Shown here: positions 1 through 64,000 of the stretch, in pieces
Numbering within the stretch: the first letter of the stretch is position 1
Layout of the letters: every line of letters starts with the position of its first letter
Notes under the pieces: model-generated
Told to the model about the DNA's origin: nothing
The model's input: only the letters and a program-made list of their open reading frames with translations
Database searches by the model: none
Translations under genes and position numbers: made by a program
Assembly (NCBI RefSeq): GCF_900142985.1
Contig: NZ_LT670849.1
Location: 7,332,501-7,396,500 of the forward strand
Direction of reading: 5' to 3'
Length of the DNA stretch: 64,000 nt
Source: Bradyrhizobium erythrophlei
GTDB lineage: Bacteria > Pseudomonadota > Alphaproteobacteria > Rhizobiales > Xanthobacteraceae

Positions 1-1
1 C

Positions 2-466
2 GAACTGCTGACCGACGACGGCATCATGCTGCTTCACTCGATCGGCCGCTCGGAAGGTCCCGACGTCACCAATCCCTGGATTGCGAAGTACATCTTCCCG
101 GGCGGCTATATCCCGGCGCTGTCGGAGGTACTGCCCTCGATCGAGCGCGCCGGGATGCTCGTGTGCGACATCGAGATCCTGCGGCTGCATTACGCGGAAA
201 CACTCAAAGCCTGGCGCGAACGCTTCATGGCGCGCCGCGAGGAAGCGGTCCAGCTCTATGACGAACGCTTCGCGCGCATGTGGGAGTTCTATCTTGCCTG
301 TTCGGAAATGGCCTTCCGCAAGCAGAACCTGATGAACTTCCATGTCCAGCTCACCAAGCGCCAGGGCGTCGTGCCGATCACGCGCGACTACATAACGCGC
401 GAAGAAGCCAGGCTGCGCCGCTCAGAAATGGGAGACAAGCCGCGTCTGAAAATTGCCGGCGAATAG
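2..466 (+). CDS. cfa: Cyclopropane-fatty-acyl-phospholipid synthase, C-terminal part
   Basis: The frame is open from base 2, so the gene begins before the window; 154 residues are visible. The segment IAKYIFPGGYIPALSEV, followed by a stretch with LRLHYAETLKAW, matches the C-terminal half of the SAM-dependent Cfa family, which transfers a methylene group from S-adenosylmethionine to the double bond of unsaturated membrane phospholipid acyl chains. The last 30 residues are basic and poorly conserved, as usual for this family. The SAM-binding motif lies outside the window and cannot be checked. Family assignment is from recognisable sequence; substrate specificity is inferred. Confidence 0.85.
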   Translation, partial: ELLTDDGIMLLHSIGRSEGPDVTNPWIAKYIFPGGYIPALSEVLPSIERAGMLVCDIEILRLHYAETLKAWRERFMARREEAVQLYDERFARMWEFYLACSEMAFRKQNLMNFHVQLTKRQGVVPITRDYITREEARLRRSEMGDKPRLKIAGE

Positions 467-502
467 CCCGCTCGAATTGGCCGGGCGAGGCAAGCCCGAC
501 TA

Positions 503-820
503 CTAATTTTTCAGGCTGAAGCGGGAGCCATAGGCGGGATGAAGCATCGCGGGCTGAGCCAGCCGGGCACGCACGGCATGAAGTTCCAGAGGATCAACTG
601 GACGCGTCCGCCATTCGGGACGGGAAAACTTTTCCATGGCGACGATCAGCCGCGACAACCATGCCGTCTGGCCATTTGCAGTTCGCCATGTTGGAAGTTG
701 TTGGCTCATGACTTTCCCTGACCGCATCCCGAAAATCCGTTGCAAAACAACTCCCGACGCCACGCGCTCGTTCCCGGCGATCATGCCAGAAAGAAAATCC
801 CGGGATGTGATCTGCTTCAC
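503..820 (-). CDS. Hypothetical protein, uncertain
   Basis: This is an open frame of 105 codons with a GTG start at 820 and no convincing ribosome binding site. The product is basic and has no recognisable domain, signal peptide or membrane segment. Competing open frames of similar length overlap it on both strands (594-854 minus, 539-721 plus), so the call rests only on length and position. It may be a lineage-specific small gene or non-coding spacer. Confidence 0.3.
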   Translation of the reverse strand: MKQITSRDFLSGMIAGNERVASGVVLQRIFGMRSGKVMSQQLPTWRTANGQTAWLSRLIVAMEKFSRPEWRTRPVDPLELHAVRARLAQPAMLHPAYGSRFSLKN

Positions 821-854
821 AAAGGACTTCGGCGCCCTGCCCTAAATCATCCAA

Positions 855-977
855 ATGGCTGAGAAAACCGTTCCATCATCGCCGGCAGCGCATTCGGACC
901 TCCGTACCGATTATGCCGTGATCGCCATGGCCATCGGCGCCGCGTTCCTCGCGTTCGTCTATCTCATCCTGATCTGA
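855..977 (+). CDS. Small single-pass membrane protein (40 aa)
   Basis: A short frame encodes a hydrophilic N-terminus of about 19 residues followed by a hydrophobic segment (YAVIAMAIGAAFLAFVYLIL, residues 20-39) that ends at the stop codon. This tail-anchored arrangement is typical of small membrane proteins and is unlikely to arise by chance in such G+C-rich DNA. No strong Shine-Dalgarno sequence is visible before the ATG. It stands alone upstream of dnaB, separated by about 260 nt. Function is unknown. Confidence 0.5.
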   Translation: MAEKTVPSSPAAHSDLRTDYAVIAMAIGAAFLAFVYLILI

Positions 978-1241
978 CGGCCTTTTTCGGCCGGACGCCT
1001 ACCCGTAAGCATTACGTATCGGCCACGCCTTTAGAGGTTCATCCAAATCCCGAAGTTTTTGAGGCGCCGCCCGAACCTGCGGCAAGAAACCGCGTCAAGC
1101 GCCGGCACGACACACTTCGATGATTCCCCAACGCAGATTGTGTGAATCGTGCATAAGGCGGTTTGCCGCTTCCGCTTACCTTAAGAGAGGCGCTTTATCG
1201 CTGCCCCTTATCTGCCAAACTTTCGCGAACACTGACCGCTC
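978..1241. other. Intergenic region upstream of dnaB
   Basis: No convincing gene is seen here. A short GGCC-A/T-GGCC hairpin (GGCCTTTTTCGGCC, near 979-992) directly follows the 40-aa gene and could act as a weak terminator. The remainder presumably holds the dnaB promoter, but no clear -35/-10 pair can be chosen by eye. Confidence 0.4.
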
Positions 1242-2741
1242 ATGCCTCCAATTGATTCGAACGTTCTGAAACTCGCCCCTGAGGCGGGAACTCCCGCTTT
1301 CCGCACGGCTCCCCACAATATCGAGGCCGAGCAGAGCCTTTTGGGCGCGATTCTGGTCAACAATGACGCGTTCTACCGGGTTTCGGACTTCCTGGAACCC
1401 AAGCACTTCTTCGAGCCGATCCACCAAACGATCTTCGAGACCGCAAGCAGCCTGATCCGGATGGGCAAGGTTGCGACGCCCGTGACGCTGAAGACCTTCC
1501 TGCCGGCCGACACCGACCTCGGCGGCATGACCGTCAGCCAGTATCTGGCCCGGCTGGCGGCCGAGGCTACGACCATCATCAACGCGCAGGACTACGGGCG
1601 CACCATCTATGAGTTGTCGCTGCGCCGCGATCTGATCCGGATCGGCGAAGACATGGTCAACGTCGCGTTTGACGCGCCCGTCGACTTCGCCCCGCGCAAT
1701 CAGATCGAGGATGCCGAACGGCGGCTCTACGAATTGGCGGAATCCGGCCGCTATGAGGGCGGGTTCCAGCGCTTTTCGCAAGCGCTTGCCGTCGCCGTCG
1801 ACATGGCGGCGAAAGCCTTCCAGCGCGACGGCAAATTGTCCGGCATCGCCACCGGCTTGCGCGACCTCGATACCAAGATGGGCGGCTTGCAGCCCTCCGA
1901 CTTGATCGTCCTGGCCGGGCGTCCGGGCATGGGCAAGACCGCGCTCGCCACCAACATCGCCTACAACATTGCTAAAGCACACCGCGCCGAACTTCAGGCC
2001 GACGGCACCCAGAAGACCGTCAATGGCGGCATCGTTGGCTTCTTCTCCTGCGAAATGTCGGCCGAGCAATTGGCCACGCGTATCATCGCCGAGCGCACCG
2101 GCATTCCCTCGAGTCACATCCGCCGCGGCGGCATTACCGAAGGCGATTTCGAGAAGATCCGCGATTATTCGATCGAGCTGCAGTCGCTGCCGTTTTATGT
2201 CGACGAAACCGGCGGCCTTTCAATCGCGCAACTGACGGCGCGGGCGCGGCGGCTGAAGCGACAGCGCGGCCTTGACCTGATTGTGGTCGACTACATTCAG
2301 CTCTTGTCAGGCTCGAGCAAGCGCTCCGACAACCGTGTTCAAGAAGTCACGGAAATCACGACCAGCCTCAAGGCTCTGGCGAAAGAGCTCAACGTACCCG
2401 TCATTGCGCTGTCGCAGCTGTCGCGACAGGTGGAAAGCCGCGACGACAAGCGCCCGCAACTGTCCGACCTGCGTGAATCCGGCTCGATCGAGCAGGACGC
2501 CGACGTCGTGATGTTCGTGTATCGCGAGGAATATTATCTGGCCAACAAGGAGCCGCGCCCGGGCACGCCCGAACACGTGAAATGGACCACCGAAATGGAG
2601 CTGGCGCATGGCAAGGCCGAAGTCATCATCGGCAAGCAGCGCCACGGCCCGACCGGCACGGTCGACCTCCAGTTCGAGGGCAGCGTAACCCGCTTCGGCG
2701 ACCTGACATCTGACCATCAGTTGCCCGAGCGGGCCTATTGA
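1242..2741 (+). CDS. dnaB: Replicative DNA helicase DnaB
   Basis: The 499-residue product has the two-domain layout of DnaB. An N-terminal helical domain starts with HNIEAEQSLLGAIL (residues 25-38), which is diagnostic. A RecA-like ATPase domain follows, with Walker A GRPGMGKT (226-233), a Walker B segment LIVVDYIQLL, and the downstream SQLSRQVESRDDKRPQLSDL region. The hexameric enzyme unwinds DNA at the replication fork and interacts with primase DnaG. Length is normal for the family and no intein is present. It is followed by alr in the same direction after about 50 nt, the usual order in this group. Confidence 0.97.
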   Translation: MPPIDSNVLKLAPEAGTPAFRTAPHNIEAEQSLLGAILVNNDAFYRVSDFLEPKHFFEPIHQTIFETASSLIRMGKVATPVTLKTFLPADTDLGGMTVSQYLARLAAEATTIINAQDYGRTIYELSLRRDLIRIGEDMVNVAFDAPVDFAPRNQIEDAERRLYELAESGRYEGGFQRFSQALAVAVDMAAKAFQRDGKLSGIATGLRDLDTKMGGLQPSDLIVLAGRPGMGKTALATNIAYNIAKAHRAELQADGTQKTVNGGIVGFFSCEMSAEQLATRIIAERTGIPSSHIRRGGITEGDFEKIRDYSIELQSLPFYVDETGGLSIAQLTARARRLKRQRGLDLIVVDYIQLLSGSSKRSDNRVQEVTEITTSLKALAKELNVPVIALSQLSRQVESRDDKRPQLSDLRESGSIEQDADVVMFVYREEYYLANKEPRPGTPEHVKWTTEMELAHGKAEVIIGKQRHGPTGTVDLQFEGSVTRFGDLTSDHQLPERAY

Positions 2742-2792
2742 AGCGGCCGCTCTCGGGTTGAACGGCGGCTGATGCGCGCGTAAAATTGCATC

Positions 2793-3983
2793 ATGAACAT
2801 CGCCCCCGATCCAAGATCGCTTCCGGCCGATTCCATTCTTTCGGCGGAAGCCAACAAGGCGGCGGCGCTGGCCGCCGCCAGTGGCATTTTGACGGTCGAT
2901 CTCGACGCCCTGGTCGCCAACTGGCGCAAGCTCGAGAAGACCGCAGTTCCCGCCGAATGCTCCGCCGTCATCAAGGCCAACGCCTACGGCTCCGGCATCG
3001 AACCGGTCGCGCGAGCGCTCGCCAAGGCCGGCTGCAAGACCTTCTTTGTTGCGACCCTTGAGGAAGCGGCCATCGCGCGGGCCGCGGTACCCTCGGCCAC
3101 GCTGTATGTCCTCAACGGCTTCATCCAGAACACCGGCGACAGCTACGCCAAGATCGACGCGCGGCCCGTGATCGGTGAGCTCAACGAACTCGCCGAATGG
3201 GACGTCTTTTGCCGCCGCACCGGCTGGGCCGGCGGCGCCGCCATCCATGTCGACACCGGCATGCAACGGCTCGGCCTCACCATCGCGGAGGCGCAGGGTC
3301 TCATTCCCAGAATCCATGCCGGCGATCACGGCGTCTCGCTTGTAATGAGCCACCTCGCCTGCGCCGAAAGCCTGAATCATCCGATGAACGCCAGACAGCT
3401 CGCAACGTTTCGCGAGGTTGCCAGCGCATTTTCCGGCGTCCCCGCGTCGCTTTCGAACTCGTCCGGCATCTTCCTGGGCGGCGCGTTCCAGTTCGACATG
3501 GTGCGGCCCGGGGCGGCCCTCTATGGCGTCAATCCGACACCAGAGGCTGACAATCCGATGCAGCCGGTCGTCGAGCTGAAGGCCCGCATCGTGCAGATCC
3601 GCGACGTCGAGCGCGGCGAAAGCGTCGGTTACGGCGGAAACTGGACGGCCCGGCGGCCCACCAGGGTAGCGATCGTTTCCGCCGGTTATGCCGACGGCTA
3701 TTTCCGTGCCGGCAGCAGCAACGATGGCACCCGCGGCGCTGAAGTGGTCGTAGCCGGCAAGCGCTGTGCGGTCGCAGGCCGCATCTCGATGGATTTGATG
3801 GCCGTTGACATCACCGATCTCGACAAGAACGCGGTGCGGCGCGGCCACCTCGTGACATTGATCGGCGAAGGCATCACCGTCGACGAACTGGCCCATCACT
3901 TCGGCACGATCGGCTACGAGGTGCTCACGAGCCTTGGTTCGCGCTACGCACGCCTCTACAAAGGCGAGGTGGCCGACGGTTAG
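2793..3983 (+). CDS. alr: Alanine racemase
   Basis: This 396-residue PLP enzyme interconverts L- and D-alanine, supplying D-Ala for peptidoglycan. The PLP lysine lies in AVIKANAYGSG (Lys61). The second catalytic base is the Tyr in SVGYGGNW, and MVRPGAALYG is a typical barrel strand. The C-terminal beta domain, with GRISMDLMAVDIT and the conserved final segment SLGSRYARLY, is complete. The ATG at 2793 is the first of the frame; the first 30 residues are a non-conserved extension. It lies about 50 nt after dnaB in the same direction. Confidence 0.95.
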   Translation: MNIAPDPRSLPADSILSAEANKAAALAAASGILTVDLDALVANWRKLEKTAVPAECSAVIKANAYGSGIEPVARALAKAGCKTFFVATLEEAAIARAAVPSATLYVLNGFIQNTGDSYAKIDARPVIGELNELAEWDVFCRRTGWAGGAAIHVDTGMQRLGLTIAEAQGLIPRIHAGDHGVSLVMSHLACAESLNHPMNARQLATFREVASAFSGVPASLSNSSGIFLGGAFQFDMVRPGAALYGVNPTPEADNPMQPVVELKARIVQIRDVERGESVGYGGNWTARRPTRVAIVSAGYADGYFRAGSSNDGTRGAEVVVAGKRCAVAGRISMDLMAVDITDLDKNAVRRGHLVTLIGEGITVDELAHHFGTIGYEVLTSLGSRYARLYKGEVADG

Positions 3984-4041
3984 CAGCCCGGTCTCCTCTT
4001 CGCTACCGTTTCGTTCGAGCAACAAGCAAAATGGCCGCCGC

Positions 4042-4072
4042 GAAGGGATGCAAACGTTAGAATCACACCACT
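4042..4072. repeat. Right half of a CTAGTGG-type palindromic repeat
   Basis: The stretch GAAGGGATGC-AAACGTTAGAATC-CACCACT closely matches the right arm of the full palindrome at 61026-61101. No left arm is present, so this is a solo half. It lies 13 nt before the ATG of the exonuclease gene, within its likely promoter and leader. Confidence 0.65.
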
Positions 4073-4085
4073 GGCGACACGGGCC

Positions 4086-4856
4086 ATGAAAGTCGCCACC
4101 TTCAACATCAACAACATCAACCGTCGCCTACCGAACCTTTTGGCGTGGCTCAGCCGCGCCAAACCCGACATCGTCGCATTGCAGGAGTTGAAGGCAACCG
4201 ACAACGACTTCCCGCAAGGCGCGCTCGCGAAGGCCGGTTATGGCGCAGTTTGGCGCGGACAAAAAACCTGGAACGGGGTGGCGCTGTTGGCGCGAAACGC
4301 CGATCCCGTTTTGATCCGCAACTCACTGCCCGGCAACAGCAAGGACGATGAAGCGCGCTACATCGAAGCCGCGATCAAGGGCGTTATTGTGACGAGCATC
4401 TACTTGCCGAACGGCAATCCGCAACCTGGACCGAAATTCGATTACAAACTCGATTGGTTCAGAAAACTCCGGACACATGCAGCCACACTGATCAAACAAG
4501 ATGTGCCTGTCGTTCTCGCCGGCGACTACAACGTCGCGCCAACCGCACTCGATATCTATCCGACCAAATCCTGGGACAAGGATGCGCTGATACAGCCGAA
4601 GAGCCGCGCGGCATTCCACTCATTGATCGGGCAAGGCTGGACGGACTCAATCCGCAAGCTTCATCCGTCAACGCCGATGTTCACGTTCTGGGATTACAAG
4701 CGCAATCGCTGGCCGCGCGATGCCGGTCTCAGGCTCGATCACCTCTTGCTCAGTCCTGCGCTTGCACCGCGCCTGAAGAAAGCAGGCGTCGACCGCCTGG
4801 TGCGTGGCGAGGAAGGCGCCAGCGACCATGCGCCCGCATGGATTACCATCAGCTAG
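4086..4856 (+). CDS. xth: Exodeoxyribonuclease III (AP endonuclease family)
   Basis: The 256-residue product belongs to the exonuclease/endonuclease/phosphatase fold. It starts with MKVATFNINNI (Asn7), carries the metal-binding Glu in ALQELKA (about residue 34), the catalytic GDYNVAP motif and the final SDHAPAW with the catalytic Asp-His pair. Such enzymes remove 3' blocks and incise at abasic sites in base-excision repair. All family motifs are present and the length is normal. The stop codon TAG is the first part of a CTAGTGG palindromic repeat (4853-4877), so the repeat supplies the end of the gene. Confidence 0.93.
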   Translation: MKVATFNINNINRRLPNLLAWLSRAKPDIVALQELKATDNDFPQGALAKAGYGAVWRGQKTWNGVALLARNADPVLIRNSLPGNSKDDEARYIEAAIKGVIVTSIYLPNGNPQPGPKFDYKLDWFRKLRTHAATLIKQDVPVVLAGDYNVAPTALDIYPTKSWDKDALIQPKSRAAFHSLIGQGWTDSIRKLHPSTPMFTFWDYKRNRWPRDAGLRLDHLLLSPALAPRLKKAGVDRLVRGEEGASDHAPAWITIS

Positions 4857-4877
4857 TGGGGTGGATTGGACCACTAG
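4853..4877. repeat. Short CTAGTGG...CCACTAG palindromic repeat
   Basis: The 25-nt element has ends CTAGTGG and CCACTAG around a 11-nt core. It looks like an internal deletion of the longer palindromes at 60935-61101: its left part resembles one of them (TAGTGG-GTGGATT) and its right part the other. A further CAGTGGTC lies just downstream. It overlaps the stop codon of the exonuclease gene. Confidence 0.7.
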
Positions 4878-5018
4878 CCAGGTTCCATGCACTCAGTGGT
4901 CTGAGACTGCCCAACTCGTTTAATCTTTACTAATTAAGTCGGCATAGCTTGTAACGCTAAGATAATTTTTTTGAATTCGAATTGAACGCTCGCCGCCTCG
5001 TTATATTAGCGAGAATAC

Positions 5019-6065
5019 ATGCGCGTTTGTTACCTTACTGATGAGCCATCCAAGATTCCGGCGATACGCGCGATGCTGGAACCTCATCATCTTGTGGTGC
5101 CCAGATTGTTGGGCGACAAGGCGTCGTTCGGTTCGGACGGCGTGCTCATGGTCGATGCCGACCTGCGCGTCATGGCCCGCGTCGAGCAGATCAAGGTGAC
5201 CTTGAGCGAACTGCGGGCGGTGACGGAAAAGCTGTTCGTCGTTCAGAAGCATCTCCACCACATGGTCGCGCAAGCCTACGCGCTCGGGGCGACATCGATT
5301 GTTCGCAGCAACCGCGAAATCGGCCCCAAGCTCGCGCAGATCGAGGCTGCCGCAAAAGCCTCGGCGGCCCCGGAGGCCAACTCCGGAACGGCGCGACCGG
5401 AAATCGTCGATTGCGCGAGAGCCTTCGCAACGATGTTTTCCGCGATCAACCATGACCAGTCGATCGACCTTTCGGATGCTGAACGCGCGACCGCGCGTGT
5501 CATTGCCGGCATCGAGCGCGACGGCCTCGGCGCATGGCTCGACGACGTTCGGCGCTATCACGAGGGAACGTTCCAGCACTGCATGCTGGTGACCGGAATC
5601 GCGGTGGGCTTTGCGATCGAAATCGGATTTACCGATTTTGACATCAAGCGGCTAGGGATGGCCGCGACGCTGCACGACATCGGAAAGGCGCGGATTCCAC
5701 TGTCCATTCTCGACAAGCCGGGTCGGCTCGATCCGAAAGAGAATGAGATCATGAGGCAGCATCCGGCGATCGGTCATGAGCTGTTGAAGGCCCTGCCCGA
5801 CATCAGCCAAGAGATACTGGATGGCGTCCGGCACCATCACGAATATCTCGATGGCACCGGCTATCCCGATGGGCTCAGCGCGGGAAAGATTTCCGACCTG
5901 GTGAGATTGCTCACCATTTCGGATATCTTCGCTGCGCTCATTGAATCCAGGCCGTACCGGCCGCCGATGCCGAGGCAGGACGCCTACAAGATCTTGAGCG
6001 ACATGGACGGCAAGCTGGAAACGCCGCTTGTGAAAGCGTTTCGCAACGTGGCGCTGGTGGCCTGA
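5019..6065 (+). CDS. HD-GYP domain protein, putative cyclic-di-GMP phosphodiesterase
   Basis: The C-terminal half of this 348-residue protein is an HD-GYP domain, with LHDIGKARIP (His219-Asp220) and HHEYLDGTGYPDGL (HHE at 273-275, GYP at 281-283). These residues are those of active c-di-GMP phosphodiesterases. The N-terminal region, about 1-110, resembles a receiver-like or other sensory fold, but the usual phospho-acceptor context is not obvious (MVDADLRVM). No membrane segment is visible, so it is probably cytosolic. It is transcribed alone after an A+T-rich spacer that probably holds its promoter. Confidence 0.88.
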   Translation: MRVCYLTDEPSKIPAIRAMLEPHHLVVPRLLGDKASFGSDGVLMVDADLRVMARVEQIKVTLSELRAVTEKLFVVQKHLHHMVAQAYALGATSIVRSNREIGPKLAQIEAAAKASAAPEANSGTARPEIVDCARAFATMFSAINHDQSIDLSDAERATARVIAGIERDGLGAWLDDVRRYHEGTFQHCMLVTGIAVGFAIEIGFTDFDIKRLGMAATLHDIGKARIPLSILDKPGRLDPKENEIMRQHPAIGHELLKALPDISQEILDGVRHHHEYLDGTGYPDGLSAGKISDLVRLLTISDIFAALIESRPYRPPMPRQDAYKILSDMDGKLETPLVKAFRNVALVA

Positions 6066-6089
6066 CGCAAAGACCGTTCGCGACGCAAC

Positions 6090-6626
6090 TTAAATTCGGT
6101 CAGGGAAACGGATGATGAAGTTGTCGCGGTTCGGCATCTTCACCTTCGGCAGCGTTTCCGCATTCATGGTGTCCTTGGCGTCAATCAGCTTGTTCTCCGC
6201 CAGGATATAGGCCGTCAGCGCATAGACCTCGTCATCGCTGAGCGAGCGCGGCGCGGTGAACGGCATCGCGCGGCGGATGAAGTCGAAGATCGTCGTGGCA
6301 TAGGGCCAGAAGTTCTTGATGGTCTTCTGCGACGCCGAAATGCCGACGATCTTGTGCTCCTCCACGAGTGCCGCCGCAGGCCCGCCGCCCCTGCCGTTGT
6401 CGCCGTGGCAGGCCGCACACTTCTCGGCGAAAATCGCGGCGCCCTGCGCCGACGTGCCGCTGCCCTTTGGCAACCCGGTCCCGTCGGGCAGGATGCTGAT
6501 GTCCCAATTGGCGATCGCGGCTTCGTCGAGCGGCTTGCCGAGATGTGGCGTCTCGGCCTTCGACAGGCTGGCTGTGGTTGCAAGCAAAAACGCTGCAGCA
6601 AGGACAATAGGCCTAGGCGTAGACAT
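6090..6626 (-). CDS. soxD: c-type cytochrome, SoxD-like subunit of sulfite dehydrogenase
   Basis: This 178-residue protein has an N-terminal signal peptide (RPIVLAAAFLLATTASLSKA) and one haem-c site, CAACH at residues 70-74. A distal Met is available in the C-terminal helix region (RRAMPF). The start at 6626 was chosen because the signal peptide begins there; the open frame upstream is non-conserved. It overlaps the 3' end of the molybdenum subunit gene by 14 nt, so the two are translationally coupled. It probably carries electrons from sulfite oxidation to periplasmic cytochromes. It is shorter than the di-haem SoxD of Paracoccus, so it may be closer to SorB-type mono-haem subunits. Confidence 0.82.
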   Translation of the reverse strand: MSTPRPIVLAAAFLLATTASLSKAETPHLGKPLDEAAIANWDISILPDGTGLPKGSGTSAQGAAIFAEKCAACHGDNGRGGGPAAALVEEHKIVGISASQKTIKNFWPYATTIFDFIRRAMPFTAPRSLSDDEVYALTAYILAENKLIDAKDTMNAETLPKVKMPNRDNFIIRFPDRI

Positions 6627-7941
6627 GCTTGACCTCGCCGCTCGTTGCAACGCCCCAGCTGGTGATCGAGTTGTAGTGCTGGTTGGGGAAACCCAATATC
6701 GGCGGCGGCTTGGTGAGCTCGCCGCGCACGGCGACAAATTCGGCACGCGTCGGCTGCACGTTGCCGGCCTCGTCCCACGCCCGGCTCTGCAAAGTCGCCG
6801 GACCGCCATCCCAGCGCCATGGCATGCGGAACCGCGTGAAGGCCTTGCTCAGGACCGGCTCCTGAAGCGCGGCCTGGCCCCAGCTTTTTCCGCCATCGGC
6901 CGAAACCATGACCTTCTCGATCCGCCCGGTGCCCGAATAGGCGACCCCGGAAATCTCATAGAGTCCGGGGCCCTTCAGCGCCATGCCGTGCGACGGGCTG
7001 GTGATGAAGGATTTGACCTCCTGGAGAAAATAGAAGCGGTAGGCTTTGCCGTCGGGCAGGATCTGCGAATAGGTCCGCGATTCATACATGGTCATCGCCG
7101 GCTGTTCGATCAGCTTGATGCGGCGCAGGAACTTGACGTTCATGTTGCCCTCGTAGCCGGGCAGCAGCAGGCGCATCGGATAGCCGTTTCCGGGCATCAG
7201 GCGCTCGCCGTTCTGGTAAAGCGCGATCATCGCGTCATCCAGCGCCTTCTTCACGGGCACGCTACGGGTCAAATGCGGCGAGTCAGCGCCTTCGGCGACC
7301 AGCCATTTCGCCTTGGGATCGATGCCGGTTTCCTCCAGCAGCGTCGAAAGCTTCACGCCGCTCCACTCCGCGCAGGAGACGAGGCCGTGCAGCGCCTGCA
7401 CCGTTTCCTGCATCGGCTCGGGAGAGAACATCGGCGCGCTGTTGCCGCCGCATTCGAGAAAGGTGACCCTGGAGACCTGCGGATAGCGCGACAACGCCTC
7501 GAGCGAGAACTCCAGTGGCTGCTTTACCAGACCGTGGATCACGAGGCGGTGCTTGTCCGGATCGATGACCGGGATGCCACCGTGATTGATGGTGAAATGA
7601 AATCCGTTCGGCGTCGTCGTTCCCGCGAGCATATGGTGCGGCGTGCGCGCATGCGAATTGCGCGGCTCGTTGTCGGGATTGCTCAGCGTGCGAACGACCT
7701 TGGCTTCGAATTTCGAGCGGGTCTGATAGGGCGGCGTTGGTTCGCCGATCTCCAGACTCCATGGATCATCCACGAGCGGCTCGGCGCCGGCGGCAGATGG
7801 GGCAATGCCGGTTCCGACAGCCCCTGCCAGTATCACGCCACGTCCAAGCAGAGCGCGGCGGTCGATCAATCCATTTCCGGCAACGATCGGCAAATCCTGA
7901 TTGCGTTTGCCTTTGTTGCGATCGGCGGACTTGTCCATCAC
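6613..7941 (-). CDS. soxC: Molybdopterin sulfite dehydrogenase catalytic subunit (SoxC/SorA family)
   Basis: The 442-residue protein has a Tat-type leader with the twin arginine at 28-29 (IDRRALLGRG) and an Ala-rich cleavage region near residue 52. The sulfite-oxidase fold follows, with the molybdenum-ligand cysteine in FLECGGNSAP (Cys164) and a C-terminal dimerisation domain (VMVSADGGKSWGQA). It should oxidise sulfite, or the sulfane intermediate of Sox, in the periplasm and pass electrons to the cytochrome encoded next. No soxXYZAB genes are in the window, so a stand-alone sulfite dehydrogenase role is at least as likely as a Sox complex. Divergent from a TauE/SafE-family exporter. Confidence 0.88.
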   Translation of the reverse strand: MMDKSADRNKGKRNQDLPIVAGNGLIDRRALLGRGVILAGAVGTGIAPSAAGAEPLVDDPWSLEIGEPTPPYQTRSKFEAKVVRTLSNPDNEPRNSHARTPHHMLAGTTTPNGFHFTINHGGIPVIDPDKHRLVIHGLVKQPLEFSLEALSRYPQVSRVTFLECGGNSAPMFSPEPMQETVQALHGLVSCAEWSGVKLSTLLEETGIDPKAKWLVAEGADSPHLTRSVPVKKALDDAMIALYQNGERLMPGNGYPMRLLLPGYEGNMNVKFLRRIKLIEQPAMTMYESRTYSQILPDGKAYRFYFLQEVKSFITSPSHGMALKGPGLYEISGVAYSGTGRIEKVMVSADGGKSWGQAALQEPVLSKAFTRFRMPWRWDGGPATLQSRAWDEAGNVQPTRAEFVAVRGELTKPPPILGFPNQHYNSITSWGVATSGEVKHVYA

Positions 7942-8093
7942 ATAGTCCTCCCTGGTCGTTGGGCGTTTTCAACCACCCATTGCTTGATCGACACGGTAGC
8001 TCCTCGCCGCGCAGCCGTCTATATCCGGCCGTTCATGGCGCGACGCAAAACGTGCTGGCGCCAAATCGACACCACGGGCAGGAGTACGGATCG

Positions 8094-8816
8094 TTGAGTC
8101 TTGTTTTCGTCCTTACGGTCGGGCTCGTCGCCGGCACGATCTCCGGCATTGTCGGCACCGGATCGTCGATCATGCTGATGCCGGTCCTGATCTACCAATA
8201 CGGGCCGAAACAGGCCGTCCCGATCATGGCGGTCGCAGCCGTCATGTCCAATTTCTCGCGCATCCTCGCCTGGTATCGCGAGGTCGATTGGCGCGCTTGC
8301 GCGGCCTACTCCATTCCGGCCATTCCAGCCGCATCTCTCGGCGCCCGCACGCTGTTGGTGCTGCCGTCGCGCGTTGTCGACATTTCGATCGGATTGTTTC
8401 TGATTGCGATGGTGCCGGCCCGGCATTGGCTTGCAAGCCATCAGCTCAAGTTTTCGCTGTGGCACCTTGCCCTCGGCGGCGCGGTGGTCGGCTATCTCAC
8501 CGGCATTGTCGTCTCGACCGGCCCGCTCAGTGTGCCCTTGTTTCTGTTCTACGGCCTCACCAAAGGTGCGTTTCTCGCCACCGAAGCGGCGAGCTCGCTT
8601 GGCATGTATGTGAGCAAATCCGTGACCTTCCAGCGTTTTGGCGCGCTGACGGCGGAGATCGCGTTACAAGGGCTGATCGCCGGCTCATCGCTGATGTTTG
8701 GCGCCTTCATCGCCAAGCGCTTCGTGTTGCATATGAAACCGGACGCGTTTCGGCTGCTGATGGACGGCATCATGATCGCAGCCGGTCTCTCGATGCTGTG
8801 GACGGCATTTTCGTAA
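8094..8816 (+). CDS. TauE/SafE family sulfite/anion exporter
   Basis: A polytopic membrane protein of 240 residues with about seven or eight hydrophobic segments and the glycine-rich N-terminal signature GTISGIVGTGSSIMLMP. I placed the start at TTG 8094 because AGGAG lies 9 nt before it and the hydrophobic N-terminus begins there; the frame is open upstream but carries no membrane sequence. It is divergent from the soxCD-like pair about 150 nt away. That context suggests export of sulfite or another sulfur oxyanion, although the family also transports other organic anions. Confidence 0.82.
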   Translation: MSLVFVLTVGLVAGTISGIVGTGSSIMLMPVLIYQYGPKQAVPIMAVAAVMSNFSRILAWYREVDWRACAAYSIPAIPAASLGARTLLVLPSRVVDISIGLFLIAMVPARHWLASHQLKFSLWHLALGGAVVGYLTGIVVSTGPLSVPLFLFYGLTKGAFLATEAASSLGMYVSKSVTFQRFGALTAEIALQGLIAGSSLMFGAFIAKRFVLHMKPDAFRLLMDGIMIAAGLSMLWTAFS

Positions 8817-8898
8817 ATCTTTCGGCACTCTGAAGGGCGGGCGTCATTCCATGCTATGGGAATGCCGAAGCTCTCGAATCTGCCGCCAAACGAGGCCC

Positions 8899-10353
8899 AT
8901 GGCCAAATCATCTCTCTCCTTCGTCTGCCAGAACTGCGGCGCGGCCTATAACCGCTGGCAGGGCAAGTGCGATTCCTGCGGCGAGTGGAACACGCTGGCG
9001 GAGGAGGACGTCACCGGCGCCACCTCTGTGCCGGTCTCGATCCGCTCCAAACGCAAGGGCCGGCAGTTCGCGCTGGAAAGCCTCACCGGCAAGAGCCAGG
9101 ATGCCCCTCGCCTGTCATCGGGCATGGCCGAGCTCGACCGCGTTACCGGCGGCGGCTTTGTGCGCGGCTCGGTGCTTCTGGTCGGCGGCGACCCCGGCAT
9201 CGGCAAATCGACGTTGCTTACGCAGGCCACCAGCATGATGGCCCGCGCGGGCCATCGCGCGGTCTATATTTCCGGCGAAGAGGCCGTGGCCCAGGTGCGG
9301 CTGCGCGCCGAACGGCTCGGACTTGCCGACGCGCCCGTGCAACTCGCCGCCGAGACTTCGGTTGAGGATATCGTCTCAACCCTTTCGGAAGGCGCGACCC
9401 CGCGCCTGATCGTGATCGATTCGATCCAGACCATGTGGACCGACACGGTCGAATCCGCGCCGGGCACCGTGACCCAGGTGCGCGCCTCCGCGCAGGCGCT
9501 CATTCGTTTTGCCAAGAAGTCCGGCGCCGCCATCATTCTGGTCGGCCATGTCACCAAGGACGGCCAGATCGCCGGGCCTCGCGTTGTCGAGCACATGGTG
9601 GATGCGGTGCTGTCGTTCGAGGGGGAAGGCTCGCAGCATTTCCGGATCCTGCGCTCGATGAAAAACCGTTTTGGGCCCACCGACGAAATCGGCGTGTTCG
9701 AAATGACGGGCCTCGGCCTTCGCGAAGTCGCCAACCCGTCTGAACTCTTTTTATCCGAGCGCGACCTCGGCAGTCCGGGAACGGCGGTCTTCGCCGGCAT
9801 CGAGGGCACGCGTCCGGTGCTGGTCGAATTGCAGGCGCTGGTGGCGCCGACCTCGCTCGGCACGCCGCGTCGCGCGGTGGTCGGCTGGGACCCCAGCCGG
9901 CTCTCGATGGTGCTGGCGGTGCTGGAGGCCCATTGCGGGGTCAAGCTGTCCGGCCACGACGTCTATCTCAATGTCGCCGGCGGGTTGCGTATCCAGGAGC
10001 CCGCCGCCGATCTTGCCGCCGCGGCAGCATTGGTGTCCTCGCTAGTCAATGCACCGTTGCCGGCGGATGCGGTCTATTTCGGGGAAATTTCCTTGTCGGG
10101 CGCGATCCGTCCAGTGGCGCAGACCTCGGCCAGGCTCAAGGAAGCCGCCAAACTCGGCTTTGGCCGCGCGGTCTTGCCCGAATCAGCCCGCGGCGAGGCC
10201 GGAGGTGATTCGGGCCTTGCGTTGAACCCGGTCGGCGGATTGACCAGCTTGGTGGCCGAAATTGCCGCGCGAGGAACCCCAAGAGGCAACAGGGAAAATT
10301 CACCTGCGGAAAAAAATGCAACACCCACGAGATTCCGCCGTCAGGAAGGCTAG
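8899..10353 (+). CDS. radA: DNA repair protein RadA
   Basis: The 484-residue product has the RadA layout: a four-cysteine zinc finger (Cys10, 13, 24, 27 in CQNCGAAYNRWQGKCDSCG), a RecA-like ATPase with Walker A GGDPGIGKST (about 97-105), the RadA-specific MKNRFGPTDEIGVF motif, and a C-terminal Lon-like domain. It promotes branch migration of recombination intermediates. The start at ATG 8899 is chosen because the zinc finger follows at once; 16 upstream codons are also open. It heads the radA-cvpA-purF run typical of this group. Confidence 0.95.
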   Translation: MAKSSLSFVCQNCGAAYNRWQGKCDSCGEWNTLAEEDVTGATSVPVSIRSKRKGRQFALESLTGKSQDAPRLSSGMAELDRVTGGGFVRGSVLLVGGDPGIGKSTLLTQATSMMARAGHRAVYISGEEAVAQVRLRAERLGLADAPVQLAAETSVEDIVSTLSEGATPRLIVIDSIQTMWTDTVESAPGTVTQVRASAQALIRFAKKSGAAIILVGHVTKDGQIAGPRVVEHMVDAVLSFEGEGSQHFRILRSMKNRFGPTDEIGVFEMTGLGLREVANPSELFLSERDLGSPGTAVFAGIEGTRPVLVELQALVAPTSLGTPRRAVVGWDPSRLSMVLAVLEAHCGVKLSGHDVYLNVAGGLRIQEPAADLAAAAALVSSLVNAPLPADAVYFGEISLSGAIRPVAQTSARLKEAAKLGFGRAVLPESARGEAGGDSGLALNPVGGLTSLVAEIAARGTPRGNRENSPAEKNATPTRFRRQEG

Positions 10354-10503
10354 GCAGGCGTGACGCCACCCGCCCCTGCCGCTATACATCGCGCGCGCAA
10401 GCCGGGATCGTGCGATTTCCGCCTTGCGGAGCCAGCTACGTGGCTGCCAGCCTGAGGCGGTCCCGATTCGCGGTTTGAACCTTGATGCGGACCTAACCAG
10501 CCG

Positions 10504-11133
10504 ATGCCAGTTACCATTCTCGATCTCGTCCTGCTCGCTGTGATGCTGATCTCCGGCCTGCTTGCGATGGTTCGCGGCTTCATGCGCGAAATCCTCTCGA
10601 TCGCCGCCTGGGGCACGGCCGCGCTGGTGACGCTCTATTCGTTTTCCAAGCTGCTGCCGACCGCCAAGACCTATGTCAGCAACGATACGGTGGCGAGCCT
10701 GGTCGTGGTCGGCGGCGTATTTGTCGGCACTCTGATCGTGGTTTCGGTCATCACGGTGCGCATCTCCGACATGATCCTGGATTCCCGGATCGGGGCGCTC
10801 GACCGGACCCTCGGCTTCCTGTTCGGACTGGCACGGGGCCTGCTAATCGTAGTGGTGGCCTTCCTGTTCTTCACCTGGCTGGTTCCGGACAAGCAGCGGC
10901 CGGACTGGGTGACGGGCGCCAAATCCCGGGTGGTCCTGCAGGGAACCGGGGATTGGCTGATGGCGCTCTTGCCGGATGACCCCGAGAACACCATCTTGAA
11001 GAGATTCAAGAAGAATAAACCGGAAGATGACCAAACTGACGCCGACCAGGCGGCCCCGGCATCAGGCGACGGGTATAGTAAACCTGCCCGAGACAGCCTT
11101 AAAAAGCTGATCGAAAAGCCAGCAGCGAAGTGA
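10504..11133 (+). CDS. cvpA: CvpA family membrane protein
   Basis: The 209-residue protein has four hydrophobic segments in the first 130 residues and the signature ARGLLIVVVAFLFF. A hydrophilic, acidic C-terminal tail of about 70 residues follows. In other bacteria cvpA was linked to colicin V export and lies upstream of purF, as here. Its 3' end overlaps a possible GTG start of purF at 11130, and the chosen purF ATG is 23 nt downstream, so the two are very probably co-transcribed. Molecular function is not established. Confidence 0.9.
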   Translation: MPVTILDLVLLAVMLISGLLAMVRGFMREILSIAAWGTAALVTLYSFSKLLPTAKTYVSNDTVASLVVVGGVFVGTLIVVSVITVRISDMILDSRIGALDRTLGFLFGLARGLLIVVVAFLFFTWLVPDKQRPDWVTGAKSRVVLQGTGDWLMALLPDDPENTILKRFKKNKPEDDQTDADQAAPASGDGYSKPARDSLKKLIEKPAAK

Positions 11134-11156
11134 GAGCCGGTCAAAAGAGAGGCGCG

Positions 11157-12677
11157 ATGGACGACCAACAAAGCCCTTCCGATGACGCCAAAGCTCAGGG
11201 GCTGACGACCGGCCCGCTCTACCTGGAAGACCCCGATCTGGAAGGCGATACGCTCCGCGAAGAATGCGGTGTATTCGGTATCTTCGGCCATCCCGAAGCG
11301 GCAGCCATTACGGCCCTCGGATTGCACGCACTTCAGCACCGTGGTCAGGAGGCCGCCGGCATCGTCTCGTTTGATGGCAGCCGGTTCCATTCCGAACGGC
11401 GGCTTGGGCTGGTCGGCGATACCTTTTCCCGCCGCGAGGTCATCGAACGCCTGCCCGGCAATGCCGCGATCGGCCATGTGCGCTATTCGACCACCGGCGA
11501 GACCATCCTGCGTAACGTGCAGCCGCTGTTTGCCGAGCTCAACGCCGGCGGATTTGCAGTTGGCCACAATGGCAATCTCACCAACGGCCTGACGCTGCGC
11601 CGCGAACTCGTGCGCGGCGGCGCGATGATGCAGTCCACTACCGACACCGAAGTGATCCTGCACCTCGTCGCCCAGTCAAAGCGCAACCATTTCATCGATC
11701 GTTTCATCGAAGCGCTGCGGACGATCGAAGGCGCCTACTCGCTGGTGTCGCTGACCAACAAGAAGCTCGTCGGCGCACGCGATCCGCTCGGCATCCGCCC
11801 GCTGGTGCTCGGCGAATTCGAGGGCTGCCCGATCCTGGCGTCGGAGACCTGCGCGCTCGATATCATCGGCGCCAAATATGTCCGCGACGTGGAGCCCGGC
11901 GAGATCGTCGTATTTGACGAGCGCGGCGCACAAAGCCACAAGCCATTCCCGCCGAAACCGCCGCGGCCCTGCATCTTCGAATACATCTATTTCTCGCGGC
12001 CGGATTCCATCGTCGGCGGACGATCGGTTTATGACGTGCGCAAGGCCTTTGGTGCCCAGCTGGCGCGTGAAAGCCACGTGCCGGTCGATGTCGTGGTGCC
12101 GGTGCCGGACTCCGGCGTTCCTGCCGCCGTCGGCTACAGCCAGCACTCCGGCGTGCCGTTCGAGCTTGGCATCATCCGCAACCACTATGTCGGCCGCACC
12201 TTCATCCAGCCGACCCAGAGCATTCGCGAGTCCGGCGTGAAGATGAAGCACAACGCCAACCGCGCTGCGATCGAGGGCAAGCGCATCATCCTGATCGACG
12301 ATTCACTCGTGCGCGGCACCACCTCGAGAAAGATCGTCCGCATGATGCGCGATGCCGGCGCGCGCGAGGTTCACTTCCGCCTAGCTTCGCCGCCGATCCT
12401 CTACCCCGACTATTACGGCATCGACCTGCCGGATCGCGGCGGCCTGCTGGCGGCGACACACAATCTGGAAGAAATGCGCGAACTGATCGGCGCCGACACG
12501 CTCGCTTTCCTGTCCGTCGACGGCATGTACCGCGCCATGGGCTATCCCGGGCGCGATCCCGCCAATCCGAAATTCTCCGACCATTGCTTTACCGGGGCTT
12601 ATCCAACGAACCTCACCGACCAGGATCAGGTCGAGCCGACGCCGCGGCAGCTATCCCTGCTCGCGGAAGCGAGCTGA
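11157..12677 (+). CDS. purF: Amidophosphoribosyltransferase
   Basis: PurF makes phosphoribosylamine from PRPP and glutamine, the first step of purine synthesis. The 506-residue product begins with a propeptide, and the N-terminal nucleophile cysteine is Cys37 in REECGVFGIFGH. The PRPP-binding motif IILIDDSLVRGTT is intact in the C-terminal half. The ATG at 11157 has GAGAGG 5 nt before it; a GTG at 11130 overlapping the cvpA stop is the alternative start. A strong hairpin at 12687-12707 just past the stop probably terminates the radA-cvpA-purF transcript. Confidence 0.97.
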   Translation: MDDQQSPSDDAKAQGLTTGPLYLEDPDLEGDTLREECGVFGIFGHPEAAAITALGLHALQHRGQEAAGIVSFDGSRFHSERRLGLVGDTFSRREVIERLPGNAAIGHVRYSTTGETILRNVQPLFAELNAGGFAVGHNGNLTNGLTLRRELVRGGAMMQSTTDTEVILHLVAQSKRNHFIDRFIEALRTIEGAYSLVSLTNKKLVGARDPLGIRPLVLGEFEGCPILASETCALDIIGAKYVRDVEPGEIVVFDERGAQSHKPFPPKPPRPCIFEYIYFSRPDSIVGGRSVYDVRKAFGAQLARESHVPVDVVVPVPDSGVPAAVGYSQHSGVPFELGIIRNHYVGRTFIQPTQSIRESGVKMKHNANRAAIEGKRIILIDDSLVRGTTSRKIVRMMRDAGAREVHFRLASPPILYPDYYGIDLPDRGGLLAATHNLEEMRELIGADTLAFLSVDGMYRAMGYPGRDPANPKFSDHCFTGAYPTNLTDQDQVEPTPRQLSLLAEAS

Positions 12678-12686
12678 GATTCGTCG

Positions 12687-12707
12687 TTGCCGGGCTTGAC
12701 CCGGCAA
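12687..12707. terminator. Hairpin downstream of purF, part of a palindromic repeat
   Basis: TTGCCGGG and CCCGGCAA form a perfect 8-bp stem with a 5-nt loop 9 nt after the purF stop codon. A second imperfect inverted repeat (GATCCGCGGG ... TCCGCG) follows at about 12735-12765. Both have the look of dispersed intergenic repeats of this group. There is no long T run, so termination efficiency is uncertain. Confidence 0.6.
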
Positions 12708-12792
12708 TCCATCTGACATCTAGAAGCGCTTACGATGGATCCGCGGGCTTGATCCGCGTATCCGACTGCCTATTGACGCTGGAGTTGTACCC

Positions 12793-13533
12793 ATGTCCCT
12801 CCCCCTCGCCGACCGTATCGCTCTCGTCACCGGCGCCTCGCGCGGCATCGGCTATGCCGCCGCACGCGCACTCGCGAAGGCCGGCGCGCACATTGTTGCG
12901 GTCGCGCGCACCCAGGGCGGGTTGGAAGAACTCGACGACGAGATAAGAAAGGATGGCGGCAAGGCGACGCTGGTACCGCTCAGCCTGACCGATTTTGACG
13001 GCATCGCGCGGCTCGGCGCAGCCCTGCACGAGCGTCACGGCAAGCTCGATATTCTCGTCGGCAATGCCGGCGTCGCCGGCCCCTCTTCGCCGCTCGGCCA
13101 TATCGACATGAAGCCGTGGAACGACGTGCTTGCGGTCAACCTGTCGGCCAATTTCCAGTTGATCCGCTGCCTGGAGCCGCTGTTGAAGAAATCCGAGGCC
13201 GGCCGCGCGGTGTTCATCACCTCGGGCGTGGCCAACAAGGCGACCGGTTACCTCGGCCCCTATGCGGCCTCCAAGGCCGCGCTCGAGGCGCTGGCGCGCG
13301 TCTGGGCCCATGAGACGGCATCGACGCCGCTTCGGATCAATCTGTTCAATCCCGGCCCGATCCGCACCCGCATGCGCGCCGCTGTCTTTCCCGGCGAAGA
13401 TCCGACGACGCTCGATACGCCGGAGCAGGCAGCCGAACTGATCGTGCCGATGTGCCTGCCGACGTGGGACGAGAGCGGCAAGTTCTTCGACTATCCGACA
13501 CGGAGCCTTTTGAGCTTTCAGCCACCGGCCTAG
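12793..13533 (+). CDS. Short-chain dehydrogenase/reductase (SDR)
   Basis: A classical SDR of 246 residues: the cofactor loop is TGASRGIGYAAARAL (from about residue 14), the structural motif is GNAGVAG (NNAG variant), and the catalytic Tyr-xxx-Lys lies in YAASKAALEAL. The catalytic Ser is in the VFITSG strand. Downstream of purF in the same direction but beyond the hairpin, so probably on its own transcript. Substrate cannot be deduced; related proteins are annotated as FabG-like oxidoreductases. Confidence 0.88.
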   Translation: MSLPLADRIALVTGASRGIGYAAARALAKAGAHIVAVARTQGGLEELDDEIRKDGGKATLVPLSLTDFDGIARLGAALHERHGKLDILVGNAGVAGPSSPLGHIDMKPWNDVLAVNLSANFQLIRCLEPLLKKSEAGRAVFITSGVANKATGYLGPYAASKAALEALARVWAHETASTPLRINLFNPGPIRTRMRAAVFPGEDPTTLDTPEQAAELIVPMCLPTWDESGKFFDYPTRSLLSFQPPA

Positions 13534-13619
13534 CCGGTTGGGTCCATCAACGACCCGCGCCGTTGACTAGCCTTTGACGGGGCTATTCACTGACGGCCAA
13601 AGAAGCAGAAAGGACGTCC

Positions 13620-14768
13620 GTGACGCCGATCGAGAACCGCGGCCAGCTGCTCCGCGCCGTCGCGAACCTTTCGGCGGCAGCGGTAGTCGCCGTCGCCACC
13701 CTGCTGGTCGGTACGATGGGCCCTTCGCGGGCCGGCGAAATTCCAACTTTCACCGTCGATGCGGCGTGGCCGAAGCCGCTGCCGAACAACTGGATTCTCG
13801 GTCAGGTCGGCGGCATCACCGTCGATGGGCAAGGGCACATCTGGATGATTCATCGCCCGCGCTCGCTGACCGATGACGAGAAGGGCGCAACTCTGACGCC
13901 GCCCCGCTCGAAATGCTGCATCCCGGCGCCACCGGTTTTGGAATTCGATGCCGACGGCAATCTCCTGCGCGCCTGGGGTGGCCCCGGCGAGGGCTACGAA
14001 TGGGTCGGGCGCGAGCACGGTATTGAAGTTGACGAACGCGGATTCGTCTGGGTCGGCGGCAACGCCGAGAACGACAATGCCATTCTGAAGTTCACACTCG
14101 ACGGCAAGTTCGTGATGCAGATCGGCAAGATTGCGCCAAGCAAGGGCAGCAATGACATCGGCCAGCTAGGCAAGCCCGCGGAGACAGCGATCGACAAGGA
14201 TGCGGACGAGATCTATGTCGCCGACGGCTACGGCAACCACCGTGTCATCGTGTTCGACGCCACGACCGGCGCCTACAAGCGGCACTGGGGTGCCTATGGA
14301 AACACGCCTAGCGATGACAAGCAGCCGCCCTACGATCCCAAGGCACCGGCCTCGCAGCAGTTTGCCAATCCCGTGCACTGCGTAAAGATCGCCCATGACG
14401 GGCTTGTCTATGTCTGCGACCGCATCAACAACCGCATCCAGGTGTTCCGCAAGGACGGCACGTTCGTGAAGGAATGGTTCTTCGAAAGAAATACGCTTGG
14501 CAATGGTGCGGTTTGGGACGTCGCGATCTGGCCCGATGCACAACAGCGTTTTCTGCTCAGTGCGGATGGCGAGAACAATGAAATCAGGATCATCAACCGC
14601 CAGGATGGAACGGTCGCCGGCAGTTTCGGACGAGGGGGCCGCAACGCTGGCCAGTTTCACTGGGTCCACGCCATCGCCGTCGATGCCAAGGGCAACGTCT
14701 ATACGGCCGAGGTCGATAACGCCAAGCGAATCCAAAAATTCCGTCTGACCTCGGACGCCCTACGCTGA
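13620..14768 (+). CDS. Secreted NHL-repeat beta-propeller protein
   Basis: The 382-residue protein has an N-terminal signal segment (AVVAVATLLVGTMGPSRAGE) followed by repeated strands of NHL/six-bladed propeller type, for example GGITVDGQGHIWMIH, HGIEVDERGFVWVGG and HAIAVDAKGNVYTAE. The start is GTG 13620 with AAAGGA upstream. It is probably periplasmic and may be a lactonase-like or peptidylglycine-lyase-like propeller protein; no catalytic residues can be named. Its last 9 nt overlap the 3' end of the convergent MFS gene, leaving no room for separate terminators. Confidence 0.82.
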   Translation: MTPIENRGQLLRAVANLSAAAVVAVATLLVGTMGPSRAGEIPTFTVDAAWPKPLPNNWILGQVGGITVDGQGHIWMIHRPRSLTDDEKGATLTPPRSKCCIPAPPVLEFDADGNLLRAWGGPGEGYEWVGREHGIEVDERGFVWVGGNAENDNAILKFTLDGKFVMQIGKIAPSKGSNDIGQLGKPAETAIDKDADEIYVADGYGNHRVIVFDATTGAYKRHWGAYGNTPSDDKQPPYDPKAPASQQFANPVHCVKIAHDGLVYVCDRINNRIQVFRKDGTFVKEWFFERNTLGNGAVWDVAIWPDAQQRFLLSADGENNEIRIINRQDGTVAGSFGRGGRNAGQFHWVHAIAVDAKGNVYTAEVDNAKRIQKFRLTSDALR

Positions 14769-16040
14769 GCGCGACGACCCACGGTTGGCGAGCGTCACGG
14801 CGGCGACCGCAAGCGCCAACAGCACCAGCGCCGAGGCCAGAAAGAACGGCGCGCCGGGCAGATGAAACGGCGTCTGCGGGCTGATGAAATGGGCAAAGGT
14901 CAGCGTAAACAGGAACGGCCCCAGCAATTGCGAAATGCTCTGCACGCTGGCCGTCGCGCCTTGCAGCTGGCCTTGCTGGTCGGGTGCGACGCGTTTCGTC
15001 ATGAACGACTGGATCGCCGCGCCTGAAACGCCCCACAGCGACATCACGGGAATGCCGAGCCACGATAGCGGCCCGGTAGGCGCGATCGCAAAAATCAGAA
15101 AGCCGGCGGCGCCGAAAGCGAGCCCCAGCAGCAACGCCCGGCGTTCGCCAAATATCCGCACGATCGGCCCGATGCCCGCCCCCTGCACCAGCATGGCGCA
15201 GATGCCGACCATTGCCAGCGTCACGCCAACCGTCTTCGAGTCCCAGCCATATCGATAGGTCGCATAGAGCACGAAGATCGAAGGCAGCACCGCATGCGCG
15301 AGCTGGGCAAAGAAGTTCGTCACCGACAGGCCCGTCAGGACGCGGTCGGACCGCAGCAGACCTAGCGCGCCGATCGGATTGGCGCTTTTCCAGCGAAACG
15401 GTGCGCGGCGGTCGCGCAGCAGCGACTCCGGCAGGATCAACAGGCCATAGATCGTGTTGGCAAAGCTCAGGCCCGCCGCAACCCAGAACGGCAGTCGCGG
15501 ATCGGCATCGCCGAGCAGCCCGCCGACCGCAGGACCGATGATGAATCCGGCGCCGAAGGCGGCGCCTACCTTGCCGAACACGGCGGCTCGCCGCTCGGCC
15601 GGCGTGATGTCGGCGATATAGGCAAAGGCGGTCGAAATACTGGCTGACGTAATGCCGGAAATAACCCGGCCGACAAACAGCCACGCCAGCGACGGCGCGA
15701 GCGCCATCAGCACATAGTCCAGCCCCAGCCCGAAATTCGACAGCAGCACCACCGGCCGACGGCCGAACCGGTCTGACAGGCTGCCCAAAATCGGCGAGAA
15801 GAAAAACTGCATCAGCGCCCAGGCCGTCCCGAACACGCCAAAGATGCGGGCCGCGCGCACGGTATCGTTGTTGACGAAGCTTTCGACGAGCTTCGGCAGG
15901 ATCGGCATGATCAGGCCAAGCGCCAGCATGTCGAGCAGGATCGTGACGAAGATGAAGGCAACCGCTGCGCCGCGCGCGGGAGATGTTGCGGGCGGCGTGC
16001 CGACGGCACTAGTGCCCACTTTCCGAAGTTCGTGTTCCAT
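14760..16040 (-). CDS. MFS efflux transporter, TetA-like (DHA1) family
   Basis: A 12-segment major-facilitator protein with the loop 2-3 motif GSLSDRFGRRPVV and the TM5 motif GFIIGPAVGG typical of drug:H+ antiporters; it resembles TetA/Bcr-type exporters. The conserved part begins at about AFIFVTILLDMLALGLIMPI. The first 15 or so residues (MEHELRKVGTSAV) are encoded inside one arm of a palindromic repeat at 16009-16084, so they are not native to the family. A GTG at 16058 would add six more residues from the repeat. The real start may be an internal codon. Substrate unknown. Confidence 0.85.
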   Translation of the reverse strand: MEHELRKVGTSAVGTPPATSPARGAAVAFIFVTILLDMLALGLIMPILPKLVESFVNNDTVRAARIFGVFGTAWALMQFFFSPILGSLSDRFGRRPVVLLSNFGLGLDYVLMALAPSLAWLFVGRVISGITSASISTAFAYIADITPAERRAAVFGKVGAAFGAGFIIGPAVGGLLGDADPRLPFWVAAGLSFANTIYGLLILPESLLRDRRAPFRWKSANPIGALGLLRSDRVLTGLSVTNFFAQLAHAVLPSIFVLYATYRYGWDSKTVGVTLAMVGICAMLVQGAGIGPIVRIFGERRALLLGLAFGAAGFLIFAIAPTGPLSWLGIPVMSLWGVSGAAIQSFMTKRVAPDQQGQLQGATASVQSISQLLGPFLFTLTFAHFISPQTPFHLPGAPFFLASALVLLALAVAAVTLANRGSSRSA

Positions 16041-16084
16041 TGCAGCGCCCACCGTCACGAACTTCGGAAAGTCATGGGCACTAG
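16009..16084. repeat. Palindromic repeat, CTAGTGCCC type (first of a tandem pair)
   Basis: Left arm 16009-16034 and right arm 16056-16084 are inverted copies: CTAGTGCCC-ACTTTCCGAAG-TTCGTG against CACGAA-CTTCGGAAAGT-CATGGGCACTAG, with a 2-nt difference in arm length. The element overlaps the 5' end of the MFS gene. It is one of several elements in the window sharing CTAGTG/CACTAG ends. Confidence 0.85.
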
Positions 16085-16099
16085 CAAACCCGTTGATCC

Positions 16100-16168
16100 A
16101 GTACCGCTTTGTCGATCCGAAGTCCCTGATCGAACTCGTCGCTTCCAGGACTTCAGATCGGCGGTACT
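16100..16168. repeat. Palindromic repeat (second of the tandem pair)
   Basis: Left arm 16100-16125 (AGTACCGC ... ATCCGAAGTCC) and right arm 16148-16168 (GGACTTCAGATC ... GCGGTACT) are inverted copies with a few mismatches. It follows the previous palindrome after 15 nt. Its right end lies 8 nt from the der stop codon, so the pair fills the whole space between der and the MFS gene. Confidence 0.8.
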
Positions 16169-16176
16169 AGTGTCGC

Positions 16177-17559
16177 TCATGAGGGCCGCTTTCGTTTGTG
16201 CGCGAAAGGATTGGCTTTCTCGCGCAACGCAATCCGCATCGGCGTCCCGGGCAATTCGAATTCGCCGCGCATGGAGTTGACGAGATACCTCAGATAGGAT
16301 TGCGGCACGGCATCGGCGCGGGAGCAGAACAACACGAAGCTCGGCGGCCGCGCCTTGGCCTGGGTGATGTAATTCAGTTTCAACCGGCGGCCGGAAACCG
16401 CCGGCGGCGGGTTGGCATGCACCGCCTGCTCGAACCAGCGATTGAGCGCTGCCGTCGGCACCCGCCGGTTCCACACTGCATACGCCTCCTCGATTGCACG
16501 CATCAGCCGATCGATACCCTCGCCCATCAGCCCCGATACGGCCACCAAAGGCGCTCCCTTGACCTGCGGCAGCCAGTGATCGGCCTCGGTGCGCAAAGCG
16601 GAAATCGCACCGGGCTTGGTCTCCGTCAGGTCCCATTTGTTGACCGCGATCACGAGCGCCCGGCCCTCGCGTTCGATCAGATCGGCGATGCGCAGATCCT
16701 GTTCTTCGAACTTGTTCTGCGCATCCAACATCAGCACCACGACTTCAGCGAAGCGCACCGCGCGCAAAGCGTCCGCAACCGAGAGCTTTTCCAGCTTCTC
16801 CTCGATCCGCGAACGCCGCCGCAGTCCCGCGGTGTCGAACACGCGAAAATCCCGGCCGTTCCAGTTGATCTCCACGGCGATGGAATCGCGCGTCGTACCG
16901 GCTTCGGCGCTGGTCAGAAGCCGCTCCTCGCCAAGCAGGCGATTGATCAGCGTCGACTTGCCGGCGTTGGGACGGCCGACGACGGCGACGCGGATTGGCC
17001 TGCGCGCCAGCTCCTCGTCGCTCTCAGCGATATCCTCATCGCCATCTTCGTCTTCCTCCGCAGGTTCCGGCATCAGGTCGCGCAGCGCGTCGTAGAGGTC
17101 ACCCATGCCCTCGCCATGTTCGGCAGAGATCATGATCGGCTCGCCCAGGCCCAATGCGTAGGATTCCATCGCGCCGAGCTCGCCGTGCTTGCCTTCGCTC
17201 TTGTTGGCGAGAAGGACCACCGGCTTGTTGGCGCGGCGCGCATGGTCGGCGAAGCTGCGGTCACTCGGCGTCAGTCCGGCGCGCCCGTCGATCACGAACA
17301 TCAGCGCATCCGCAAGCCCGATCGCAGTCTCGGTCTGCTCCTGCATCCGCGCGGTGAGCGACCCCTTCGCGCCTTCGTCGAGCCCCGCCGTGTCGATGAT
17401 GGTAAAGCGAAGATCGCCGAGCCGCGCTTCGCCTTCGCGCCGGTCACGCGTCACCCCGGGTGCGTCGTCGACCAGCGCGAGCTTCTGTCCAACCAGACGG
17501 TTGAACAGCGTCGACTTCCCGACATTGGGCCGGCCGATAATGGCGATCGTAAAGGACAT
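16177..17559 (-). CDS. der: Ribosome assembly GTPase Der (EngA)
   Basis: This 460-residue protein has the tandem G domains unique to Der: [14 protein letters not shown] at residues 9-22 and a second [14 protein letters not shown] near residue 195. The acidic linker between them ([18 protein letters not shown]) and a C-terminal KH-like domain are present. It acts in 50S subunit maturation. The C-terminus is slightly basic (HKRKR). It is the downstream member of a reverse group with the lipoprotein and TPR genes, separated from them by about 80 nt. Confidence 0.97.
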
Positions 17560-17643
17560 CAGGGATCCGGGCGCGCGGGAAAATCGAACAAGGGCTTGCG
17601 GCTAGCCACCGAACCGGTGCCAGCCGAAGGACTGCATCAAGCG

Positions 17644-18177
17644 TTAGCGCGTAAACGTGCCGCCCGGAAGTGGCGCCGGGAATGCCGCGCCCGATTGTTG
17701 GGTGGGTTGCGCCTGCGGTGCGCCGGACTGCGCGTCGGCCGGCTGATCGGGCGGTGGCGCGGTGGTGCGCTGACGCACGATCTTCTTCTTCGGCGCGGGT
17801 GGAGCCGCCGCAGTCGCGTCTTCCTCGGGCGTGGCCGAAGGATCGGCGTTCGCCGTCGCTGCCGCAGGCTGCTTGCTCTTGCCAGTTTTCTTCGGCTTGG
17901 TCTCCGGAGGCGGAGGCGGCGGGACGGCCGCCTGCTGCGCATTCTGATCGGCGTCCTGCTGAGCGCCCTTGTACAGCGACTTCGGAACGCCCTGTTCGAG
18001 ACCAGGCACGCCTTCCGGGAATACCGGCTTACGATCGCCCTGCAACTTCTTCTTAGTGTCGAGCCAGTCGAGCCATTCCATCGGATCGAAGCTGTTGATC
18101 TGGCTGGCGCAGCCGCCCACCGCGCCCGACAGCGCGACGAGGACGGAAGCGGCGATCAGACGTTTCAGGCGACGCAT
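17644..18177 (-). CDS. Proline- and alanine-rich lipoprotein
   Basis: From ATG 18177 the product has 177 residues and a lipoprotein leader with lipobox SGAVGGC, so the mature N-terminus would be a lipidated Cys. The first mature part contains SFDPMEWLDWLDTKKKLQGD. The rest is low-complexity, rich in Pro, Ala, Lys and Gln, with a poly-proline run, suggesting an extended periplasmic linker. The frame is open further upstream, but the leader fixes the start. It lies between der and the TPR-protein gene, a common context with BamB-like envelope factors; no propeller is present here, so it is not BamB. Function unknown. Confidence 0.75.
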   Translation of the reverse strand: MRRLKRLIAASVLVALSGAVGGCASQINSFDPMEWLDWLDTKKKLQGDRKPVFPEGVPGLEQGVPKSLYKGAQQDADQNAQQAAVPPPPPPETKPKKTGKSKQPAAATANADPSATPEEDATAAAPPAPKKKIVRQRTTAPPPDQPADAQSGAPQAQPTQQSGAAFPAPLPGGTFTR

Positions 18178-18208
18178 GGTCGATTTCTCATTCAACGGTT
18201 TGCCGTCG

Positions 18209-18862
18209 TCAGCTCTTGGCGACCGGCGGAAGCAAGGCTTGAAGCGCCTCGGCCCGCTGACGCATGGCCGACGGCGTCTCGCCGTCATTGGCAATCAGAT
18301 CCAGCCACTGCCGCGCCGCGGTGTTGTCGTTGGCCCGCCACGCCGACAGAGCCAGCAATTCACGCGCAGTATGACGGAAGGTCGCGTCCGGCTTGGCGGC
18401 AGTTTCAAGCCGTTGCAGCATGTTGGGATAGCCTTCAGTATCCAGCAACAGTCCGGCCGCTCGAATCCGCGCCAGGTCCTGCTGCTCAGTGCCAATGCTG
18501 CGATCGGAGGCAAGCTCATCGTACATTTTCGCGCCCGCTTTCGGATCACGGGCTGCAACCTCGCCGGCCGCACGCAAACGCGCCAGCATGCGGTATCCGG
18601 AGGGAGCCGTCGTCGCGAGCTTGTCGAAGGCCGCTTCCGCCTCCGCGTTCTTGTTTTGCTCGACGAGCTCGATCGCGGCCTCAAAAGCAGCGCCCGCCTC
18701 GGCGGCCTTCTGGGCTTCCAGATATTGGTAGCCTCGCCAGCCGGCGACGGCGGCAACGATCAGGACGGCAGCCGCGATGATATAGAGCGAGTATTGGTCC
18801 CAGAGCTTTTTGAGTTGCTCCCGGCGGACTTCCTCGTCGACTTCATCAAATAATTCAGACAC
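18209..18862 (-). CDS. Membrane-anchored TPR protein, YfgM-like
   Basis: The 217-residue protein has a cytosolic N-terminus (LFDEVDEEVRREQLKKLWDQ), one membrane segment (YIIAAAVLIVAAVAGWRGY) and a periplasmic helical region with TPR-like repeats. This matches the YfgM/ancillary SecYEG translocon subunit family (DUF2133-like), which acts with periplasmic chaperones at the translocon. It precedes the lipoprotein and der genes in the same direction, the order seen with yfgM-bamB-der in other proteobacteria, although bamB is replaced here by the low-complexity lipoprotein. Confidence 0.8.
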   Translation of the reverse strand: MSELFDEVDEEVRREQLKKLWDQYSLYIIAAAVLIVAAVAGWRGYQYLEAQKAAEAGAAFEAAIELVEQNKNAEAEAAFDKLATTAPSGYRMLARLRAAGEVAARDPKAGAKMYDELASDRSIGTEQQDLARIRAAGLLLDTEGYPNMLQRLETAAKPDATFRHTARELLALSAWRANDNTAARQWLDLIANDGETPSAMRQRAEALQALLPPVAKS

Positions 18863-19051
18863 TTAAGTGTACCCCATCCCGGCCTCGCACGCCTGGAACC
18901 GTCAGGTGCGATTCATCTGCCCCTTGATGGCGGCCGCGTTACCCTAGCGATATGGCGGTGGCAAGGCAAAGCTAGACCACCAGCCCGATCAAAGCGTTAA
19001 CAGTGCTGCCCCAACGGGTTTTCCAGCCTCTGTCACCGGCCAGAGCCGTGC

Positions 19052-19876
19052 TTACGCCTTTGCCTTCATGCCGTAAACATGTTCCGGCCCCGGGAAAGCC
19101 CGGGAGCGGACGTCGGCCGCATAGCCCTGGATCGCGGCCTCGATCATCGGGCCGAGGTTGCCATAGCGTCGAACAAATTTCGGAGCCCGCGGCGACAATC
19201 CCAGCATGTCCTCCAGCACCAGCACCTGGCCGTCGCAGGCCGCGCTGGCGCCGATGCCGATGGTCGGAATGTCGATCGTCCCGGTTATCTTGCGCGCCAA
19301 GGGCTCGGCCACGGCTTCAACCACGACCGAAAAGGCGCCGGCCTGTGCCACGGCGAGCGCATCGTTTTCGATCGGCGCCCAGCTTTCTTCCTCGCGCCCC
19401 TGGGCGCGGAACGAACCCAGCGCGTTGATCGACTGCGGCGTCAGGCCGATATGGCCCATCACGGGTATGCCGCGTTCGACCAGAAATGCGATCGTCTCCG
19501 CCATCCGCGCGCCGCCTTCGAGCTTGACCGCGCCGCAATGGGTTTCTTTCAAAATTCTCACGGCCGAGTGAAAGGCCTGCTCCTTGGAGGCCTCGTAGGA
19601 GCCAAAGGGCATGTCGACGACGACGAGTGCGTGCTGCGAGCCGCGCATCACGGCATGGCCTTGCAGGATCATCATGTCGAGCGTCACCGGCACCGTGGTC
19701 TCGAATCCGTGCATGACGTTGCCGAGGGAGTCGCCGACCAGGATGACGTCGCAATAGCGGTCGACGAGCGCTGCCGTATGGGCGTGGTACGACGTCAACA
19801 TCACGATGGGCTCGCCGTTCTTGCGCGAGCGGATATCGGGTGCCGTTTTGCGTCTGATAGCTGCCTGGACCGACAT
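19052..19876 (-). CDS. panB: 3-methyl-2-oxobutanoate hydroxymethyltransferase
   Basis: PanB adds a hydroxymethyl group from methylene-tetrahydrofolate to ketoisovalerate, the first committed step of pantothenate synthesis. The 274-residue protein has the PanB motifs [35 protein letters not shown] and [12 protein letters not shown]. Length and ends are normal. PanC is not in the window. The NnrU-family gene lies only 4 nt upstream, so the two are probably in one transcript, although no functional link is known. Confidence 0.95.
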
Positions 19877-19880
19877 ATTG

Positions 19881-20483
19881 CTATGCTCCTACGACGGGGA
19901 CGCCGATCACGACCGGATGGAACGCGAAGGCAAGTGCGAGATAGACGACAATTCCAACGGCAACCGCAATCCCGTCGTTACCCCAGCCGCCGACCGGAAT
20001 CGGCGGACCGCCGGCATCGGCACGGCGCTTGAGCGAGATGCGATCGACCACCGCCCAAGCCAGAAACGAGCCGAACAGGATGATCGAGCCGAGATCGCCA
20101 TTGGCAAGCAAATGCGCGGCCGCCCATAGCTTGACGCTCACGAGCATCGGGTGCTTGAGCGTCGCATAGATGTGACCACGCAGATACGACGCCACGAACA
20201 GGATCACCGCAGGCAGCATCAAGGCGACCGTCACGTGCCTGAGAACGACCAGCGTCTTCGGAGAAACCGAGCCCTCCCATACGTCGATCATCCCGGCTGC
20301 GCGGTAGTGCGCAAAGCCCCAGGCGATCAGCGCAATCCCGAGCACGGAGAGAACCGCGTAAACGAGCTTGTAGCTGCCCTCGCCCATCGCCGAGACAATG
20401 CGGCCGCGCAAATCACGCTGGGCCGGCAGCAAATGGATGCCGAGAAACAGGGCCAGGCCCAGGATCATCACCGCCAGTCCCAT
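19881..20483 (-). CDS. NnrU family membrane protein
   Basis: The 200-residue protein has five to six hydrophobic segments and ends inside the membrane. The family signature near residue 130 contains [20 protein letters not shown], as in NnrU/MAPEG-like isoprenylcysteine methyltransferase-fold proteins. NnrU was first linked to nitrite/nitric oxide reductase expression, but many members occur without denitrification genes, as here. It lies directly upstream of panB. Confidence 0.85.
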
Positions 20484-20592
20484 CGCATCCCCTCCGCGTC
20501 CTCTTTATTCGGGCTATCGGGTACACTTTCGCGCACGACACGGCAATGCAGGAGATGGTACCGCGGGGGTCGGAACGACAAACCAAGGCACG

Positions 20593-21204
20593 CTAAGGGG
20601 TGGCTTTCTGCTTCTCGATGTCGCGGTTATCGACGTAGCGGATGGCAATGGGCCGCCCCGCCAGGGCTCCGCCGAGATTGCCGGTGAATTTGAGCGGCAC
20701 GCAGGCCCCGATGGAATCGTTGATCGCCTTGAGATAGGTCTCGCGGACCTCGGAAGGCACGCCGGCCGTGGCAAACGTCAGGCGCGGCGGCCCGATCAAA
20801 TCGCCGGATCGCTTGAAGCTGAAGCGCACCGTCATCTGCATGCCCTCTTTCGCCGCATCCGCCTGCGGTGGCGTCCAGCAGGAGCGCAAGGCTGCAAAGA
20901 GATCGCCGATATTATCGAGATCGTGATCGGGCTTCTGGTATTTCGGCGCGTCTTCCTCTGATGGTTTGGTCTCGACCGTCAACTGGAGGTTCTCGCCATA
21001 GGGATAGTCGATCTCGGGAATGCAGGGACCATGACCAAGCACGCTGCAAAAATACGGCGTGCACGGGTGGTGGGACAACACGCTGCACGGCTCATGGGAA
21101 AACGGGATTGGATTGATGCGGTGCCAGCGTCTGGCATCCGCGTTACCCGCGAAGGCCAGTCCGGTAACAGCAACGACGAAACCGATAGCAATACGAGGGA
21201 GCAT
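20593..21204 (-). CDS. Secreted protein with TonB-C-like domain
   Basis: From ATG 21204 the 203-residue product has a signal peptide (PRIAIGFVVAVTGLAFAGNA) and a His/Pro/Cys-rich stretch with several cysteines. The C-terminal domain (VRFSFKRSGDLIGPPRLTFA ... RYVDNRDIEK) resembles the TonB C-terminal or cell-envelope fold. I do not recognise a named family. The window upstream of 21204 is also open but lacks the leader. It is probably periplasmic; the cysteines suggest disulfides. Confidence 0.7.
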   Translation of the reverse strand: MLPRIAIGFVVAVTGLAFAGNADARRWHRINPIPFSHEPCSVLSHHPCTPYFCSVLGHGPCIPEIDYPYGENLQLTVETKPSEEDAPKYQKPDHDLDNIGDLFAALRSCWTPPQADAAKEGMQMTVRFSFKRSGDLIGPPRLTFATAGVPSEVRETYLKAINDSIGACVPLKFTGNLGGALAGRPIAIRYVDNRDIEKQKATP

Positions 21205-21323
21205 GCGCTTTGCATCCTCGGCGGCAGAACTTGCAGAGAGTATAACGCGAAAATGCAAGGAAGGATCGGGGCTGTTAACGGCCAGCCGTTCACATCCTCG
21301 CGTGTGCGGGCACGGCGAAAGCG

Positions 21324-22943
21324 CTACGCCTTCTTCTTTACGTCCTTGACACTTGCGAAGACGATGCCCTCGGCGCGCTCCTTGGTGTAGCCGAGATAGA
21401 ACTCATTCTTGGCGAGGAATACCGGATCGCCGTCGACGTCATCGGCCACACCGGAGCCGTTGGCCGCGATAAACGCATCAAGCTTCTTGCGGTCTTCGGA
21501 CGAAATCCAGCGTGCGAGCTGAAATTCGGAAACCTCGAATTCGACGGGAAGCGAATATTCCGCATCGAGGCGCGCCTTGAGCACGTCGAGTTGGAGCGGA
21601 CCGACCACGCCGACCAGCGCCGGCGCACCGTCGCGGGGCCGAAACACCTGAACGACCCCCTCCTCCGACATCTGCTGCAAGGCTTCCTTGAGCTTCTTCG
21701 CCTTCATCGCGTCGGTCAACCGAACACGGCGGACGATTTCCGGCGCAAAGCTCGGCACACCGACGAAGGTGATGTCTTCGCCCTCGGTCAGGGTGTCGCC
21801 GATGCGCAGAGAGCCGTGATTGGGAATACCGACGACATCGCCGGCAAAGGCCTCGTCCGCAACCGAACGATCCTGGGCAAAGAAGAATTGCGGAGACGAC
21901 AGTGGCATGGTCTTGCCCGTGCGCACGAGCTTTGCCTTCATGCCCCTGGTCAGTTTCCCGGAGCACAACCGCGCGAACGCGATGCGGTCGCGATGATTGG
22001 GGTCCATGTTGGCCTGGATCTTGAACACGAAGGCGCTCATGCGCGGCTCCGCCGCCTCGACCTTTCGCAGATTACCCTCCTGCGCCCGTGGCGGCGGCGC
22101 AAAGCGGCCGAGGCCTTCAAGCAGATCACCAACGCCGAAATTGCGCAGCGCGCTGCCGAAATAGACCGGCGTCAAATGGCCTTCGCGAAACGCCTCGAGT
22201 TCGAACGGCTTGCAGGCTTCCGAGACCAGTTCGAGTTCTTCCTTGACCGCACCGACATCGAGATTGGCGTTGTGGCTCGCCAGTTCAGCGATATCGATCT
22301 GCTGCGCCGCGCCGGTCTTGGCGCCGCCGCCTTCCAGAAGGCGAACGCCGCCGGTGGCCAGATCGTAGGTCCCGAGAAAATCGCGGCCGCGGCCGACCGG
22401 CCAGGTCATCGGCGTGGTGTCGAGTGCCAGTGTCTTTTCGATCTCATCGAGGAGCTCGAACGTATCCCGGCTCTCGCGGTCCATCTTATTGATGAAGGTG
22501 ATGATGGGGATGTCGCGAAGACGGCAGACCTCGAATAGCTTGCGGGTGCGCGCCTCGATGCCCTTGGCGGCGTCGATCACCATGACCGCGGAGTCGACCG
22601 CCGTCAGCGTGCGATAGGTGTCTTCCGAAAAGTCCTCGTGGCCCGGCGTGTCGAGCAGATTAAAGACGAGACCATCGAATTCGAACGTCATCACCGAAGT
22701 GACCACGGAAATTCCGCGCTCGCGTTCGATCTTCATCCAGTCGGAACGGGTATTGCGCCGTTCGCCCTTGGCCTTGACCTGGCCGGCGAGATTGATGGCG
22801 CCACCGAACAGAAGCAGCTTTTCGGTCAGCGTGGTTTTGCCGGCGTCCGGGTGAGAGATGATGGCAAAGGTACGCCGGCGCGCCACTTCGCTTGCGAGCG
22901 GCGATGAGGGTGACGAATCGGTGGCGAGGGCCAGATCGGACAT
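21324..22943 (-). CDS. prfC: Peptide chain release factor 3
   Basis: RF3 is the GTPase that recycles RF1/RF2 after termination. The 539-residue protein has the translational GTPase motifs ISHPDAGKTTLTEKLL (G1), RGISV (switch I), LLDTPGHEDFSEDT (G3) and ITFINKMDRE (G4, NKMD). The RF3-specific C-terminal region follows (VFRPRDGAPALVGVVGPLQ and EFEVSEFQLARW). Normal length. It is transcribed alone or with unknown neighbours; a phosphate transporter follows beyond about 100 nt on the upstream side. Confidence 0.96.
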   Translation of the reverse strand: MSDLALATDSSPSSPLASEVARRRTFAIISHPDAGKTTLTEKLLLFGGAINLAGQVKAKGERRNTRSDWMKIERERGISVVTSVMTFEFDGLVFNLLDTPGHEDFSEDTYRTLTAVDSAVMVIDAAKGIEARTRKLFEVCRLRDIPIITFINKMDRESRDTFELLDEIEKTLALDTTPMTWPVGRGRDFLGTYDLATGGVRLLEGGGAKTGAAQQIDIAELASHNANLDVGAVKEELELVSEACKPFELEAFREGHLTPVYFGSALRNFGVGDLLEGLGRFAPPPRAQEGNLRKVEAAEPRMSAFVFKIQANMDPNHRDRIAFARLCSGKLTRGMKAKLVRTGKTMPLSSPQFFFAQDRSVADEAFAGDVVGIPNHGSLRIGDTLTEGEDITFVGVPSFAPEIVRRVRLTDAMKAKKLKEALQQMSEEGVVQVFRPRDGAPALVGVVGPLQLDVLKARLDAEYSLPVEFEVSEFQLARWISSEDRKKLDAFIAANGSGVADDVDGDPVFLAKNEFYLGYTKERAEGIVFASVKDVKKKA

Positions 22944-23056
22944 GGACGAAGCGTTTGGCAGGGAAACCGGGCTGGATCAAGGAAGGCTGGTTCGGGACAC
23001 CAGCGGCCCCCTCCATATAGGCGTTGCGCCAACCGCCTCCAACCGACCTCGTCTGT

Positions 23057-24061
<1,005 letters not shown>

Positions 24062-24077
24062 TATCGTTGGCCCTGCC

Positions 24078-24725
24078 CTATACCTGTTCGATCACGATGC
24101 TGCTGATCTCGTTAGCCACATCGTCGAAACGATCGGCCACCTTCTCAAGGTGATCGTAGATTTCGGCCCCGACGATGAAATCCATCGCGCTGGCGTCGCG
24201 GTGCTTCAGGAACAGCTCTTTCAGACCGATGTCGTGGAGGTCGTCGACGCGCCCCTCCAGCTTGGTGAGCTCTTCCGTGATCGTTGTCAGCAATGCCACG
24301 TTACTTCCGATCGCTTGCAACAATGGCAGTGCGCGGCCGACGAGTTCGGAGCATTGCACAAGAAGTGTTCCAATTTCGCGCATCGGCGGCTCGAACGTGC
24401 GCACCTCGAACAGCATCACGGCCTTCGCCGTTTGCTGCATCTGGTCGATGGCGTCATCCATGGCCGTGATCAGGTTCTTGATGTCACCGCGGTCGAACGG
24501 CGTGATGAAGGTGCGCCGCACCGCCGTCAGCACCTCGCGCGTGACGTTGTCGGCATCGTTCTCGAACTGATTGACCCGTTGGCAAAAAACCGGCGTTTCC
24601 TCGCCGCCCTGAAGCATGCCTTGCAGCGCCAGCGCGCCCTCGCGAACAGCCTGGGAATGTTTGGCGAAGAGGTCGAAAAATCGCTCTTCCTTGGGAAGGA
24701 AGGCGCGAAACCAACGCAGCAGCAT
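24078..24725 (-). CDS. DUF47/PhoU-like phosphate transport regulator
   Basis: This is a 215-residue all-helical protein with the PhoU-like pattern of acidic E/DxxxD repeats (for example FENDADNVTREVL and ITAMDDAIDQMQ). The start at ATG 24725 (MLLRWFRAFLPKEERFFDLF) is the family start; the open frame continues 24 codons upstream but without conserved sequence. DUF47 proteins (also called Pit accessory protein) co-occur with PiT transporters and modulate them. Spacing to the PiT gene is 16 nt. Confidence 0.9.
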   Translation of the reverse strand: MLLRWFRAFLPKEERFFDLFAKHSQAVREGALALQGMLQGGEETPVFCQRVNQFENDADNVTREVLTAVRRTFITPFDRGDIKNLITAMDDAIDQMQQTAKAVMLFEVRTFEPPMREIGTLLVQCSELVGRALPLLQAIGSNVALLTTITEELTKLEGRVDDLHDIGLKELFLKHRDASAMDFIVGAEIYDHLEKVADRFDDVANEISSIVIEQV

Positions 24726-24877
24726 AGCTATGTCCAATTGCAGAAAGGCCGGGCCAGAACGGCTCGTCACATACCTGTCATAAAGCAATTTGGGCAAGAT
24801 GCCATGCCGCGCCGCCGGCCAAATCGGGCCTCATCCACGGCTTTATGGCCGAAAAACCGCTGCGAGCCTCGCCTTGT

Positions 24878-25846
24878 CTACAGCGAACGGCGGAAAAGGT
24901 GGGCTATTTCACCGACGATTCCGCGGCGGAACGTCAGCACGCAGGCCACGAAAATCGAGCCCTGGATCACGGTCACCCAGGAGCCAAATCCGGCCAGATA
25001 TTGCTGCGTGGCGACGATGATGAAGGCGCCGATCACCGGGCCGAAGACGGTGCCGAGCCCGCCGACCAGCGTCATCAGCACGATCAGACCGGACATGCCG
25101 ACCTCGACATCCGAAAGCGAGGCGTTCTGAACCACGAACACCTTCAGCGAGCCGGCAAAGCCCGCCAGTGTTCCTGACAGGATGAAGGCCAGCAGCTTGT
25201 ACTGATCGGTCTTGTAACCCAGCGAGATTGCGCGCTGCTCGTTTTCACGGATCGATTTCAGCACCTCACCGAACGGCGAGTTGATGGCGCGGAAGATCAC
25301 GAGGAAGCCGAACAGAAAGCCGGCGACGATGACGTAATAGAGCACCGTCGGCTTCGAGAGGTCGAGGATTCCGAGCAAGTGTCCCTGCGGAATACCCTGG
25401 ATGCCGTCTTCACCATGGGTGAACGGCGCTTGCAGGTAGATGAAATAGATCAGTTGCGACAGCGCCAGCGTGATCATCGCGAAATAGATGCCCTGACGCC
25501 GGATCGCGACAACACCGGTAATGATGCCAAGTGCCGCAGATGCTGCGACCCCGATCAGAATGCCAAGCTCAGGCGGCACACCCCACACTTTCGCGGCATG
25601 GGCGGTGACATATCCGCCCGTCCCCAAGAACATCGCATGGCCGAACGACAACAAGCCGCCATATCCGATCAAGAGATTGAAGGCACAGGCGAGCAGCGCA
25701 AAACACAATCCTTGCATGACGAAGAAGGGATAGAGACTCGTAAACGGCACGAGCAGGAGCAGAACGGTCATGATCGCGAACGCGATCATCTCGTCGCGGA
25801 TCGCGCGCGGGGTTACCGGTACGGTGTCGTCCGTCATCGCCGTCAT
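24878..25846 (-). CDS. livM: Branched-chain amino-acid ABC transporter permease LivM
   Basis: The 322-residue membrane protein carries the LivM signatures LLIGYGGLLSFGHAMFLG and the cytoplasmic loop INSPFGEVLKSIRENEQRAISLGY, which contacts the ATPases. It is the last gene of the reverse liv cassette (livG, livF, binding protein, livH, livM). A degenerate palindromic repeat lies immediately before its start at 25849-25895. A second ATG at 25837 is an alternative start. Confidence 0.93.
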   Translation of the reverse strand: MTAMTDDTVPVTPRAIRDEMIAFAIMTVLLLLVPFTSLYPFFVMQGLCFALLACAFNLLIGYGGLLSFGHAMFLGTGGYVTAHAAKVWGVPPELGILIGVAASAALGIITGVVAIRRQGIYFAMITLALSQLIYFIYLQAPFTHGEDGIQGIPQGHLLGILDLSKPTVLYYVIVAGFLFGFLVIFRAINSPFGEVLKSIRENEQRAISLGYKTDQYKLLAFILSGTLAGFAGSLKVFVVQNASLSDVEVGMSGLIVLMTLVGGLGTVFGPVIGAFIIVATQQYLAGFGSWVTVIQGSIFVACVLTFRRGIVGEIAHLFRRSL

Positions 25847-25848
25847 GG

Positions 25849-25895
25849 CTAGTGCCCACTTTTCTACTTCAGGAACTTCAAATAGACGGCGCTAG
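25849..25895. repeat. Degenerate CTAGTG-type palindrome between livH and livM
   Basis: The element starts with CTAGTGCCCACTT, identical to the left end of the repeat at 16009, and closes with GGCGCTAG. Inner arms are poorly paired and parts appear deleted. It overlaps the livH stop codon region by a few bases and touches the livM start, so it occupies the entire intercistronic gap inside an operon and could affect differential expression of livM. Confidence 0.65.
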
Positions 25896-26755
25896 GCCGC
25901 CCGTCCCGTCAATCCCGTTGGTTTCACCAGCAGTACCAGCACCATCAGAACGAACACGACGGTGTTGGAAGCTTCCGGATAGAAGTACTTCGTCAGGCCC
26001 TCGATCAGGCCAAGCGCAAAGCCGGTAATGATCGATCCCATGATCGATCCCATGCCGCCGATCACCACCACCGCGAACACGACGATGATGATGTTCTCGC
26101 CCATGAGCGGCCGGACCTGGTTGATCGGCGCCGACAACACGCCGGCGAGTGCAGCGAGACCGACGCCGAGGCCGTAGGTCAGCGTGATCATTCGCGGCAC
26201 GTTGATGCCGAAGGCGCGTACCAGCGTCGGGTTTTCCGTCGCGGCGCGCAAATAGGCGCCAAGCCGCGTCCGCTCGATCAGGTACCAGGTCGCCAGACAC
26301 ACGACGAGCGAGAACACCACGACCCAGCCGCGATAGATCGGCAGGAACATGAAGCCGAGATTCATGCCGCCCTTCAGTTCGTCGGGGATGGCGTAGGGCA
26401 GACCGGATGAACCGAAATAGTTCTGGAAGACGCCCTGGATGATCAGCGCAAGCCCGAACGTCAGGAGCAGACCATAGAGGTGATCGAGGCCGGAGAGCCA
26501 TTGCAGCATGGTCCGTTCCAGGATCATGCCGAAGATGCCGACCGTGATCGGCGCGATCAGCAGCGCCCACCAATATCCGATGCCCAAGAGACTGAGCAGG
26601 AAATAGGCGCAGAACGCGCCCATCATATAAAGCGCGCCGTGCGCGAAATTGATGATGTTGAGCATGCCGAAGATGACGGCAAGCCCGAGGCTGAGAAGTG
26701 CGTAGAACGAGCCGTTGATCAATCCAACGAGGAGCTGGGCGTAGAGAGCTTGCAT
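25892..26755 (-). CDS. livH: Branched-chain amino-acid ABC transporter permease LivH
   Basis: The 287-residue integral membrane protein has the LivH features NGSFYALLSLGLAVIFGMLN, INFAHGALYMMGAF and the loop LIERTRLGAYLRAATENPTL. It pairs with LivM to form the membrane channel of a high-affinity branched-chain amino-acid (HAAT-type) importer. It follows the substrate-binding protein gene after about 65 nt in the same direction. Confidence 0.93.
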   Translation of the reverse strand: MQALYAQLLVGLINGSFYALLSLGLAVIFGMLNIINFAHGALYMMGAFCAYFLLSLLGIGYWWALLIAPITVGIFGMILERTMLQWLSGLDHLYGLLLTFGLALIIQGVFQNYFGSSGLPYAIPDELKGGMNLGFMFLPIYRGWVVVFSLVVCLATWYLIERTRLGAYLRAATENPTLVRAFGINVPRMITLTYGLGVGLAALAGVLSAPINQVRPLMGENIIIVVFAVVVIGGMGSIMGSIITGFALGLIEGLTKYFYPEASNTVVFVLMVLVLLVKPTGLTGRAA

Positions 26756-26819
26756 ATCCGTCGATCTTTCAACTCATGCTGCCGGTGACGTCGGGCGGTC
26801 CCGCCGATTGCGAGGCCGC

Positions 26820-28043
26820 CTACTTCTTCAGGAGCGCACACTTGCTTTCGGCAAGCGGCGTGAAGGCCTGGTCCGCAGAAACCGTGCCGACTAGCTTGTA
26901 GAAATCCCAAGGCGCCTTCGATTCCGACGGCTTCTTGACCTCGAACAGATAGGCCGGGTGGATGGCGCGGCCGTTGGGCTGAACCTCGCCCTTGCCGAAC
27001 AAGGGATCGTCGGTCGGGATCGACTTCATCTTCTCCACGACCTTGACACCGTCGTGCGGATTGCCGCCAAGCGCCTCAAGCGCCTTGAAGTAATGCATCA
27101 GTCCCGCATAGACGCCGGCCTGCACCATGGACGGCGGCGCGCCGGTCTTCATCCGTGCGGCGAACTTCTTGGAAAACTCGCGGGTCTTGTCGTTCATGTC
27201 CCAATAGAAAGTCTCGGTGAAGTTCAACCCCTGCGCCGTCTCGAGACCGATCGCCTTGACGTCGGTGATGAACAGAAGCAGCGCGGCGAGCTTTTGTCCG
27301 CCCTTCACGATACCGAATTCGGCGGCCTGCTTGATCGTGTTGGTGGTGTCGCCGCCGGCATTGGCAAGGCCGATGACCTTGGCCTTCGAAGCCTGCGCCT
27401 GCAGCAGGAAGGACGAGAAGTCCGCGGTGTTCAGGGGGTGCTTGACCCCGCCGAGCACCTTGCCGCCATTGGCGAGGATCACGGCCGTGGTGTCGCGCTC
27501 AAGCGCTGCGCCAAACGCGTAGTCTGCGGTCAGGAAAAACCAGGTATCGCCGCCGGCCTTCACCAGCGCCTGGCCGGTGCCATGGGCCAGCGTGTAGGTG
27601 TCGTAGGTCCAGTGCACAGTGTTGGGAGAGCACTGCGCGTTGGTGAGGTCCGAGGTCGCCGCGCCGGAGTTGATGAAAACGCCGTTCTTCTCCTTGACGA
27701 CGTTGTTGACGGCCAGCGCCACGCCGGAGTTCGGAACGTCGACGATGACGTCGACCTTCTCGACATCGAACCACTGCCGTGCGATGGCGGTGCCAATATC
27801 CGGCTTGTTCTGATGATCACCGGAGATGATGTCGATCTTCCAGCCCTTGGCGGTCAGGCCGGAATCCTCGATCGCCATCTGCGCGGCGAGCGTCGAGCCG
27901 GGGCCACCGAGATCGGCATAAAGGCCGGATTGATCGGACAGCGCACCGACCTTGACGGTCTTGTCCTGGGCGTTAGCGAGGCTCGCAACTGAAAGGCTCA
28001 AGGCCGTACCGAGCAACAGGCTGGCGAAAATTTTGGTCCTCAT
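26820..28043 (-). CDS. ABC transporter substrate-binding protein, Liv (HAAT) type
   Basis: This 407-residue protein has a clear signal peptide (FASLLLGTALSLSVASLANA) and the periplasmic binding fold of LivJ/LivK type: VKVGALSDQSGLYADLGGPG at the mature N-terminus, a cysteine in NAQCSPNTVHWTYDT, and TTAVILANGGKVLGG. Ligand cannot be fixed from sequence; branched-chain or other amino acids, or short amides, are possible. Gene lies between the ATPase and permease genes, unlike Escherichia coli, where the order differs. Confidence 0.9.
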   Translation of the reverse strand: MRTKIFASLLLGTALSLSVASLANAQDKTVKVGALSDQSGLYADLGGPGSTLAAQMAIEDSGLTAKGWKIDIISGDHQNKPDIGTAIARQWFDVEKVDVIVDVPNSGVALAVNNVVKEKNGVFINSGAATSDLTNAQCSPNTVHWTYDTYTLAHGTGQALVKAGGDTWFFLTADYAFGAALERDTTAVILANGGKVLGGVKHPLNTADFSSFLLQAQASKAKVIGLANAGGDTTNTIKQAAEFGIVKGGQKLAALLLFITDVKAIGLETAQGLNFTETFYWDMNDKTREFSKKFAARMKTGAPPSMVQAGVYAGLMHYFKALEALGGNPHDGVKVVEKMKSIPTDDPLFGKGEVQPNGRAIHPAYLFEVKKPSESKAPWDFYKLVGTVSADQAFTPLAESKCALLKK

Positions 28044-28073
28044 GGCGGTCCCTCTGAAATAGGCGTGTCGTTT

Positions 28074-28823
28074 TTAGACACCGAGATAGGTGTGAAGCTT
28101 GTCCATGTTGGCTTGCAGCTCCGCATTGGCGAAGCCGTCGATGATCTTGCCGTGTTCGACGATGTAGTAGCGATCAGCAACCGTGGCGGCGAAGCGGAAG
28201 TTCTGCTCGACGAGCAGGATGGTGAAGCCCTCGCTCTTCAGACGTTTGATGGTCTGGCCGATCTGCTGGATGATGACGGGCGCAAGCCCTTCGGTCGGTT
28301 CGTCCAGCATCAGGAAGCGCGCGCCGGTACGCAGGATGCGCCCGATCGCCAGCATCTGCTGCTCGCCGCCGGACAACTTGGTGCCCTGGCTACCCAGCCT
28401 TTCCTTCAGATTGGGGAACAGTTCGAAAATCTGGTCCATCGTCAGGCCGCCGCTGCGAACGGTCGGCGGCAACAGCAGGTTTTCGCGAACATCGAGGCTG
28501 GCGAAAATCCCGCGTTCCTCCGGACAGAATGCGATGCCCGAACGCGCGATCCTGTCCGAGGAGGCGCGGATGATTTCCTTGCCGTCGAAACGGATCGACC
28601 CGGTGCGCTTGCCGATAATACCCATGACCGACTTCAGCGTGGTCGTCTTGCCGGCGCCGTTACGTCCGAGCAGCGTGACGACCTCGCCCGGATTCACATC
28701 GAAGTTGATGCCATGCAGGATGTGGGACTCGCCGTACCAGGCTTCGAGATTCCGGACCGCCAGGATGGGCGCGTGGGATGCTGCCGGCGCGGTGGTGGCA
28801 TCGGCCATTTTTACGTCAACCAT
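28074..28823 (-). CDS. livF: ABC transporter ATP-binding protein LivF
   Basis: A 249-residue ATPase with Walker A LLGRNGAGKTTTLKSVMG, the ABC signature LSGGEQQMLAIGR, Walker B FLMLDEPTEGLAPV and the switch His in VEQN/FRFAA context of LivF. A short non-conserved N-terminal extension of about 17 residues precedes the domain. It overlaps the end of livG by 8 nt, so the two are translationally coupled. Confidence 0.94.
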   Translation of the reverse strand: MVDVKMADATTAPAASHAPILAVRNLEAWYGESHILHGINFDVNPGEVVTLLGRNGAGKTTTLKSVMGIIGKRTGSIRFDGKEIIRASSDRIARSGIAFCPEERGIFASLDVRENLLLPPTVRSGGLTMDQIFELFPNLKERLGSQGTKLSGGEQQMLAIGRILRTGARFLMLDEPTEGLAPVIIQQIGQTIKRLKSEGFTILLVEQNFRFAATVADRYYIVEHGKIIDGFANAELQANMDKLHTYLGV

Positions 28824-29571
28824 GGCCGGCTCCCAGATAGGCTTCCTTCACGCGCTCATCTTTCGAAAGCTCGGAGTAATTGCCTTCCGCAAGCACGTGG
28901 CCGCGCGTCAGCACGGTGATGATGTCGGACAGGTTGGCGACGACGGAAAGATTATGTTCGACCATCAGGATCGTGTACTTGGCGGAAATGCGCTTGATCA
29001 GCGCGGCGATCTTGTCGATGTCCTCATGACCCATCCCGGCCATCGGTTCGTCGAGCAGCATCATCTCGGGATCGAGCGCAAGCGTGGTTGCGATCTCGAG
29101 CGCGCGCTTACGGCCGTAGGGCATCTCGACGGCGGACGTATTGGCAAACTCGCTCAGACCGACATCGTTCAACAGTTCGAGCGCGCGGCCGTTGAAGCGG
29201 TCGAGCACCGTCTTGGAACGCCAGAAGTCAAAGGAATGCCCGTGCTGACGTTGCAGGGCGACGCGCACGTTTTCCAGTGCGGTCAGGTGCGGAAAAACCG
29301 CCGAAATCTGAAAGGAGCGAACCAGGCCGAGCCGGGCGACGTCGGCCGGCGCCATCGCCGTGATGTCCTGGCCCTTGTAGAGGATCTGGCCTGCCGAGGG
29401 CTTCAGAAACTTGGTGAGGAGATTGAAGCAAGTCGTCTTGCCGGCGCCGTTCGGGCCGATCAACGCATGAATGCTGCCGCGCCGGATCTTGAGGGAGACG
29501 TCGCGTACGGCAAAGAATCCCGCGAATTCCTTGGTCAATCCGTGGGTTTCGAGAATGAACTCATCCGACAA
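28816..29571 (-). CDS. livG: ABC transporter ATP-binding protein LivG
   Basis: This 251-residue ATPase has Walker A LIGPNGAGKTTCFNLLT, the LivG-type insertion after the Q-loop (RSFQISAVFPHLTALENVRV), the signature MPYGRKRALEIATTLA and Walker B MLLDEPMAGMGHEDIDK. It is the first gene of the reverse cassette, so the promoter should lie in 29572-29720. The variant signature (PYGRKR) is normal for LivG proteins. Confidence 0.94.
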   Translation of the reverse strand: MSDEFILETHGLTKEFAGFFAVRDVSLKIRRGSIHALIGPNGAGKTTCFNLLTKFLKPSAGQILYKGQDITAMAPADVARLGLVRSFQISAVFPHLTALENVRVALQRQHGHSFDFWRSKTVLDRFNGRALELLNDVGLSEFANTSAVEMPYGRKRALEIATTLALDPEMMLLDEPMAGMGHEDIDKIAALIKRISAKYTILMVEHNLSVVANLSDIITVLTRGHVLAEGNYSELSKDERVKEAYLGAGHG

Positions 29572-29722
29572 TCAAATTCCCCCGCAGGCCATCGCCGCGG
29601 CGTGCTCGGCCGCGCGTGGCTCGTCCTTTTCCTTACAGCGGGTTCCCCCAGGGCGCCTGAATTACCGCGTTGGTTTCGCGTGTTGAAATTCGTCCCGGGA
29701 CCCGCCGCCTCCGGGGCGGAAT

Positions 29723-30541
29723 ATGCCGTCATCGGCCCTCCCAGTGCAAGGCGGAAAGCGGCTCGGGGGCCGCTTGGCCATTAGTCTTATGGCCATTTCG
29801 GCTGCTCTGGGTCGAGGGCTTGCGCGCCTGCTCAATTGGAAAGCAGTCGTTAACGTTGTTCTCCGCGAGCAAGTCTCCTTCACCAAATCTTTCCGCCTTG
29901 GCGTGAAAACTTGGTGTTTTAGCGGGACGGACATCAGCATCTTGGAATTTGTCAGCGCCAATCCGACGGTCATCAAATCGATCAAGCAGCGTGATCTCCT
30001 GAACACGTGGCTGCGGCTTTTTGCCCCCGCGCAGCGCCTGCCGCGCCTGGTGGAATTTCAGCCGGACAGAATCGAGGAGGAGCTTCCCGATCTCGTCTTC
30101 ATGTCAGTCGAGAAGGCCGACCCGTTGCAGATCGTTATCGACAGCGACGGCACCCGGATGTCGATCGCTTATGGCTACACCGGCAGGGGCCGCTATCTCG
30201 ATGAATATCTCGGCCTCCGGCTGGCGCCGCTGGTCATGCCGATCTATCAGCAATGCGTCAGCCGTGCCCTCCCCGCTTATTCCATTTCGCACGTCGACGA
30301 CGCCCACGGCCGCATCGTCGCCTATGAGCGGCTGCTGTTGCCGTTCTCCGACGGTAACGGCGTGACCCACATCATCGCCTCGCTGAAGACCATCAGCGAA
30401 GACGGCAGCTTCGAGATCATCAACCTGATGCGTGGCAACGACACGCTGCCGACGTTCAAGCTTCGCGCGATGATCGATCGCGAGCTGTTCCACCGCATGC
30501 CCGGCCGCATCCCCTCCGCCGACCCGATCGAATTCGGCTGA
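29723..30541 (+). CDS. PAS-like (PAS_5 type) domain protein, start uncertain
   Basis: The frame is open for 272 codons from 29723. The recognisable part starts near SIKQRDLLNTWLRLFAPAQR and continues with RIEEELPDLVFM, GTRMSIAYGYTGRG and RYLDEYLG, a pattern of the PAS_5 family of small signalling proteins common in this group. The first 60 or so residues lack conservation, and a GTG at 29903 is a plausible alternative start giving about 212 residues. No strong ribosome binding site distinguishes them. No output domain is present. It is divergent from livG. Confidence 0.65.
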   Translation: MPSSALPVQGGKRLGGRLAISLMAISAALGRGLARLLNWKAVVNVVLREQVSFTKSFRLGVKTWCFSGTDISILEFVSANPTVIKSIKQRDLLNTWLRLFAPAQRLPRLVEFQPDRIEEELPDLVFMSVEKADPLQIVIDSDGTRMSIAYGYTGRGRYLDEYLGLRLAPLVMPIYQQCVSRALPAYSISHVDDAHGRIVAYERLLLPFSDGNGVTHIIASLKTISEDGSFEIINLMRGNDTLPTFKLRAMIDRELFHRMPGRIPSADPIEFG

Positions 30542-30560
30542 GCGAAGTTTTCGTGTCGCA

Positions 30561-30938
30561 CTACGCCTTGGCGCGCGCTCCTCCGACCTTCACTTCCTTC
30601 GCATAGATTTCCGGTTTGAAGCCGACCAGCAATTTGCCGCCGACTTCGAGCACCGGCCGCTTGATCATCGAGGGTTGATCGAGCATCAGCGCCAGCGCCT
30701 TGCGTTCGTTCAAGCCTTCCTTGTCAGCCTCGGGCAACTTCTTGAACGTCGTTCCGGCGCGGTTGAGCAGTGTCTCCCAGCCGAGTTCGTCGCTCCAGGC
30801 TTTCAGCTTTTCCTTCGGCGCGCCTGCGGTCTTGTAGTCGTGGAATTCATACTTCACGCTGTGGCCGTCGAGCCAGGCGCGCGCCTTCTTCATGGTATCG
30901 CAGTTCTTGATGCCGTAGATCGTCGTCGCTTTGGTCAT
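30561..30938 (-). CDS. ArsC/Spx-like reductase (YffB type)
   Basis: The 125-residue thioredoxin-fold protein has the single N-terminal cysteine in IYGIKNCDTMKKARAWL (Cys13) and the ArsC-family C-terminal RPVLEVGGKLLVGFKPEIY. The motif is CDTxK rather than CX3CR, so it belongs with YffB/Spx-like glutathione-dependent reductases more than true arsenate reductases. Its start overlaps the stop of the upstream amidohydrolase by 4 nt, so both are co-translated. Confidence 0.87.
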   Translation of the reverse strand: MTKATTIYGIKNCDTMKKARAWLDGHSVKYEFHDYKTAGAPKEKLKAWSDELGWETLLNRAGTTFKKLPEADKEGLNERKALALMLDQPSMIKRPVLEVGGKLLVGFKPEIYAKEVKVGGARAKA

Positions 30939-32287
30939 TTCTCCCTCGCATATTGGTCGAAAGCGCTCAGCACCGCGAGCGTCATCGCCTCGATACCGGT
31001 CTCGATCGTCGGCTTCGGCACCGGCGCAAACTGCGGCGAATGATTGGGCGGCAGTTGCGGGCCCGTTCCATTGAGCGCCGCAGCCACCCGCTCCGGCTCG
31101 TAAACCCCGATATTGAAGAACATCGAGGGCACTCCGGCCTCGATGAATTCGGAAAAGTCTTCGCTCGCGGTCACCGGCGGCGACGTCCCAACCTTGTCGC
31201 CGAACGCCGCTTTCAACACTTTCGCCGCCGTCTCGACCACGGCGGTGTCATTCATGACCGCTTTGGCGCCGTCGCTGAAGGTGATCTCGGGTTCCGCCGC
31301 ACCCGACATCGCGGCCGCCGCCTTTGCCGTCCGCTCGATCCCTGCCAGCATTTTAGCGCGAACCTCCGGCTTGAAGGTGCGGATGGTCCCGCGCAGCACC
31401 ACAGAATCGGGAATGATGTTGTGGGCCGTGCCGGCGTGAATGGCGCCGACGCTGAAGACACCGAACTCGGTCGGGTCCTTTTCGCGGCTGATGACGCTTT
31501 GCACGTCGACAATGAAGCGCGCGGCGATCATCACGGTATCGACGGTTCGCTGCGGCGCTGCGCCATGACCGCCCTTGCCATGAAAGGTCAGATCGAGGCT
31601 GTCCGAATTCGACGATCCGACGCCGGTGCGATAGGTCAGCGTTCCGTAAGCGAAGGGGCCATCGTGTAACGCAAAGCCGAAATCGGGCTTCTTGAAGCGC
31701 GTGAACAACCCGTCGGCGATCATCGCCTTCGCGCCCGACACGGTTTCTTCGGCCGGCTGAGCGATGAACATCAATGTGCCGTGCCATTGATCTTTCATGC
31801 CGACCAGCGTTTTGGCCGTGCCGACCCAGCTCGCCATATGAATATCGTGGCCGCAGCTATGATCGACAAAGGTCTCCTGCCCATTCCAGTCGGTTTTGTC
31901 GCGGCTGGCATAGGGCAGTCCCGTCTTTTCCTCCATCGGCAAGGCGTCGAGCTCGGTCCGCACCAGGATGGTCGGCCCCTCGCCATTCTTGTAGATCGCG
32001 ACCAGCCCGGTCTTTCCGACCTTTTCCGTCACCTCGAAACCGAGCGCACGCATCTCGGCGGCGAGTTTGGCCGCGGTCTTTACTTCCTGGAACGCGACTT
32101 CCGGATGGGCGTGAATGTCCTTGTAGAGCGTCTCGAGTTTTGGGTAGTCGGCTTCGACGGAGGTCTCGATCGAGGCTTTGAGTTTCGCGACATCAAGCTC
32201 GGCCCGCGCCGGAGCAAGCGCGGCCACGAGGCAGACGCCTGCGGACATCAGCAGTGGTTTGAGCACGATCCTGGCAATTCCAGTCAT
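30935..32287 (-). CDS. Exported M20-family amidohydrolase
   Basis: The 450-residue protein has a signal peptide (PLLMSAGVCLVAALAPARA) and the M20D amidohydrolase fold. Metal ligands are in VDHSCGHDIHMA (Cys-Gly-His), the Glu pair in AQPAEETVSGA and the His in GKGGHGAAPQRTVD (dimerisation domain). Such enzymes hydrolyse N-acyl amino acids or hippurate-like amides. The periplasmic location is unusual for the family, whose members are mostly cytosolic, but the leader is clear. It is upstream of and overlaps the ArsC-like gene. Confidence 0.9.
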   Translation of the reverse strand: MTGIARIVLKPLLMSAGVCLVAALAPARAELDVAKLKASIETSVEADYPKLETLYKDIHAHPEVAFQEVKTAAKLAAEMRALGFEVTEKVGKTGLVAIYKNGEGPTILVRTELDALPMEEKTGLPYASRDKTDWNGQETFVDHSCGHDIHMASWVGTAKTLVGMKDQWHGTLMFIAQPAEETVSGAKAMIADGLFTRFKKPDFGFALHDGPFAYGTLTYRTGVGSSNSDSLDLTFHGKGGHGAAPQRTVDTVMIAARFIVDVQSVISREKDPTEFGVFSVGAIHAGTAHNIIPDSVVLRGTIRTFKPEVRAKMLAGIERTAKAAAAMSGAAEPEITFSDGAKAVMNDTAVVETAAKVLKAAFGDKVGTSPPVTASEDFSEFIEAGVPSMFFNIGVYEPERVAAALNGTGPQLPPNHSPQFAPVPKPTIETGIEAMTLAVLSAFDQYAREK

Positions 32288-32654
32288 GATGGCAGGGCTC
32301 CCTTGTTCTTATGGGCGGCCGAAGCAAGGCCGCGATCGGGAAAAGCTCGGGGAAAGAGGCCGCGCGAGTATGCGCATTCGTTTCCGCAGCGCAAGACGCC
32401 GGGGTCGGATGGCAGCGTTGTCCCTCGAAACGTCAGAGGGCGGAGGAAAAGCCGGCGCTTTCCGCAGCGCGATGTCGTTCGTCTCTCGACACGGCCAGCG
32501 TCCATCGCCTCCCAGCTCAACGACGATCGCGAAATGCACCTCTGATGCTAACGTGACGCCTTCGGCCTTTCAAATCTCCGCGAGCGGCCGGCTGTTTTCG
32601 CTTGAGTTCACATTGCTTGATCTAACATCGGAGGCGAAATCTGGGAAAAATTGC
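32288..32654. other. Intergenic region without a recognised gene
   Basis: The space lies between the divergent amidohydrolase and beta-helix genes and should hold both promoters. Open frames across it exist in all frames because of high G+C content, but none shows a domain, signal sequence or ribosome binding site. No repeat family of the window is present. Confidence 0.5.
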
Positions 32655-34571
32655 ATGAAACCCCTCAGCCGGCGGCGGGTGCTGACACTCGCCTCTTCGT
32701 TCCTGACGACGCCCCTGATGTCTGGCGCGGGCCGCGCCCAGCCGGCGTCTGCTTCCGGCGCAACCACCTTTGAAATGACGAATTTTTTGACGGCCGGCGT
32801 CGATGCCGATGCAGCCTTCGCCAAAGCACTCGCCGCGATCGCCAAGGTAGCTAACGATGCGGCCAAGTCCGGCGGCCCGGTTCATATCGCTTTGAATCTC
32901 GGCAAGAACACTACTTACCGGATCAGCCACCCCCTCGCCTTCAAAGCGCTTCATGACTTTGAACTCAACGGCAACGGCGCGCGGCTGATCAACACCAGCC
33001 GCGAAGCGTCAATGACGATCAGTGGCTCCAGCCGTGTCACCATTCGCGATCTCACCATCGACTATGACCCCCTGCCGTTTACACAAGGAACCATCACGAC
33101 GTTCGATAAGACAGCCACCCAAATCACCGTCAAGGTCGATGCCGGCTATCCCGACGATCCCGCGCTTCTCGCCAGCATTACCGATGGCTTCTTCAAAGTC
33201 ATGGATCGCGGCACCAAGGCACTCAAAGTGGGTGCGCGAGATTTCGTCTCGGCCACCAAGGTTCAGCGGATTTCAGATGGCGTGATCAAGGTTCAACTCG
33301 GTTGGAGCGCGAACGATCGTTTTCCCAGCCAGCTTCCGATCGCCGTCGGCGATTGTGTCACGATCTGCGGTAGCGGTTCCCATGCGATCCAAGTGGACAG
33401 TAGCCAGGCGACTAGCCTGATCGATGTCAGGCTGCTGGCCTCGCCGGGCATGGGAATCCTGGAAAATGGCGGCGCAGGTTCGATGATGTTGCAGAAGGTG
33501 TCCGTAGTTCCCGGGCCCCGGCCCAAGGGCGCGACGGCTGACCGGCTGGTGTCCACCAACTCGGACGGCTCGCATTTTATCACTGTCGAGCGCGGGCCGA
33601 CGATGGACGACTGCACGTTCGCCAATACGTCCGATGACGCCGTCAACGTGCACGGTTTTTATTATTACGTGGTGCAGAAATCGGGGCCGCGGCGCTATCT
33701 GCTCACGCCCAAATGGGACATCGGCCTCGCCGCCGGCGACCAGATCGAAAGCTGCGACCGCGCGACATCCCGTTCGCTCGGACGAACCAGGATCGAACAG
33801 TTGACCAAATCCCACGCCCCCAACCTGAAGGGCCAGATTGCCGCGCTCTGGAAGAACAAAAGCCCGACCACCCAGCCGGATCTGATTTACGACGTTGTTC
33901 TTCAGCAGGACCTTCCTCTCAAGGTCGGTGATTCCATCACCTCGCTGAGCCGGATTGGCGCCGGCACCACAATCCGGCGGAGTTCCTTTCACGCCTGCGG
34001 CCGTGTCCTCATCAAAGGAACGAACGCGCTCGTCGAAGACTGCCAGTTCACTTATTCTTCGGGAGTTGCACTACAGGCCGGCAGTGATATCGGCTTCTGG
34101 TCGGAATCTGGCTTTGCCGAGAACCTCGTATTCCGGAATAATCGGTTTACCCACAGTATTGCCGGCGCCAATGAGATGACGGCCGGTAACGACGCAATCG
34201 GCACCATCTATATCGGCATGACCTGCCCCGCAGGCGCGAAAGGTTTTCAGAACAATCTTCAGAACCGCAACGTCACCATCGAAGGCAACCATATAAACGA
34301 TTCCAACATCTACGCGATTTTTGTCGCCAACGCCGACGGCGTCAAAATCATCGGCAACTCCATCGGCCAGACGTTCCTTCGCGGCACCGCTTACGATGCC
34401 GGTCAATTCTACGGCCTCAAACCCAACAGCTCGATCTTAATCGGAAAGTCGAGAAACGCCGATATCAACAACAACACGGCAGCGTCCGGAAAAGTGACGA
34501 AAGCCGCCGTCACGGTCGATGCAAGCTGCGAAAAAGCAACGGTGCGTGTCGCGAATAATAGATTAACGTGA
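32655..34571 (+). CDS. Tat-exported right-handed beta-helix protein
   Basis: From ATG 32655 the product has 638 residues. The leader contains a twin arginine followed by a hydrophobic stretch (SRRRVLTLASSFLTT) and an Ala-Gly-Arg-Ala cleavage region, suggesting Tat export. The body shows repeated short strands characteristic of parallel beta-helix proteins (pectate-lyase-like), for example GSSRVTIRDLTIDYDP, DDCTFANTSDDAVNVHGF and NRNVTIEGNHINDSNIYAIF. The latter half resembles poly-saccharide-acting families (GH28/GH110-like), but no catalytic Asp triad can be assigned by eye. The frame is open upstream to 32178 without leader character. It stands alone. Confidence 0.78.
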   Translation: MKPLSRRRVLTLASSFLTTPLMSGAGRAQPASASGATTFEMTNFLTAGVDADAAFAKALAAIAKVANDAAKSGGPVHIALNLGKNTTYRISHPLAFKALHDFELNGNGARLINTSREASMTISGSSRVTIRDLTIDYDPLPFTQGTITTFDKTATQITVKVDAGYPDDPALLASITDGFFKVMDRGTKALKVGARDFVSATKVQRISDGVIKVQLGWSANDRFPSQLPIAVGDCVTICGSGSHAIQVDSSQATSLIDVRLLASPGMGILENGGAGSMMLQKVSVVPGPRPKGATADRLVSTNSDGSHFITVERGPTMDDCTFANTSDDAVNVHGFYYYVVQKSGPRRYLLTPKWDIGLAAGDQIESCDRATSRSLGRTRIEQLTKSHAPNLKGQIAALWKNKSPTTQPDLIYDVVLQQDLPLKVGDSITSLSRIGAGTTIRRSSFHACGRVLIKGTNALVEDCQFTYSSGVALQAGSDIGFWSESGFAENLVFRNNRFTHSIAGANEMTAGNDAIGTIYIGMTCPAGAKGFQNNLQNRNVTIEGNHINDSNIYAIFVANADGVKIIGNSIGQTFLRGTAYDAGQFYGLKPNSSILIGKSRNADINNNTAASGKVTKAAVTVDASCEKATVRVANNRLT

Positions 34572-34636
34572 GCGCGCTCGTAAATCGCAAGTACACTCGA
34601 TGGGCCGCCAGCGCCGCCTAGCATCGGACCACAGCC

Positions 34637-35341
34637 TCAGGGGCGCTTTGGAACGTCCAGCCCGCGCTTGACTGCCGGCCGCGCCAGGCCACGATCGAGC
34701 CAGGCCGATACATTGACGAAGCCATCGAACGCGACCAGCTCTCTGGCGCCGTAAAAGCCGATCAGGTTGCGCACCCAGCCGAGCATCGAAATATCGGCGA
34801 TGGTGTATTCGTCGTCCATGATCCACTGCCGTCCGGCAAGGCCGGAGTCGATGACGCCCAGCAGCCGCTTCGATTCATTCACGTAGCGTTCGAGCAGCCG
34901 CTTGTCGGCGATCTCCTTGCCGGCGAATTTATGAAAGAAGCCGACCTGGCCGAACATCGGTCCGATGCCGCCCATCTGGAAATGCAGCCATTGAATGGTC
35001 TGATAGCGGCGCGCGGCATCGGCCGGCAGCAGCTGGCCGGTCTTGTCGGCGAGATATTGCAGGATCGCGCCGGACTCGAACAGGCCAAGCGGTTTGCCGC
35101 CGGGGCCATTCGGATCAATGATCGCCGGAATCTTGCCATTTGGGTTGAGCGAGAGAAATTCCGGAGTCTTCTGATCGTCCTTGTTGAAGTCGACGAGGTG
35201 CACCTCGTACGGCAAGGCGATCTCCTCCAGCATGATCGAGACCTTGACGCCGTTCGGAGTCGGCAGCGAATAAAGCTGAAGCAGCTCGGGATGTTGCGCG
35301 GGCCAGCGCTTGGTGATCGGAAAGGCGGAAAGATCCGACAT
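34637..35341 (-). CDS. Glutathione S-transferase, YfcG/YghU-like
   Basis: The 234-residue protein has an N-terminal thioredoxin-fold domain (LQLYSLPTPNGVKVSIMLEE, then NPNGKIPAIIDPNG and LFESGAILQYLA, the glutathione-binding ES motif) and a C-terminal helical domain. TPNG at the position of the catalytic residue is typical of YfcG/YghU disulfide-bond reductases. It lies 2 nt downstream of the Lin0512-family gene, so the pair is co-transcribed. Confidence 0.9.
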   Translation of the reverse strand: MSDLSAFPITKRWPAQHPELLQLYSLPTPNGVKVSIMLEEIALPYEVHLVDFNKDDQKTPEFLSLNPNGKIPAIIDPNGPGGKPLGLFESGAILQYLADKTGQLLPADAARRYQTIQWLHFQMGGIGPMFGQVGFFHKFAGKEIADKRLLERYVNESKRLLGVIDSGLAGRQWIMDDEYTIADISMLGWVRNLIGFYGARELVAFDGFVNVSAWLDRGLARPAVKRGLDVPKRP

Positions 35342-35343
35342 GG

Positions 35344-35688
35344 CTACTTTCCGTCGTCGAAACTGACGATCACGGCGGCGTTCGCAATCAGAATGGGGTC
35401 GTTGCCGATGTCAGAGGGAATCTCGAGGCCGCCTTTGACCGCGGTGACCTTCTTCGTTCCGTAAGGCAATTCCTTTGCGACCGCCTCGGTATCGACGGCT
35501 TCGGGATTCGGTACAGCGATCGTGACGTCGACGAACATGTCGTTAGCGGTCTTGCCGAGCATCCGGAAGAAGCCGAGGCTGGAATGGCGGATCGCGTCCG
35601 ATACCGCGCGCTTTGCCGCCTTGGTCGCGTCCCGGCCATGGACGTCTACGCCCATTCCCATCTCAGTCACACAGCGCACGCGCGTCAT
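35344..35688 (-). CDS. Lin0512 family protein
   Basis: A 114-residue protein with the Lin0512 signature (CVTEMGMGVDVHGRDATKAA and NAAVIVSFDDG). The start at ATG 35688 is used because the conserved part begins at once; the open frame extends ten codons more. The family is uncharacterised and of cyclase-like fold; ring-forming homologues are inferred only. It directly precedes the GST gene. Confidence 0.85.
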   Translation of the reverse strand: MTRVRCVTEMGMGVDVHGRDATKAAKRAVSDAIRHSSLGFFRMLGKTANDMFVDVTIAVPNPEAVDTEAVAKELPYGTKKVTAVKGGLEIPSDIGNDPILIANAAVIVSFDDGK

Positions 35689-35773
35689 CGGTTCCTGCCT
35701 TTGGTTCGATCTGTTCACCGCTGGATATTGTGCATGCGGAGAATGTCAACCGTCGGGAACCAGCAAATGTTCG

Positions 35774-36709
35774 TTAGTGCGCGTTCTTATTCGGCGCGGT
35801 GTCGCCATCCGGCGCCAGCAGGAGTTTTGCGTCGTCGACGATATAGCGCGCATAGCGATAGTCGCGGATCAAGCTGATGCGGCCATCCTTCCATTCGATC
35901 CACATGAAGTAGCTGGGGGTGGCGCCTGCGCCCGGCTCGAACACGGCGATCACTTCCCTGCCCTCGACCCAGGCCGGCTGAAGCCGCACCCCCCCGAGTG
36001 TGGCGTAGATCGTGAAGAACCTGCCAACCTCGGCCGATCCGAGGCGCACTGGATAAGTCGACTGATGCAGCTTCACATCATCGGCCAGCAGCGCCCTTAA
36101 GCCATCCCAGTTCTGGGTATTGAACATCGCGACATATCGCGCGACGGCCTCGGAAACCGGCCTCGCGGCCGCATGCGTCGCGGCCAGCGCATTGATCTCG
36201 GCAAGCCGCGCTCGCCCCCGCGCCAGATGCGCCTTCACGGCATCGACCGTGAGGTCAAGCAGATCGGCGATATCTTTCAGCGATTCATCGAGCACGTCCT
36301 TGAGGATGACGACGCTGCGCTGCATGAGCGGAAGCTCCGCAAAGCGCGATACCGCCGTCTCGACCGCTTCCTGACGCATCAAGGTCTCCATCGGATCCGC
36401 GCTTGCCTCGTCGGCGACGTCGGAAGCCGCTTCGATCGGCTCGGCCCTGCGCACGGCGCGGCTACGCAACAGATCGAGCGCGCGGTTGTGCGCGATCCGA
36501 AACAGCCACGGACGAAGCCGTGGCATGTCCTTGATCTCGTCGAGCGCCACAAGCGCGCGCGCCAGCGTATCCTGGACCACGTCCTCGCCATCGATCACCG
36601 ACCCCATCAGCCGCGCGCAGTAGCGGTGCAGTTCGGGGCGAAGCTCGGCGGTTAGCGCCATGAGCTCCGCCCTCGGATCGCGATGCGGCGAAGATGGGCC
36701 TTCCTTCAA
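35774..36709 (-). CDS. ECF sigma factor with C-terminal SnoaL-like domain
   Basis: The 311-residue protein combines sigma region 2 (GEDVVQDTLARALVALDE, then RPWLFRIAHNRALDLLR), sigma region 4 (LDESLKDIADLLDLTVDAVKAHLARGRARL, residues about 140-170) and a C-terminal NTF2/SnoaL-like domain (about 185-300). Extended ECF factors of the SigJ/ECF41 type have this layout, where the extra domain replaces an anti-sigma factor. The start is TTG 36709 with GGGAG upstream, overlapping the stop of the upstream SDR gene by 4 nt (TTGA). Translational coupling suggests a joint response; ligand unknown. Confidence 0.85.
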   Translation of the reverse strand: MKEGPSSPHRDPRAELMALTAELRPELHRYCARLMGSVIDGEDVVQDTLARALVALDEIKDMPRLRPWLFRIAHNRALDLLRSRAVRRAEPIEAASDVADEASADPMETLMRQEAVETAVSRFAELPLMQRSVVILKDVLDESLKDIADLLDLTVDAVKAHLARGRARLAEINALAATHAAARPVSEAVARYVAMFNTQNWDGLRALLADDVKLHQSTYPVRLGSAEVGRFFTIYATLGGVRLQPAWVEGREVIAVFEPGAGATPSYFMWIEWKDGRISLIRDYRYARYIVDDAKLLLAPDGDTAPNKNAH

Positions 36710-37464
36710 GCCGTTGCTCCCTCGATCATGGTCACTCCTGTGTCGCCCTTGAGCCCGAAGACCACGCCGTCAGCGTATTTCGCGTCTTCGAGCACGGAAA
36801 CGACTTTCTCGCCGAAATCCCGTGGCGGCATCGGCGCTCCGAACCGCGCCAGAAGCGCCTCGCGTCCGATCCCTGCGGCGCGCGCATAGGCAGCCGCGCC
36901 GACATCACCGACCCCGGTATCGCCGATGATCTGTTGCGGCACGATCGCCTGAAAATGGATTCCGAGCTTGTTCTGCATCGAGACGCCGTTGGCGTATTTC
37001 GCCATCAGCCACAGCATGCGCTTGGCGCCGGCATAGCCGCCCGACAACGGCGAGCCGTTTTGGGCCGCGCCACTCGATCCAACCAGCACGCGGCTGCCGG
37101 GCTTCAGCGGCGTCTTCAGCGCTGCCTGCATCCAGTAGAGACCCGCCTTGACGTCGGTCTCCCAGGTCGCGCTGAAATCCTGCCAGCTCAATTGATCGAG
37201 CCGGCCCATCGGCGGCTTGGCGCCGGCGTTCAGCACCAGCACCTCGGGCTTGATCTCGGACAGAATACGGTAGGCTTCGGGCTCGTCCGTGATGTCAGCC
37301 GAGATCACGGCGACGTCGAACTTGGCCCGCACCGCGGCCAGCGCATCGCCGTCGCGGGCAATAACCGTCACTTTAGCCCCGCGCGCGGCCAGCACCTCGA
37401 CCAGTCCCAATCCGAGCCCGCGGCTTCCGCCGGTCACGACGACGTTTGTGTCTTTCAGGTTCAT
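36706..37464 (-). CDS. SDR oxidoreductase upstream of the ECF sigma gene
   Basis: The 252-residue SDR has the cofactor motif TGGSRGLGLGLVEVL, the NAG-type motif LNAGAKPP, the catalytic Ser in LVGSSGAAQ and YAGAKRMLWLM as the Tyr-xxx-Lys. It overlaps the sigma gene by 4 nt. SDR or oxidoreductase partners are frequent next to extended ECF factors of this type and are often targets of the sigma factor. Confidence 0.87.
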   Translation of the reverse strand: MNLKDTNVVVTGGSRGLGLGLVEVLAARGAKVTVIARDGDALAAVRAKFDVAVISADITDEPEAYRILSEIKPEVLVLNAGAKPPMGRLDQLSWQDFSATWETDVKAGLYWMQAALKTPLKPGSRVLVGSSGAAQNGSPLSGGYAGAKRMLWLMAKYANGVSMQNKLGIHFQAIVPQQIIGDTGVGDVGAAAYARAAGIGREALLARFGAPMPPRDFGEKVVSVLEDAKYADGVVFGLKGDTGVTMIEGATA

Positions 37465-37534
37465 GGTGTCTCTCCGTTGTTCCGATGTACCCAGAACGAT
37501 CGAGACCTGCGAAAAGAGTCACGGCGGCATTCGC

Positions 37535-37804
37535 CTACGCGTGCTGCCGCGACATCAGCTTCAGCCATGGCGTCAGATGAAAGACCGCCATCAAGAGATA
37601 CATCGGTGCCATGCCGTTGAAGCCGGAGCCGCCGACGGCGGCGCAAAGCGCGCCCGGCCCACCGCTGTCGAGAATAAACGTCGATAGCGCCATCAGTGCG
37701 AAGGTCGGCGACGCCGCGAGATGAAGAAATCTTGCGACGGCAGGCGCGGCGACGGTGCTTTCGCCGGCACCGCGCGTGGTGCCGCTCGCGCTCGTTGCGG
37801 TCAT
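37535..37804 (-). CDS. Small membrane protein (89 aa) coupled to DUF899 gene
   Basis: The frame from ATG 37804 encodes a short N-terminus followed by two to three hydrophobic stretches (FALMALSTFILDS and MAPMYLLMAVFHLTPWLKLM). I do not recognise the family. Its start overlaps the stop of the upstream DUF899 gene (ATGA), so they are co-translated. The longer open frame upstream of 37804 is a shadow of the DUF899 gene. Confidence 0.7.
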   Translation of the reverse strand: MTATSASGTTRGAGESTVAAPAVARFLHLAASPTFALMALSTFILDSGGPGALCAAVGGSGFNGMAPMYLLMAVFHLTPWLKLMSRQHA

Positions 37805-38592
37805 GTTTTCGCCCTGGCGTCGCGGTTGCGAAATGCGGCTTCGCCGGCGTCCGACACGGCGACCCACTTCGGGTCCGGCGCGGCATTGGCGACGTAGCTG
37901 TCGTTCCAGTTCCACCACTTGTAGGGGCGTTCTTGCGGATAGCCCTCCGGCGATTTCTCCCAAACCTCCTGACGCCCGAGCGCGGTCATGTCGAGATAGC
38001 TCCAGACCGTGCCCATCGCTTCGTCGCCGCGGCTGTTGATCAGATAGGTGCGGAAGATGCGCTCGCCGTCGCGGATGAAGGCGTTGTGGCCGTGCCATTC
38101 ATCGACGCCAAAGTCCGCGTCGAAGCTGTCGGTGATCGTGACCCAGGGAATTTGCTCCCAACCCATGCGCGCCTTCAGCCGCGCGATGTCGGCCTGCGGT
38201 GCACGCGAGGCGTAAACCAACGTGGTGTCGCGCGCGTTCAGGTGCATCAGATTTGAGACCTGATCGGCACCCAGCGAACAGCCGATGCAGGCATGGTCCG
38301 GCCAGCCATGGACGCCAGGCTCGAAGAATGCGCGGTAGACGATCAACTGATGGCGGCCTTCGAACAGGTCGCGCAGGCTCACCTTTCCCGCCGGCCCGTC
38401 GAATGTGTAGGACTTCTCGACCGCCATCCACGGCATCCGACGGCGTTCGGCCGCCAGCTCGTCGCGGGCACGCAGCACGGTCTTTTCCTTGACGAGCATG
38501 GCTTGCCAGGCGGCCTGCCACTCCTTTTGGGAGACGATCGGTGGGGTGTTGGCGGGCAGCGCGGCACTTTTCTGGTCGGATGACATCGACAT
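37801..38592 (-). CDS. DUF899 thioredoxin-like protein
   Basis: This is a 263-residue DUF899 member. It carries the family motif YRAFFEPGVHGWPDHACIGC, a CXXC-like pair in HACIGCSLGAD, and the terminal part KWWNWNDSYV. The domain is thioredoxin-like and may be a peroxiredoxin-type enzyme or redox sensor. The start at ATG 38592 has AGGAG 7 nt upstream; the alternative ATG is 6 nt downstream. It is followed by the overlapping small membrane protein gene. Confidence 0.88.
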   Translation of the reverse strand: MSMSSDQKSAALPANTPPIVSQKEWQAAWQAMLVKEKTVLRARDELAAERRRMPWMAVEKSYTFDGPAGKVSLRDLFEGRHQLIVYRAFFEPGVHGWPDHACIGCSLGADQVSNLMHLNARDTTLVYASRAPQADIARLKARMGWEQIPWVTITDSFDADFGVDEWHGHNAFIRDGERIFRTYLINSRGDEAMGTVWSYLDMTALGRQEVWEKSPEGYPQERPYKWWNWNDSYVANAAPDPKWVAVSDAGEAAFRNRDARAKT

Positions 38593-38712
38593 GTCTGATC
38601 TCCTGTTGATGGAGCAAGGACGTCTGAGGAGCCGAAAAGGAGTCACGCTCCATGAAAAAATGCGGCCGGTCGATCAGACCGGCGGCGTGTTGCGGTAAAG
38701 TTCCCGGCCCAG

Positions 38713-39938
38713 TTATGCCGGTACGGCAACAGGTTGCGCCTGCTCTCTCGGAAACGGCCTGAAGGTCAGGATGATGAAGAACGCACCGAGGCCGACGGCC
38801 CAAGAACCGACGTAGAGCCCGGCGTAGCTGCCATAGGTATCGTAGATCAGGCCGCCGGCGATCGGGCCCGTCGCCATGCCGAGGCTTCCCGCCATCGACA
38901 GGCCACCGATCACGGTACCCAGCATCTTCAGCGGGAAATTTTCGCGCACCAGCACCGAAAAAGCGGCATGGTGCCGGCATAGATGAAGCCGAACAACGCG
39001 CCAGCGGCGTAGAACTCGGCGAGATGCTGCGCAAAAACGTAACCCAGCGCGCCGAACGCCTGCAGCAACAGGCCCGTCACCAGCACGCGCTTGGCGCCGA
39101 AGCGGTCGCCAAGCAGACCGAAGGCGAGCCGCCCGCCCATGCCGGCAAGGCCTTCGACGCTATAGATCGTGACCGCCGCGATCATCGGAATGCCGCAGGA
39201 GACAGCGTAACTCACGGTATGGATGATCGGGCCGGAATGCGTCGCGCAGCAGAAGAAGTTGGTCGCGAGCAGAATGATGAATTGCGGCGAGCGCAGCGCT
39301 TCGGTGAGCGAAATATTCGGCGGCGCTTCGCCTGACGACGGCGCGGCGGGCGCATCGAACGCCGGCGGGCGGCGAACCAACAGCGAGACCGGAATCATGA
39401 TCGCGGCCACGACCACGGCCAGGATCTGCATCGAGGTGCGCCAGTCGTGATTAGAGACGAGCCAGGCGGCGAGCGGCGCCATCGTCATCGGCGCCATGCC
39501 CATGCCGGCCGATACCAGCGACACCGCGAGGCTGCGATGGGTGTCGAACCAGCCGGTGACGGTCGCCATCATCGGCGCGAAGATCGCAGCCGTGGCCCCG
39601 CCGATCATCACGCCGAAAAGGATTTGAAACGCGATCAGCGAGGTCGCGAGGCTTGCGAGCGCGAGAGACGCCGCAATCACGATCGAACCCGTCAGCACCA
39701 CGGGCAGCGGTCCGAACCGGTCGGACAACGTGCCCCAGATCACGCTGGTGAGCGCCATCGCCAGAAAGCCGATGGTCATGGCGCTGGAGACGCCGGTCAC
39801 GGACCAGCCGGTGTCACGCGCGATCGGCTGAAGCAGGACCGGCAGCGAAAACATGCCGCCGATCGCGACACAGCCGAGCAGCCCTCCGGCCGCGACAATC
39901 ACCCAGCGATAGCGAGAACTTTCCATTTTTGGCTCCAT
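38713..39938 (-). pseudogene. MFS transporter gene with a single-base frameshift
   Basis: Two frames together encode one complete MFS protein of about 408 residues. The first (to 38928, in the frame starting at 39938 or 39926) has the motif LSDRFGPLPVV and about nine membrane segments, ending AGTMPLF before it goes out of frame. The second (38955 to 38713) continues with VLVRENFPLKMLGTVIGGLS and three further segments, ending at the normal C-terminus. Restoring one base in the A-run 38958-38962 (a T run in the gene) gives the expected PLF-SVLVREN junction. It may be a sequencing error or a real inactivation. Similar to oxalate/formate-type or monocarboxylate MFS proteins. Confidence 0.85.
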
Positions 39939-40076
39939 GACGCGTCTTGCTGGATAAAAGACGAACAGAATGGACCGGAGCCGACAGCCCTGCCAAATTT
40001 TTTTGACGCAGTTCCACGATCGCTGAACCGCTTCCGCGGGCCATTGTGGCCTTTCCGCCACGCCCGCACAGCAAGC

Positions 40077-40505
40077 CTATCGCTTGCCGGCCTTTTTCGC
40101 CGTTGCGGCCTTCTTTGCCTTTGCCGCAGGCGCCTTCGTCGGCTTCCTGGCCTGATTATATTCGACGGCGGCGCGGATGAGGTCCTTCAGTGCCCGCGCA
40201 TTGACCTTGTCACCTTCGAAAAAATCGATCGCGCGGCGCTCGTTGCCTTCGAAGCCGGCGTTGAACAGCTTGTCGGGATCGGCGAGCTTGGCGCCGTACA
40301 TGAAGGTGAGTTTCACCTTGCCCTTGTGCGGATTGCCGACCGCAATGATGCCGTCGCGCGACCACACCGGGCTTCCCATCCATTTCCATTCCTCGACGAT
40401 CTCCTTGTCCGCCTCGAGAATGATCTTGCGGACGCTGGCAAGAGTCTTGCCGCGCCAGTCCGCCGTCCGCTCGATCAGTTGATCGATCTGTTCGGATGCA
40501 TTCAT
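40077..40505 (-). CDS. DUF1801 (YdhG-like) protein
   Basis: The 142-residue protein has the DUF1801 core (RKIILEADKEIVEEWKWMG, then GKVKLTFMYGAKLAD) and a C-terminal Lys/Ala-rich tail that may bind nucleic acid. The family is of the iron-sulfur/YdhG fold with unknown function. Its start overlaps the stop of the preceding 70-aa membrane gene by 4 nt; both belong to the ArsR-led operon beginning at 41512. Confidence 0.87.
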   Translation of the reverse strand: MNASEQIDQLIERTADWRGKTLASVRKIILEADKEIVEEWKWMGSPVWSRDGIIAVGNPHKGKVKLTFMYGAKLADPDKLFNAGFEGNERRAIDFFEGDKVNARALKDLIRAAVEYNQARKPTKAPAAKAKKAATAKKAGKR

Positions 40506-40714
40506 GTGAAGCTGCCTTCAGCCGGCTTTCCGGACATCATCCGGCGAACAAGATGTCCCTTCCACATCCATAGCCCCGACAGCAGCATGACCGGAAAGAA
40601 CACGAACCGCGTCGGCGGGGCATAATCCGGAAGGTTGACGAACGGACTATAGATATAGCCGATGATCGGGATCGCACAGATAATATGAATCCAGCGAATA
40701 ACCGTCCGCATCAT
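40502..40714 (-). CDS. Small membrane protein (70 aa)
   Basis: From ATG 40714 (a second ATG follows directly) the product has two membrane segments (IHIICAIPIIGYIYSPF and FVFFPVMLLSGLWMWKGHL) joined by a short loop, and a basic tail. AGGGG lies just upstream. It sits 49 nt after the SRPBCC gene and overlaps DUF1801. The family resembles small transport-associated DUFs but is not recognised with certainty. Confidence 0.72.
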   Translation of the reverse strand: MMRTVIRWIHIICAIPIIGYIYSPFVNLPDYAPPTRFVFFPVMLLSGLWMWKGHLVRRMMSGKPAEGSFT

Positions 40715-40763
40715 TTGATCCCCCTGTGTAATTGGTTGTCCGTGACGAGGGCTCGCCGCCCCT

Positions 40764-41192
40764 TCAATCGTTCCGCGCCACGACTTGATCGAGGTTCTCG
40801 AGGAATTTCTGCCAGCCGAACCGTGCGCCGCCAAAGGCCTGCGGCTGATCCTTGCGGAAACCCGCTTGCTCAACGCGCAGATGGGTGCCGCCGCCGGTCG
40901 GCGTGAGCATGAATGTCACGACGCTCATCAAATTGTAAGCGGCGTCGGGATGCGCATGATTCCAGGTGTAAGTTAGGGTCTTGTGCGGCTCGATGGCGAG
41001 GACCTCGCAGTCGAGCACGCCGCCCCAGTCGCCGCGCAGACTGAACTTGTGCCCGACGTCAGGCTTGAAATCGTTCTTCATCAGCCACTCCTCCATCAAA
41101 TGAGGCTGGGTGAGCGCGCGCCACAGCCGTTCCGGCGGAAACGGAAACTCGCGTTCGACAACGACGGAAAGCGTCTCAGTTTGCTGGCTCAT
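40764..41192 (-). CDS. SRPBCC (AHSA1-like) protein
   Basis: The 142-residue protein has the START-like fold of activator-of-Hsp90-homologue 1 proteins: REFPFPPERLWRALTQPHLM, GGVLDCEVLAIEPHKTLTYT and GWQKFLENLDQV. The start at ATG 41192 overlaps the stop of the ArsR regulator by 4 nt. The pair is a common two-gene cassette in which the repressor precedes a ligand-binding protein; the ligand is unknown. The upstream part of the open frame is a shadow of the ArsR gene. Confidence 0.9.
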   Translation of the reverse strand: MSQQTETLSVVVEREFPFPPERLWRALTQPHLMEEWLMKNDFKPDVGHKFSLRGDWGGVLDCEVLAIEPHKTLTYTWNHAHPDAAYNLMSVVTFMLTPTGGGTHLRVEQAGFRKDQPQAFGGARFGWQKFLENLDQVVARND

Positions 41193-41512
41193 TGATCCAT
41201 CCTTTTCAGCAAATCCTCGAGTTGATCGAACCGGCTCTGCCAGAAGCCGGTCATCCGGCTGGTCCAGTCGATCAGGGGGGCCAGCGCGTTCAGCTGCGCG
41301 CTGTAATGCGTCTGGCGGCCTTCGTGGCGGTCGCGCACGAGCTTGGCTCGCTTCAAGAGGCCGAGGTGTTTCGAGACCGCCGGTTGTGAAACACCGGAAC
41401 GCGCGGTGAGTGCCGCAACCGTCTGTTCCCCTTCCCGGCACAACCGTTCGAAGATGGCCCGCCGGGTCGGATCGGCCAGTGTTCGAAACAGCACGTCGTG
41501 AGCGTTGGGCAT
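41189..41512 (-). CDS. ArsR-family transcriptional regulator
   Basis: A 107-residue winged-helix regulator starting NAHDVLFRTLADPTRRAIFE, with a recognition helix in SGVSQPAVSKHLGLLK. No metal-binding cysteine pair (CVCD) is present, so it is of the non-metal, SRPBCC-associated type. No Shine-Dalgarno sequence precedes the ATG; a perfect palindrome ends 6 nt upstream, so translation may be leaderless. It heads the operon ArsR-SRPBCC-(70 aa)-DUF1801. Confidence 0.9.
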   Translation of the reverse strand: MPNAHDVLFRTLADPTRRAIFERLCREGEQTVAALTARSGVSQPAVSKHLGLLKRAKLVRDRHEGRQTHYSAQLNALAPLIDWTSRMTGFWQSRFDQLEDLLKRMDQ

Positions 41513-41517
41513 CGTAA

Positions 41518-41541
41518 ATCAATAACTCAGTGGTTATTGAT
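41518..41541. promoter_or_regulatory. Candidate operator of the ArsR-SRPBCC operon
   Basis: Arms ATCAATAAC (41518-41526) and GTTATTGAT (41533-41541) form a perfect 9-bp inverted repeat with a 6-nt spacer. It begins 6 nt upstream of the ArsR start codon. Its A+T content contrasts with the G+C-rich surroundings, and it resembles palindromes bound by ArsR repressors of SRPBCC cassettes. Autoregulation is inferred. Confidence 0.65.
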
Positions 41542-41650
41542 GGACGTATAACCATGCAGCTATGGATTGGTCAAGCCCCGGGCTGGGAAAATCGGTCAAG
41601 GCCGCTTCGCCCGCGACGATTCCAACTCGGCTGTCAGTCCAACCTCGCCG

Positions 41651-42262
41651 TCACTGCAAGCCGCCGAACGGATCGCGCCACGCGTCAATCTCGCATAGTT
41701 GCCGGTGCCACCGGCTCACATTTGGAAACTCTGGCAATGGCAGGCCGGCGGCTTCGGCGAACGGCAGCGGCGTGGCGACCCTGAAGTCGGCGTAGGATAT
41801 CTGATCTCCCAGAATCCAGGTTCGATTCCCAAGGTGACCTTCAAGGACAGCCGCGTGCTGCCGAAAGTCACGAAGCGCTTCGTTCAGGACGGCCGGATCG
41901 GGCTTTTCGTCCGAGAACGTCGGCGCGACAACGCGGTAAAAATAGAGAGGATCGGCGGCTCTCGTCAGATGATAGGCGCTCCAGCTGATCCACATCACCA
42001 TCTCGGACAACGCCCCGCCGCCTCTCCAGAACGTTGAGCCCGATATCTCCGAGAGCCGGCAGGCGATCGCGTCGGTCTCCCAGAGAACGCGTTCTCCTTC
42101 GGCCAGCACCGGCACCAGGGCGTTTGGGTTGATGGCGCGGAACGAGGCGATCTGATCCGGATGGCGGGGGTTGACGCGGACATACTCGACCGGGCTTTGG
42201 AGATAACGGGCAACGGCCACGGCAACGCGCGGATTGAGGTTGTGGGAGTAATAGAGCTTCAT
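41651..42262 (-). CDS. Glutathione S-transferase family protein
   Basis: The 203-residue protein starts MKLYYSHNLNPRVAVAVAR, with Ser and Asn in the catalytic region, and has the GST signature INPNALVPVLAEGERVLWET and DAIACRLSE. The C-terminal helical domain is present. The ATG at 42262 has AAGGTGG upstream. It is less conserved than canonical beta-class GSTs, as no Cys10 is seen. It stands near but not overlapping its neighbours. Confidence 0.82.
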   Translation of the reverse strand: MKLYYSHNLNPRVAVAVARYLQSPVEYVRVNPRHPDQIASFRAINPNALVPVLAEGERVLWETDAIACRLSEISGSTFWRGGGALSEMVMWISWSAYHLTRAADPLYFYRVVAPTFSDEKPDPAVLNEALRDFRQHAAVLEGHLGNRTWILGDQISYADFRVATPLPFAEAAGLPLPEFPNVSRWHRQLCEIDAWRDPFGGLQ

Positions 42263-42493
42263 GAAGCCACCTTGCATATCCGGACGGTCGCCCGTGACGC
42301 GCTACCGGCGGCCCGGAGCGCCGCCTCGGTTCGGGAATCCCTTCCCATACGACGAACAGGGAACGCCGGGACCGACACGGGATACGAAGAAATTGCCGTG
42401 GACACAGCCCGCTTCCGCCATTCTCCGATGTGCAACCGCAGGTGCCATCAGCGATGCCGGCGCGAGGCGAACGCGCCGGCGCTTGTTGGCTCC

Positions 42494-43291
42494 CTAGCCG
42501 ATGACGTGCAGCACGATATCGGCGCCGAAGTGCGACAGCATCGCCCATTCCAGGCCGTAACGGCGGAACAATACGCCGAAGACGATTCCGGCCACACCAT
42601 TCAACACGATAGCGCGCAGCACCACTGCGGCCGTAAGCGGCACCAGCGCTGCGGTCGCCGGAAGATGCCCGAGACCAAACAGCAGCGCGGCCAGAATATT
42701 GGCGATCCAGAAGACGGCGGGCGGAAGATCGGCGTCGCGCCTCCGCCATACCGCGCGTAACGCCAGCGCCAGCACCGACATCAGGCCGAACCGCAACAGG
42801 ATCTCCTCGTCGATCCCGCCGTAAAACGAGGCCAGCAGCCCCTGCCAGGCGCCTGGCCCTACACCGCCGGGCGTCGACTTCACGAGGCCGGCTACCGACG
42901 GCATGTGCGCAAATACGAAAGTGTCGAGCAGGATCAGGACGGCGCCCACGGCGAGGCCGATCGCGAATGCCCAGAGCAGCGTGCGGCCGGCATCGCGAGG
43001 CAATGGCTGCCGCGTCAACCACGCTGAGACCAGCGGGACCGCAAGACCCAGCCGGCGCGAGGCCCAGAGACCTGCGAGCACCGCGATCAGGAGCAACACC
43101 GCCGTTTGAACAGTGGAGATCAGCAGAAGCTGGACGGCGCTCATATGCGTGCGCGCGACGGCGGCTGCGAGCGCAGCCTGTTGCAGCGTGAGCACGTAAG
43201 GCAGGACGAGGACAGCGCCTGCCAACGAAGCCAGCCACAACGTCGTTGCAAGTTTCCAGAACGGCGCCGGGAGCGGCGGCGGCTCGGACAT
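42494..43291 (-). CDS. CPBP family intramembrane metalloprotease
   Basis: The 265-residue polytopic protein has about seven membrane segments and the CPBP (Abi) motif EEILLRFGLM at about residue 165, with later catalytic histidines in GLGHLPAT and the final helix (HFGADIVLHVIG). These are glutamate/histidine intramembrane proteases of the CAAX/Abi family. Normal length. No partner gene is evident. Confidence 0.87.
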   Translation of the reverse strand: MSEPPPLPAPFWKLATTLWLASLAGAVLVLPYVLTLQQAALAAAVARTHMSAVQLLLISTVQTAVLLLIAVLAGLWASRRLGLAVPLVSAWLTRQPLPRDAGRTLLWAFAIGLAVGAVLILLDTFVFAHMPSVAGLVKSTPGGVGPGAWQGLLASFYGGIDEEILLRFGLMSVLALALRAVWRRRDADLPPAVFWIANILAALLFGLGHLPATAALVPLTAAVVLRAIVLNGVAGIVFGVLFRRYGLEWAMLSHFGADIVLHVIG

Positions 43292-43381
43292 CGGTGTTCC
43301 CCTGCTGATGCATGCTGACAGAATGGTGGCAGCAGCGCCTAGTTATGCTTCCTCCGAACGTTATGGAGGGTGAAAACAGCG

Positions 43382-43786
43382 ATGTTGAAGACATATTCCG
43401 GCAGCTGCCACTGCGGCGCCGTCCGCTTCGAGGCCGATCTTGATCTCTCCGCCGGCACCGGCCGATGCAACTGTTCGATCTGCACCAAGACCCGCAATTG
43501 GGGCGTGACCGTCAAGCCCGATGCCTTCCGCCTGCTCGCAGGCAAGGACGCGCTCACCGATTACCAGTTCGGGACCAACACCACGCATCATCCGTTTTGC
43601 CGAACCTGCGGCGTACAGAGCTTCGGCTACGGTCATGTCGAGGCGATCGGCGGCGACTATGTGTCCGTCCGCCTATCGGCGCTTGACGATGTCGATCCGG
43701 CCGAACTCGCCAATGCGCCAGTCCGATACTTCAACGGCCGCGATAACAAATGGCTGGAGGAGCCAGGCGAGACCCGCCATCTGTGA
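43382..43786 (+). CDS. GFA (glutathione-dependent formaldehyde-activating) family protein
   Basis: The protein, 134 residues from ATG 43382, contains zinc-binding cysteines in the GFA layout: [20 protein letters not shown] and [16 protein letters not shown] 12 nt upstream is also open, but GGAGG is too close to it. The Mss4-like beta fold is expected. The name reflects the family; formaldehyde activity is not implied for each member. Confidence 0.9.
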
Positions 43787-43812
43787 TGGCGTGATCTCGG
43801 TCTCATCATCAC

Positions 43813-44301
43813 GATTTCAAACAGCCGAGCAGACAGCCGCAATCGGTCTCGCGGCGCGAGAGGCGCGCCCGAGTGATCCTCAGACCTTGCCTCTCCAACA
43901 GGAGGGCGCAGGGAAGACCGGGCGCTCGGCGAGCACCCGCAGTCTCATGCGCGAAATAAAAAGCACATGAGTTAGCCACCACAGGTTCGCCGGATCGATC
44001 CGGCCTTCCCTGCGCAATGGTTTTAACGGGTTCCTCCGTGCTCTCCCCGGTGATCGGGCTTTCTTGTCACCGTCATCGACGTGACGCGCAAGCGTCATCG
44101 TCAATTTGACTTCAGCGTCGAGAAGTCAGGACCACACGGCTTCGCCGTCCGCATCGATGCACGTCGTCTACGCACAACAAAGCGGCCACCGCATCCCGCT
44201 CCACGTTCGTGACGATCGCGATACGCCCCTCTTGACGAGGCGGGACTGTTGGAATCACTAAGGCTGCTTCTACCAAATGGCGAAGAGATTTATTTTTCGC
44301 C
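43813..44301. repeat. Structured repeat, long copy (candidate structured RNA)
   Basis: The first 222 nt (43813-44034) match the repeat at 51878-52095. Nested inverted repeats are conserved: GCGCAGGGAAG (43906-43916) with CTTCCCTGCGC (44005-44015) close the structure; inside are a hairpin at 43920-43938 (GGG.GCTC loop GAGC.CCC), a stem CTCATG/CATGAG (43944-43971), and the perfect palindrome GCCGGATCGATCCGGC (43989-44004). Downstream, further hairpins occur at 44048-44072, 44082-44097 (GCAA loop), 44107-44128, 44136-44148 and 44279-44301. There is no protein-coding signal. Direction of function is unknown. Confidence 0.8.
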
Positions 44302-44381
44302 GAGGGGATGGACTTTGGTTTGCGCGAGGTGCGCGTTGATTTGCCCGTCGGGCAGTTTGCTCGGAAAGGTCGTTCGGAAGT

Positions 44382-44885
44382 TCACGATTTTTTTGGATCC
44401 AATTGCGCCCTCGACAGGATTATGAAAGCAAGCGTGTGGCTGACGAGCAGTATCGGAACATAAAGGGTCGGAATGTAGATGCCGGCGCCGAACAGGCCCG
44501 GGTCAGGAATTCGCGTGACGCCATTGAAGTAGGCGTTCAATAGATCGGCCGTTCCCTCCAGATTGAAGATCCAGACGATCGGAAGGGCGAAAGTCCAGCG
44601 CCATGTGAGTGCCGCCATGGAAAGAAGCGCCAGCACCGCCGCTGCGAAGTCGCCCCATCCGACTTGGCTACCGAACCAAGAGGGCAATTGGGGAGACACG
44701 AATCCAACCACCATAAAGTTCATGCCTTCAAACCGAAACGCACTCACGGCGGCAAGGACTCTCAGCGCGTCGTATCGCGGCATTGAACGAAGCACTGGCC
44801 AGACATAGAGCCTCGCCATGACAGTGCTGGCGACGAAGCCGCCGAGAACGCTTAGAACGAAGGGAAAGTTAAAATCTGGGGGCAC
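44382..44885 (-). CDS. Hypothetical membrane protein (167 aa)
   Basis: Four or five hydrophobic segments are visible (FVLSVLGGFVASTVMARLYV, FAAAVLALLSMAALTWRWTF, FGAGIYIPTLYVPILLVSH and others). I do not recognise the family. It precedes the epoxide-hydrolase-like gene by position but lies on the same (reverse) strand downstream, with about 50 nt between them. The structured repeat fills the other side. Confidence 0.6.
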   Translation of the reverse strand: MPPDFNFPFVLSVLGGFVASTVMARLYVWPVLRSMPRYDALRVLAAVSAFRFEGMNFMVVGFVSPQLPSWFGSQVGWGDFAAAVLALLSMAALTWRWTFALPIVWIFNLEGTADLLNAYFNGVTRIPDPGLFGAGIYIPTLYVPILLVSHTLAFIILSRAQLDPKKS

Positions 44886-44934
44886 TTGGCAGATCCTTAT
44901 CCTGGCCTTTAGGTGGTTGTCGCGGCTTCCTTGC

Positions 44935-46043
44935 TTACAGGCTTCGAAGGAAGTCGATCATGGCGGCGCTGACTTCTGGAGCGCGTTCCTGCTGGGTCCA
45001 ATGTCCGCAACCCGGCAGCGTGATCGCCGGCCGGAGCCTGGGGACGAGTACCGACTGCTTCGCGATGTCCTCAGAGAAAACGGCGGCGACAAAATCGCGG
45101 TCGCCCGCCATGTAGAGCGCGGGAACGGTCACCGCCGCGCCGGCGAAGGCAGCCAGCACCCCCAGCTGCGATCGATATTGCGCCACCAGGCAAGCGCTCC
45201 ATGGAATCCGCTCCGCGTGAATTCCGCGACGTAAACATCGATGTCGGACTCGGTGACCCAGGCCGGCAAGGACGGCGGTTCGGCCAGGAGAGCCCCCTTC
45301 CGGGGCACCATCCCGGCAGCGAACCCTCCACCCGCGGACGGCGGCCTGTCCCCCGAGAGCGCGAAGAACTGGGAACGGAACACGCGACGGATGTCGCGCC
45401 CGAGCCCCGCCTCCGCCTCAGGTGTCTGAAAGTAAAGTTGGTAAAACACTGCATTTTCGTTCCGCGGCATCAGCGTCGTCGGCGGCCCTTGATCGCCAAA
45501 CCCCCGCGAGCGGAACGGCGGGCTGAGTGCGATGACGGCCCGGAAAATGTCGGGGCGCAGAAGCGCCGACTGCCATGCGATCGCAGCGCCGATGTCGTGT
45601 CCGGCGATCACCGCCTGCTTGGCACCTAGAGCATCGATGAGACCCACGATGTCGCCGATGTCATGGAGAATCGTATATGTCTCCACGTCCTCCGGACGGT
45701 CGCTTCGCCCATAGCCGCGCAAGTCGGGTGCCACCGCTCGGAAGCCAGCCTTCGCGAGTGCCCGCAACTGATGCCGCCAGGAATACCAGCACTCGGGAAA
45801 GCCGTGACAGAGGATGACGAGCGGGCCTTCGCCCTGCTCGGCCACATGCAGGCGGATGCCGTTCGTTGCGATCATCCGATGCGTCACCTCGGGCATCGCC
45901 GGATCGACCCAGGATGTCGGCTCTGGGCCTGCCCCTCTGGGTTCGGCAGCAGCAGCCTTGGACGGCGCAGCGAAGGCCGCGCCGATGGTCAGCGCGCTGA
46001 CCGCCGAGAGCATGTGGCGCCGGGAAAGCGTCGCGTCTTGCAT
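44935..46043 (-). pseudogene. Epoxide-hydrolase-like alpha/beta hydrolase with a single-base frameshift
   Basis: The first frame (from ATG 46043) has a Tat-type leader (LSRRHMLSAVSALTIGAAF), the oxyanion motif HGFPECWYSWRHQLR, and the nucleophile region AVIAGHDIGAAIAW (Asp). It runs to LAWWRNIDRSWG. A second frame (to 44935) continues with VLAAFAGAAVTVPALYMAGDRDFV and the catalytic His in GCGHWTQQERAPEV. Adding one base in the five-base C run 45159-45163 joins them into one protein of about 369 residues. Without it the catalytic acid and His are lost. Sequencing error is possible. Confidence 0.85.
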
Positions 46044-46087
46044 TGTGGTGCTCCGTTGATCATCGTGCGTCCGAAAGTCCCTCCACG

Positions 46088-46516
46088 TCACCGCGACGGA
46101 TTGGCCATGAGCAGGCGCAGTGGAAAGAGAGGACCGACGGCGATGTACTCGTGGTCGATAATTTTTTCCTTGGCCAGCGGAAGGGCTTCCATGATCGCCT
46201 CTGCCTCGGCGACATCCCTGGTATCCAGCAGGAAGACGGCTCCGCGACCATCGCCACGCGAGTACCATTCCCGAATCTTCCCATTCAGATAGAGCTGCAC
46301 GGTCTCCCGAATTTCGGCTGGCATGACCGCCATGACCTGTTCACGCGTGACGCCGGTTTTCGGGGTCAGGATGACCAACACGCCGGTGGTTATGGGCGAG
46401 AGGGCCTGGGCTTGGACTTGGGGGGCTTGGGTTTGGGCAACGGATGAACTGGTCATGGAAGTAGCTCCTGTCAGGGTGAAGGCGAGCGCCAAGGCGACGT
46501 TACGGATTGCGTTCAT
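46088..46516 (-). CDS. Exported YCII/muconolactone-isomerase-like protein
   Basis: The 142-residue protein begins at ATG 46516 with a signal peptide (NAIRNVALALAFTLTGATS) and has a YCII/dimeric alpha-beta barrel-like domain (GVLVILTPKTGVTREQVMAVMP then GAVFLLDTRDVAEAEAIME). It lies about 44 nt upstream of the epoxide-hydrolase-like gene on the same strand and is divergent from the LysR regulator, so the three form one regulated locus. Function unknown. Confidence 0.75.
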   Translation of the reverse strand: MNAIRNVALALAFTLTGATSMTSSSVAQTQAPQVQAQALSPITTGVLVILTPKTGVTREQVMAVMPAEIRETVQLYLNGKIREWYSRGDGRGAVFLLDTRDVAEAEAIMEALPLAKEKIIDHEYIAVGPLFPLRLLMANPSR

Positions 46517-46685
46517 TGGTCTGGTTGCTCCGTCACGGTGATCGCCTCCGTTCTTCGAGATGGCCCCGATGCCGCGAACACTCGATGTCGCGAACGCCCG
46601 CTCGACATCGGCGACGCGTCTGTTTTGCAAACCCGATGTAAAGCGGCTTTCCGCGAGTAACTATCCGCGATAATATGGACGGGCT

Positions 46686-47639
46686 ATGAAGCAGAACTTC
46701 ACAGTCAGGCAGGGCGCGCTCGACGGCGTCGAGGCATTCCTCAGCGTTGCCCAGCACCGCAGTTTTCGGAAAGCCGCCGCGGAACTCGGGGTGACACCGT
46801 CGGCGATGAGCCAGGCGGTGCGCGCGCTTGAGACGCGCGTCGGCGCGGCGCTCTTCATGCGCACCACGCGCAGCGTCGGCTTGACCGAAGCCGGCGAGCG
46901 ATTCCTTTCGCGTGCAAAGCCCGCTTTCGAGGAACTCGTCGCCGCCAGCGCGGTCGCGCGCGACCTCGGGCAGCGGCCGACCGGGCTGTTGCGCCTCACG
47001 GCGCCGCGGGCGGTGGTGCCGACCCTGCTGGAGACGCTGATCGCGCCGTTCTGCCAGGCCTATCCCGATATCGAGGTCGAAATCGCCGCAAGCCCGGATC
47101 TGGTCGATATCGCCGCCGAAGGATTTGACGCCGGCATCCGGCAAGGCCAGTTCATCGAGGCCGACATGATCGCGGTGCGTCTGAAGCCGTCGCATCCGCT
47201 GGCCGTGGTCGGCAGCCCCGACTATCTGCGTCGGCGGCAGCGGCCGGAACTCATCGACGATCTGCGCCAGCACGCCTGCCTGCGGATGCGCCGCGCGAAC
47301 GGGTCGATCGCGCCATGGTCCTTTGTCAACGGCAACGAGGCGGTCGAAGTCATCGTTTCAGGACCTTTCATCGCCAACGACGTGCCCACGGTGCTTGGCG
47401 CGGCCGTCGAAGGATTGGGCCTGGCGCAAGTGCCCGGGCCGATCGCTGCCGGAGCGGTGAAAGCGGGGAAACTCGTGCGCGTGCTGGAACGCTTCGCGCC
47501 CATGGCGCCGGGTTTGTTCCTCTACTACCCTGGCAACCGCCAAATGATGCCGAAGCTGCGCGCCTTCATCGATCACGTGAAGCGCCGCTCGGGCGCTGCC
47601 GGCAAAGCCCGAAAGCCGCGTGCGGCGGGCTCGTCATAG
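46686..47639 (+). CDS. LysR-family transcriptional regulator
   Basis: The 317-residue protein has an N-terminal winged helix (ALDGVEAFLSVAQHRSFRKAAAELGVTPSAMSQAVRALE, residues 11-49 or so) and a C-terminal periplasmic-binding-like effector domain. It is divergent from the YCII-like and epoxide-hydrolase-like genes, which makes them the likely target of this regulator. The intergenic space (46517-46685) should contain the LysR binding site; no T-N11-A motif can be chosen confidently. Confidence 0.9.
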   Translation: MKQNFTVRQGALDGVEAFLSVAQHRSFRKAAAELGVTPSAMSQAVRALETRVGAALFMRTTRSVGLTEAGERFLSRAKPAFEELVAASAVARDLGQRPTGLLRLTAPRAVVPTLLETLIAPFCQAYPDIEVEIAASPDLVDIAAEGFDAGIRQGQFIEADMIAVRLKPSHPLAVVGSPDYLRRRQRPELIDDLRQHACLRMRRANGSIAPWSFVNGNEAVEVIVSGPFIANDVPTVLGAAVEGLGLAQVPGPIAAGAVKAGKLVRVLERFAPMAPGLFLYYPGNRQMMPKLRAFIDHVKRRSGAAGKARKPRAAGSS

Positions 47640-47731
47640 GAACTTCAAGTTCAAAGCCGGACCAGAATTGATGAGTTACTAGGAATCGGAGCGCTAGTCG
47701 GGCAATTTGCGAAAGCCGCGAGCGCCGGCTT

Positions 47732-48112
47732 CTAGGCCGGTGCCGGCTCCGCCTTCCGCTTCAGTTGATGCAATACGATCTTGTTGCCCTCGGAATCGAT
47801 GCACACGGCCATGCGGCAAACCGGACTCTGGATGTCCGTCGCCGGCAGCGTGACATTCTTGGCTTTGAGTTCCTGCACAAGGCCGTCGAGGTCGGACACC
47901 TCCAACGCGATCGTTCCGCCAGCACCGGCGCTCGGCTTGGAGCCGGAATGTGTCGTCAAGGCCAGACACCCGCCACCCGGCAGATCGAACTCGACCCAGC
48001 CGTGCTCGACCGATCCCGAACCTGGACCGAGACCCAACGTCTCCCGATAGAAAAGCTCGGCACGCGCCATGTCATTGACCGGATACATGGTGAAGGCGAC
48101 TTTCTTGAACAT
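47732..48112 (-). CDS. VOC (glyoxalase/bleomycin-resistance) family protein
   Basis: The 126-residue protein has two beta-alpha-beta-beta-beta modules (KVAFTMYPVNDMARAELFYR, then IALEVSDLDGLVQELKAKNV). The start ATG 48112 has GGAGAG about 8 nt upstream; a further in-frame start codon lies 7 codons upstream. It follows the second ArsR-SRPBCC cassette on the same strand after 45 nt, and is probably its third gene. Substrate unknown. Confidence 0.85.
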   Translation of the reverse strand: MFKKVAFTMYPVNDMARAELFYRETLGLGPGSGSVEHGWVEFDLPGGGCLALTTHSGSKPSAGAGGTIALEVSDLDGLVQELKAKNVTLPATDIQSPVCRMAVCIDSEGNKIVLHQLKRKAEPAPA

Positions 48113-48157
48113 GCCTGGGCTCTCCTCGTGCAAACACGGACTTTAAGCGTGCGGGAC

Positions 48158-48655
48158 CTAATCTCTGCCGACGAGAAGCGCATCGAGTTTGCGCAGCTGG
48201 CTCTCGTGACCGGCACGGGCGCGTTCCGTCCAGACATCGTCATGCATCGCATCGAAGGTGATGACGAGCTTGACGCCATCGTCCGCGGCCTTCAACTCGA
48301 CGACCGTGGCGACTTCGTACGGCGTCACGTCGGGAATGAAATCGGCGAGGGTTTTATAGGCCAGCCGGCTCGGTGGAACGATCTCGGTATAAGTGACCCG
48401 GCACTCGGTCGAGAGCGGCATGCCGGCCCGCTTCATGAACGCCACCTGATCCGGCGCCATGGCGGTCATCACGTATACCAACTCGCCGCCGGGGCGCAGG
48501 TCCAGCGACGTCACGGTGACTTCAAATCCTTCCGGCCCCCACCAGGATTCAATGCCGGGCTTTGTCGTCCATAGCGCCCAGGCCTCCTCGATCGAGGCGG
48601 CATAGGACCGCTGGATCGAAAATCGCGCTCTCGCGGTTGCGGGTGCCGTTGTCAT
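48158..48655 (-). CDS. SRPBCC (AHSA1-like) protein of the second ArsR cassette
   Basis: The 165-residue protein (RARFSIQRSYAASIEEAWALW, SWWGPEGFEVTVTSLDLRPG and the C-terminal SQLRKLDALLVG) is an AHSA1-type START-fold protein. It starts at ATG 48655, overlapping the stop of the ArsR gene by 4 nt. It is not closely similar to the SRPBCC protein at 40764-41192, so these are independent cassettes. Confidence 0.88.
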   Translation of the reverse strand: MTTAPATARARFSIQRSYAASIEEAWALWTTKPGIESWWGPEGFEVTVTSLDLRPGGELVYVMTAMAPDQVAFMKRAGMPLSTECRVTYTEIVPPSRLAYKTLADFIPDVTPYEVATVVELKAADDGVKLVITFDAMHDDVWTERARAGHESQLRKLDALLVGRD

Positions 48656-49002
48656 GAGGATTTCTCCCGAGAGCTGGTTTTTGAGCCAGGCCGGCCCCGT
48701 TGCAGCGCCGCGCCAAATCGATCGAGCCTCGCTTCCCAGTGGCGGCGATAGGCGGCGACCCATGCTTCAAGCTGGTCGAACGCCTCCTTCCGCAGCGAAT
48801 AGAGACGCTTTTGCCCATCGGGGCGCATCTGCACGATGCCGGCCTCGGCGAGGATCCGCAGGTGTCGCGACACGCCGGATTGCTCGATGTCCATGCGCGC
48901 GACAATGTCGCCGACGGCGCACTCGCCCGCTTTCATCGTTTGCACGATGCGAAGGCGGGCCGGATCGGCCAGGGCGTGAAACAGCTTTAACTGCATTTCC
49001 AT
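48652..49002 (-). CDS. ArsR-family regulator of the second SRPBCC cassette
   Basis: The 116-residue protein has the ArsR winged helix (LKLFHALADPARLRIVQTMK and IEQSGVSRHLRILAEAGIVQ). A perfect palindrome ends 1 nt upstream of the ATG, and no Shine-Dalgarno sequence is present, which suggests leaderless translation or use of the ATG at 48996. It forms an operon with the SRPBCC and probably the VOC gene. Confidence 0.88.
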   Translation of the reverse strand: MEMQLKLFHALADPARLRIVQTMKAGECAVGDIVARMDIEQSGVSRHLRILAEAGIVQMRPDGQKRLYSLRKEAFDQLEAWVAAYRRHWEARLDRFGAALQRGRPGSKTSSREKSS

Positions 49003-49003
49003 G

Positions 49004-49023
49004 TATATACACTATTGTATATA
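49004..49023. promoter_or_regulatory. Candidate operator of the second ArsR cassette
   Basis: TATATACA (49004-49011) and TGTATATA (49016-49023) form a perfect 8-bp inverted repeat with a CTAT spacer. It abuts the ArsR start codon. The A+T-rich palindrome also contains -10-like sequence, so a bound repressor would cover the promoter. Autoregulation is inferred. Confidence 0.6.
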
Positions 49024-49042
49024 TTTTTGGATGTCAACGCTT

Positions 49043-49170
49043 GTCATTCCGGGATGGTCCGAAGGACCAGACCCGGAATCCATGGTGCCGCACGAATGCT
49101 TGGAGGAATGGATTCCGGGCCTGCGCCTTCCGGCGCATCTACGATGTGCAGTTGCACATCGGAGAATGAC
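49043..49170. repeat. Composite palindromic repeat, GTCATTCCGGG family
   Basis: The element is bounded by GTCATTC and GAATGAC. It contains four hairpins: GGTCCGAAGGACC, the stem CCCGGAATCCA/TGGATTCCGGG, TGCGCCTTCCGGCGCA and CGATGTGCAGTTGCACATCG. A second member lies at 57657-57764. Such elements are frequent intergenic repeats in Bradyrhizobium-type genomes. It could be a bidirectional terminator between the ArsR and cyclase genes. Confidence 0.85.
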
Positions 49171-49186
49171 GGTTGGCGTTGTGAAT

Positions 49187-49241
49187 TGGACCCCGGATCA
49201 GCAGCGCACCGCTAACGCGCTGCGCAGCGTCCGGGGAACGT
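49187..49241. repeat. Repeat of the GGACCCCGGATCAGC family, right half
   Basis: TGGACCCCGGATCAGC at the start and GCGCAGCGTCCGGGGAACG at the end match elements at 56771-56900 and 63524-63684. Only the right half is present here. It immediately follows the previous repeat, so the two families are nested or adjacent. Confidence 0.8.
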
Positions 49242-49330
49242 AGCCCAGCCGGATCTCCAGGTGTCCATTGACGTCATCGGGGCGAGACACGACATACCTT
49301 GCACCGCCCCGCCCGCCTCCGGAGCCAGAC

Positions 49331-50530
49331 ATGAACGCGCCGCCAAAGATCGATCCCGCCACCGCGTATTCCGACAACGACGTCCTGCACTGGCTGACCA
49401 ACGATGCGCGCGATGAGCGCTTTATCGACAACATCTTTGCCGAAATGTGCCTCCGGTTGCAGCGTGCCGACATCCCCCTCAAGCGCGCGACGCTCCATGT
49501 GGTGATCCAGCATCCGCAATGGCTCGGCGCCAAGATCATGTGGGCCGACGGCGTGCCCGGCACCGAGATGACGCGAGCGGACCACGATGTCAGGGAGCGC
49601 CCCTCATACATTGGCAGTCCGGTCTCCGAAATCCATGACGGTGCGACCGAAGTGCGCGAAAATCTCGAAACCGACCCCGCGCTCGGCCGCAAGCACGCCG
49701 TCTATGACGAGATGCGGGGAAAAGGCCTGACCGACTATGTGGCGTGGCCGCTCTACCATACGCTCGGTAAGCGGCACGTCGTGACCTTTGCGACCGACCG
49801 TGCGGGCGGTTTCGACGATGCGCATATCGCCAGCCTGCAAAAACTGTTGCCGATCCTGGCGCTGGTCAGCGAGATCCGGGTCAAGAACCGCCTGGCGCGC
49901 ACGCTGCTGGAAACCTATGTCGGATCGCATGCCGGCGAACTCATTCTGGCGGGCGCGACCCGGCGCGGAACCGGCACGACAGTGCGCGCCGCGATCATGA
50001 TCTGCGACCTCAGAGATTTCACGCATATCTCGGACAACTGGCCGCGCGACGACGTGATCGATCTGCTCAACGGCTATTTTGACGCCATATCGGAACCGAT
50101 TGCGCGGCATGGCGGGGAGATCCTGAAATTCATGGGCGACGGCCTGCTCGCGATCTTTCCGCTCAGCGAGCCAAATGCCTGCGCCAATCTGCTGCGCACC
50201 GTGAGCGAGGCGCGTCAGGCCATGATGGCCCTGAACAAAGAGAACGGCGAAACCGGACGTGCGCCGCTCAATTTCGGTATTGGCGTCCATGTCGGGGACG
50301 TCATGTACGGCAATATCGGGTCGCGCGCCCGTCTCGACTTCACCGTCATCGGTCCCGCGGTCAACATGGCTTCACGCTTAGAGGCGCTCACCAAGCAAGT
50401 GGGAAAGAAGGTGATCCTGTCCCAGGCGTTCGCCGATCTCGTCAAAAGCGATTTCGAGCTCGAGCGCCTCGGCGAATTTCCCGTGCGCGGCTTCAACGAG
50501 CCCGTCGAGCTGTTTGCGTATCAAGGCTGA
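49331..50530 (+). CDS. Adenylate/guanylate cyclase (class III)
   Basis: The 399-residue protein has a C-terminal class III cyclase domain with metal-binding aspartates in AIMICDLRDFTHIS and KFMGDGLLAIF, the RLDFTVIGPAVNMASRLE strand and the transition-state region. The N-terminal 200 residues lack a recognised sensor or membrane segment. It is cytosolic as far as can be seen. The start ATG 49331 has GGAG 7 nt upstream; 21 further codons are open upstream and lie within non-coding repeats. cAMP is more likely than cGMP; this is inferred. Confidence 0.87.
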   Translation: MNAPPKIDPATAYSDNDVLHWLTNDARDERFIDNIFAEMCLRLQRADIPLKRATLHVVIQHPQWLGAKIMWADGVPGTEMTRADHDVRERPSYIGSPVSEIHDGATEVRENLETDPALGRKHAVYDEMRGKGLTDYVAWPLYHTLGKRHVVTFATDRAGGFDDAHIASLQKLLPILALVSEIRVKNRLARTLLETYVGSHAGELILAGATRRGTGTTVRAAIMICDLRDFTHISDNWPRDDVIDLLNGYFDAISEPIARHGGEILKFMGDGLLAIFPLSEPNACANLLRTVSEARQAMMALNKENGETGRAPLNFGIGVHVGDVMYGNIGSRARLDFTVIGPAVNMASRLEALTKQVGKKVILSQAFADLVKSDFELERLGEFPVRGFNEPVELFAYQG

Positions 50531-50582
50531 GCCGGCCCGGGGTCCGGCGCCGACCTGCCCTGATGCTGAGCGCCGCCAGAGC

Positions 50583-50825
50583 TTATTTCGACGCCTTGGC
50601 GATCTTGTGCTCCAGATGGCGGGTCTCATGATCGCGTCGGAGCTGGCTCAGCGACGTCTCGTTCAACTGAATCATGACTTCGCTCAATTTCTCGGTCGCG
50701 GGATAGCCGGCAGCAAAACCTGGTCCGTAAATCTTGCGCAAGGTACCGACGAGGGTGTTGCCATGCTTGTGGCTGATTTCACCATCGTGGTTGCGGTGGC
50801 GGTTGTCGAGACCGGCTTTGCTCAT
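50583..50825 (-). CDS. Conserved small hydrophilic protein (80 aa)
   Basis: A charged protein, rich in His, Lys and Arg (KAGLDNRHRNHDGEISHKHG, then TSLSQLRRDHETRHLEHKIA), with a predicted C-terminal helix that could be a coiled coil. ATG 50825 has GGAGAG 6 nt upstream. It is convergent with the cyclase gene. No function known; I have no family name for it. Confidence 0.7.
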   Translation of the reverse strand: MSKAGLDNRHRNHDGEISHKHGNTLVGTLRKIYGPGFAAGYPATEKLSEVMIQLNETSLSQLRRDHETRHLEHKIAKASK

Positions 50826-50991
50826 GCTGCTCTCCGTGGTGCCTACCCGGCGACAGCATCCTCCTGACCAGACCAAATGGCAATCTTGCGCTGCAACCGG
50901 GCGCAACCCGTCGCGAACGCGACGCGGCAAGATATAATGCATCGCGCCCGCACCTCATCCGCCCCACGAGTGGCTTCCACGGAGACATCCA

Positions 50992-51801
50992 ATGCCGGTT
51001 CACCTTTGCAAGACCTGCGGCACATCGTTTTCGGAGGCGCCAAACCCTCCGGCGCATTGTCCAATCTGCGAGGACGAGCGGCAATTCGTTCCCCGTCAGG
51101 GTCAGCAATGGACGACTCTGCGAGCGCTTACAGAAACCCACGTGAACGGCTGGGCCCGGCTGGAGCCGGACTTGTTTCAGATCCAGACCCATCCCGGTTT
51201 CGGCATCGGGCAGCGTGCGCTCTTGGTGCGCACACCGCACGGCAACTTCCTGTGGGACTGCGTGGCGCTGATCGATGAGGCGACCATTGAGCTGGTGCGG
51301 GGCTTGGGCGGGCTCAAGGCGATTGCGATCTCGCATCCGCACTACTACACGACCTGCCAGGACTGGGCCGCTGCGTTCAACTGCCCGGTCCATCTTCATG
51401 CCGCCGACCGGGAATGGCTGATGCGGCCCGATCCGCACGTGCGCTTTTGGGAGGGTGAATCGCTGGCGTTGGCGGACGGCGTGACGCTGGTCCGCCTCGG
51501 CGGCCATTATCCCGGCGGCACGGTGCTGCACTGGGCTAACGGCGCCGACGGCCGCGGCGCGCTGCTCAGCGGCGATATCCTCCAGGTCGCGATGGACACC
51601 AGGCGCGTGTCGTTCATGTGGAGCTATCCCAACATGATGCCGCTCTCGGAACGTGTCGTGCAGCGAATAGCCGACACCGCGGCCGCATGGCGCTTCGACC
51701 GCATCTACGGCGCCTTTCCTGGCCGCAACGTGATGGCGGACGGTAACGCCGTGGTTGAGCGATCGGCGAGGCGGTATATTGAGCTACTGAATGATCGGTG
51801 A
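50992..51801 (+). CDS. Metallo-beta-lactamase fold hydrolase with N-terminal zinc ribbon
   Basis: The 269-residue protein begins with a rubredoxin-like zinc ribbon (LCKTCGTSF and CPICEDE). The MBL domain follows: the usual HxHxDH signature is altered to AISHPHYYTTCQDW, with the expected Asp-His positions replaced. Other motifs are LGGHYPGGTVLHW and LLSGDIL. Such variants are known in a proteobacterial MBL subgroup of unknown substrate. It is divergent from the small gene at 50583, with about 165 nt between them. Confidence 0.82.
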   Translation: MPVHLCKTCGTSFSEAPNPPAHCPICEDERQFVPRQGQQWTTLRALTETHVNGWARLEPDLFQIQTHPGFGIGQRALLVRTPHGNFLWDCVALIDEATIELVRGLGGLKAIAISHPHYYTTCQDWAAAFNCPVHLHAADREWLMRPDPHVRFWEGESLALADGVTLVRLGGHYPGGTVLHWANGADGRGALLSGDILQVAMDTRRVSFMWSYPNMMPLSERVVQRIADTAAAWRFDRIYGAFPGRNVMADGNAVVERSARRYIELLNDR

Positions 51802-51877
51802 GTAATGCCTGACAGGCAGACGCGCCGCCGGCCGCATGTCAGCGCACAGCCTCACGAATTTACCCCTTCATCTTTCA

Positions 51878-52095
51878 CATTTCAAACAGCCGGATAAGCA
51901 CGCGCATTCGTTCCCGCGGCGCGGATAGCGCCCGAGTGATGCGTGAACCTTGCCCTTCGAGAAGAGAGGGCGCAGGGAAGACCGGGCGCCGGATGCACCC
52001 GCAGCCTCGTATGCAAAAGTGAAAAGCATACGAGTAGTCACCACAGGTTCACCGGATCGATCCGGCCTCCCTGCGCAATGGTTTTAACGGCTTCC
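51878..52095. repeat. Structured repeat, truncated copy
   Basis: This copy matches the first 222 nt of the repeat at 43813. The closing stem is GCGCAGGGA (51970-51978) with TCCCTGCGC (52068-52076). The hairpin 51984-52000 and the palindrome 52052-52065 (CCGGATCGATCCGG) are kept. The third stem is CTCGTATGC (52006-52014) with GCATACGAG (52026-52034), a perfect 9 bp with different bases from the other copy, so pairing is conserved while sequence is not. It ends where a nuclease fragment begins; the longer 3' part of the other copy is absent. Confidence 0.8.
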
Positions 52096-52323
52096 CACCG
52101 TTGCAGTTGCAGTCGTGAAGATACTGAATAGTGTCTCAAATGGGAGCTGCGGATTGTCTTTGACCTGCTCGCTCCAAATTCGAAGCGTCTTCCAAAGTTC
52201 GACGCTCGTGTCAGTTAAATTGCCGGGCTTTATGCTGTGTTTTAGCTGATATTGCGCAATTGGAACGTCCGCGTCTTCAACCGCGATATCATCAAACCGT
52301 TCAACGGAAATAGATAAGCCGAG
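52084..52323 (-). pseudogene. Fragment of a DUF4297/Cap4-like nuclease domain protein
   Basis: An open frame of 79 residues ends at a TAA inside the structured repeat (52084-52086). It reads SISVERFDDIAVEDADVP, then IAQYQLKHSIKPGNLTDTSV and ELWKTLRIW, closing with PFETLFSIFTTATATVGS. The (D/E)...QxK-type nuclease core and the following TDxSVxLWKTLRxW pattern resemble dsDNA nuclease (DUF4297, Cap4-like) proteins of anti-phage and island loci. Both ends are missing: the 5' end merges into a guaA fragment at 52325, and the 3' end runs into the repeat. The family call is by eye. Confidence 0.55.
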
Positions 52324-52324
52324 T

Positions 52325-52366
52325 GATGCCCTTAACCCCGTTGATGATGCGGGTCGCGGTCTCGCC
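52325..52366 (-). repeat. Second duplicate of guaA 3' coding sequence (candidate attachment site)
   Basis: The stretch (coding strand TAAGGGCATC-type) matches guaA codons for [11 protein letters not shown] with 5 mismatches in 42 nt; the reading here is ATRIINGVKGI followed by TRLIYFR and a stop, unlike the guaA end. It is in the same orientation as guaA. It marks one edge of the accessory segment and adjoins the nuclease fragment. Confidence 0.65.
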
Positions 52367-52581
52367 TGGAACGCTTATTCATCCATGATTACCTGGAGCG
52401 TTGGAGCCGTGTTCGAGATGCCGATAAATATCTCGCCCGCGAGTTCTCAGGGCGCGCGCGATGGTATCCTGCGATGGAAAGCGATGATTGCCCGGCATTG
52501 CGGCGATCGCTCCGGGCTTGACTTTAAAGATTACGTTCGTCATATAAAAAAAGGGGCGGCCGGCGAAAGAAGGAAGCTCCC
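52367..52581. other. Island spacer with a short uncertain frame
   Basis: A frame on the reverse strand from ATG 52543 to 52379 encodes 54 residues (NVIFKVKPGAIAAMPGNH...) without a domain or Shine-Dalgarno sequence. It may be a gene fragment. A run of A residues at 52545-52552 precedes the next gene. Nothing else is recognised. Confidence 0.35.
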
Positions 52582-53553
52582 ATGCGTGCCGTTCACCTCA
52601 CCGCCTTCGGCAATCCGGTCGAGTGTCTCGAATTCGTCCAGATCCCGGAACCCCCGCCGCCAGGCCCCGGCCAAGTCCTGATCGGCGTCGAGTTCTCCCC
52701 GATCAATCTCAACGACCTGCTGGTGGTCCGTGGCACCTACCCGCTTCGCCCGAGCCTGCCGAGCATCATTGGCAACGAGGGTGTGGGCCGAATCCTGGCC
52801 GTCGGTCCAGGCGTGCAGAATGTCACGGTCGGCGATCGCGTCCTGACCCCGCTCTATGGCTTTGCCTGGGCCGAGCGGATCGTGGTACCGGCGGAAGGGC
52901 TGTTCGCATTGCCCGTCGATGTCGATCCGCGGCAACTCGCCATGCTGACCATCAATCCGCCGACCGCTGCGTTGCTGCTGAGTGAGTTCGTCGAACTCGC
53001 ACCTGGCGACTGGGTCGTCCAAAATGCCGCCAATTCGGGCGTGGGTCGCGCGGTTATCGCCTTTGCCAAAGCGCGTGGCTTCAAGACGATCAATCTGGTC
53101 CGTCGACCGGAACTGATCGACGAGTTGAAAGCGCTGGGCGGCGATCTGGTGATCGTGGATACACCGGAAGGTCTGAACCTGGTGAAGGACGCTCTCGGAA
53201 CGGCCGCCCCTCGCCTCGCGATCGACGGCGTCGGCGGCCCGTCCGCTGCGACCCAGATCAATCTGCTCGGCCGCGACAGTATGCTCGTAGCCTATTCCGC
53301 GCTGGGCAAGGCGCCCATTCCGGTTAGCAGCATAGCGCTGATCTTCAAACGGATTACAGTGCGCGGGTTCTTCCTGAGCGACCCGGAGCACGCGGCGAAG
53401 ATTCGGCCATTCGTGGTCGAGGCAGCCGAATTAGTCCGATCGGGTCGGCTTTATGCCCCGGTGGCCGCGACCTATCCCTTATCGGCCATCAAGGACGCCG
53501 TGGCTCACGTCGAACGCGGCGGCAAGGTGCTGCTCGACGTCGGCGCTGGCTGA
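52582..53553 (+). CDS. Zinc-independent alcohol dehydrogenase family (MECR/ETR-like enoyl reductase)
   Basis: The 323-residue MDR-family protein has the GroES-like domain (VLIGVEFSPINLNDLLVVRG) and a Rossmann domain whose nucleotide motif is VVQNAANSGVGRAVIAFAK. The ANSGVGRAVI motif is the signature of 2-enoyl thioester reductases (ETR1/MECR). No structural zinc cysteines are present. It probably reduces enoyl-thioesters or quinone-like substrates with NADPH. It lies between two guaA-end duplicates, so it seems to be island cargo. A GGAAG lies 7 nt before ATG. Confidence 0.85.
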   Translation: MRAVHLTAFGNPVECLEFVQIPEPPPPGPGQVLIGVEFSPINLNDLLVVRGTYPLRPSLPSIIGNEGVGRILAVGPGVQNVTVGDRVLTPLYGFAWAERIVVPAEGLFALPVDVDPRQLAMLTINPPTAALLLSEFVELAPGDWVVQNAANSGVGRAVIAFAKARGFKTINLVRRPELIDELKALGGDLVIVDTPEGLNLVKDALGTAAPRLAIDGVGGPSAATQINLLGRDSMLVAYSALGKAPIPVSSIALIFKRITVRGFFLSDPEHAAKIRPFVVEAAELVRSGRLYAPVAATYPLSAIKDAVAHVERGGKVLLDVGAG

Positions 53554-53659
53554 GCACGGGCTCGGACGGGAGGGAGACCGTCACGTGTTGAGTGCCTAAA
53601 GAATAAAATGCGGATTCGACGGGAGCGCGCGAAAGCATGAACTTCGCCGTCGTTTCCTC

Positions 53660-53745
53660 TCACTCCCACTCGGTCGTGCCGGGCGGTTTTGACGTGACGT
53701 CATAGACCACGCGGTTGACGCCCTTCACCTCGTTGATGATGCGGG
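53660..53745 (-). repeat. Duplicate of the guaA 3' end (candidate attachment site)
   Basis: The segment encodes, in reverse orientation like guaA, the last 28 or so codons ending GTTEWE then TGA. It matches the guaA terminus at 55114-55197 with about seven mismatches in 83 nt (GTIEWE then TAG in the intact gene). The differences are mostly synonymous, so the copy derives from a diverged guaA rather than from recent duplication. It is 1.37 kb from the guaA stop codon. Confidence 0.8.
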
Positions 53746-53779
53746 ACAGATCTTAGCGGCCCTTCCCTATCACCGGCGC

Positions 53780-54073
53780 TCACGAGGCTTTACGCTTGAC
53801 GGCCTTCTGCAAGGTCTCATCGATCCGCGTCTGCCAGCCATCGCCCTCCTTCTTGAAATACTCGATGACGTTCCTGCTCAGGCGTATCGAGACCAGTTCC
53901 TTGGTAGGCGCCTTGTTCGGCCCACGTCCTTTGCGGATCGAAGCGGAAAGGCCTGGGAACACTTCCGAGAACGGTTTGGCTTTGGCGAAGTCGGCCTTGC
54001 TGAGTTCAGGACTGTCGCTGACCTCCTTCAAATCCTTAGCGGTAAAACCGCGACGTTTCTTAGAGGCTTTCAT
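53780..54073 (-). CDS. brnA: BrnA antitoxin
   Basis: The 97-residue protein, from ATG 54073, has the basic N-terminal region (KASKKRRGFTAKDLKEVSD) and a C-terminal ribbon-helix-helix (KELVSIRLSRNVIEYFKKEG, WQTRIDETLQKAV) of BrnA antitoxins. It overlaps the toxin gene by 14 nt and is downstream of it, the usual brnT-brnA order. BrnA neutralises BrnT and represses the shared promoter; this is known for the family. The frame is open upstream but not conserved. Confidence 0.85.
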   Translation of the reverse strand: MKASKKRRGFTAKDLKEVSDSPELSKADFAKAKPFSEVFPGLSASIRKGRGPNKAPTKELVSIRLSRNVIEYFKKEGDGWQTRIDETLQKAVKRKAS

Positions 54074-54320
54074 GGTATAGGTCCCTTTCGTTCTTGCTAG
54101 CGGGACGCATGCTGATAATGCTGATACCTTCGCGGCCGAGACGGACGAACACAACCACAATGACGCCACCCGCATTCACGCCGATAGCGCGCCAGCGCTT
54201 TGGCTTGTTTCCTGAAGCTACGAGTGCATTTTCGAAAAATGCTTCGTCGAGATCAGCAAAATCCAACCCGTGCTTTTCCAGGTTGGCGAGGCGCTTCGGC
54301 TCGTCCCAAACGATCTTCAC
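54060..54320 (-). CDS. brnT: BrnT toxin
   Basis: The 86-residue protein has the RelE-like BrnT motifs: IVWDEPKRLANLEKHGLDF at the N-terminus and RWRAIGVNAGG, ISIISMRPASKNERDLYHE at the C-terminus. It is a ribonuclease-type toxin by family. Its promoter holds a perfect palindrome at 54326-54341. It sits in the accessory segment between two guaA-end copies. Confidence 0.87.
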   Translation of the reverse strand: MKIVWDEPKRLANLEKHGLDFADLDEAFFENALVASGNKPKRWRAIGVNAGGVIVVVFVRLGREGISIISMRPASKNERDLYHESL

Positions 54321-54634
54321 GATTTAATTGTAACTACAATTTGGGCGGCCATCAAGTATTTTGTACATACGAAATGGATTGATGAACCCGCTATTTTATC
54401 CGGACGATCAAATCCGCGTTTGCTTGTAGCCACATTACTGAGTTTCCAAGCCGCGAAAACAGCATGAGCGTTTCGCCGCATTCGTTCTTTTGTGCATTGC
54501 CTATCAGCAAGGTGACGGTCCAATTGGTCCATTGAAATGTTTGGCCCTCAAATAGTGAGCTACCAAGCCAACCATTGTAGAAGCTGTAAGGCGGCACGAT
54601 GTCGAAGGATAATTTGATTGCGGCCGATGCAAGC
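54321..54634. other. A+T-rich spacer between brnT and the HNH gene
   Basis: The spacer is visibly richer in A and T than its surroundings. A reverse frame (54391-54837) covers the region and reads FDIVPPYSFYNGWLGSSLFE, protein-like but out of frame with the HNH gene. It may be the decayed 3' part of that gene. No promoter could be assigned beyond the BrnT palindrome. Confidence 0.4.
54326..54341. promoter_or_regulatory. Candidate BrnA operator
   Basis: AATTGTA and TACAATT form a perfect 7-bp inverted repeat around AC, beginning 6 nt before the brnT start codon. Ribbon-helix-helix antitoxins bind such short palindromes. Binding is inferred. Confidence 0.55.
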
Positions 54635-55108
54635 CTATTTTGCCATCGATCCAAGCCTCGAACTGCGGGGATTCCAGGACTTGGTTGAATTTTCGATGCT
54701 GGTCTTGGCCAATTCCGAAACACCGCAACGCTTCTTCCACTTTTGCAGACTCTCGCCTCCAATATGGCTTTGCGCACGGACCCATTCAAAAAAGATATCG
54801 GGAAATGGCGTGTTAGGCTGCAAGTCATGACATTCACGACACATCAGGAAACGATTGGACGGTCCATCGCTGCCTCCAAGCGAGCGGGGGACGATATGAC
54901 ATCTTTGAAGCGGAATTTTCTGCCAGCAACCGAGTATGGTTTTCCAACTCGCATCCGCCGATTTGACGTCGTACTTGGTGCCGTAGTGAAAACCGCAGGC
55001 CCAGCAGCTCGGTTCTCCCCAATCGATGAAGATGCCAATATCCCGGAAGCTGTCCTTCCAATAGGAGAATATTTCCGCCCTGGAAGGACCCATATCGATG
55101 TAGGGCAC
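54635..55108 (-). CDS. HNH endonuclease domain protein
   Basis: The 157-residue protein has the zinc/HNH pattern: CWACG (residues 35-39), then RCHIVPRSLGGSDGPSNRF and MCRECHDLQPNT, which give the His-His/Asn core and the second CXXC. The start is GTG 55108, three nt after the guaA stop; ATG 55093 is an alternative. The C-terminus (SWNPRSSRLGSMAK) may be premature, because an overlapping frame continues for about 80 residues to 54391. It is A+T-richer than neighbours. Homing-type or restriction-type roles are possible; I cannot tell which. Confidence 0.7.
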   Translation of the reverse strand: MPYIDMGPSRAEIFSYWKDSFRDIGIFIDWGEPSCWACGFHYGTKYDVKSADASWKTILGCWQKIPLQRCHIVPRSLGGSDGPSNRFLMCRECHDLQPNTPFPDIFFEWVRAQSHIGGESLQKWKKRCGVSELAKTSIENSTKSWNPRSSRLGSMAK

Positions 55109-55111
55109 CCG

Positions 55112-56707
55112 CTACTCCCACTCAATCGTTCCCGGCGGCTTTGACGTCACGTCATAGACCACGCGGTTGACGCCCTTGACCTCGTTGATGATGCGGGTCG
55201 CGGTTTCCCCTAAGAATTTCATGTCGAACTGGTAGAAGTCGGCGGTCATGCCGTCGGTCGAGGTCACCGCGCGCAGGCCAACGACGTATTCGTAAGTTCT
55301 GCCGTCGCCCATCACGCCGACGGTCTTCACCGGCAGCAGCACCGCAAAGGCCTGCCAGATCTTGTCGTACAGCCCGGCTTTGCGGATCTGATCGATATAG
55401 ACCGCGTCCGCGTTGCGCAGGATGTCGAGTTTTTCCTTCGTGATGTCGCCAGGGCAGCGGATCGCAAGGCCCGGTCCCGGGAACGGATGCCGGCCGACGA
55501 AAATATCCGGCAGGCCGAGCTCCTTGCCCAGCACGCGTACCTCGTCCTTGAACAGTTCGCGCAACGGCTCGACCAGCTTCATGTTCATGCGCGCCGGGAG
55601 ACCACCGACATTGTGGTGGCTCTTGATGGTGACGGAAGGTCCGCCGGTGAACGAGACGCTCTCGATCACGTCGGGATAGAGCGTGCCCTGCGCGAGAAAT
55701 TCCGCGCCGCCGATCTTTTTGGCCTCGGCCTCGAACACATCGATGAAGAGCCTGCCGATGGTCTTGCGCTTCACTTCCGGGTCGGTGACGCCGTCGAGTT
55801 CGCCCAAAAACTGCTTCGAGGCGTCCACGTGAACCAGCGGGATGTTGTAGTGATGCCGGAACAGGTCGACGACGGTCTCGGCTTCCTTCAGGCGCAGCAG
55901 CCCGTGATCGACGAACACGCAGGTGAGCTGGTCGCCGATCGCTTCATGGATCAGCACGGCCGCGACCGCGGAGTCGACGCCGCCGGAGAGGCCGCAGATC
56001 ACCTTGCCGCGGCCGACTGAGCTGCGGATCTTCTCGATCGCTTCCTCGCGGAAGGCGCGCATGGTCCAGTCGCCGGTGAGACCAGCGACCTTGCGCACGA
56101 AGTTGCGCAAAAGCTTCGCGCCATCAGGCGTGTGCACCACCTCGGGGTGGAACATCAGACCGTAATATTTGCGCTTCTCGTCCTGGATCACCGCAAACGG
56201 CGCATTCGGCGAAACACCGGCAACGGTGAAGCCCGGCGGCATTTTCGTGATGCGGTCGCCATGGCTCATCCACACCTGATGCTTCTCGCCGGCGCCCCAG
56301 ACCTCGTTGAAGAGCTGGCTTTGGGCTTTCACCTCGACATCGGCGCGGCCGAATTCGCGGTGATGCCCGCCCTCGACCTCGCCACCGAGCTGGGCGGCCA
56401 TCGTCATCTGGCCATAGCAGATGCCGAGCACCGGCACGCCGGAATCGAAAATCGCCTGCGGCGCGCGCGGCGACCCCCTCTCGTGCACCGATTCCGGTCC
56501 GCCGGAGAGGATCACCGCCTTCGGCTGCATCTCGCGGAAAGCGGTTTCCGCCTTCTGGAACGGCACGATTTCGGAATAGACGCCCTCCTCGCGGACGCGG
56601 CGGGCAATCAGTTGCGTCACCTGACTGCCGAAATCGACAATCAGAATCTTGTCATGCGCCGCTGCCGGTTCGGGCATCGACTCAGCGGTTTTGGGTGCGG
56701 AGGTCAT
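55112..56707 (-). CDS. guaA: GMP synthase (glutamine-hydrolysing)
   Basis: The 531-residue protein makes GMP from XMP. The glutamine amidotransferase domain has Cys97 in LGICYGQM, and the ATP-pyrophosphatase domain has the P-loop [15 protein letters not shown]. The C-terminus GTIEWE is complete. The start ATG 56707 ([19 protein letters not shown]) is used as it is near the conserved IDFGSQ; the frame is open 76 codons further, through a repeat. Its 3' end is the presumed attachment site for island DNA on its left. Confidence 0.96.
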
Positions 56708-56770
56708 CTGAAGCAAATACGCGACGGGCGACAGCGTCGCAACCCTGCCGAACCGCCTGTCCCCACGGTC

Positions 56771-56900
56771 TTGTCCGGACGCGGGGCAGCGCTTCGGGCG
56801 CTGCTCCGCAGAGCCGGGACCCAGCTTGACCTTAATGGACCCCGGATCAGCAACGCACCTCGCCGCAAAGGCGGCGCGCTGCGCAGCATCCGGGGAACGT
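56771..56900. repeat. Repeat of the GGACCCCGGATCAGC family, full copy
   Basis: The left half contains GTCCGGACGCGG and the hairpin GCAGCGC-TTCGG-GCGCTGC. The right half is TGGACCCCGGATCAGC ... GCGCAGCATCCGGGGAACG. Both halves match the element at 63524-63684. It lies about 65 nt upstream of guaA. It could separate guaA from the next gene; its effect on the guaA promoter is unknown. Confidence 0.85.
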
Positions 56901-56940
56901 CGGCATCGCCCCGAAATGGCGAAGGGGGTAGACAAAGCAT

Positions 56941-56963
56941 ATAGGTCAGTAATACTGACCTAT
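56941..56963. promoter_or_regulatory. Perfect 23-nt palindrome before the SnoaL-like gene
   Basis: Arms ATAGGTCAGTA (56941-56951) and TACTGACCTAT (56953-56963) are perfect reverse complements around one base. Long odd-centred palindromes of this kind are typical of TetR-type operators. TATATAG follows directly, which is a possible -10 element. The downstream gene starts at 56984. No TetR gene is in the window, so the regulator is elsewhere. Confidence 0.7.
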
Positions 56964-56983
56964 ATAGACCCAGGGAGGAACCG

Positions 56984-57358
56984 ATGCAGGGCGACGCCGG
57001 CAAGGGCGCGGAGGCGAACATAGCCGCACTCGGCCACGAGTGGATCGCGGCCTGGAATGCGCACGATCTCGACCGCGTGCTGGCGCTTTATACCGACGAG
57101 TTCGAGATGAGCTCGAAGCACATCGTCGCGTTCGGCTTCGACGCCAGCGGGAAGCTGCGGGGAAAGAGCAAGGTGCGGGAATACTGGGCGTTCGCGCTGG
57201 CGCACGTGCCCGATCTGCATTTCGAGCTGATCGATCTCTACACAAGCCCCGACAGCCTGATCGTATTTTACCAGAACGAACGCGGCGGGAAGGTCTGCGA
57301 ATATCTGCGCTTCGACGCATCGGGCAAGATCGTCCAGGCCTCGGGCAACTATCAGTAG
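56984..57358 (+). CDS. SnoaL-like/nuclear transport factor 2 family protein
   Basis: The 124-residue protein has the SnoaL/NTF2 cone fold (WIAAWNAHDLDRVLALYTDEF, then GRGKSKVREYW-type loop). ATG 56984 has GGAGG 6 nt upstream. It is probably a hydrolase- or isomerase-like domain of unknown ligand. The palindrome at 56941 suggests induction by a small ligand. Confidence 0.85.
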   Translation: MQGDAGKGAEANIAALGHEWIAAWNAHDLDRVLALYTDEFEMSSKHIVAFGFDASGKLRGKSKVREYWAFALAHVPDLHFELIDLYTSPDSLIVFYQNERGGKVCEYLRFDASGKIVQASGNYQ

Positions 57359-57440
57359 GGCCGCCGCCGCAAAGCCGCCCACGCGCATTCACAGTTTCGC
57401 CGCGACTCGACACCAGCCTCGCGCATGGGGAGAAGCCTTA

Positions 57441-57644
57441 ATGCGCCTGCCGGTCTATGACGTCTATCAGATGAAGGTGAGGCATTTGCCCGATGGCGTG
57501 AAGTCGGCGTGGCTTCGCACCTTGCCGGGCGAACGGCCCGACCTCGAGCGATGGATGTTCTTTGGACGCGAGCGGCACCCGAGCAAACTGACGGTCAAGC
57601 AGATGGATGCCCACGGCATCTCCTACAGCGAAACCTCGATGTAG
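57441..57644 (+). CDS. Small protein (67 aa), unknown function
   Basis: The frame has GGAGAAG before ATG 57441. The product (PVYDVYQMKVRHLPDGVKSA, then LERWMFFGRERHPSKLT) lacks hydrophobic segments or known motifs. It is downstream of the SnoaL-like gene after about 80 nt and could be in the same transcript. Confidence 0.65.
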   Translation: MRLPVYDVYQMKVRHLPDGVKSAWLRTLPGERPDLERWMFFGRERHPSKLTVKQMDAHGISYSETSM

Positions 57645-57656
57645 CCCTCACTCCCC

Positions 57657-57764
57657 GTCATTCCGGGATGCGCCGTCAGGCGCAGGCCCGGAATCCATCG
57701 AGCCACAAAATGCGCGGATAAATGGATTCCGGGTTCGCTCGTCTCACTCGCGCCCCGGAATGAC
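57657..57764. repeat. Composite palindromic repeat, GTCATTCCGGG family
   Basis: Bounded by GTCATTCCGGG and CCGGAATGAC, with internal TGCGCCGTCAGGCGCA hairpin and CCCGGAATCCA/TGGATTCCGGG. It matches the copy at 49043-49170. It fills the space between a small forward gene and the reverse RsmB-type gene and could serve as a terminator in both directions. Confidence 0.85.
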
Positions 57765-57768
57765 GGCG

Positions 57769-59067
57769 CTACCCTTTCCGCAACACCGACACGTAGAACC
57801 CGTCCGTTCCCGTGCGCCGCGGCGTCATCAAAAGCCCCTCGGCCGATCGCAGCGTGGCGGCGGCAAAGTCGTCGGCCTTGTCCCACAGCGCAGCCGTGAC
57901 CTCCGCCGGCGGGATAATCGAAAAGCCCGGATGGCGCGCGAGAAATCCGCGGATCTGCTCGCCGTTCTCGGCATCGAGCACCGAGCAGGTCACGTAGACG
58001 ATGCGGCCACCCGGCTTGACGAGGTGGCTTGCGCGATCGAGCACCTCAGCTTGCGTCTTCAAGCGAACTTCGAGCGCGCCCGGCCGTATCCGCCATTTGG
58101 CGTCCGGGTTGCGCCGCCAGGTGCCGGTGCCGCTGCAGGGCGCATCGATCATAACGAGATCGGCTGACGCCTTGATATCGGAGAGAATCTCTCCCTCGCC
58201 TTTCGGCGTCCGCACGTCGCAATTGTGCACGCCGGCGCGCGACAGCCGCTCGTGGATCGGTGCGAGCTGGCGCTTGTCGCTGTCGGTCGCAATCAGCCGC
58301 CCCTTGCCCTGCATCATCGCGGCCAGCGCCAGCGTCTTGCCGCCGGCACCGGCGCAGAGATCGATCACCTGCTCGCCGGGTTTTGCCGCCGACAACAGCG
58401 CCGCCAGTTGCGAGCCCTCGTCCTGAACCTCGATCTGGCCCTTGATGAAGGCTTCCTCGGCCTGGATGCCGGGATTCCTTGCATCAGCCGAGATGTCGAT
58501 GCGGAGCCCGTTCGGCGACCATTTCGTGGGCGTGGTGCCGAGATGCGCGGTCGAAGCCTGCACCTTCTCGCGCTTGGCTTTCAACGTATTGACCCGCAGG
58601 TCGAGCGGCGCGCGGCTCGCCATCGCGGCGGCCTCGAGCACGCGGTTCTCGCCGAAGACCTGCGCCAGATGCGGATCAAGCCATTCCGGATAGTCGCCGG
58701 CGATATGCGCGGGCGCGCCGTCCAGCGTGTTCGACGACAGCGCGTTGCGCTCGGCGGCAGAGAGCGGCGATGGCGCAAAGCGGCTGCCGTCGCACAGCGC
58801 GGCGATGGCGTCGGCATTGAGCCCGCGCTCGAGCTTCAACATGCCGAGCAGACGCGCACGCGCGCTGTCCTCGCCCATGATCCAGGCGCTCGAGGCGCGC
58901 CGGCGCAGCACGTCCCAGACGAGGCCAGCGATCGCGGCGCGGTCGCCGGAACCTGCAAAGCGGTGCGCGGTGCCCCATTCTTTCAGAGCGCCGGCGGCGG
59001 GAACACGATTGCTGTCGATGGTCTCGATCAGCTCAATGGCTGCCGAGAGGCGCGCTGCGGGGGTCAT
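57769..59067 (-). CDS. rsmB: RsmB/NOP-family 16S rRNA cytosine-C5 methyltransferase
   Basis: The 432-residue protein has an N-terminal NusB-like region and a Rossmann methyltransferase domain. The SAM loop is VIDLCAGAGGKTLALAAMM; the catalytic cysteines are in DAPCSGTGTWRRNPDAKWR (motif IV) and YVTCSVLDAENGEQI (motif VI). The RsmB specificity (m5C967 of 16S rRNA) is inferred; other family members have different sites. Length is normal. It is followed at 24 nt by the repeat. Confidence 0.92.
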   Translation of the reverse strand: MTPAARLSAAIELIETIDSNRVPAAGALKEWGTAHRFAGSGDRAAIAGLVWDVLRRRASSAWIMGEDSARARLLGMLKLERGLNADAIAALCDGSRFAPSPLSAAERNALSSNTLDGAPAHIAGDYPEWLDPHLAQVFGENRVLEAAAMASRAPLDLRVNTLKAKREKVQASTAHLGTTPTKWSPNGLRIDISADARNPGIQAEEAFIKGQIEVQDEGSQLAALLSAAKPGEQVIDLCAGAGGKTLALAAMMQGKGRLIATDSDKRQLAPIHERLSRAGVHNCDVRTPKGEGEILSDIKASADLVMIDAPCSGTGTWRRNPDAKWRIRPGALEVRLKTQAEVLDRASHLVKPGGRIVYVTCSVLDAENGEQIRGFLARHPGFSIIPPAEVTAALWDKADDFAAATLRSAEGLLMTPRRTGTDGFYVSVLRKG

Positions 59068-59097
59068 TCAAATCTTTCGCTGGGGGTCTGACCTGCG

Positions 59098-59520
59098 TCA
59101 GATGAGAAGCAGGATCCTGAGCGCGAAATAGACCCACATCACCAGGAGCACAAGGGCGCCGACGAGCCAGGCCATCGAGCGCCGGCCGAGGTTGTTGGAA
59201 CTGACGAAGACGCCGGCATGGATCAGGCGGGTGATCACGAACACCCAGGACAGGACCACGATGATGAGGTCCGCATGGCGGATCGGCAGCGCGATCGCGA
59301 TCAGCACGTAAAACAGCACCGGAAGCTCGAACTGGTTCCGGTAGCAATTGCCGACCTGGGTGGCGCGTTCAGGCCAGTTTGGCTGCCCCAAAGCGATATC
59401 CTTGATCCTGGTCTCCCGGCTCACCAGCGCGGAACGACGGGCACCGACCATGCCGATCAACAGCGCAAAGGTGAGCCCGATCATCACGAAGACCGGCAGC
59501 AGAACCGATTGAACCGACAT
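59098..59520 (-). CDS. MAPEG family membrane protein
   Basis: The 140-residue protein has four membrane segments and the family pattern VGNCYRNQFELPVLFYVLIA. MAPEG proteins include glutathione transferase/peroxidase types; substrate here is unknown. The start at 59520 is chosen because the first membrane segment follows (SVLLPVFVMIGLTFALLIG). It lies upstream of the RsmB-type gene with a 30-nt gap. Confidence 0.85.
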   Translation of the reverse strand: MSVQSVLLPVFVMIGLTFALLIGMVGARRSALVSRETRIKDIALGQPNWPERATQVGNCYRNQFELPVLFYVLIAIALPIRHADLIIVVLSWVFVITRLIHAGVFVSSNNLGRRSMAWLVGALVLLVMWVYFALRILLLI

Positions 59521-59665
59521 CGCTATCCCCCCAAACACCGGACGGTGTGTCCCCGCTATAGCGGTGCCCCGCCAACCTGACAATAAATCGGAACCGAACC
59601 AATGAACCCGGCGTTTGGCCGAGGCGACCAACGGTCAGTCTCCTTCACCGATCCGAGAGGCTACG

Positions 59666-60061
59666 ATGAACCCCGAATCGCTCCACAACGCCATCACCAC
59701 AGCGACAAGCCTGCTTTCAGGCATAGCGGGGATCTGGCCCGATTTCGGCGCCGATGACGGCAGCACCCTGGTAATGCCGGCGCTGGCCGGGATCGCGGCC
59801 GCGACGACGGTGGCGCTGACTGTCACCATCTACTTCCAGACCGGCTATCGCAGCTACCGCGACATGATCCGCCATGGCCTCGTGGCCGCGATCGCACTGG
59901 CGCTGCTCGCCTTCGCGATCTTCGACATGCGCAATGCGGCGATTGCCCATCTCGCCGCGCGGACGGCCGAACCGGCCCAATTCGAATTGCAGTGGAAGCA
60001 GACGACCGACCGTGCCAGGGCGCTCGCCGCCGAGATGGATGGCCACGCACACCGGGGCTGA
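59666..60061 (+). CDS. Hypothetical membrane protein (131 aa)
   Basis: The protein has two hydrophobic segments (VMPALAGIAAATTVALTVTIY and HGLVAAIALALLAFAIFDM) and a charged C-terminal helix. GAGAGG lies just before ATG 59666. An alternative upstream start is open at 59615. I do not recognise it. It is divergent from the MAPEG gene. Confidence 0.68.
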   Translation: MNPESLHNAITTATSLLSGIAGIWPDFGADDGSTLVMPALAGIAAATTVALTVTIYFQTGYRSYRDMIRHGLVAAIALALLAFAIFDMRNAAIAHLAARTAEPAQFELQWKQTTDRARALAAEMDGHAHRG

Positions 60062-60136
60062 GCCACCGAAATAGCCCAATCCTCGCGCTTCCGATAAACT
60101 CCCGGAAACAATCAATTCTCGCGGGAGTGAAACGAC

Positions 60137-60937
60137 ATGCGGCTGAAAGATCGGATCGCCATCGTAGTTGGAGCGGGCCAGAGCCCTGGCGAAGGCATGG
60201 GTAACGGGCGAGCGACCGCGATCACCTTTGCACGCGAAGGCGCATCGGTTTTGTGCGTCGACCGTAACCTCGCCTCCGCCCAGGAAACCGTCGGCCTGAT
60301 CGAAGCAAGAGGCGGCAAAGCTGCGGCCTTCGAGGCCGACGTTACGAAAGAGCGCGACCTCAAAGCGATGGTGGAGGAAGCCCCAAGGCGCTGGGGCCGG
60401 CTCGACATCCTCCACAACAATGTCGGCGTCAGCCTCGCCGGCGGCGATTCCGAATTGCTTCAGCTGAAGGAAGAAGCGATCGACAACTGCGTCGCAATCA
60501 ATCTCAAGAGCTGCATCCTGGCCGCGAAATACGCGATCCCGATCATGCGGAACCAAAAGAGCGGCGCGATCATCAACATCTCCTCGATGGCGGCTATCAC
60601 CGTCTATCCCTACGTCGCCTACAAGGCGACCAAGGCGGCGATGATCGCCTTCACCGAACAGCTCGCCTACCAGAATGCCGAATACGGCATCCGCGCCAAC
60701 GTGATCCTGCCGGGGCTGATGGACACGCCGATGGCGGTCGATACCCGCGCCAAGGCCTTCGGTAAAAGCCGCGCGGAAGTCGCCGCCGCGCGCGACGCCC
60801 AGGTGCCGCTGCGCCACAAGATGGGCACCGCCTGGGACGTCGCCAATGCCGCGCTGTTTCTGGCGTCCGATGAAGCCTCTTTCATCACCGGCGTGACACT
60901 GCCGGTCGATGGCGGCGCCAGCGTGCAGCGGGGGTAG
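60137..60937 (+). CDS. SDR oxidoreductase ending in a palindromic repeat
   Basis: The 266-residue SDR has the cofactor motif VGAGQSPGEGMGNGRATAI (an unusual insertion in the Gly-rich loop), NNVGVS, the catalytic Ser in ISSMAAI and YKATKAAMIAF. The C-terminal GGASVQRG ends at TAG, whose bases are the start of the palindrome CTAGTGG at 60935. It is likely to be a dehydrogenase of the FabG-like group; substrate unknown. Confidence 0.88.
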   Translation: MRLKDRIAIVVGAGQSPGEGMGNGRATAITFAREGASVLCVDRNLASAQETVGLIEARGGKAAAFEADVTKERDLKAMVEEAPRRWGRLDILHNNVGVSLAGGDSELLQLKEEAIDNCVAINLKSCILAAKYAIPIMRNQKSGAIINISSMAAITVYPYVAYKATKAAMIAFTEQLAYQNAEYGIRANVILPGLMDTPMAVDTRAKAFGKSRAEVAAARDAQVPLRHKMGTAWDVANAALFLASDEASFITGVTLPVDGGASVQRG

Positions 60938-61011
60938 TGGAGTGGATTTGACATTCGCTACCCGCCTAGCCGCGAACTCGCCAAGCGAATGTCAAATCCT
61001 AAGCTCCACTA
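60935..61011. repeat. Palindromic repeat TAGTGGAG type (first of a tandem pair)
   Basis: Left part TAGTGGAGTGGATTTGACA-TTCGCT and right part AGCGAA-TGTCAAATCC-...-CCACTAG are inverted copies. The stop codon of the preceding SDR gene is formed by its first three bases. Confidence 0.85.
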
Positions 61012-61025
61012 GAAACCTATATTTG

Positions 61026-61101
61026 CTAGTGGTCCTTTGATTCTAACATTCGCAAAAGTGCCTGCTGAGAAGGGATGCGAATGTTAGAATCGGACCACTA
61101 G
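61026..61101. repeat. Palindromic repeat CTAGTGG type (second of the tandem pair)
   Basis: CTAGTGGTCC at the left and GGACCACTAG at the right enclose inner arms ATTCTAACATTCGCA and TGCGAATGTTAGAAT. It follows the first palindrome after 14 nt. This is the same arrangement as at 16009-16168 (two palindromes of about 70-76 nt, 15 nt apart). Confidence 0.87.
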
Positions 61102-61179
61102 TTCCGTCGCGCCGCCAACCAAACTGACAAAGAGCCGCGCTACACTCCGTGGGATCATCCGACCGAGGATATGTCCCAA

Positions 61180-62007
61180 ATGGCCGAGTTTCGTCTGACC
61201 CAGATTTCGGATACCCACCTCACCCGCAATTTCACCAAACTGACCGAGAATTTTCGCAGCGTCAGCGAACACATCGACGCCAGCCGTCCCGATCTCGTCG
61301 TCAACACCGGCGATGTGTCATGGGATGGCCCGACGAGCCGCGCTGATCTCGAATTCGCCAGGGAACTACACGCCGCGCTGCCGGTCGATTGCCGCTATTT
61401 GCCCGGCAACCACGACATCGGCGACAACCCGACCGCCTTCGGCGCTGGATCGCCGTGTCCTGCGACGGAGGAACTCCGCGACACCTTTGTTTCGGTGTTC
61501 AGCGAAGATCGCTGGCAATTCGAGGCCGCGAACTGGCGTTTCATCGGGTTGAACTCGGTGATCATGAATACGGGAATTCCGAGCGAACTCGAACAGGAAG
61601 AGTGGCTGACGGCCCAGCTCGAGGGCGCGCGGGGAAAACCGATCGCGCTGTTTCTGCATAAGCCGCTATTCCTGAACACGCCGGGCGATCCCGAGGAGGC
61701 CGCGACCGCAATCCGCTTTGTTCCCCAACCGGACCGCGCGCGATTGGTCACATTGCTCGGCGCATATAACGTCCGGCTTGTCGCAAGCGGGCACGTGCAT
61801 CAGCGCCGCGACTTCACCTACGCGCAAACGCGGCACATCTGGGCGCCGTCGGTCGGATTCATCGTCCCGGATCACCGGCAGGACGTGATCGGCGTCAAGG
61901 AGACCGGGCTCGTCGAGTACCGGTTTCGCCCGGAGAGTTTCGAGGTCCGGCACGTTCGCGCAGCAGGTCAGATCAATATCAGCCTGGGCGAACTCATCCC
62001 CAGTTGA
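61180..62007 (+). CDS. Metallophosphoesterase
   Basis: The 275-residue protein has the calcineurin-like motifs: LTQISDTHLTRNF (Asp-x-His), VVNTGDVSWDGP, LPGNHDIGDNP (GNHD) and ASGHVHQRRDF (GHxH). These ligate two metals. The usual substrate is cAMP-like or a phosphomonoester in small members; not identified here. ATG 61180 is preferred over 61171, as GAGG lies 11 nt upstream of it. It follows the tandem palindromes. Confidence 0.88.
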   Translation: MAEFRLTQISDTHLTRNFTKLTENFRSVSEHIDASRPDLVVNTGDVSWDGPTSRADLEFARELHAALPVDCRYLPGNHDIGDNPTAFGAGSPCPATEELRDTFVSVFSEDRWQFEAANWRFIGLNSVIMNTGIPSELEQEEWLTAQLEGARGKPIALFLHKPLFLNTPGDPEEAATAIRFVPQPDRARLVTLLGAYNVRLVASGHVHQRRDFTYAQTRHIWAPSVGFIVPDHRQDVIGVKETGLVEYRFRPESFEVRHVRAAGQINISLGELIPS

Positions 62008-62022
62008 CGCCGCGGCCCCTTC

Positions 62023-63417
62023 TCAGGGCTTAGGCGACTGAACGGTGAGCCGCAGAAAGCTCATGACGCTGCCGACGGCGGCAAATCCCGCACCCAGCGC
62101 CAGCGCCACGGTCGCGCCCTCACGCCCGGCCAACGCAAAACATAATGCGGCAAGGGCTGCGCCCGTCGTCTGTCCGGTCAGGCGCGCGGTCGCGACAATG
62201 CCGCTGGCGCCGCCGCTTCGGCCGGGCGGCGCGCTCGACATGATCGCGCGCAGGTTCGGCGTCTGGAAGAAGCCGAAGCCGACCCCGCAGATCGCCATGC
62301 GCCAGACGATGTTGAGGATGCCCGGCGAAGGCGGCAACGTTGCCAGCAGCATCATGCCGATCCCGAGCAGGACGAGGCCGATGCCGCCGAGCAGGCCCAC
62401 CGGATAACGGTCGCTCAAGCGGCCGGCGACGGGTGCCATGATCGCCACCACCAGCGGCCACGGCGTCATGAAGAAGCCGGTCTCGACCTGCGTCCGCAGC
62501 AGAATGTCCTCGAAATAAAACGGCAGTGAAACGAAGGCGAGGCCCTGGATCGCAAACGAACACACCGACGTCGCCGCCGAAAGCGCAAACATCGGCCGGC
62601 GAAACAGATCGATCGGCAGCATTGGCGCCGGATGATCGGCTTGCCGGCGGATCACCGCCAGACCGAGCACGATTCCGACGACAAGTTCGGCCGCAACCAC
62701 GCCCGTCGCAGCCTTGTGCGCCGCGCTGCCGATGCCGAGAACCACAAGGCCGACGCACATCGCCGCCAGCAACGCGCCGAGAAAATCGAAGCCGTGTCCG
62801 GCGCGCGGCGTCGCCGGCAGCGTCCGCATGCCGATCGCGATCGCCAGGATTCCGAAGGGAATATTGACCGCAAACAGCCACGGCCAGGGCTCGAAGGCGA
62901 GAATGGCGGACGCCACCGTCGGCCCCAGCGTGAAGGCGGTGCCGACCACCATCGCGTTGTAGCCGAAACCGCGGCCGAGCATCCGGTTCGGATAGGCAAA
63001 CCGGATCAGCGCCGAATTCACAGCCATGAGGCCGCTGGCGCCGAGGCCTTGCAACGCGCGCGCAATCAACAGCGTTTCCAGCGACCAGGCGCAGGCGCAT
63101 CCGAGCGAGGCAATCGTGAACAGCAAGAGACCGCCGAGATAAATCCGCTTGTAACCGACGATCTCGCCAAGCGCGCCGAGCGGCAGCAGCGTGGCCACCA
63201 GCGCGATCTGATAGACGTTGACGACCCAGACGACGTCCGCCGGGCTGACCTTCAGGTCAGCGGCGATCGACGGCAGCGCGATGTTGGCAATCGCGGTGTC
63301 GAGCGAGGCCAATCCCACCGCGAGCGAAATCGCAACGACCGCCCAGATCCGGCGTTCGGGCGGCAAGCCGTCGCTGACGGGTGGCGATGACGCGCTGGTT
63401 TGCGATCGATCCAACAT
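62023..63417 (-). CDS. MFS transporter, DHA2 (EmrB/QacA) type
   Basis: The 464-residue protein has 14 or so hydrophobic segments, the loop-2 pattern LGALGEIVGYKRIYL, and the first segment SLDTAIANIALPSIAADLKVS which is typical for this class. It is a drug or metabolite efflux pump. The start at ATG 63417 begins a hydrophilic N-terminus of about 28 residues. It is convergent with the metallophosphoesterase gene. Confidence 0.9.
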   Translation of the reverse strand: MLDRSQTSASSPPVSDGLPPERRIWAVVAISLAVGLASLDTAIANIALPSIAADLKVSPADVVWVVNVYQIALVATLLPLGALGEIVGYKRIYLGGLLLFTIASLGCACAWSLETLLIARALQGLGASGLMAVNSALIRFAYPNRMLGRGFGYNAMVVGTAFTLGPTVASAILAFEPWPWLFAVNIPFGILAIAIGMRTLPATPRAGHGFDFLGALLAAMCVGLVVLGIGSAAHKAATGVVAAELVVGIVLGLAVIRRQADHPAPMLPIDLFRRPMFALSAATSVCSFAIQGLAFVSLPFYFEDILLRTQVETGFFMTPWPLVVAIMAPVAGRLSDRYPVGLLGGIGLVLLGIGMMLLATLPPSPGILNIVWRMAICGVGFGFFQTPNLRAIMSSAPPGRSGGASGIVATARLTGQTTGAALAALCFALAGREGATVALALGAGFAAVGSVMSFLRLTVQSPKP

Positions 63418-63490
63418 CCGGCCGAATTCTTAGTCGCGGACAAAAGCGCCCGCATCCCGGCTGGATGTACACTGGATGGTCCGCCCACCC

Positions 63491-63517
63491 CATACGCCAT
63501 GTTGCATGATGCGTATG
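63491..63517. repeat. Short hairpin upstream of the MFS gene
   Basis: CATACGC and GCGTATG form a perfect 7-bp stem with a 13-nt loop. It is within the spacer between the MFS and guaB genes and next to the following repeat. Confidence 0.5.
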
Positions 63518-63523
63518 CAAGCG

Positions 63524-63684
63524 TGTCCCGGACGCGGTGCGGCGCCAAGAGCGCGTTTACGCGCGTCTTACACGCACTACGGCGACGCTCCGCAGAGCCG
63601 GGACCCAGCCAGTTGGAATGTGGACCCCGGATCAGCGACGCAACGCTTCGCTTCCGCTGCGCATTGCGCCGCGTCCGGGGAATG
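63524..63684. repeat. Repeat of the GGACCCCGGATCAGC family, full copy
   Basis: Matches 56771-56900 in both halves: CCGGACGCGGTGC at the left, CTCCGCAGAGCCGGGACCC and TGGACCCCGGATCAGC in the middle, and GCCGCGTCCGGGGAA at the right. Its ends are inverted relative to each other. It stands 4 nt from the guaB stop codon and may function as its terminator. The same family borders guaA. Confidence 0.85.
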
Positions 63685-63688
63685 AGAC

Positions 63689-64000
<312 letters not shown>

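What the first reader, a model, noticed from the sequence alone, without database searches (positions are those of the whole stretch)
43813..44301. Long structured repeat with covarying stem, candidate structured RNA
Two copies (also 51878-52095) share nested stems: an outer GCGCAGGGAAG/CTTCCCTGCGC, a GGG-GC hairpin, an inner stem and the palindrome GCCGGATCGATCCGGC. The inner stem is CTCATG/CATGAG in one copy and CTCGTATGC/GCATACGAG in the other, so pairing is preserved with changed bases. The long copy has five more hairpins, including one with a GCAA loop. There is no ORF signature. It could be a structured non-coding RNA, a structured mobile repeat, or a relict of an RNA-guided element (for example an IscB/TnpB-type RNA). 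I recall ORF fragments from similar sequences in many Bradyrhizobium-type genomes, but this is memory, not a search.
Basis: partly seen in the sequence, partly recalled or inferred. Interest (0 to 1): 0.78.

Follow-up and report, generated by a model that had tools for sequence, protein, structure and literature searches.

The report
Dispersed large structured RNA element
A bacterial chromosome carries dozens of scattered copies of a roughly 330-base folded RNA that the Rfam catalogue does not list, encoded on the strand opposite to the one first read, and a jumping gene uses these copies as its landing site.

Summary
Window 43814-44356 is one of at least 43 full or partial copies dispersed in this 7.5 Mb genome. 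Structure: 102 pairs over 53 copies give 93.9% paired cells and 398 double-change cells; slid controls give 36-51% and at most 79. Twenty-seven copies not used for the model, mostly from other genera, repeat this for its 37 pairs (95.3%).

The strand must be reversed: on the minus strand G·U outnumber A·C 679 to 106, on the plus strand the ratio is 169 to 247. In Tardiphaga-type copies 18 of 19 carry TTGACA-N16/17-TATATT or TATTAT just before the core.

Rfam 15 has no match. All 11 found copies of one IS110-family transposase sit at one point of the repeat. The TnpB domain is absent from 12 of 12 carriers tested.

Best reading: a trans-mobilised structured-RNA element. Against it: no canonical promoter in the window genome's own copies, weak constraint between orthologous copies, no empty site found. 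Transcription was not testable here.

The parts
43902..44231 (-). Structured RNA core (RNA 5' end at 44231, 3' end at 43902), closed by helix GAGGGGCG/CGCCCUC
   Evidence: Alignments A1 and A4 and pair counts; single-sequence z -5.53
43906..43921 (-). One strand of the long helix; partner 44000-44015
   Evidence: Helix 13: 99.3% of cells paired, 4 of 14 pairs with double changes
44000..44015 (-).
43944..43971 (-). Covarying hairpin CTCATGCGC/GCACATGAG (plus-strand letters); the loop is U-rich in the RNA
   Evidence: Helix 15: 8 of 9 pairs with double changes, 98.9% paired; helix 4
44048..44072 (-). Covarying hairpin CGGTGA/TCACCG
   Evidence: Helix 11 (2 of 6 pairs with double changes); helix 1 (4 of 6)
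44107..44128 (-). Covarying hairpin TGACTTC/GAAGTCA
   Evidence: Helix 9: 4 of 6 pairs with double changes
43814..43901 (-). 3' accessory part: hairpin CTCGCGGCGCG/CGCGCCCGAG and terminal motif CTGTTTGAAAT (RNA strand)
   Evidence: Read by eye; a similar tail in Tardiphaga copies
44232..44356 (-). 5' leader with hairpins, ending in the palindrome TTGATTTGCCCGTCGGGCA (44336-44354); no sigma70-like promoter recognised in this copy
   Evidence: Read by eye
44223..44234 (+). Unoccupied site that corresponds to the IS110 insertion point of 11 other copies (ACGCCC-CT-CTTG)
   Evidence: Position by homology to the interrupted copies
51879..52095 (-). Truncated copy, lacking the 5' half of the RNA
   Evidence: 115.8 bits
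32377..32542 (-). Internally deleted remnant (profile 5-87 joined to 307-392)
   Evidence: nhmmer E 0.0045 and 2e-6; sequence shown

Best explanation
A dispersed, ORF-less mobile element whose product is a large folded RNA on the minus strand. Shown: a ~330-nt core closed by a terminal helix, with 15 helices supported by compensatory changes within one genus and five helices of its 3' half supported in other genera; about 43 places in this genome, 41 of 42 examined copies intergenic with unrelated neighbours; a promoter sequence at the RNA 5' end in Tardiphaga-type copies. Inferred: the promoter is used; the folded RNA is what selection sees; a protein supplied in trans (none identified) recognises the fold and spreads or homogenises copies; older copies, as in this genome, lose the promoter but keep most of the fold. 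Separately, an IS110-family element uses the repeat as its insertion site, with a bridge-RNA candidate that resembles the target.
For: Covariation against shuffled and slid controls, repeated on 27 matches not used to build the model: 21 from other genera and 6 from a record titled Bradyrhizobium sp. NFR13 whose copies are of the Tardiphaga type. G·U versus A·C asymmetry and lower energies on the minus strand. Promoter in 18 of 19 Tardiphaga-type copies at 1 mismatch (two-base-block shuffles 0.2%), the nineteenth at 2. No Rfam family. 41 of 42 own-genome copies classed as intergenic by a crude caller, without clear orientation bias. In MAG bin.53 four copies have different flanks and are 92-98% identical over 457-516 nt in five of six pairs (85% over 594 nt in the sixth). 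All 11 matches to one IS110 transposase lie in the repeat, and the same point is hit in another species.
Against: No transcript data. Own-genome copies have no better promoter than shuffles (3 of 28 within 3 mismatches). Between orthologous loci, changed pair cells are 35 kept and 30 broken over six pairs, and 48 kept and 47 broken over all ten pairs computed, so constraint on resident copies is weak by that measure. No empty insertion site: five Tardiphaga-type flanks matched held T. robiniae stretches over more than 1 kb, four at occupied sites, one running to near a contig end. No target-site duplication seen by eye. No mobilising protein found: Y1 transposase in 3 of 12 and reverse transcriptase in 5 of 12 carrier genomes, neither in the window's genome.
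Confidence: 0.58

Rival explanations
1. A host-serving multicopy RNA (regulatory or housekeeping) that was amplified and is now mostly inherited in place, each copy doing a job.
For: In the own genome the nearest copies are only ~82% identical (median of 37 rows), yet of 295 changed pair cells in 18 disjoint pairs 236 keep pairing (pairs preselected as well paired). Some copies hold their place between species, and in one group of orthologs the element is about as conserved as the neighbouring gene.
Against: No protein family beside more than 6 of 57 loci except IS110 and ORFs over the repeat, no clear orientation bias; truncation at an orthologous site (L073); orthologous pairs show about as many broken as kept changes; no BLAST match in 3 of 36 same-genus genomes, though only 11 candidates per genome were scored.
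Confidence: 0.25
2. A DNA-level repeat of the REP/BIME kind whose palindromes matter as DNA or single-stranded DNA, with no functional RNA.
For: By eye, copies lie next to REP-like palindromes in the window's genus and in Tardiphaga-type genomes; REPs are known from Bradyrhizobium (PMC5082802, section 15 read); own-genome copies lack a recognisable promoter.
Against: Strand-specific wobble pairs and a 15-helix long-range fold; a promoter sequence aimed at the core in Tardiphaga-type copies; Y1 transposases absent from 9 of 12 carrier genomes; Br-REP1 and Br-REP2 not found in the window element.
Confidence: 0.12
3. Stand-alone guide RNA (omega-RNA type) of an IscB or TnpB nuclease.
For: Stand-alone multicopy omega-RNAs are known (recalled, no call).
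Against: No Rfam match; TnpB domain 0 of 12 with working control; IscB domain 0 of 12 but control silent; conserved sequence on both sides leaves no obvious guide next to the core (by eye).
Confidence: 0.04
4. Eroded protein-coding remnant; structure incidental.
For: Short ORFs run across it on the plus strand.
Against: Loop lengths vary by single bases; covariation.
Confidence: 0.01

Closest known systems
Mobile/repeat sequence candidates (MRSC) among bacterial structured RNA motifs (PMC11109978; search listing and one passage seen)
   Same: Structured motif, multiple copies per genome, predicted selfish
   Different: Those are often associated with transposase, integrase, nuclease or helicase genes; apart from the IS110 guest no protein family recurs beside the copies here
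HEARO / IscB omega-RNA
   Same: Large folded RNA on dispersed mobile DNA (recalled)
   Different: No Rfam match and no recurrent nuclease ORF beside the copies
Br-REP1 and Br-REP2 of Bradyrhizobium japonicum USDA 110 (PMC5082802; abstract, passages and section 15 read)
   Same: Intergenic repeats of the same bacterial group; by eye a Br-REP2-like block lies just upstream of most Tardiphaga-type copies
   Different: Short palindromes (Br-REP1 is 20 nt); neither consensus occurs in the window element
IS110 elements guided by bridge RNA, such as IS621 in REP repeats (PMC11208160; passages seen)
   Same: Insertion at one point of a repeat, junctions consistent with a CT core, leader region carrying a sequence like the left target
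   Different: The target is a point beside a large RNA element, not a REP; the IS is a guest of the element, not its origin

Membership tests
Structured non-coding RNA | Compensatory changes above controls | tested here: met
Structured non-coding RNA | Strand-specific wobble pairs | tested here: met
Structured non-coding RNA | Detected transcript | not testable with these tools
   No expression data held; promoter sequence only, and only in Tardiphaga-type copies
HEARO / IscB omega-RNA | Match to the Rfam model | tested here: not met
   Searches list no such match
HEARO / IscB omega-RNA | IscB gene beside the copies or in the genome | tested here: inconclusive
   PF14239 0 of 12, but control 0 of 14; no recurrent neighbour
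TnpB reRNA | TnpB in the genome | tested here: not met
   PF07282 0 of 12, control 6 of 14
REP/BIME with RAYT | Short (20-40 nt) palindromic unit | tested here: not met
   Core 330 nt with 15 helices
REP/BIME with RAYT | Y1 transposase in carrier genome | tested here: not met
   Present in 3 of 12 carriers; none in the window's genome, G375 or G478; control 5 of 14
Group II intron or retron RNA | Reverse transcriptase available in the carrier genome | tested here: not met
   PF00078 in 5 of 12; none in the window's genome, G375, G478 or G524; control 3 of 14
IS110 family (the guest element) | DEDD transposase plus Transposase_20 | tested here: met
   PF01548 and PF02371 above cut-off
IS110 family (the guest element) | Bridge-RNA left guide equals target | tested here: inconclusive
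   8-mer identical in 7 of 11 own copies and in L155; the variable two bases alone give about p 0.06 by a permutation worked out by hand

The most novel reading that the evidence does not exclude
A new class of bacterial mobile element: a promoter-bearing, ORF-less unit whose only product is a large, possibly catalytic or protein-guiding RNA, spread in trans through Hyphomicrobiales by machinery that is none of the TnpB, Y1 or reverse-transcriptase types tested, a bacterial counterpart of SINEs.
Probability: 0.3. Interest if true: 0.87.

Novelty: new variant of a known kind. Interest (0 to 1): 0.7.

Why it matters
A ~330-nt RNA with covariation this strong, in tens of copies in one genome and in at least five further genera, is missing from Rfam 15 and did not turn up in the paper searches made here. 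It gives a clear target for RNA-seq and pull-down, could expose an unknown RNA-protein mobility system, suggests that ORFs annotated over it on the other strand are spurious, and offers a natural case of IS110 insertion at a large RNA element.

Tried and rejected
Rfam at low threshold on the window copy, a bin.53 copy and a Tardiphaga-type copy: only chance-level matches. Plasmid and phage collections: no match. Synteny with the window's own flanking genes: matches too short or too divergent to date the insertion. Class-wide search: besides own and G021 only G856, an assembly of 270 contigs with 5% contamination and a score like the window's genus, taken as contamination and not counted as a new lineage. 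Empty-site search in Tardiphaga: none found. Target-site duplication: none seen by eye. Autonomous partner gene: none (other recurrent ORF families occur in 6 of 57 loci at most). PMC3927594 was searched for passages only; nothing there described this element. The plus-strand model R1 was set aside after the strand test.

Rows dropped: A1 and A4 hold 53 of the 71 profile hits. Left out were the copies with a long insertion or missing half (L061, L062, L065-L067, L069-L071, L073-L075), L043 (two pieces, interrupted), L046 and L047 (cores near-identical to L045) with a second L047 piece, the short window copy and an L031 fragment. A3 holds 38 of the 71. The 88 'good' pairs were chosen at 85% paired or more on the same data, which favours kept pairs. 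The structure was derived from the same alignment; A5 was fitted to the model. In one search six of ten computed pairs were summed by the script; two of the six share only one flank, and the alignment was forced to fixed length, which can inflate broken pairs. In one search, 19 of 23 chosen Tardiphaga-type copies had the anchor and 80 nt upstream, 9 of the 19 from the record titled Bradyrhizobium sp. NFR13. Searches score 7-11 candidates per genome and are lower bounds.

Full report
What is there. The window copy at 43902-44231 (core), with accessory hairpins out to about 43814 and 44356 by eye, is one member of a dispersed family. A 489-base query finds 40 scored places in the own genome (77 first-look candidates, 40 scored). 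A query with the short copy adds three more, the short window copy itself and places at 5.02 and 0.40 Mb, so there are at least 43 full or partial copies. The other places are 73-81% identical to the query. In a sample of two blocks (0.82 Mb; two 20-kb blocks known to hold copies were replaced by the shorter loci already held) there are 3 strong matches and one fragment, which extrapolates to roughly 27-36 per genome, a small sample in fair agreement. By a crude gene caller 41 of 42 copies are intergenic, and neighbour orientation shows no clear bias. Around 57 loci no protein family recurs beside the copies except IS110; other clusters are short ORFs over the repeat itself or occur in 6 loci at most.

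Structure and strand. Folded on the plus strand, 25 of 56 predicted pairs show double changes. But A·C mismatches exceed G·U there (247 against 169), while on the minus strand G·U is 679 and A·C 106; alignment energy is -212.65 against -175.05 kcal/mol, and mean single-sequence energy is -167.8 against -135.3. The minus-strand structure (102 pairs, 15 helices) has 93.9% of 5,333 cells paired, 50 pairs and 398 cells with double changes. Shuffles reach 121 cells on average and none of 500 reaches the observed value; slid structures give 36-51% and 50-79 cells. A covariance model of the 3' half, built only from the window's genus, matches 27 copies elsewhere: 21 in loci of other genera and 6 in a record titled Bradyrhizobium sp. 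NFR13 whose copies are of the Tardiphaga type. On these 95.3% of cells pair and 26 of 37 pairs have double changes; slides give 37-46% and at most 16 cells. That alignment is fitted to the model, so the figures lean towards it. The 5' half was tested only within one genus.

Who carries it. By BLAST, 33 of 60 relatives match: 33 of 36 in the same genus (own included) and 0 of 24 others, with at most 11 candidates scored per genome. With the model, 20 of 397 genomes of the order match, 15 of them in the same genus; the others are two genera of the same family (G375, G501), two genera of a second family (G299, G363) and one of a third (G478) (stricter filters). Three of 385 genomes of the class match: the own genome, G021, and a probable contaminant. 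Five contig lengths of G375 equal those of Tardiphaga robiniae LMG 26467, and two of G478 equal those of Hyphomicrobiales MAG bin.53.

Promoter. Upstream of the core, 18 of 19 Tardiphaga-type copies with enough sequence have TTGACA-N16/17-TATATT or TATTAT, 19-20 nt before GAGAGGGGC; the nineteenth has two mismatches. In shuffles by two-base blocks 0.2% reach one mismatch. The spacer varies while the hexamers stay. Of 28 uninterrupted own-genome copies, 3 are within three mismatches, no better than shuffles. The Tardiphaga-type result supports the same strand independently of the fold; the own-genome result suggests that those copies are silent or use another promoter.

Mobility. In MAG bin.53 four copies with different flanks are 92-98% identical over 457-516 nt in five of six pairs and 85% over 594 nt in the sixth; by eye the shared part starts near a TTGACT box and ends at the closing helix. 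Copies in G524 look mosaic, so recombination between copies probably occurs. I found no target-site duplication and no empty site. Five Tardiphaga-type flanks match the T. robiniae stretches held over more than 1 kb; four of those sites are occupied and one runs to near a contig end. Dispersal is clear as history; current transposition is not shown.

Constraint. Own-genome copies have a median nearest-neighbour identity of 0.82, so most are old. In 18 disjoint pairs, 236 of 295 changed pair cells keep pairing, 104 by double change (pairs preselected as well paired). Between orthologous loci (six species pairs, four sharing both flanks and two sharing one), paired sites differ at 89 of 1,180 and unpaired at 89 of 710, with 35 changed pair cells kept and 30 broken; adding the four other pairs computed gives 48 kept and 47 broken. 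In six orthologs beside one gene, 214 pairs without gaps were compared: 28 vary on one side only and 7 on both sides with pairing kept, while 33 show some broken cell. The seventh species there has a truncated copy. Selection on the fold is clear over the family's history; on resident copies it is weak by these counts, though paired sites do change less often than unpaired ones.

IS110. Eleven long copies are interrupted at one point, after CGCCCC on the plus strand, by an element of about 1.2 kb whose transposase matches PF01548 and PF02371; in L033 its right end is not intact. A protein search finds 11 matches in the genome at E up to 0.001, all at these sites; more distant IS110 relatives would not have been seen. 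Its leader contains AGCGCCCC or TACGCCCC; the target of the same copy is identical over eight bases in 7 of 11, the rest differing at one or two positions. In another species (L155) the same point is hit, with GACGCCCC in both leader and target. [quoted passage not shown] The IS is a guest of the repeat: 29 of the 40 places lack it.

What it is not. There is no Rfam match at gathering score in the window, and in nine further loci only an unrelated SRP RNA gene near one copy, with only chance matches at low threshold. The TnpB domain is absent from 12 of 12 carriers tested (control 6 of 14), Y1 transposase from 9 of 12 (control 5 of 14), reverse transcriptase from 7 of 12 (control 3 of 14). The IscB domain is absent from 12 of 12, but that control rang nowhere.

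Print. Searches for Bradyrhizobium or related repeats and structured RNAs gave one close paper, PMC5082802 (abstract, passages and section 15 read), which describes two short REPs and mentions a larger repeat around Br-REP2 as data not shown. By eye a Br-REP2-like block lies directly upstream of the promoter in most Tardiphaga-type copies, not in L326, so that larger repeat may touch this element; neither REP consensus occurs in the window copy. Only openly licensed papers are in that library.

Verdict. A real, large structured RNA family on the minus strand, absent from Rfam 15, dispersed in many copies, most likely a trans-mobilised element. Function and transcription remain to be shown.

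Noticed in passing
L011, L014, L019, L023, L026, L030, L033, L034, L039, L045, L046; also L155: IS110-family element inserted at one fixed point of the repeat, with a bridge-RNA-like leader carrying a sequence like the target.
   Followed up: partly
window 32377-32542: Remnant of a third copy of the repeat in the window, with about 220 nt missing from the middle.
   Followed up: partly
L043:3822-3987: A copy split by a ~165-nt insert with ends like TTTGACATTCGCAT/ATGCGAATGTCAAA, possibly a MITE; a similar palindrome appears in an L035 flank.
   Followed up: no
Tardiphaga-type loci L287, L290, L292, L293, L318, L322 and others: Inverted REP-like blocks (CGTCATTCCGGGGCG...) directly upstream of the element in most copies read.
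   Followed up: partly
L061, L062, L065-L067, L069-L071, L075: A subtype of the RNA with an extra conserved domain of about 170 nt inserted in the 5' half.
   Followed up: partly
L186:5468-5565: A copy in MAG bin.53 lies beside the SRP RNA gene.
   Followed up: no
G856:C208 and C245: Matches in a distant family look like contamination from a genome of the window's genus.
   Followed up: no
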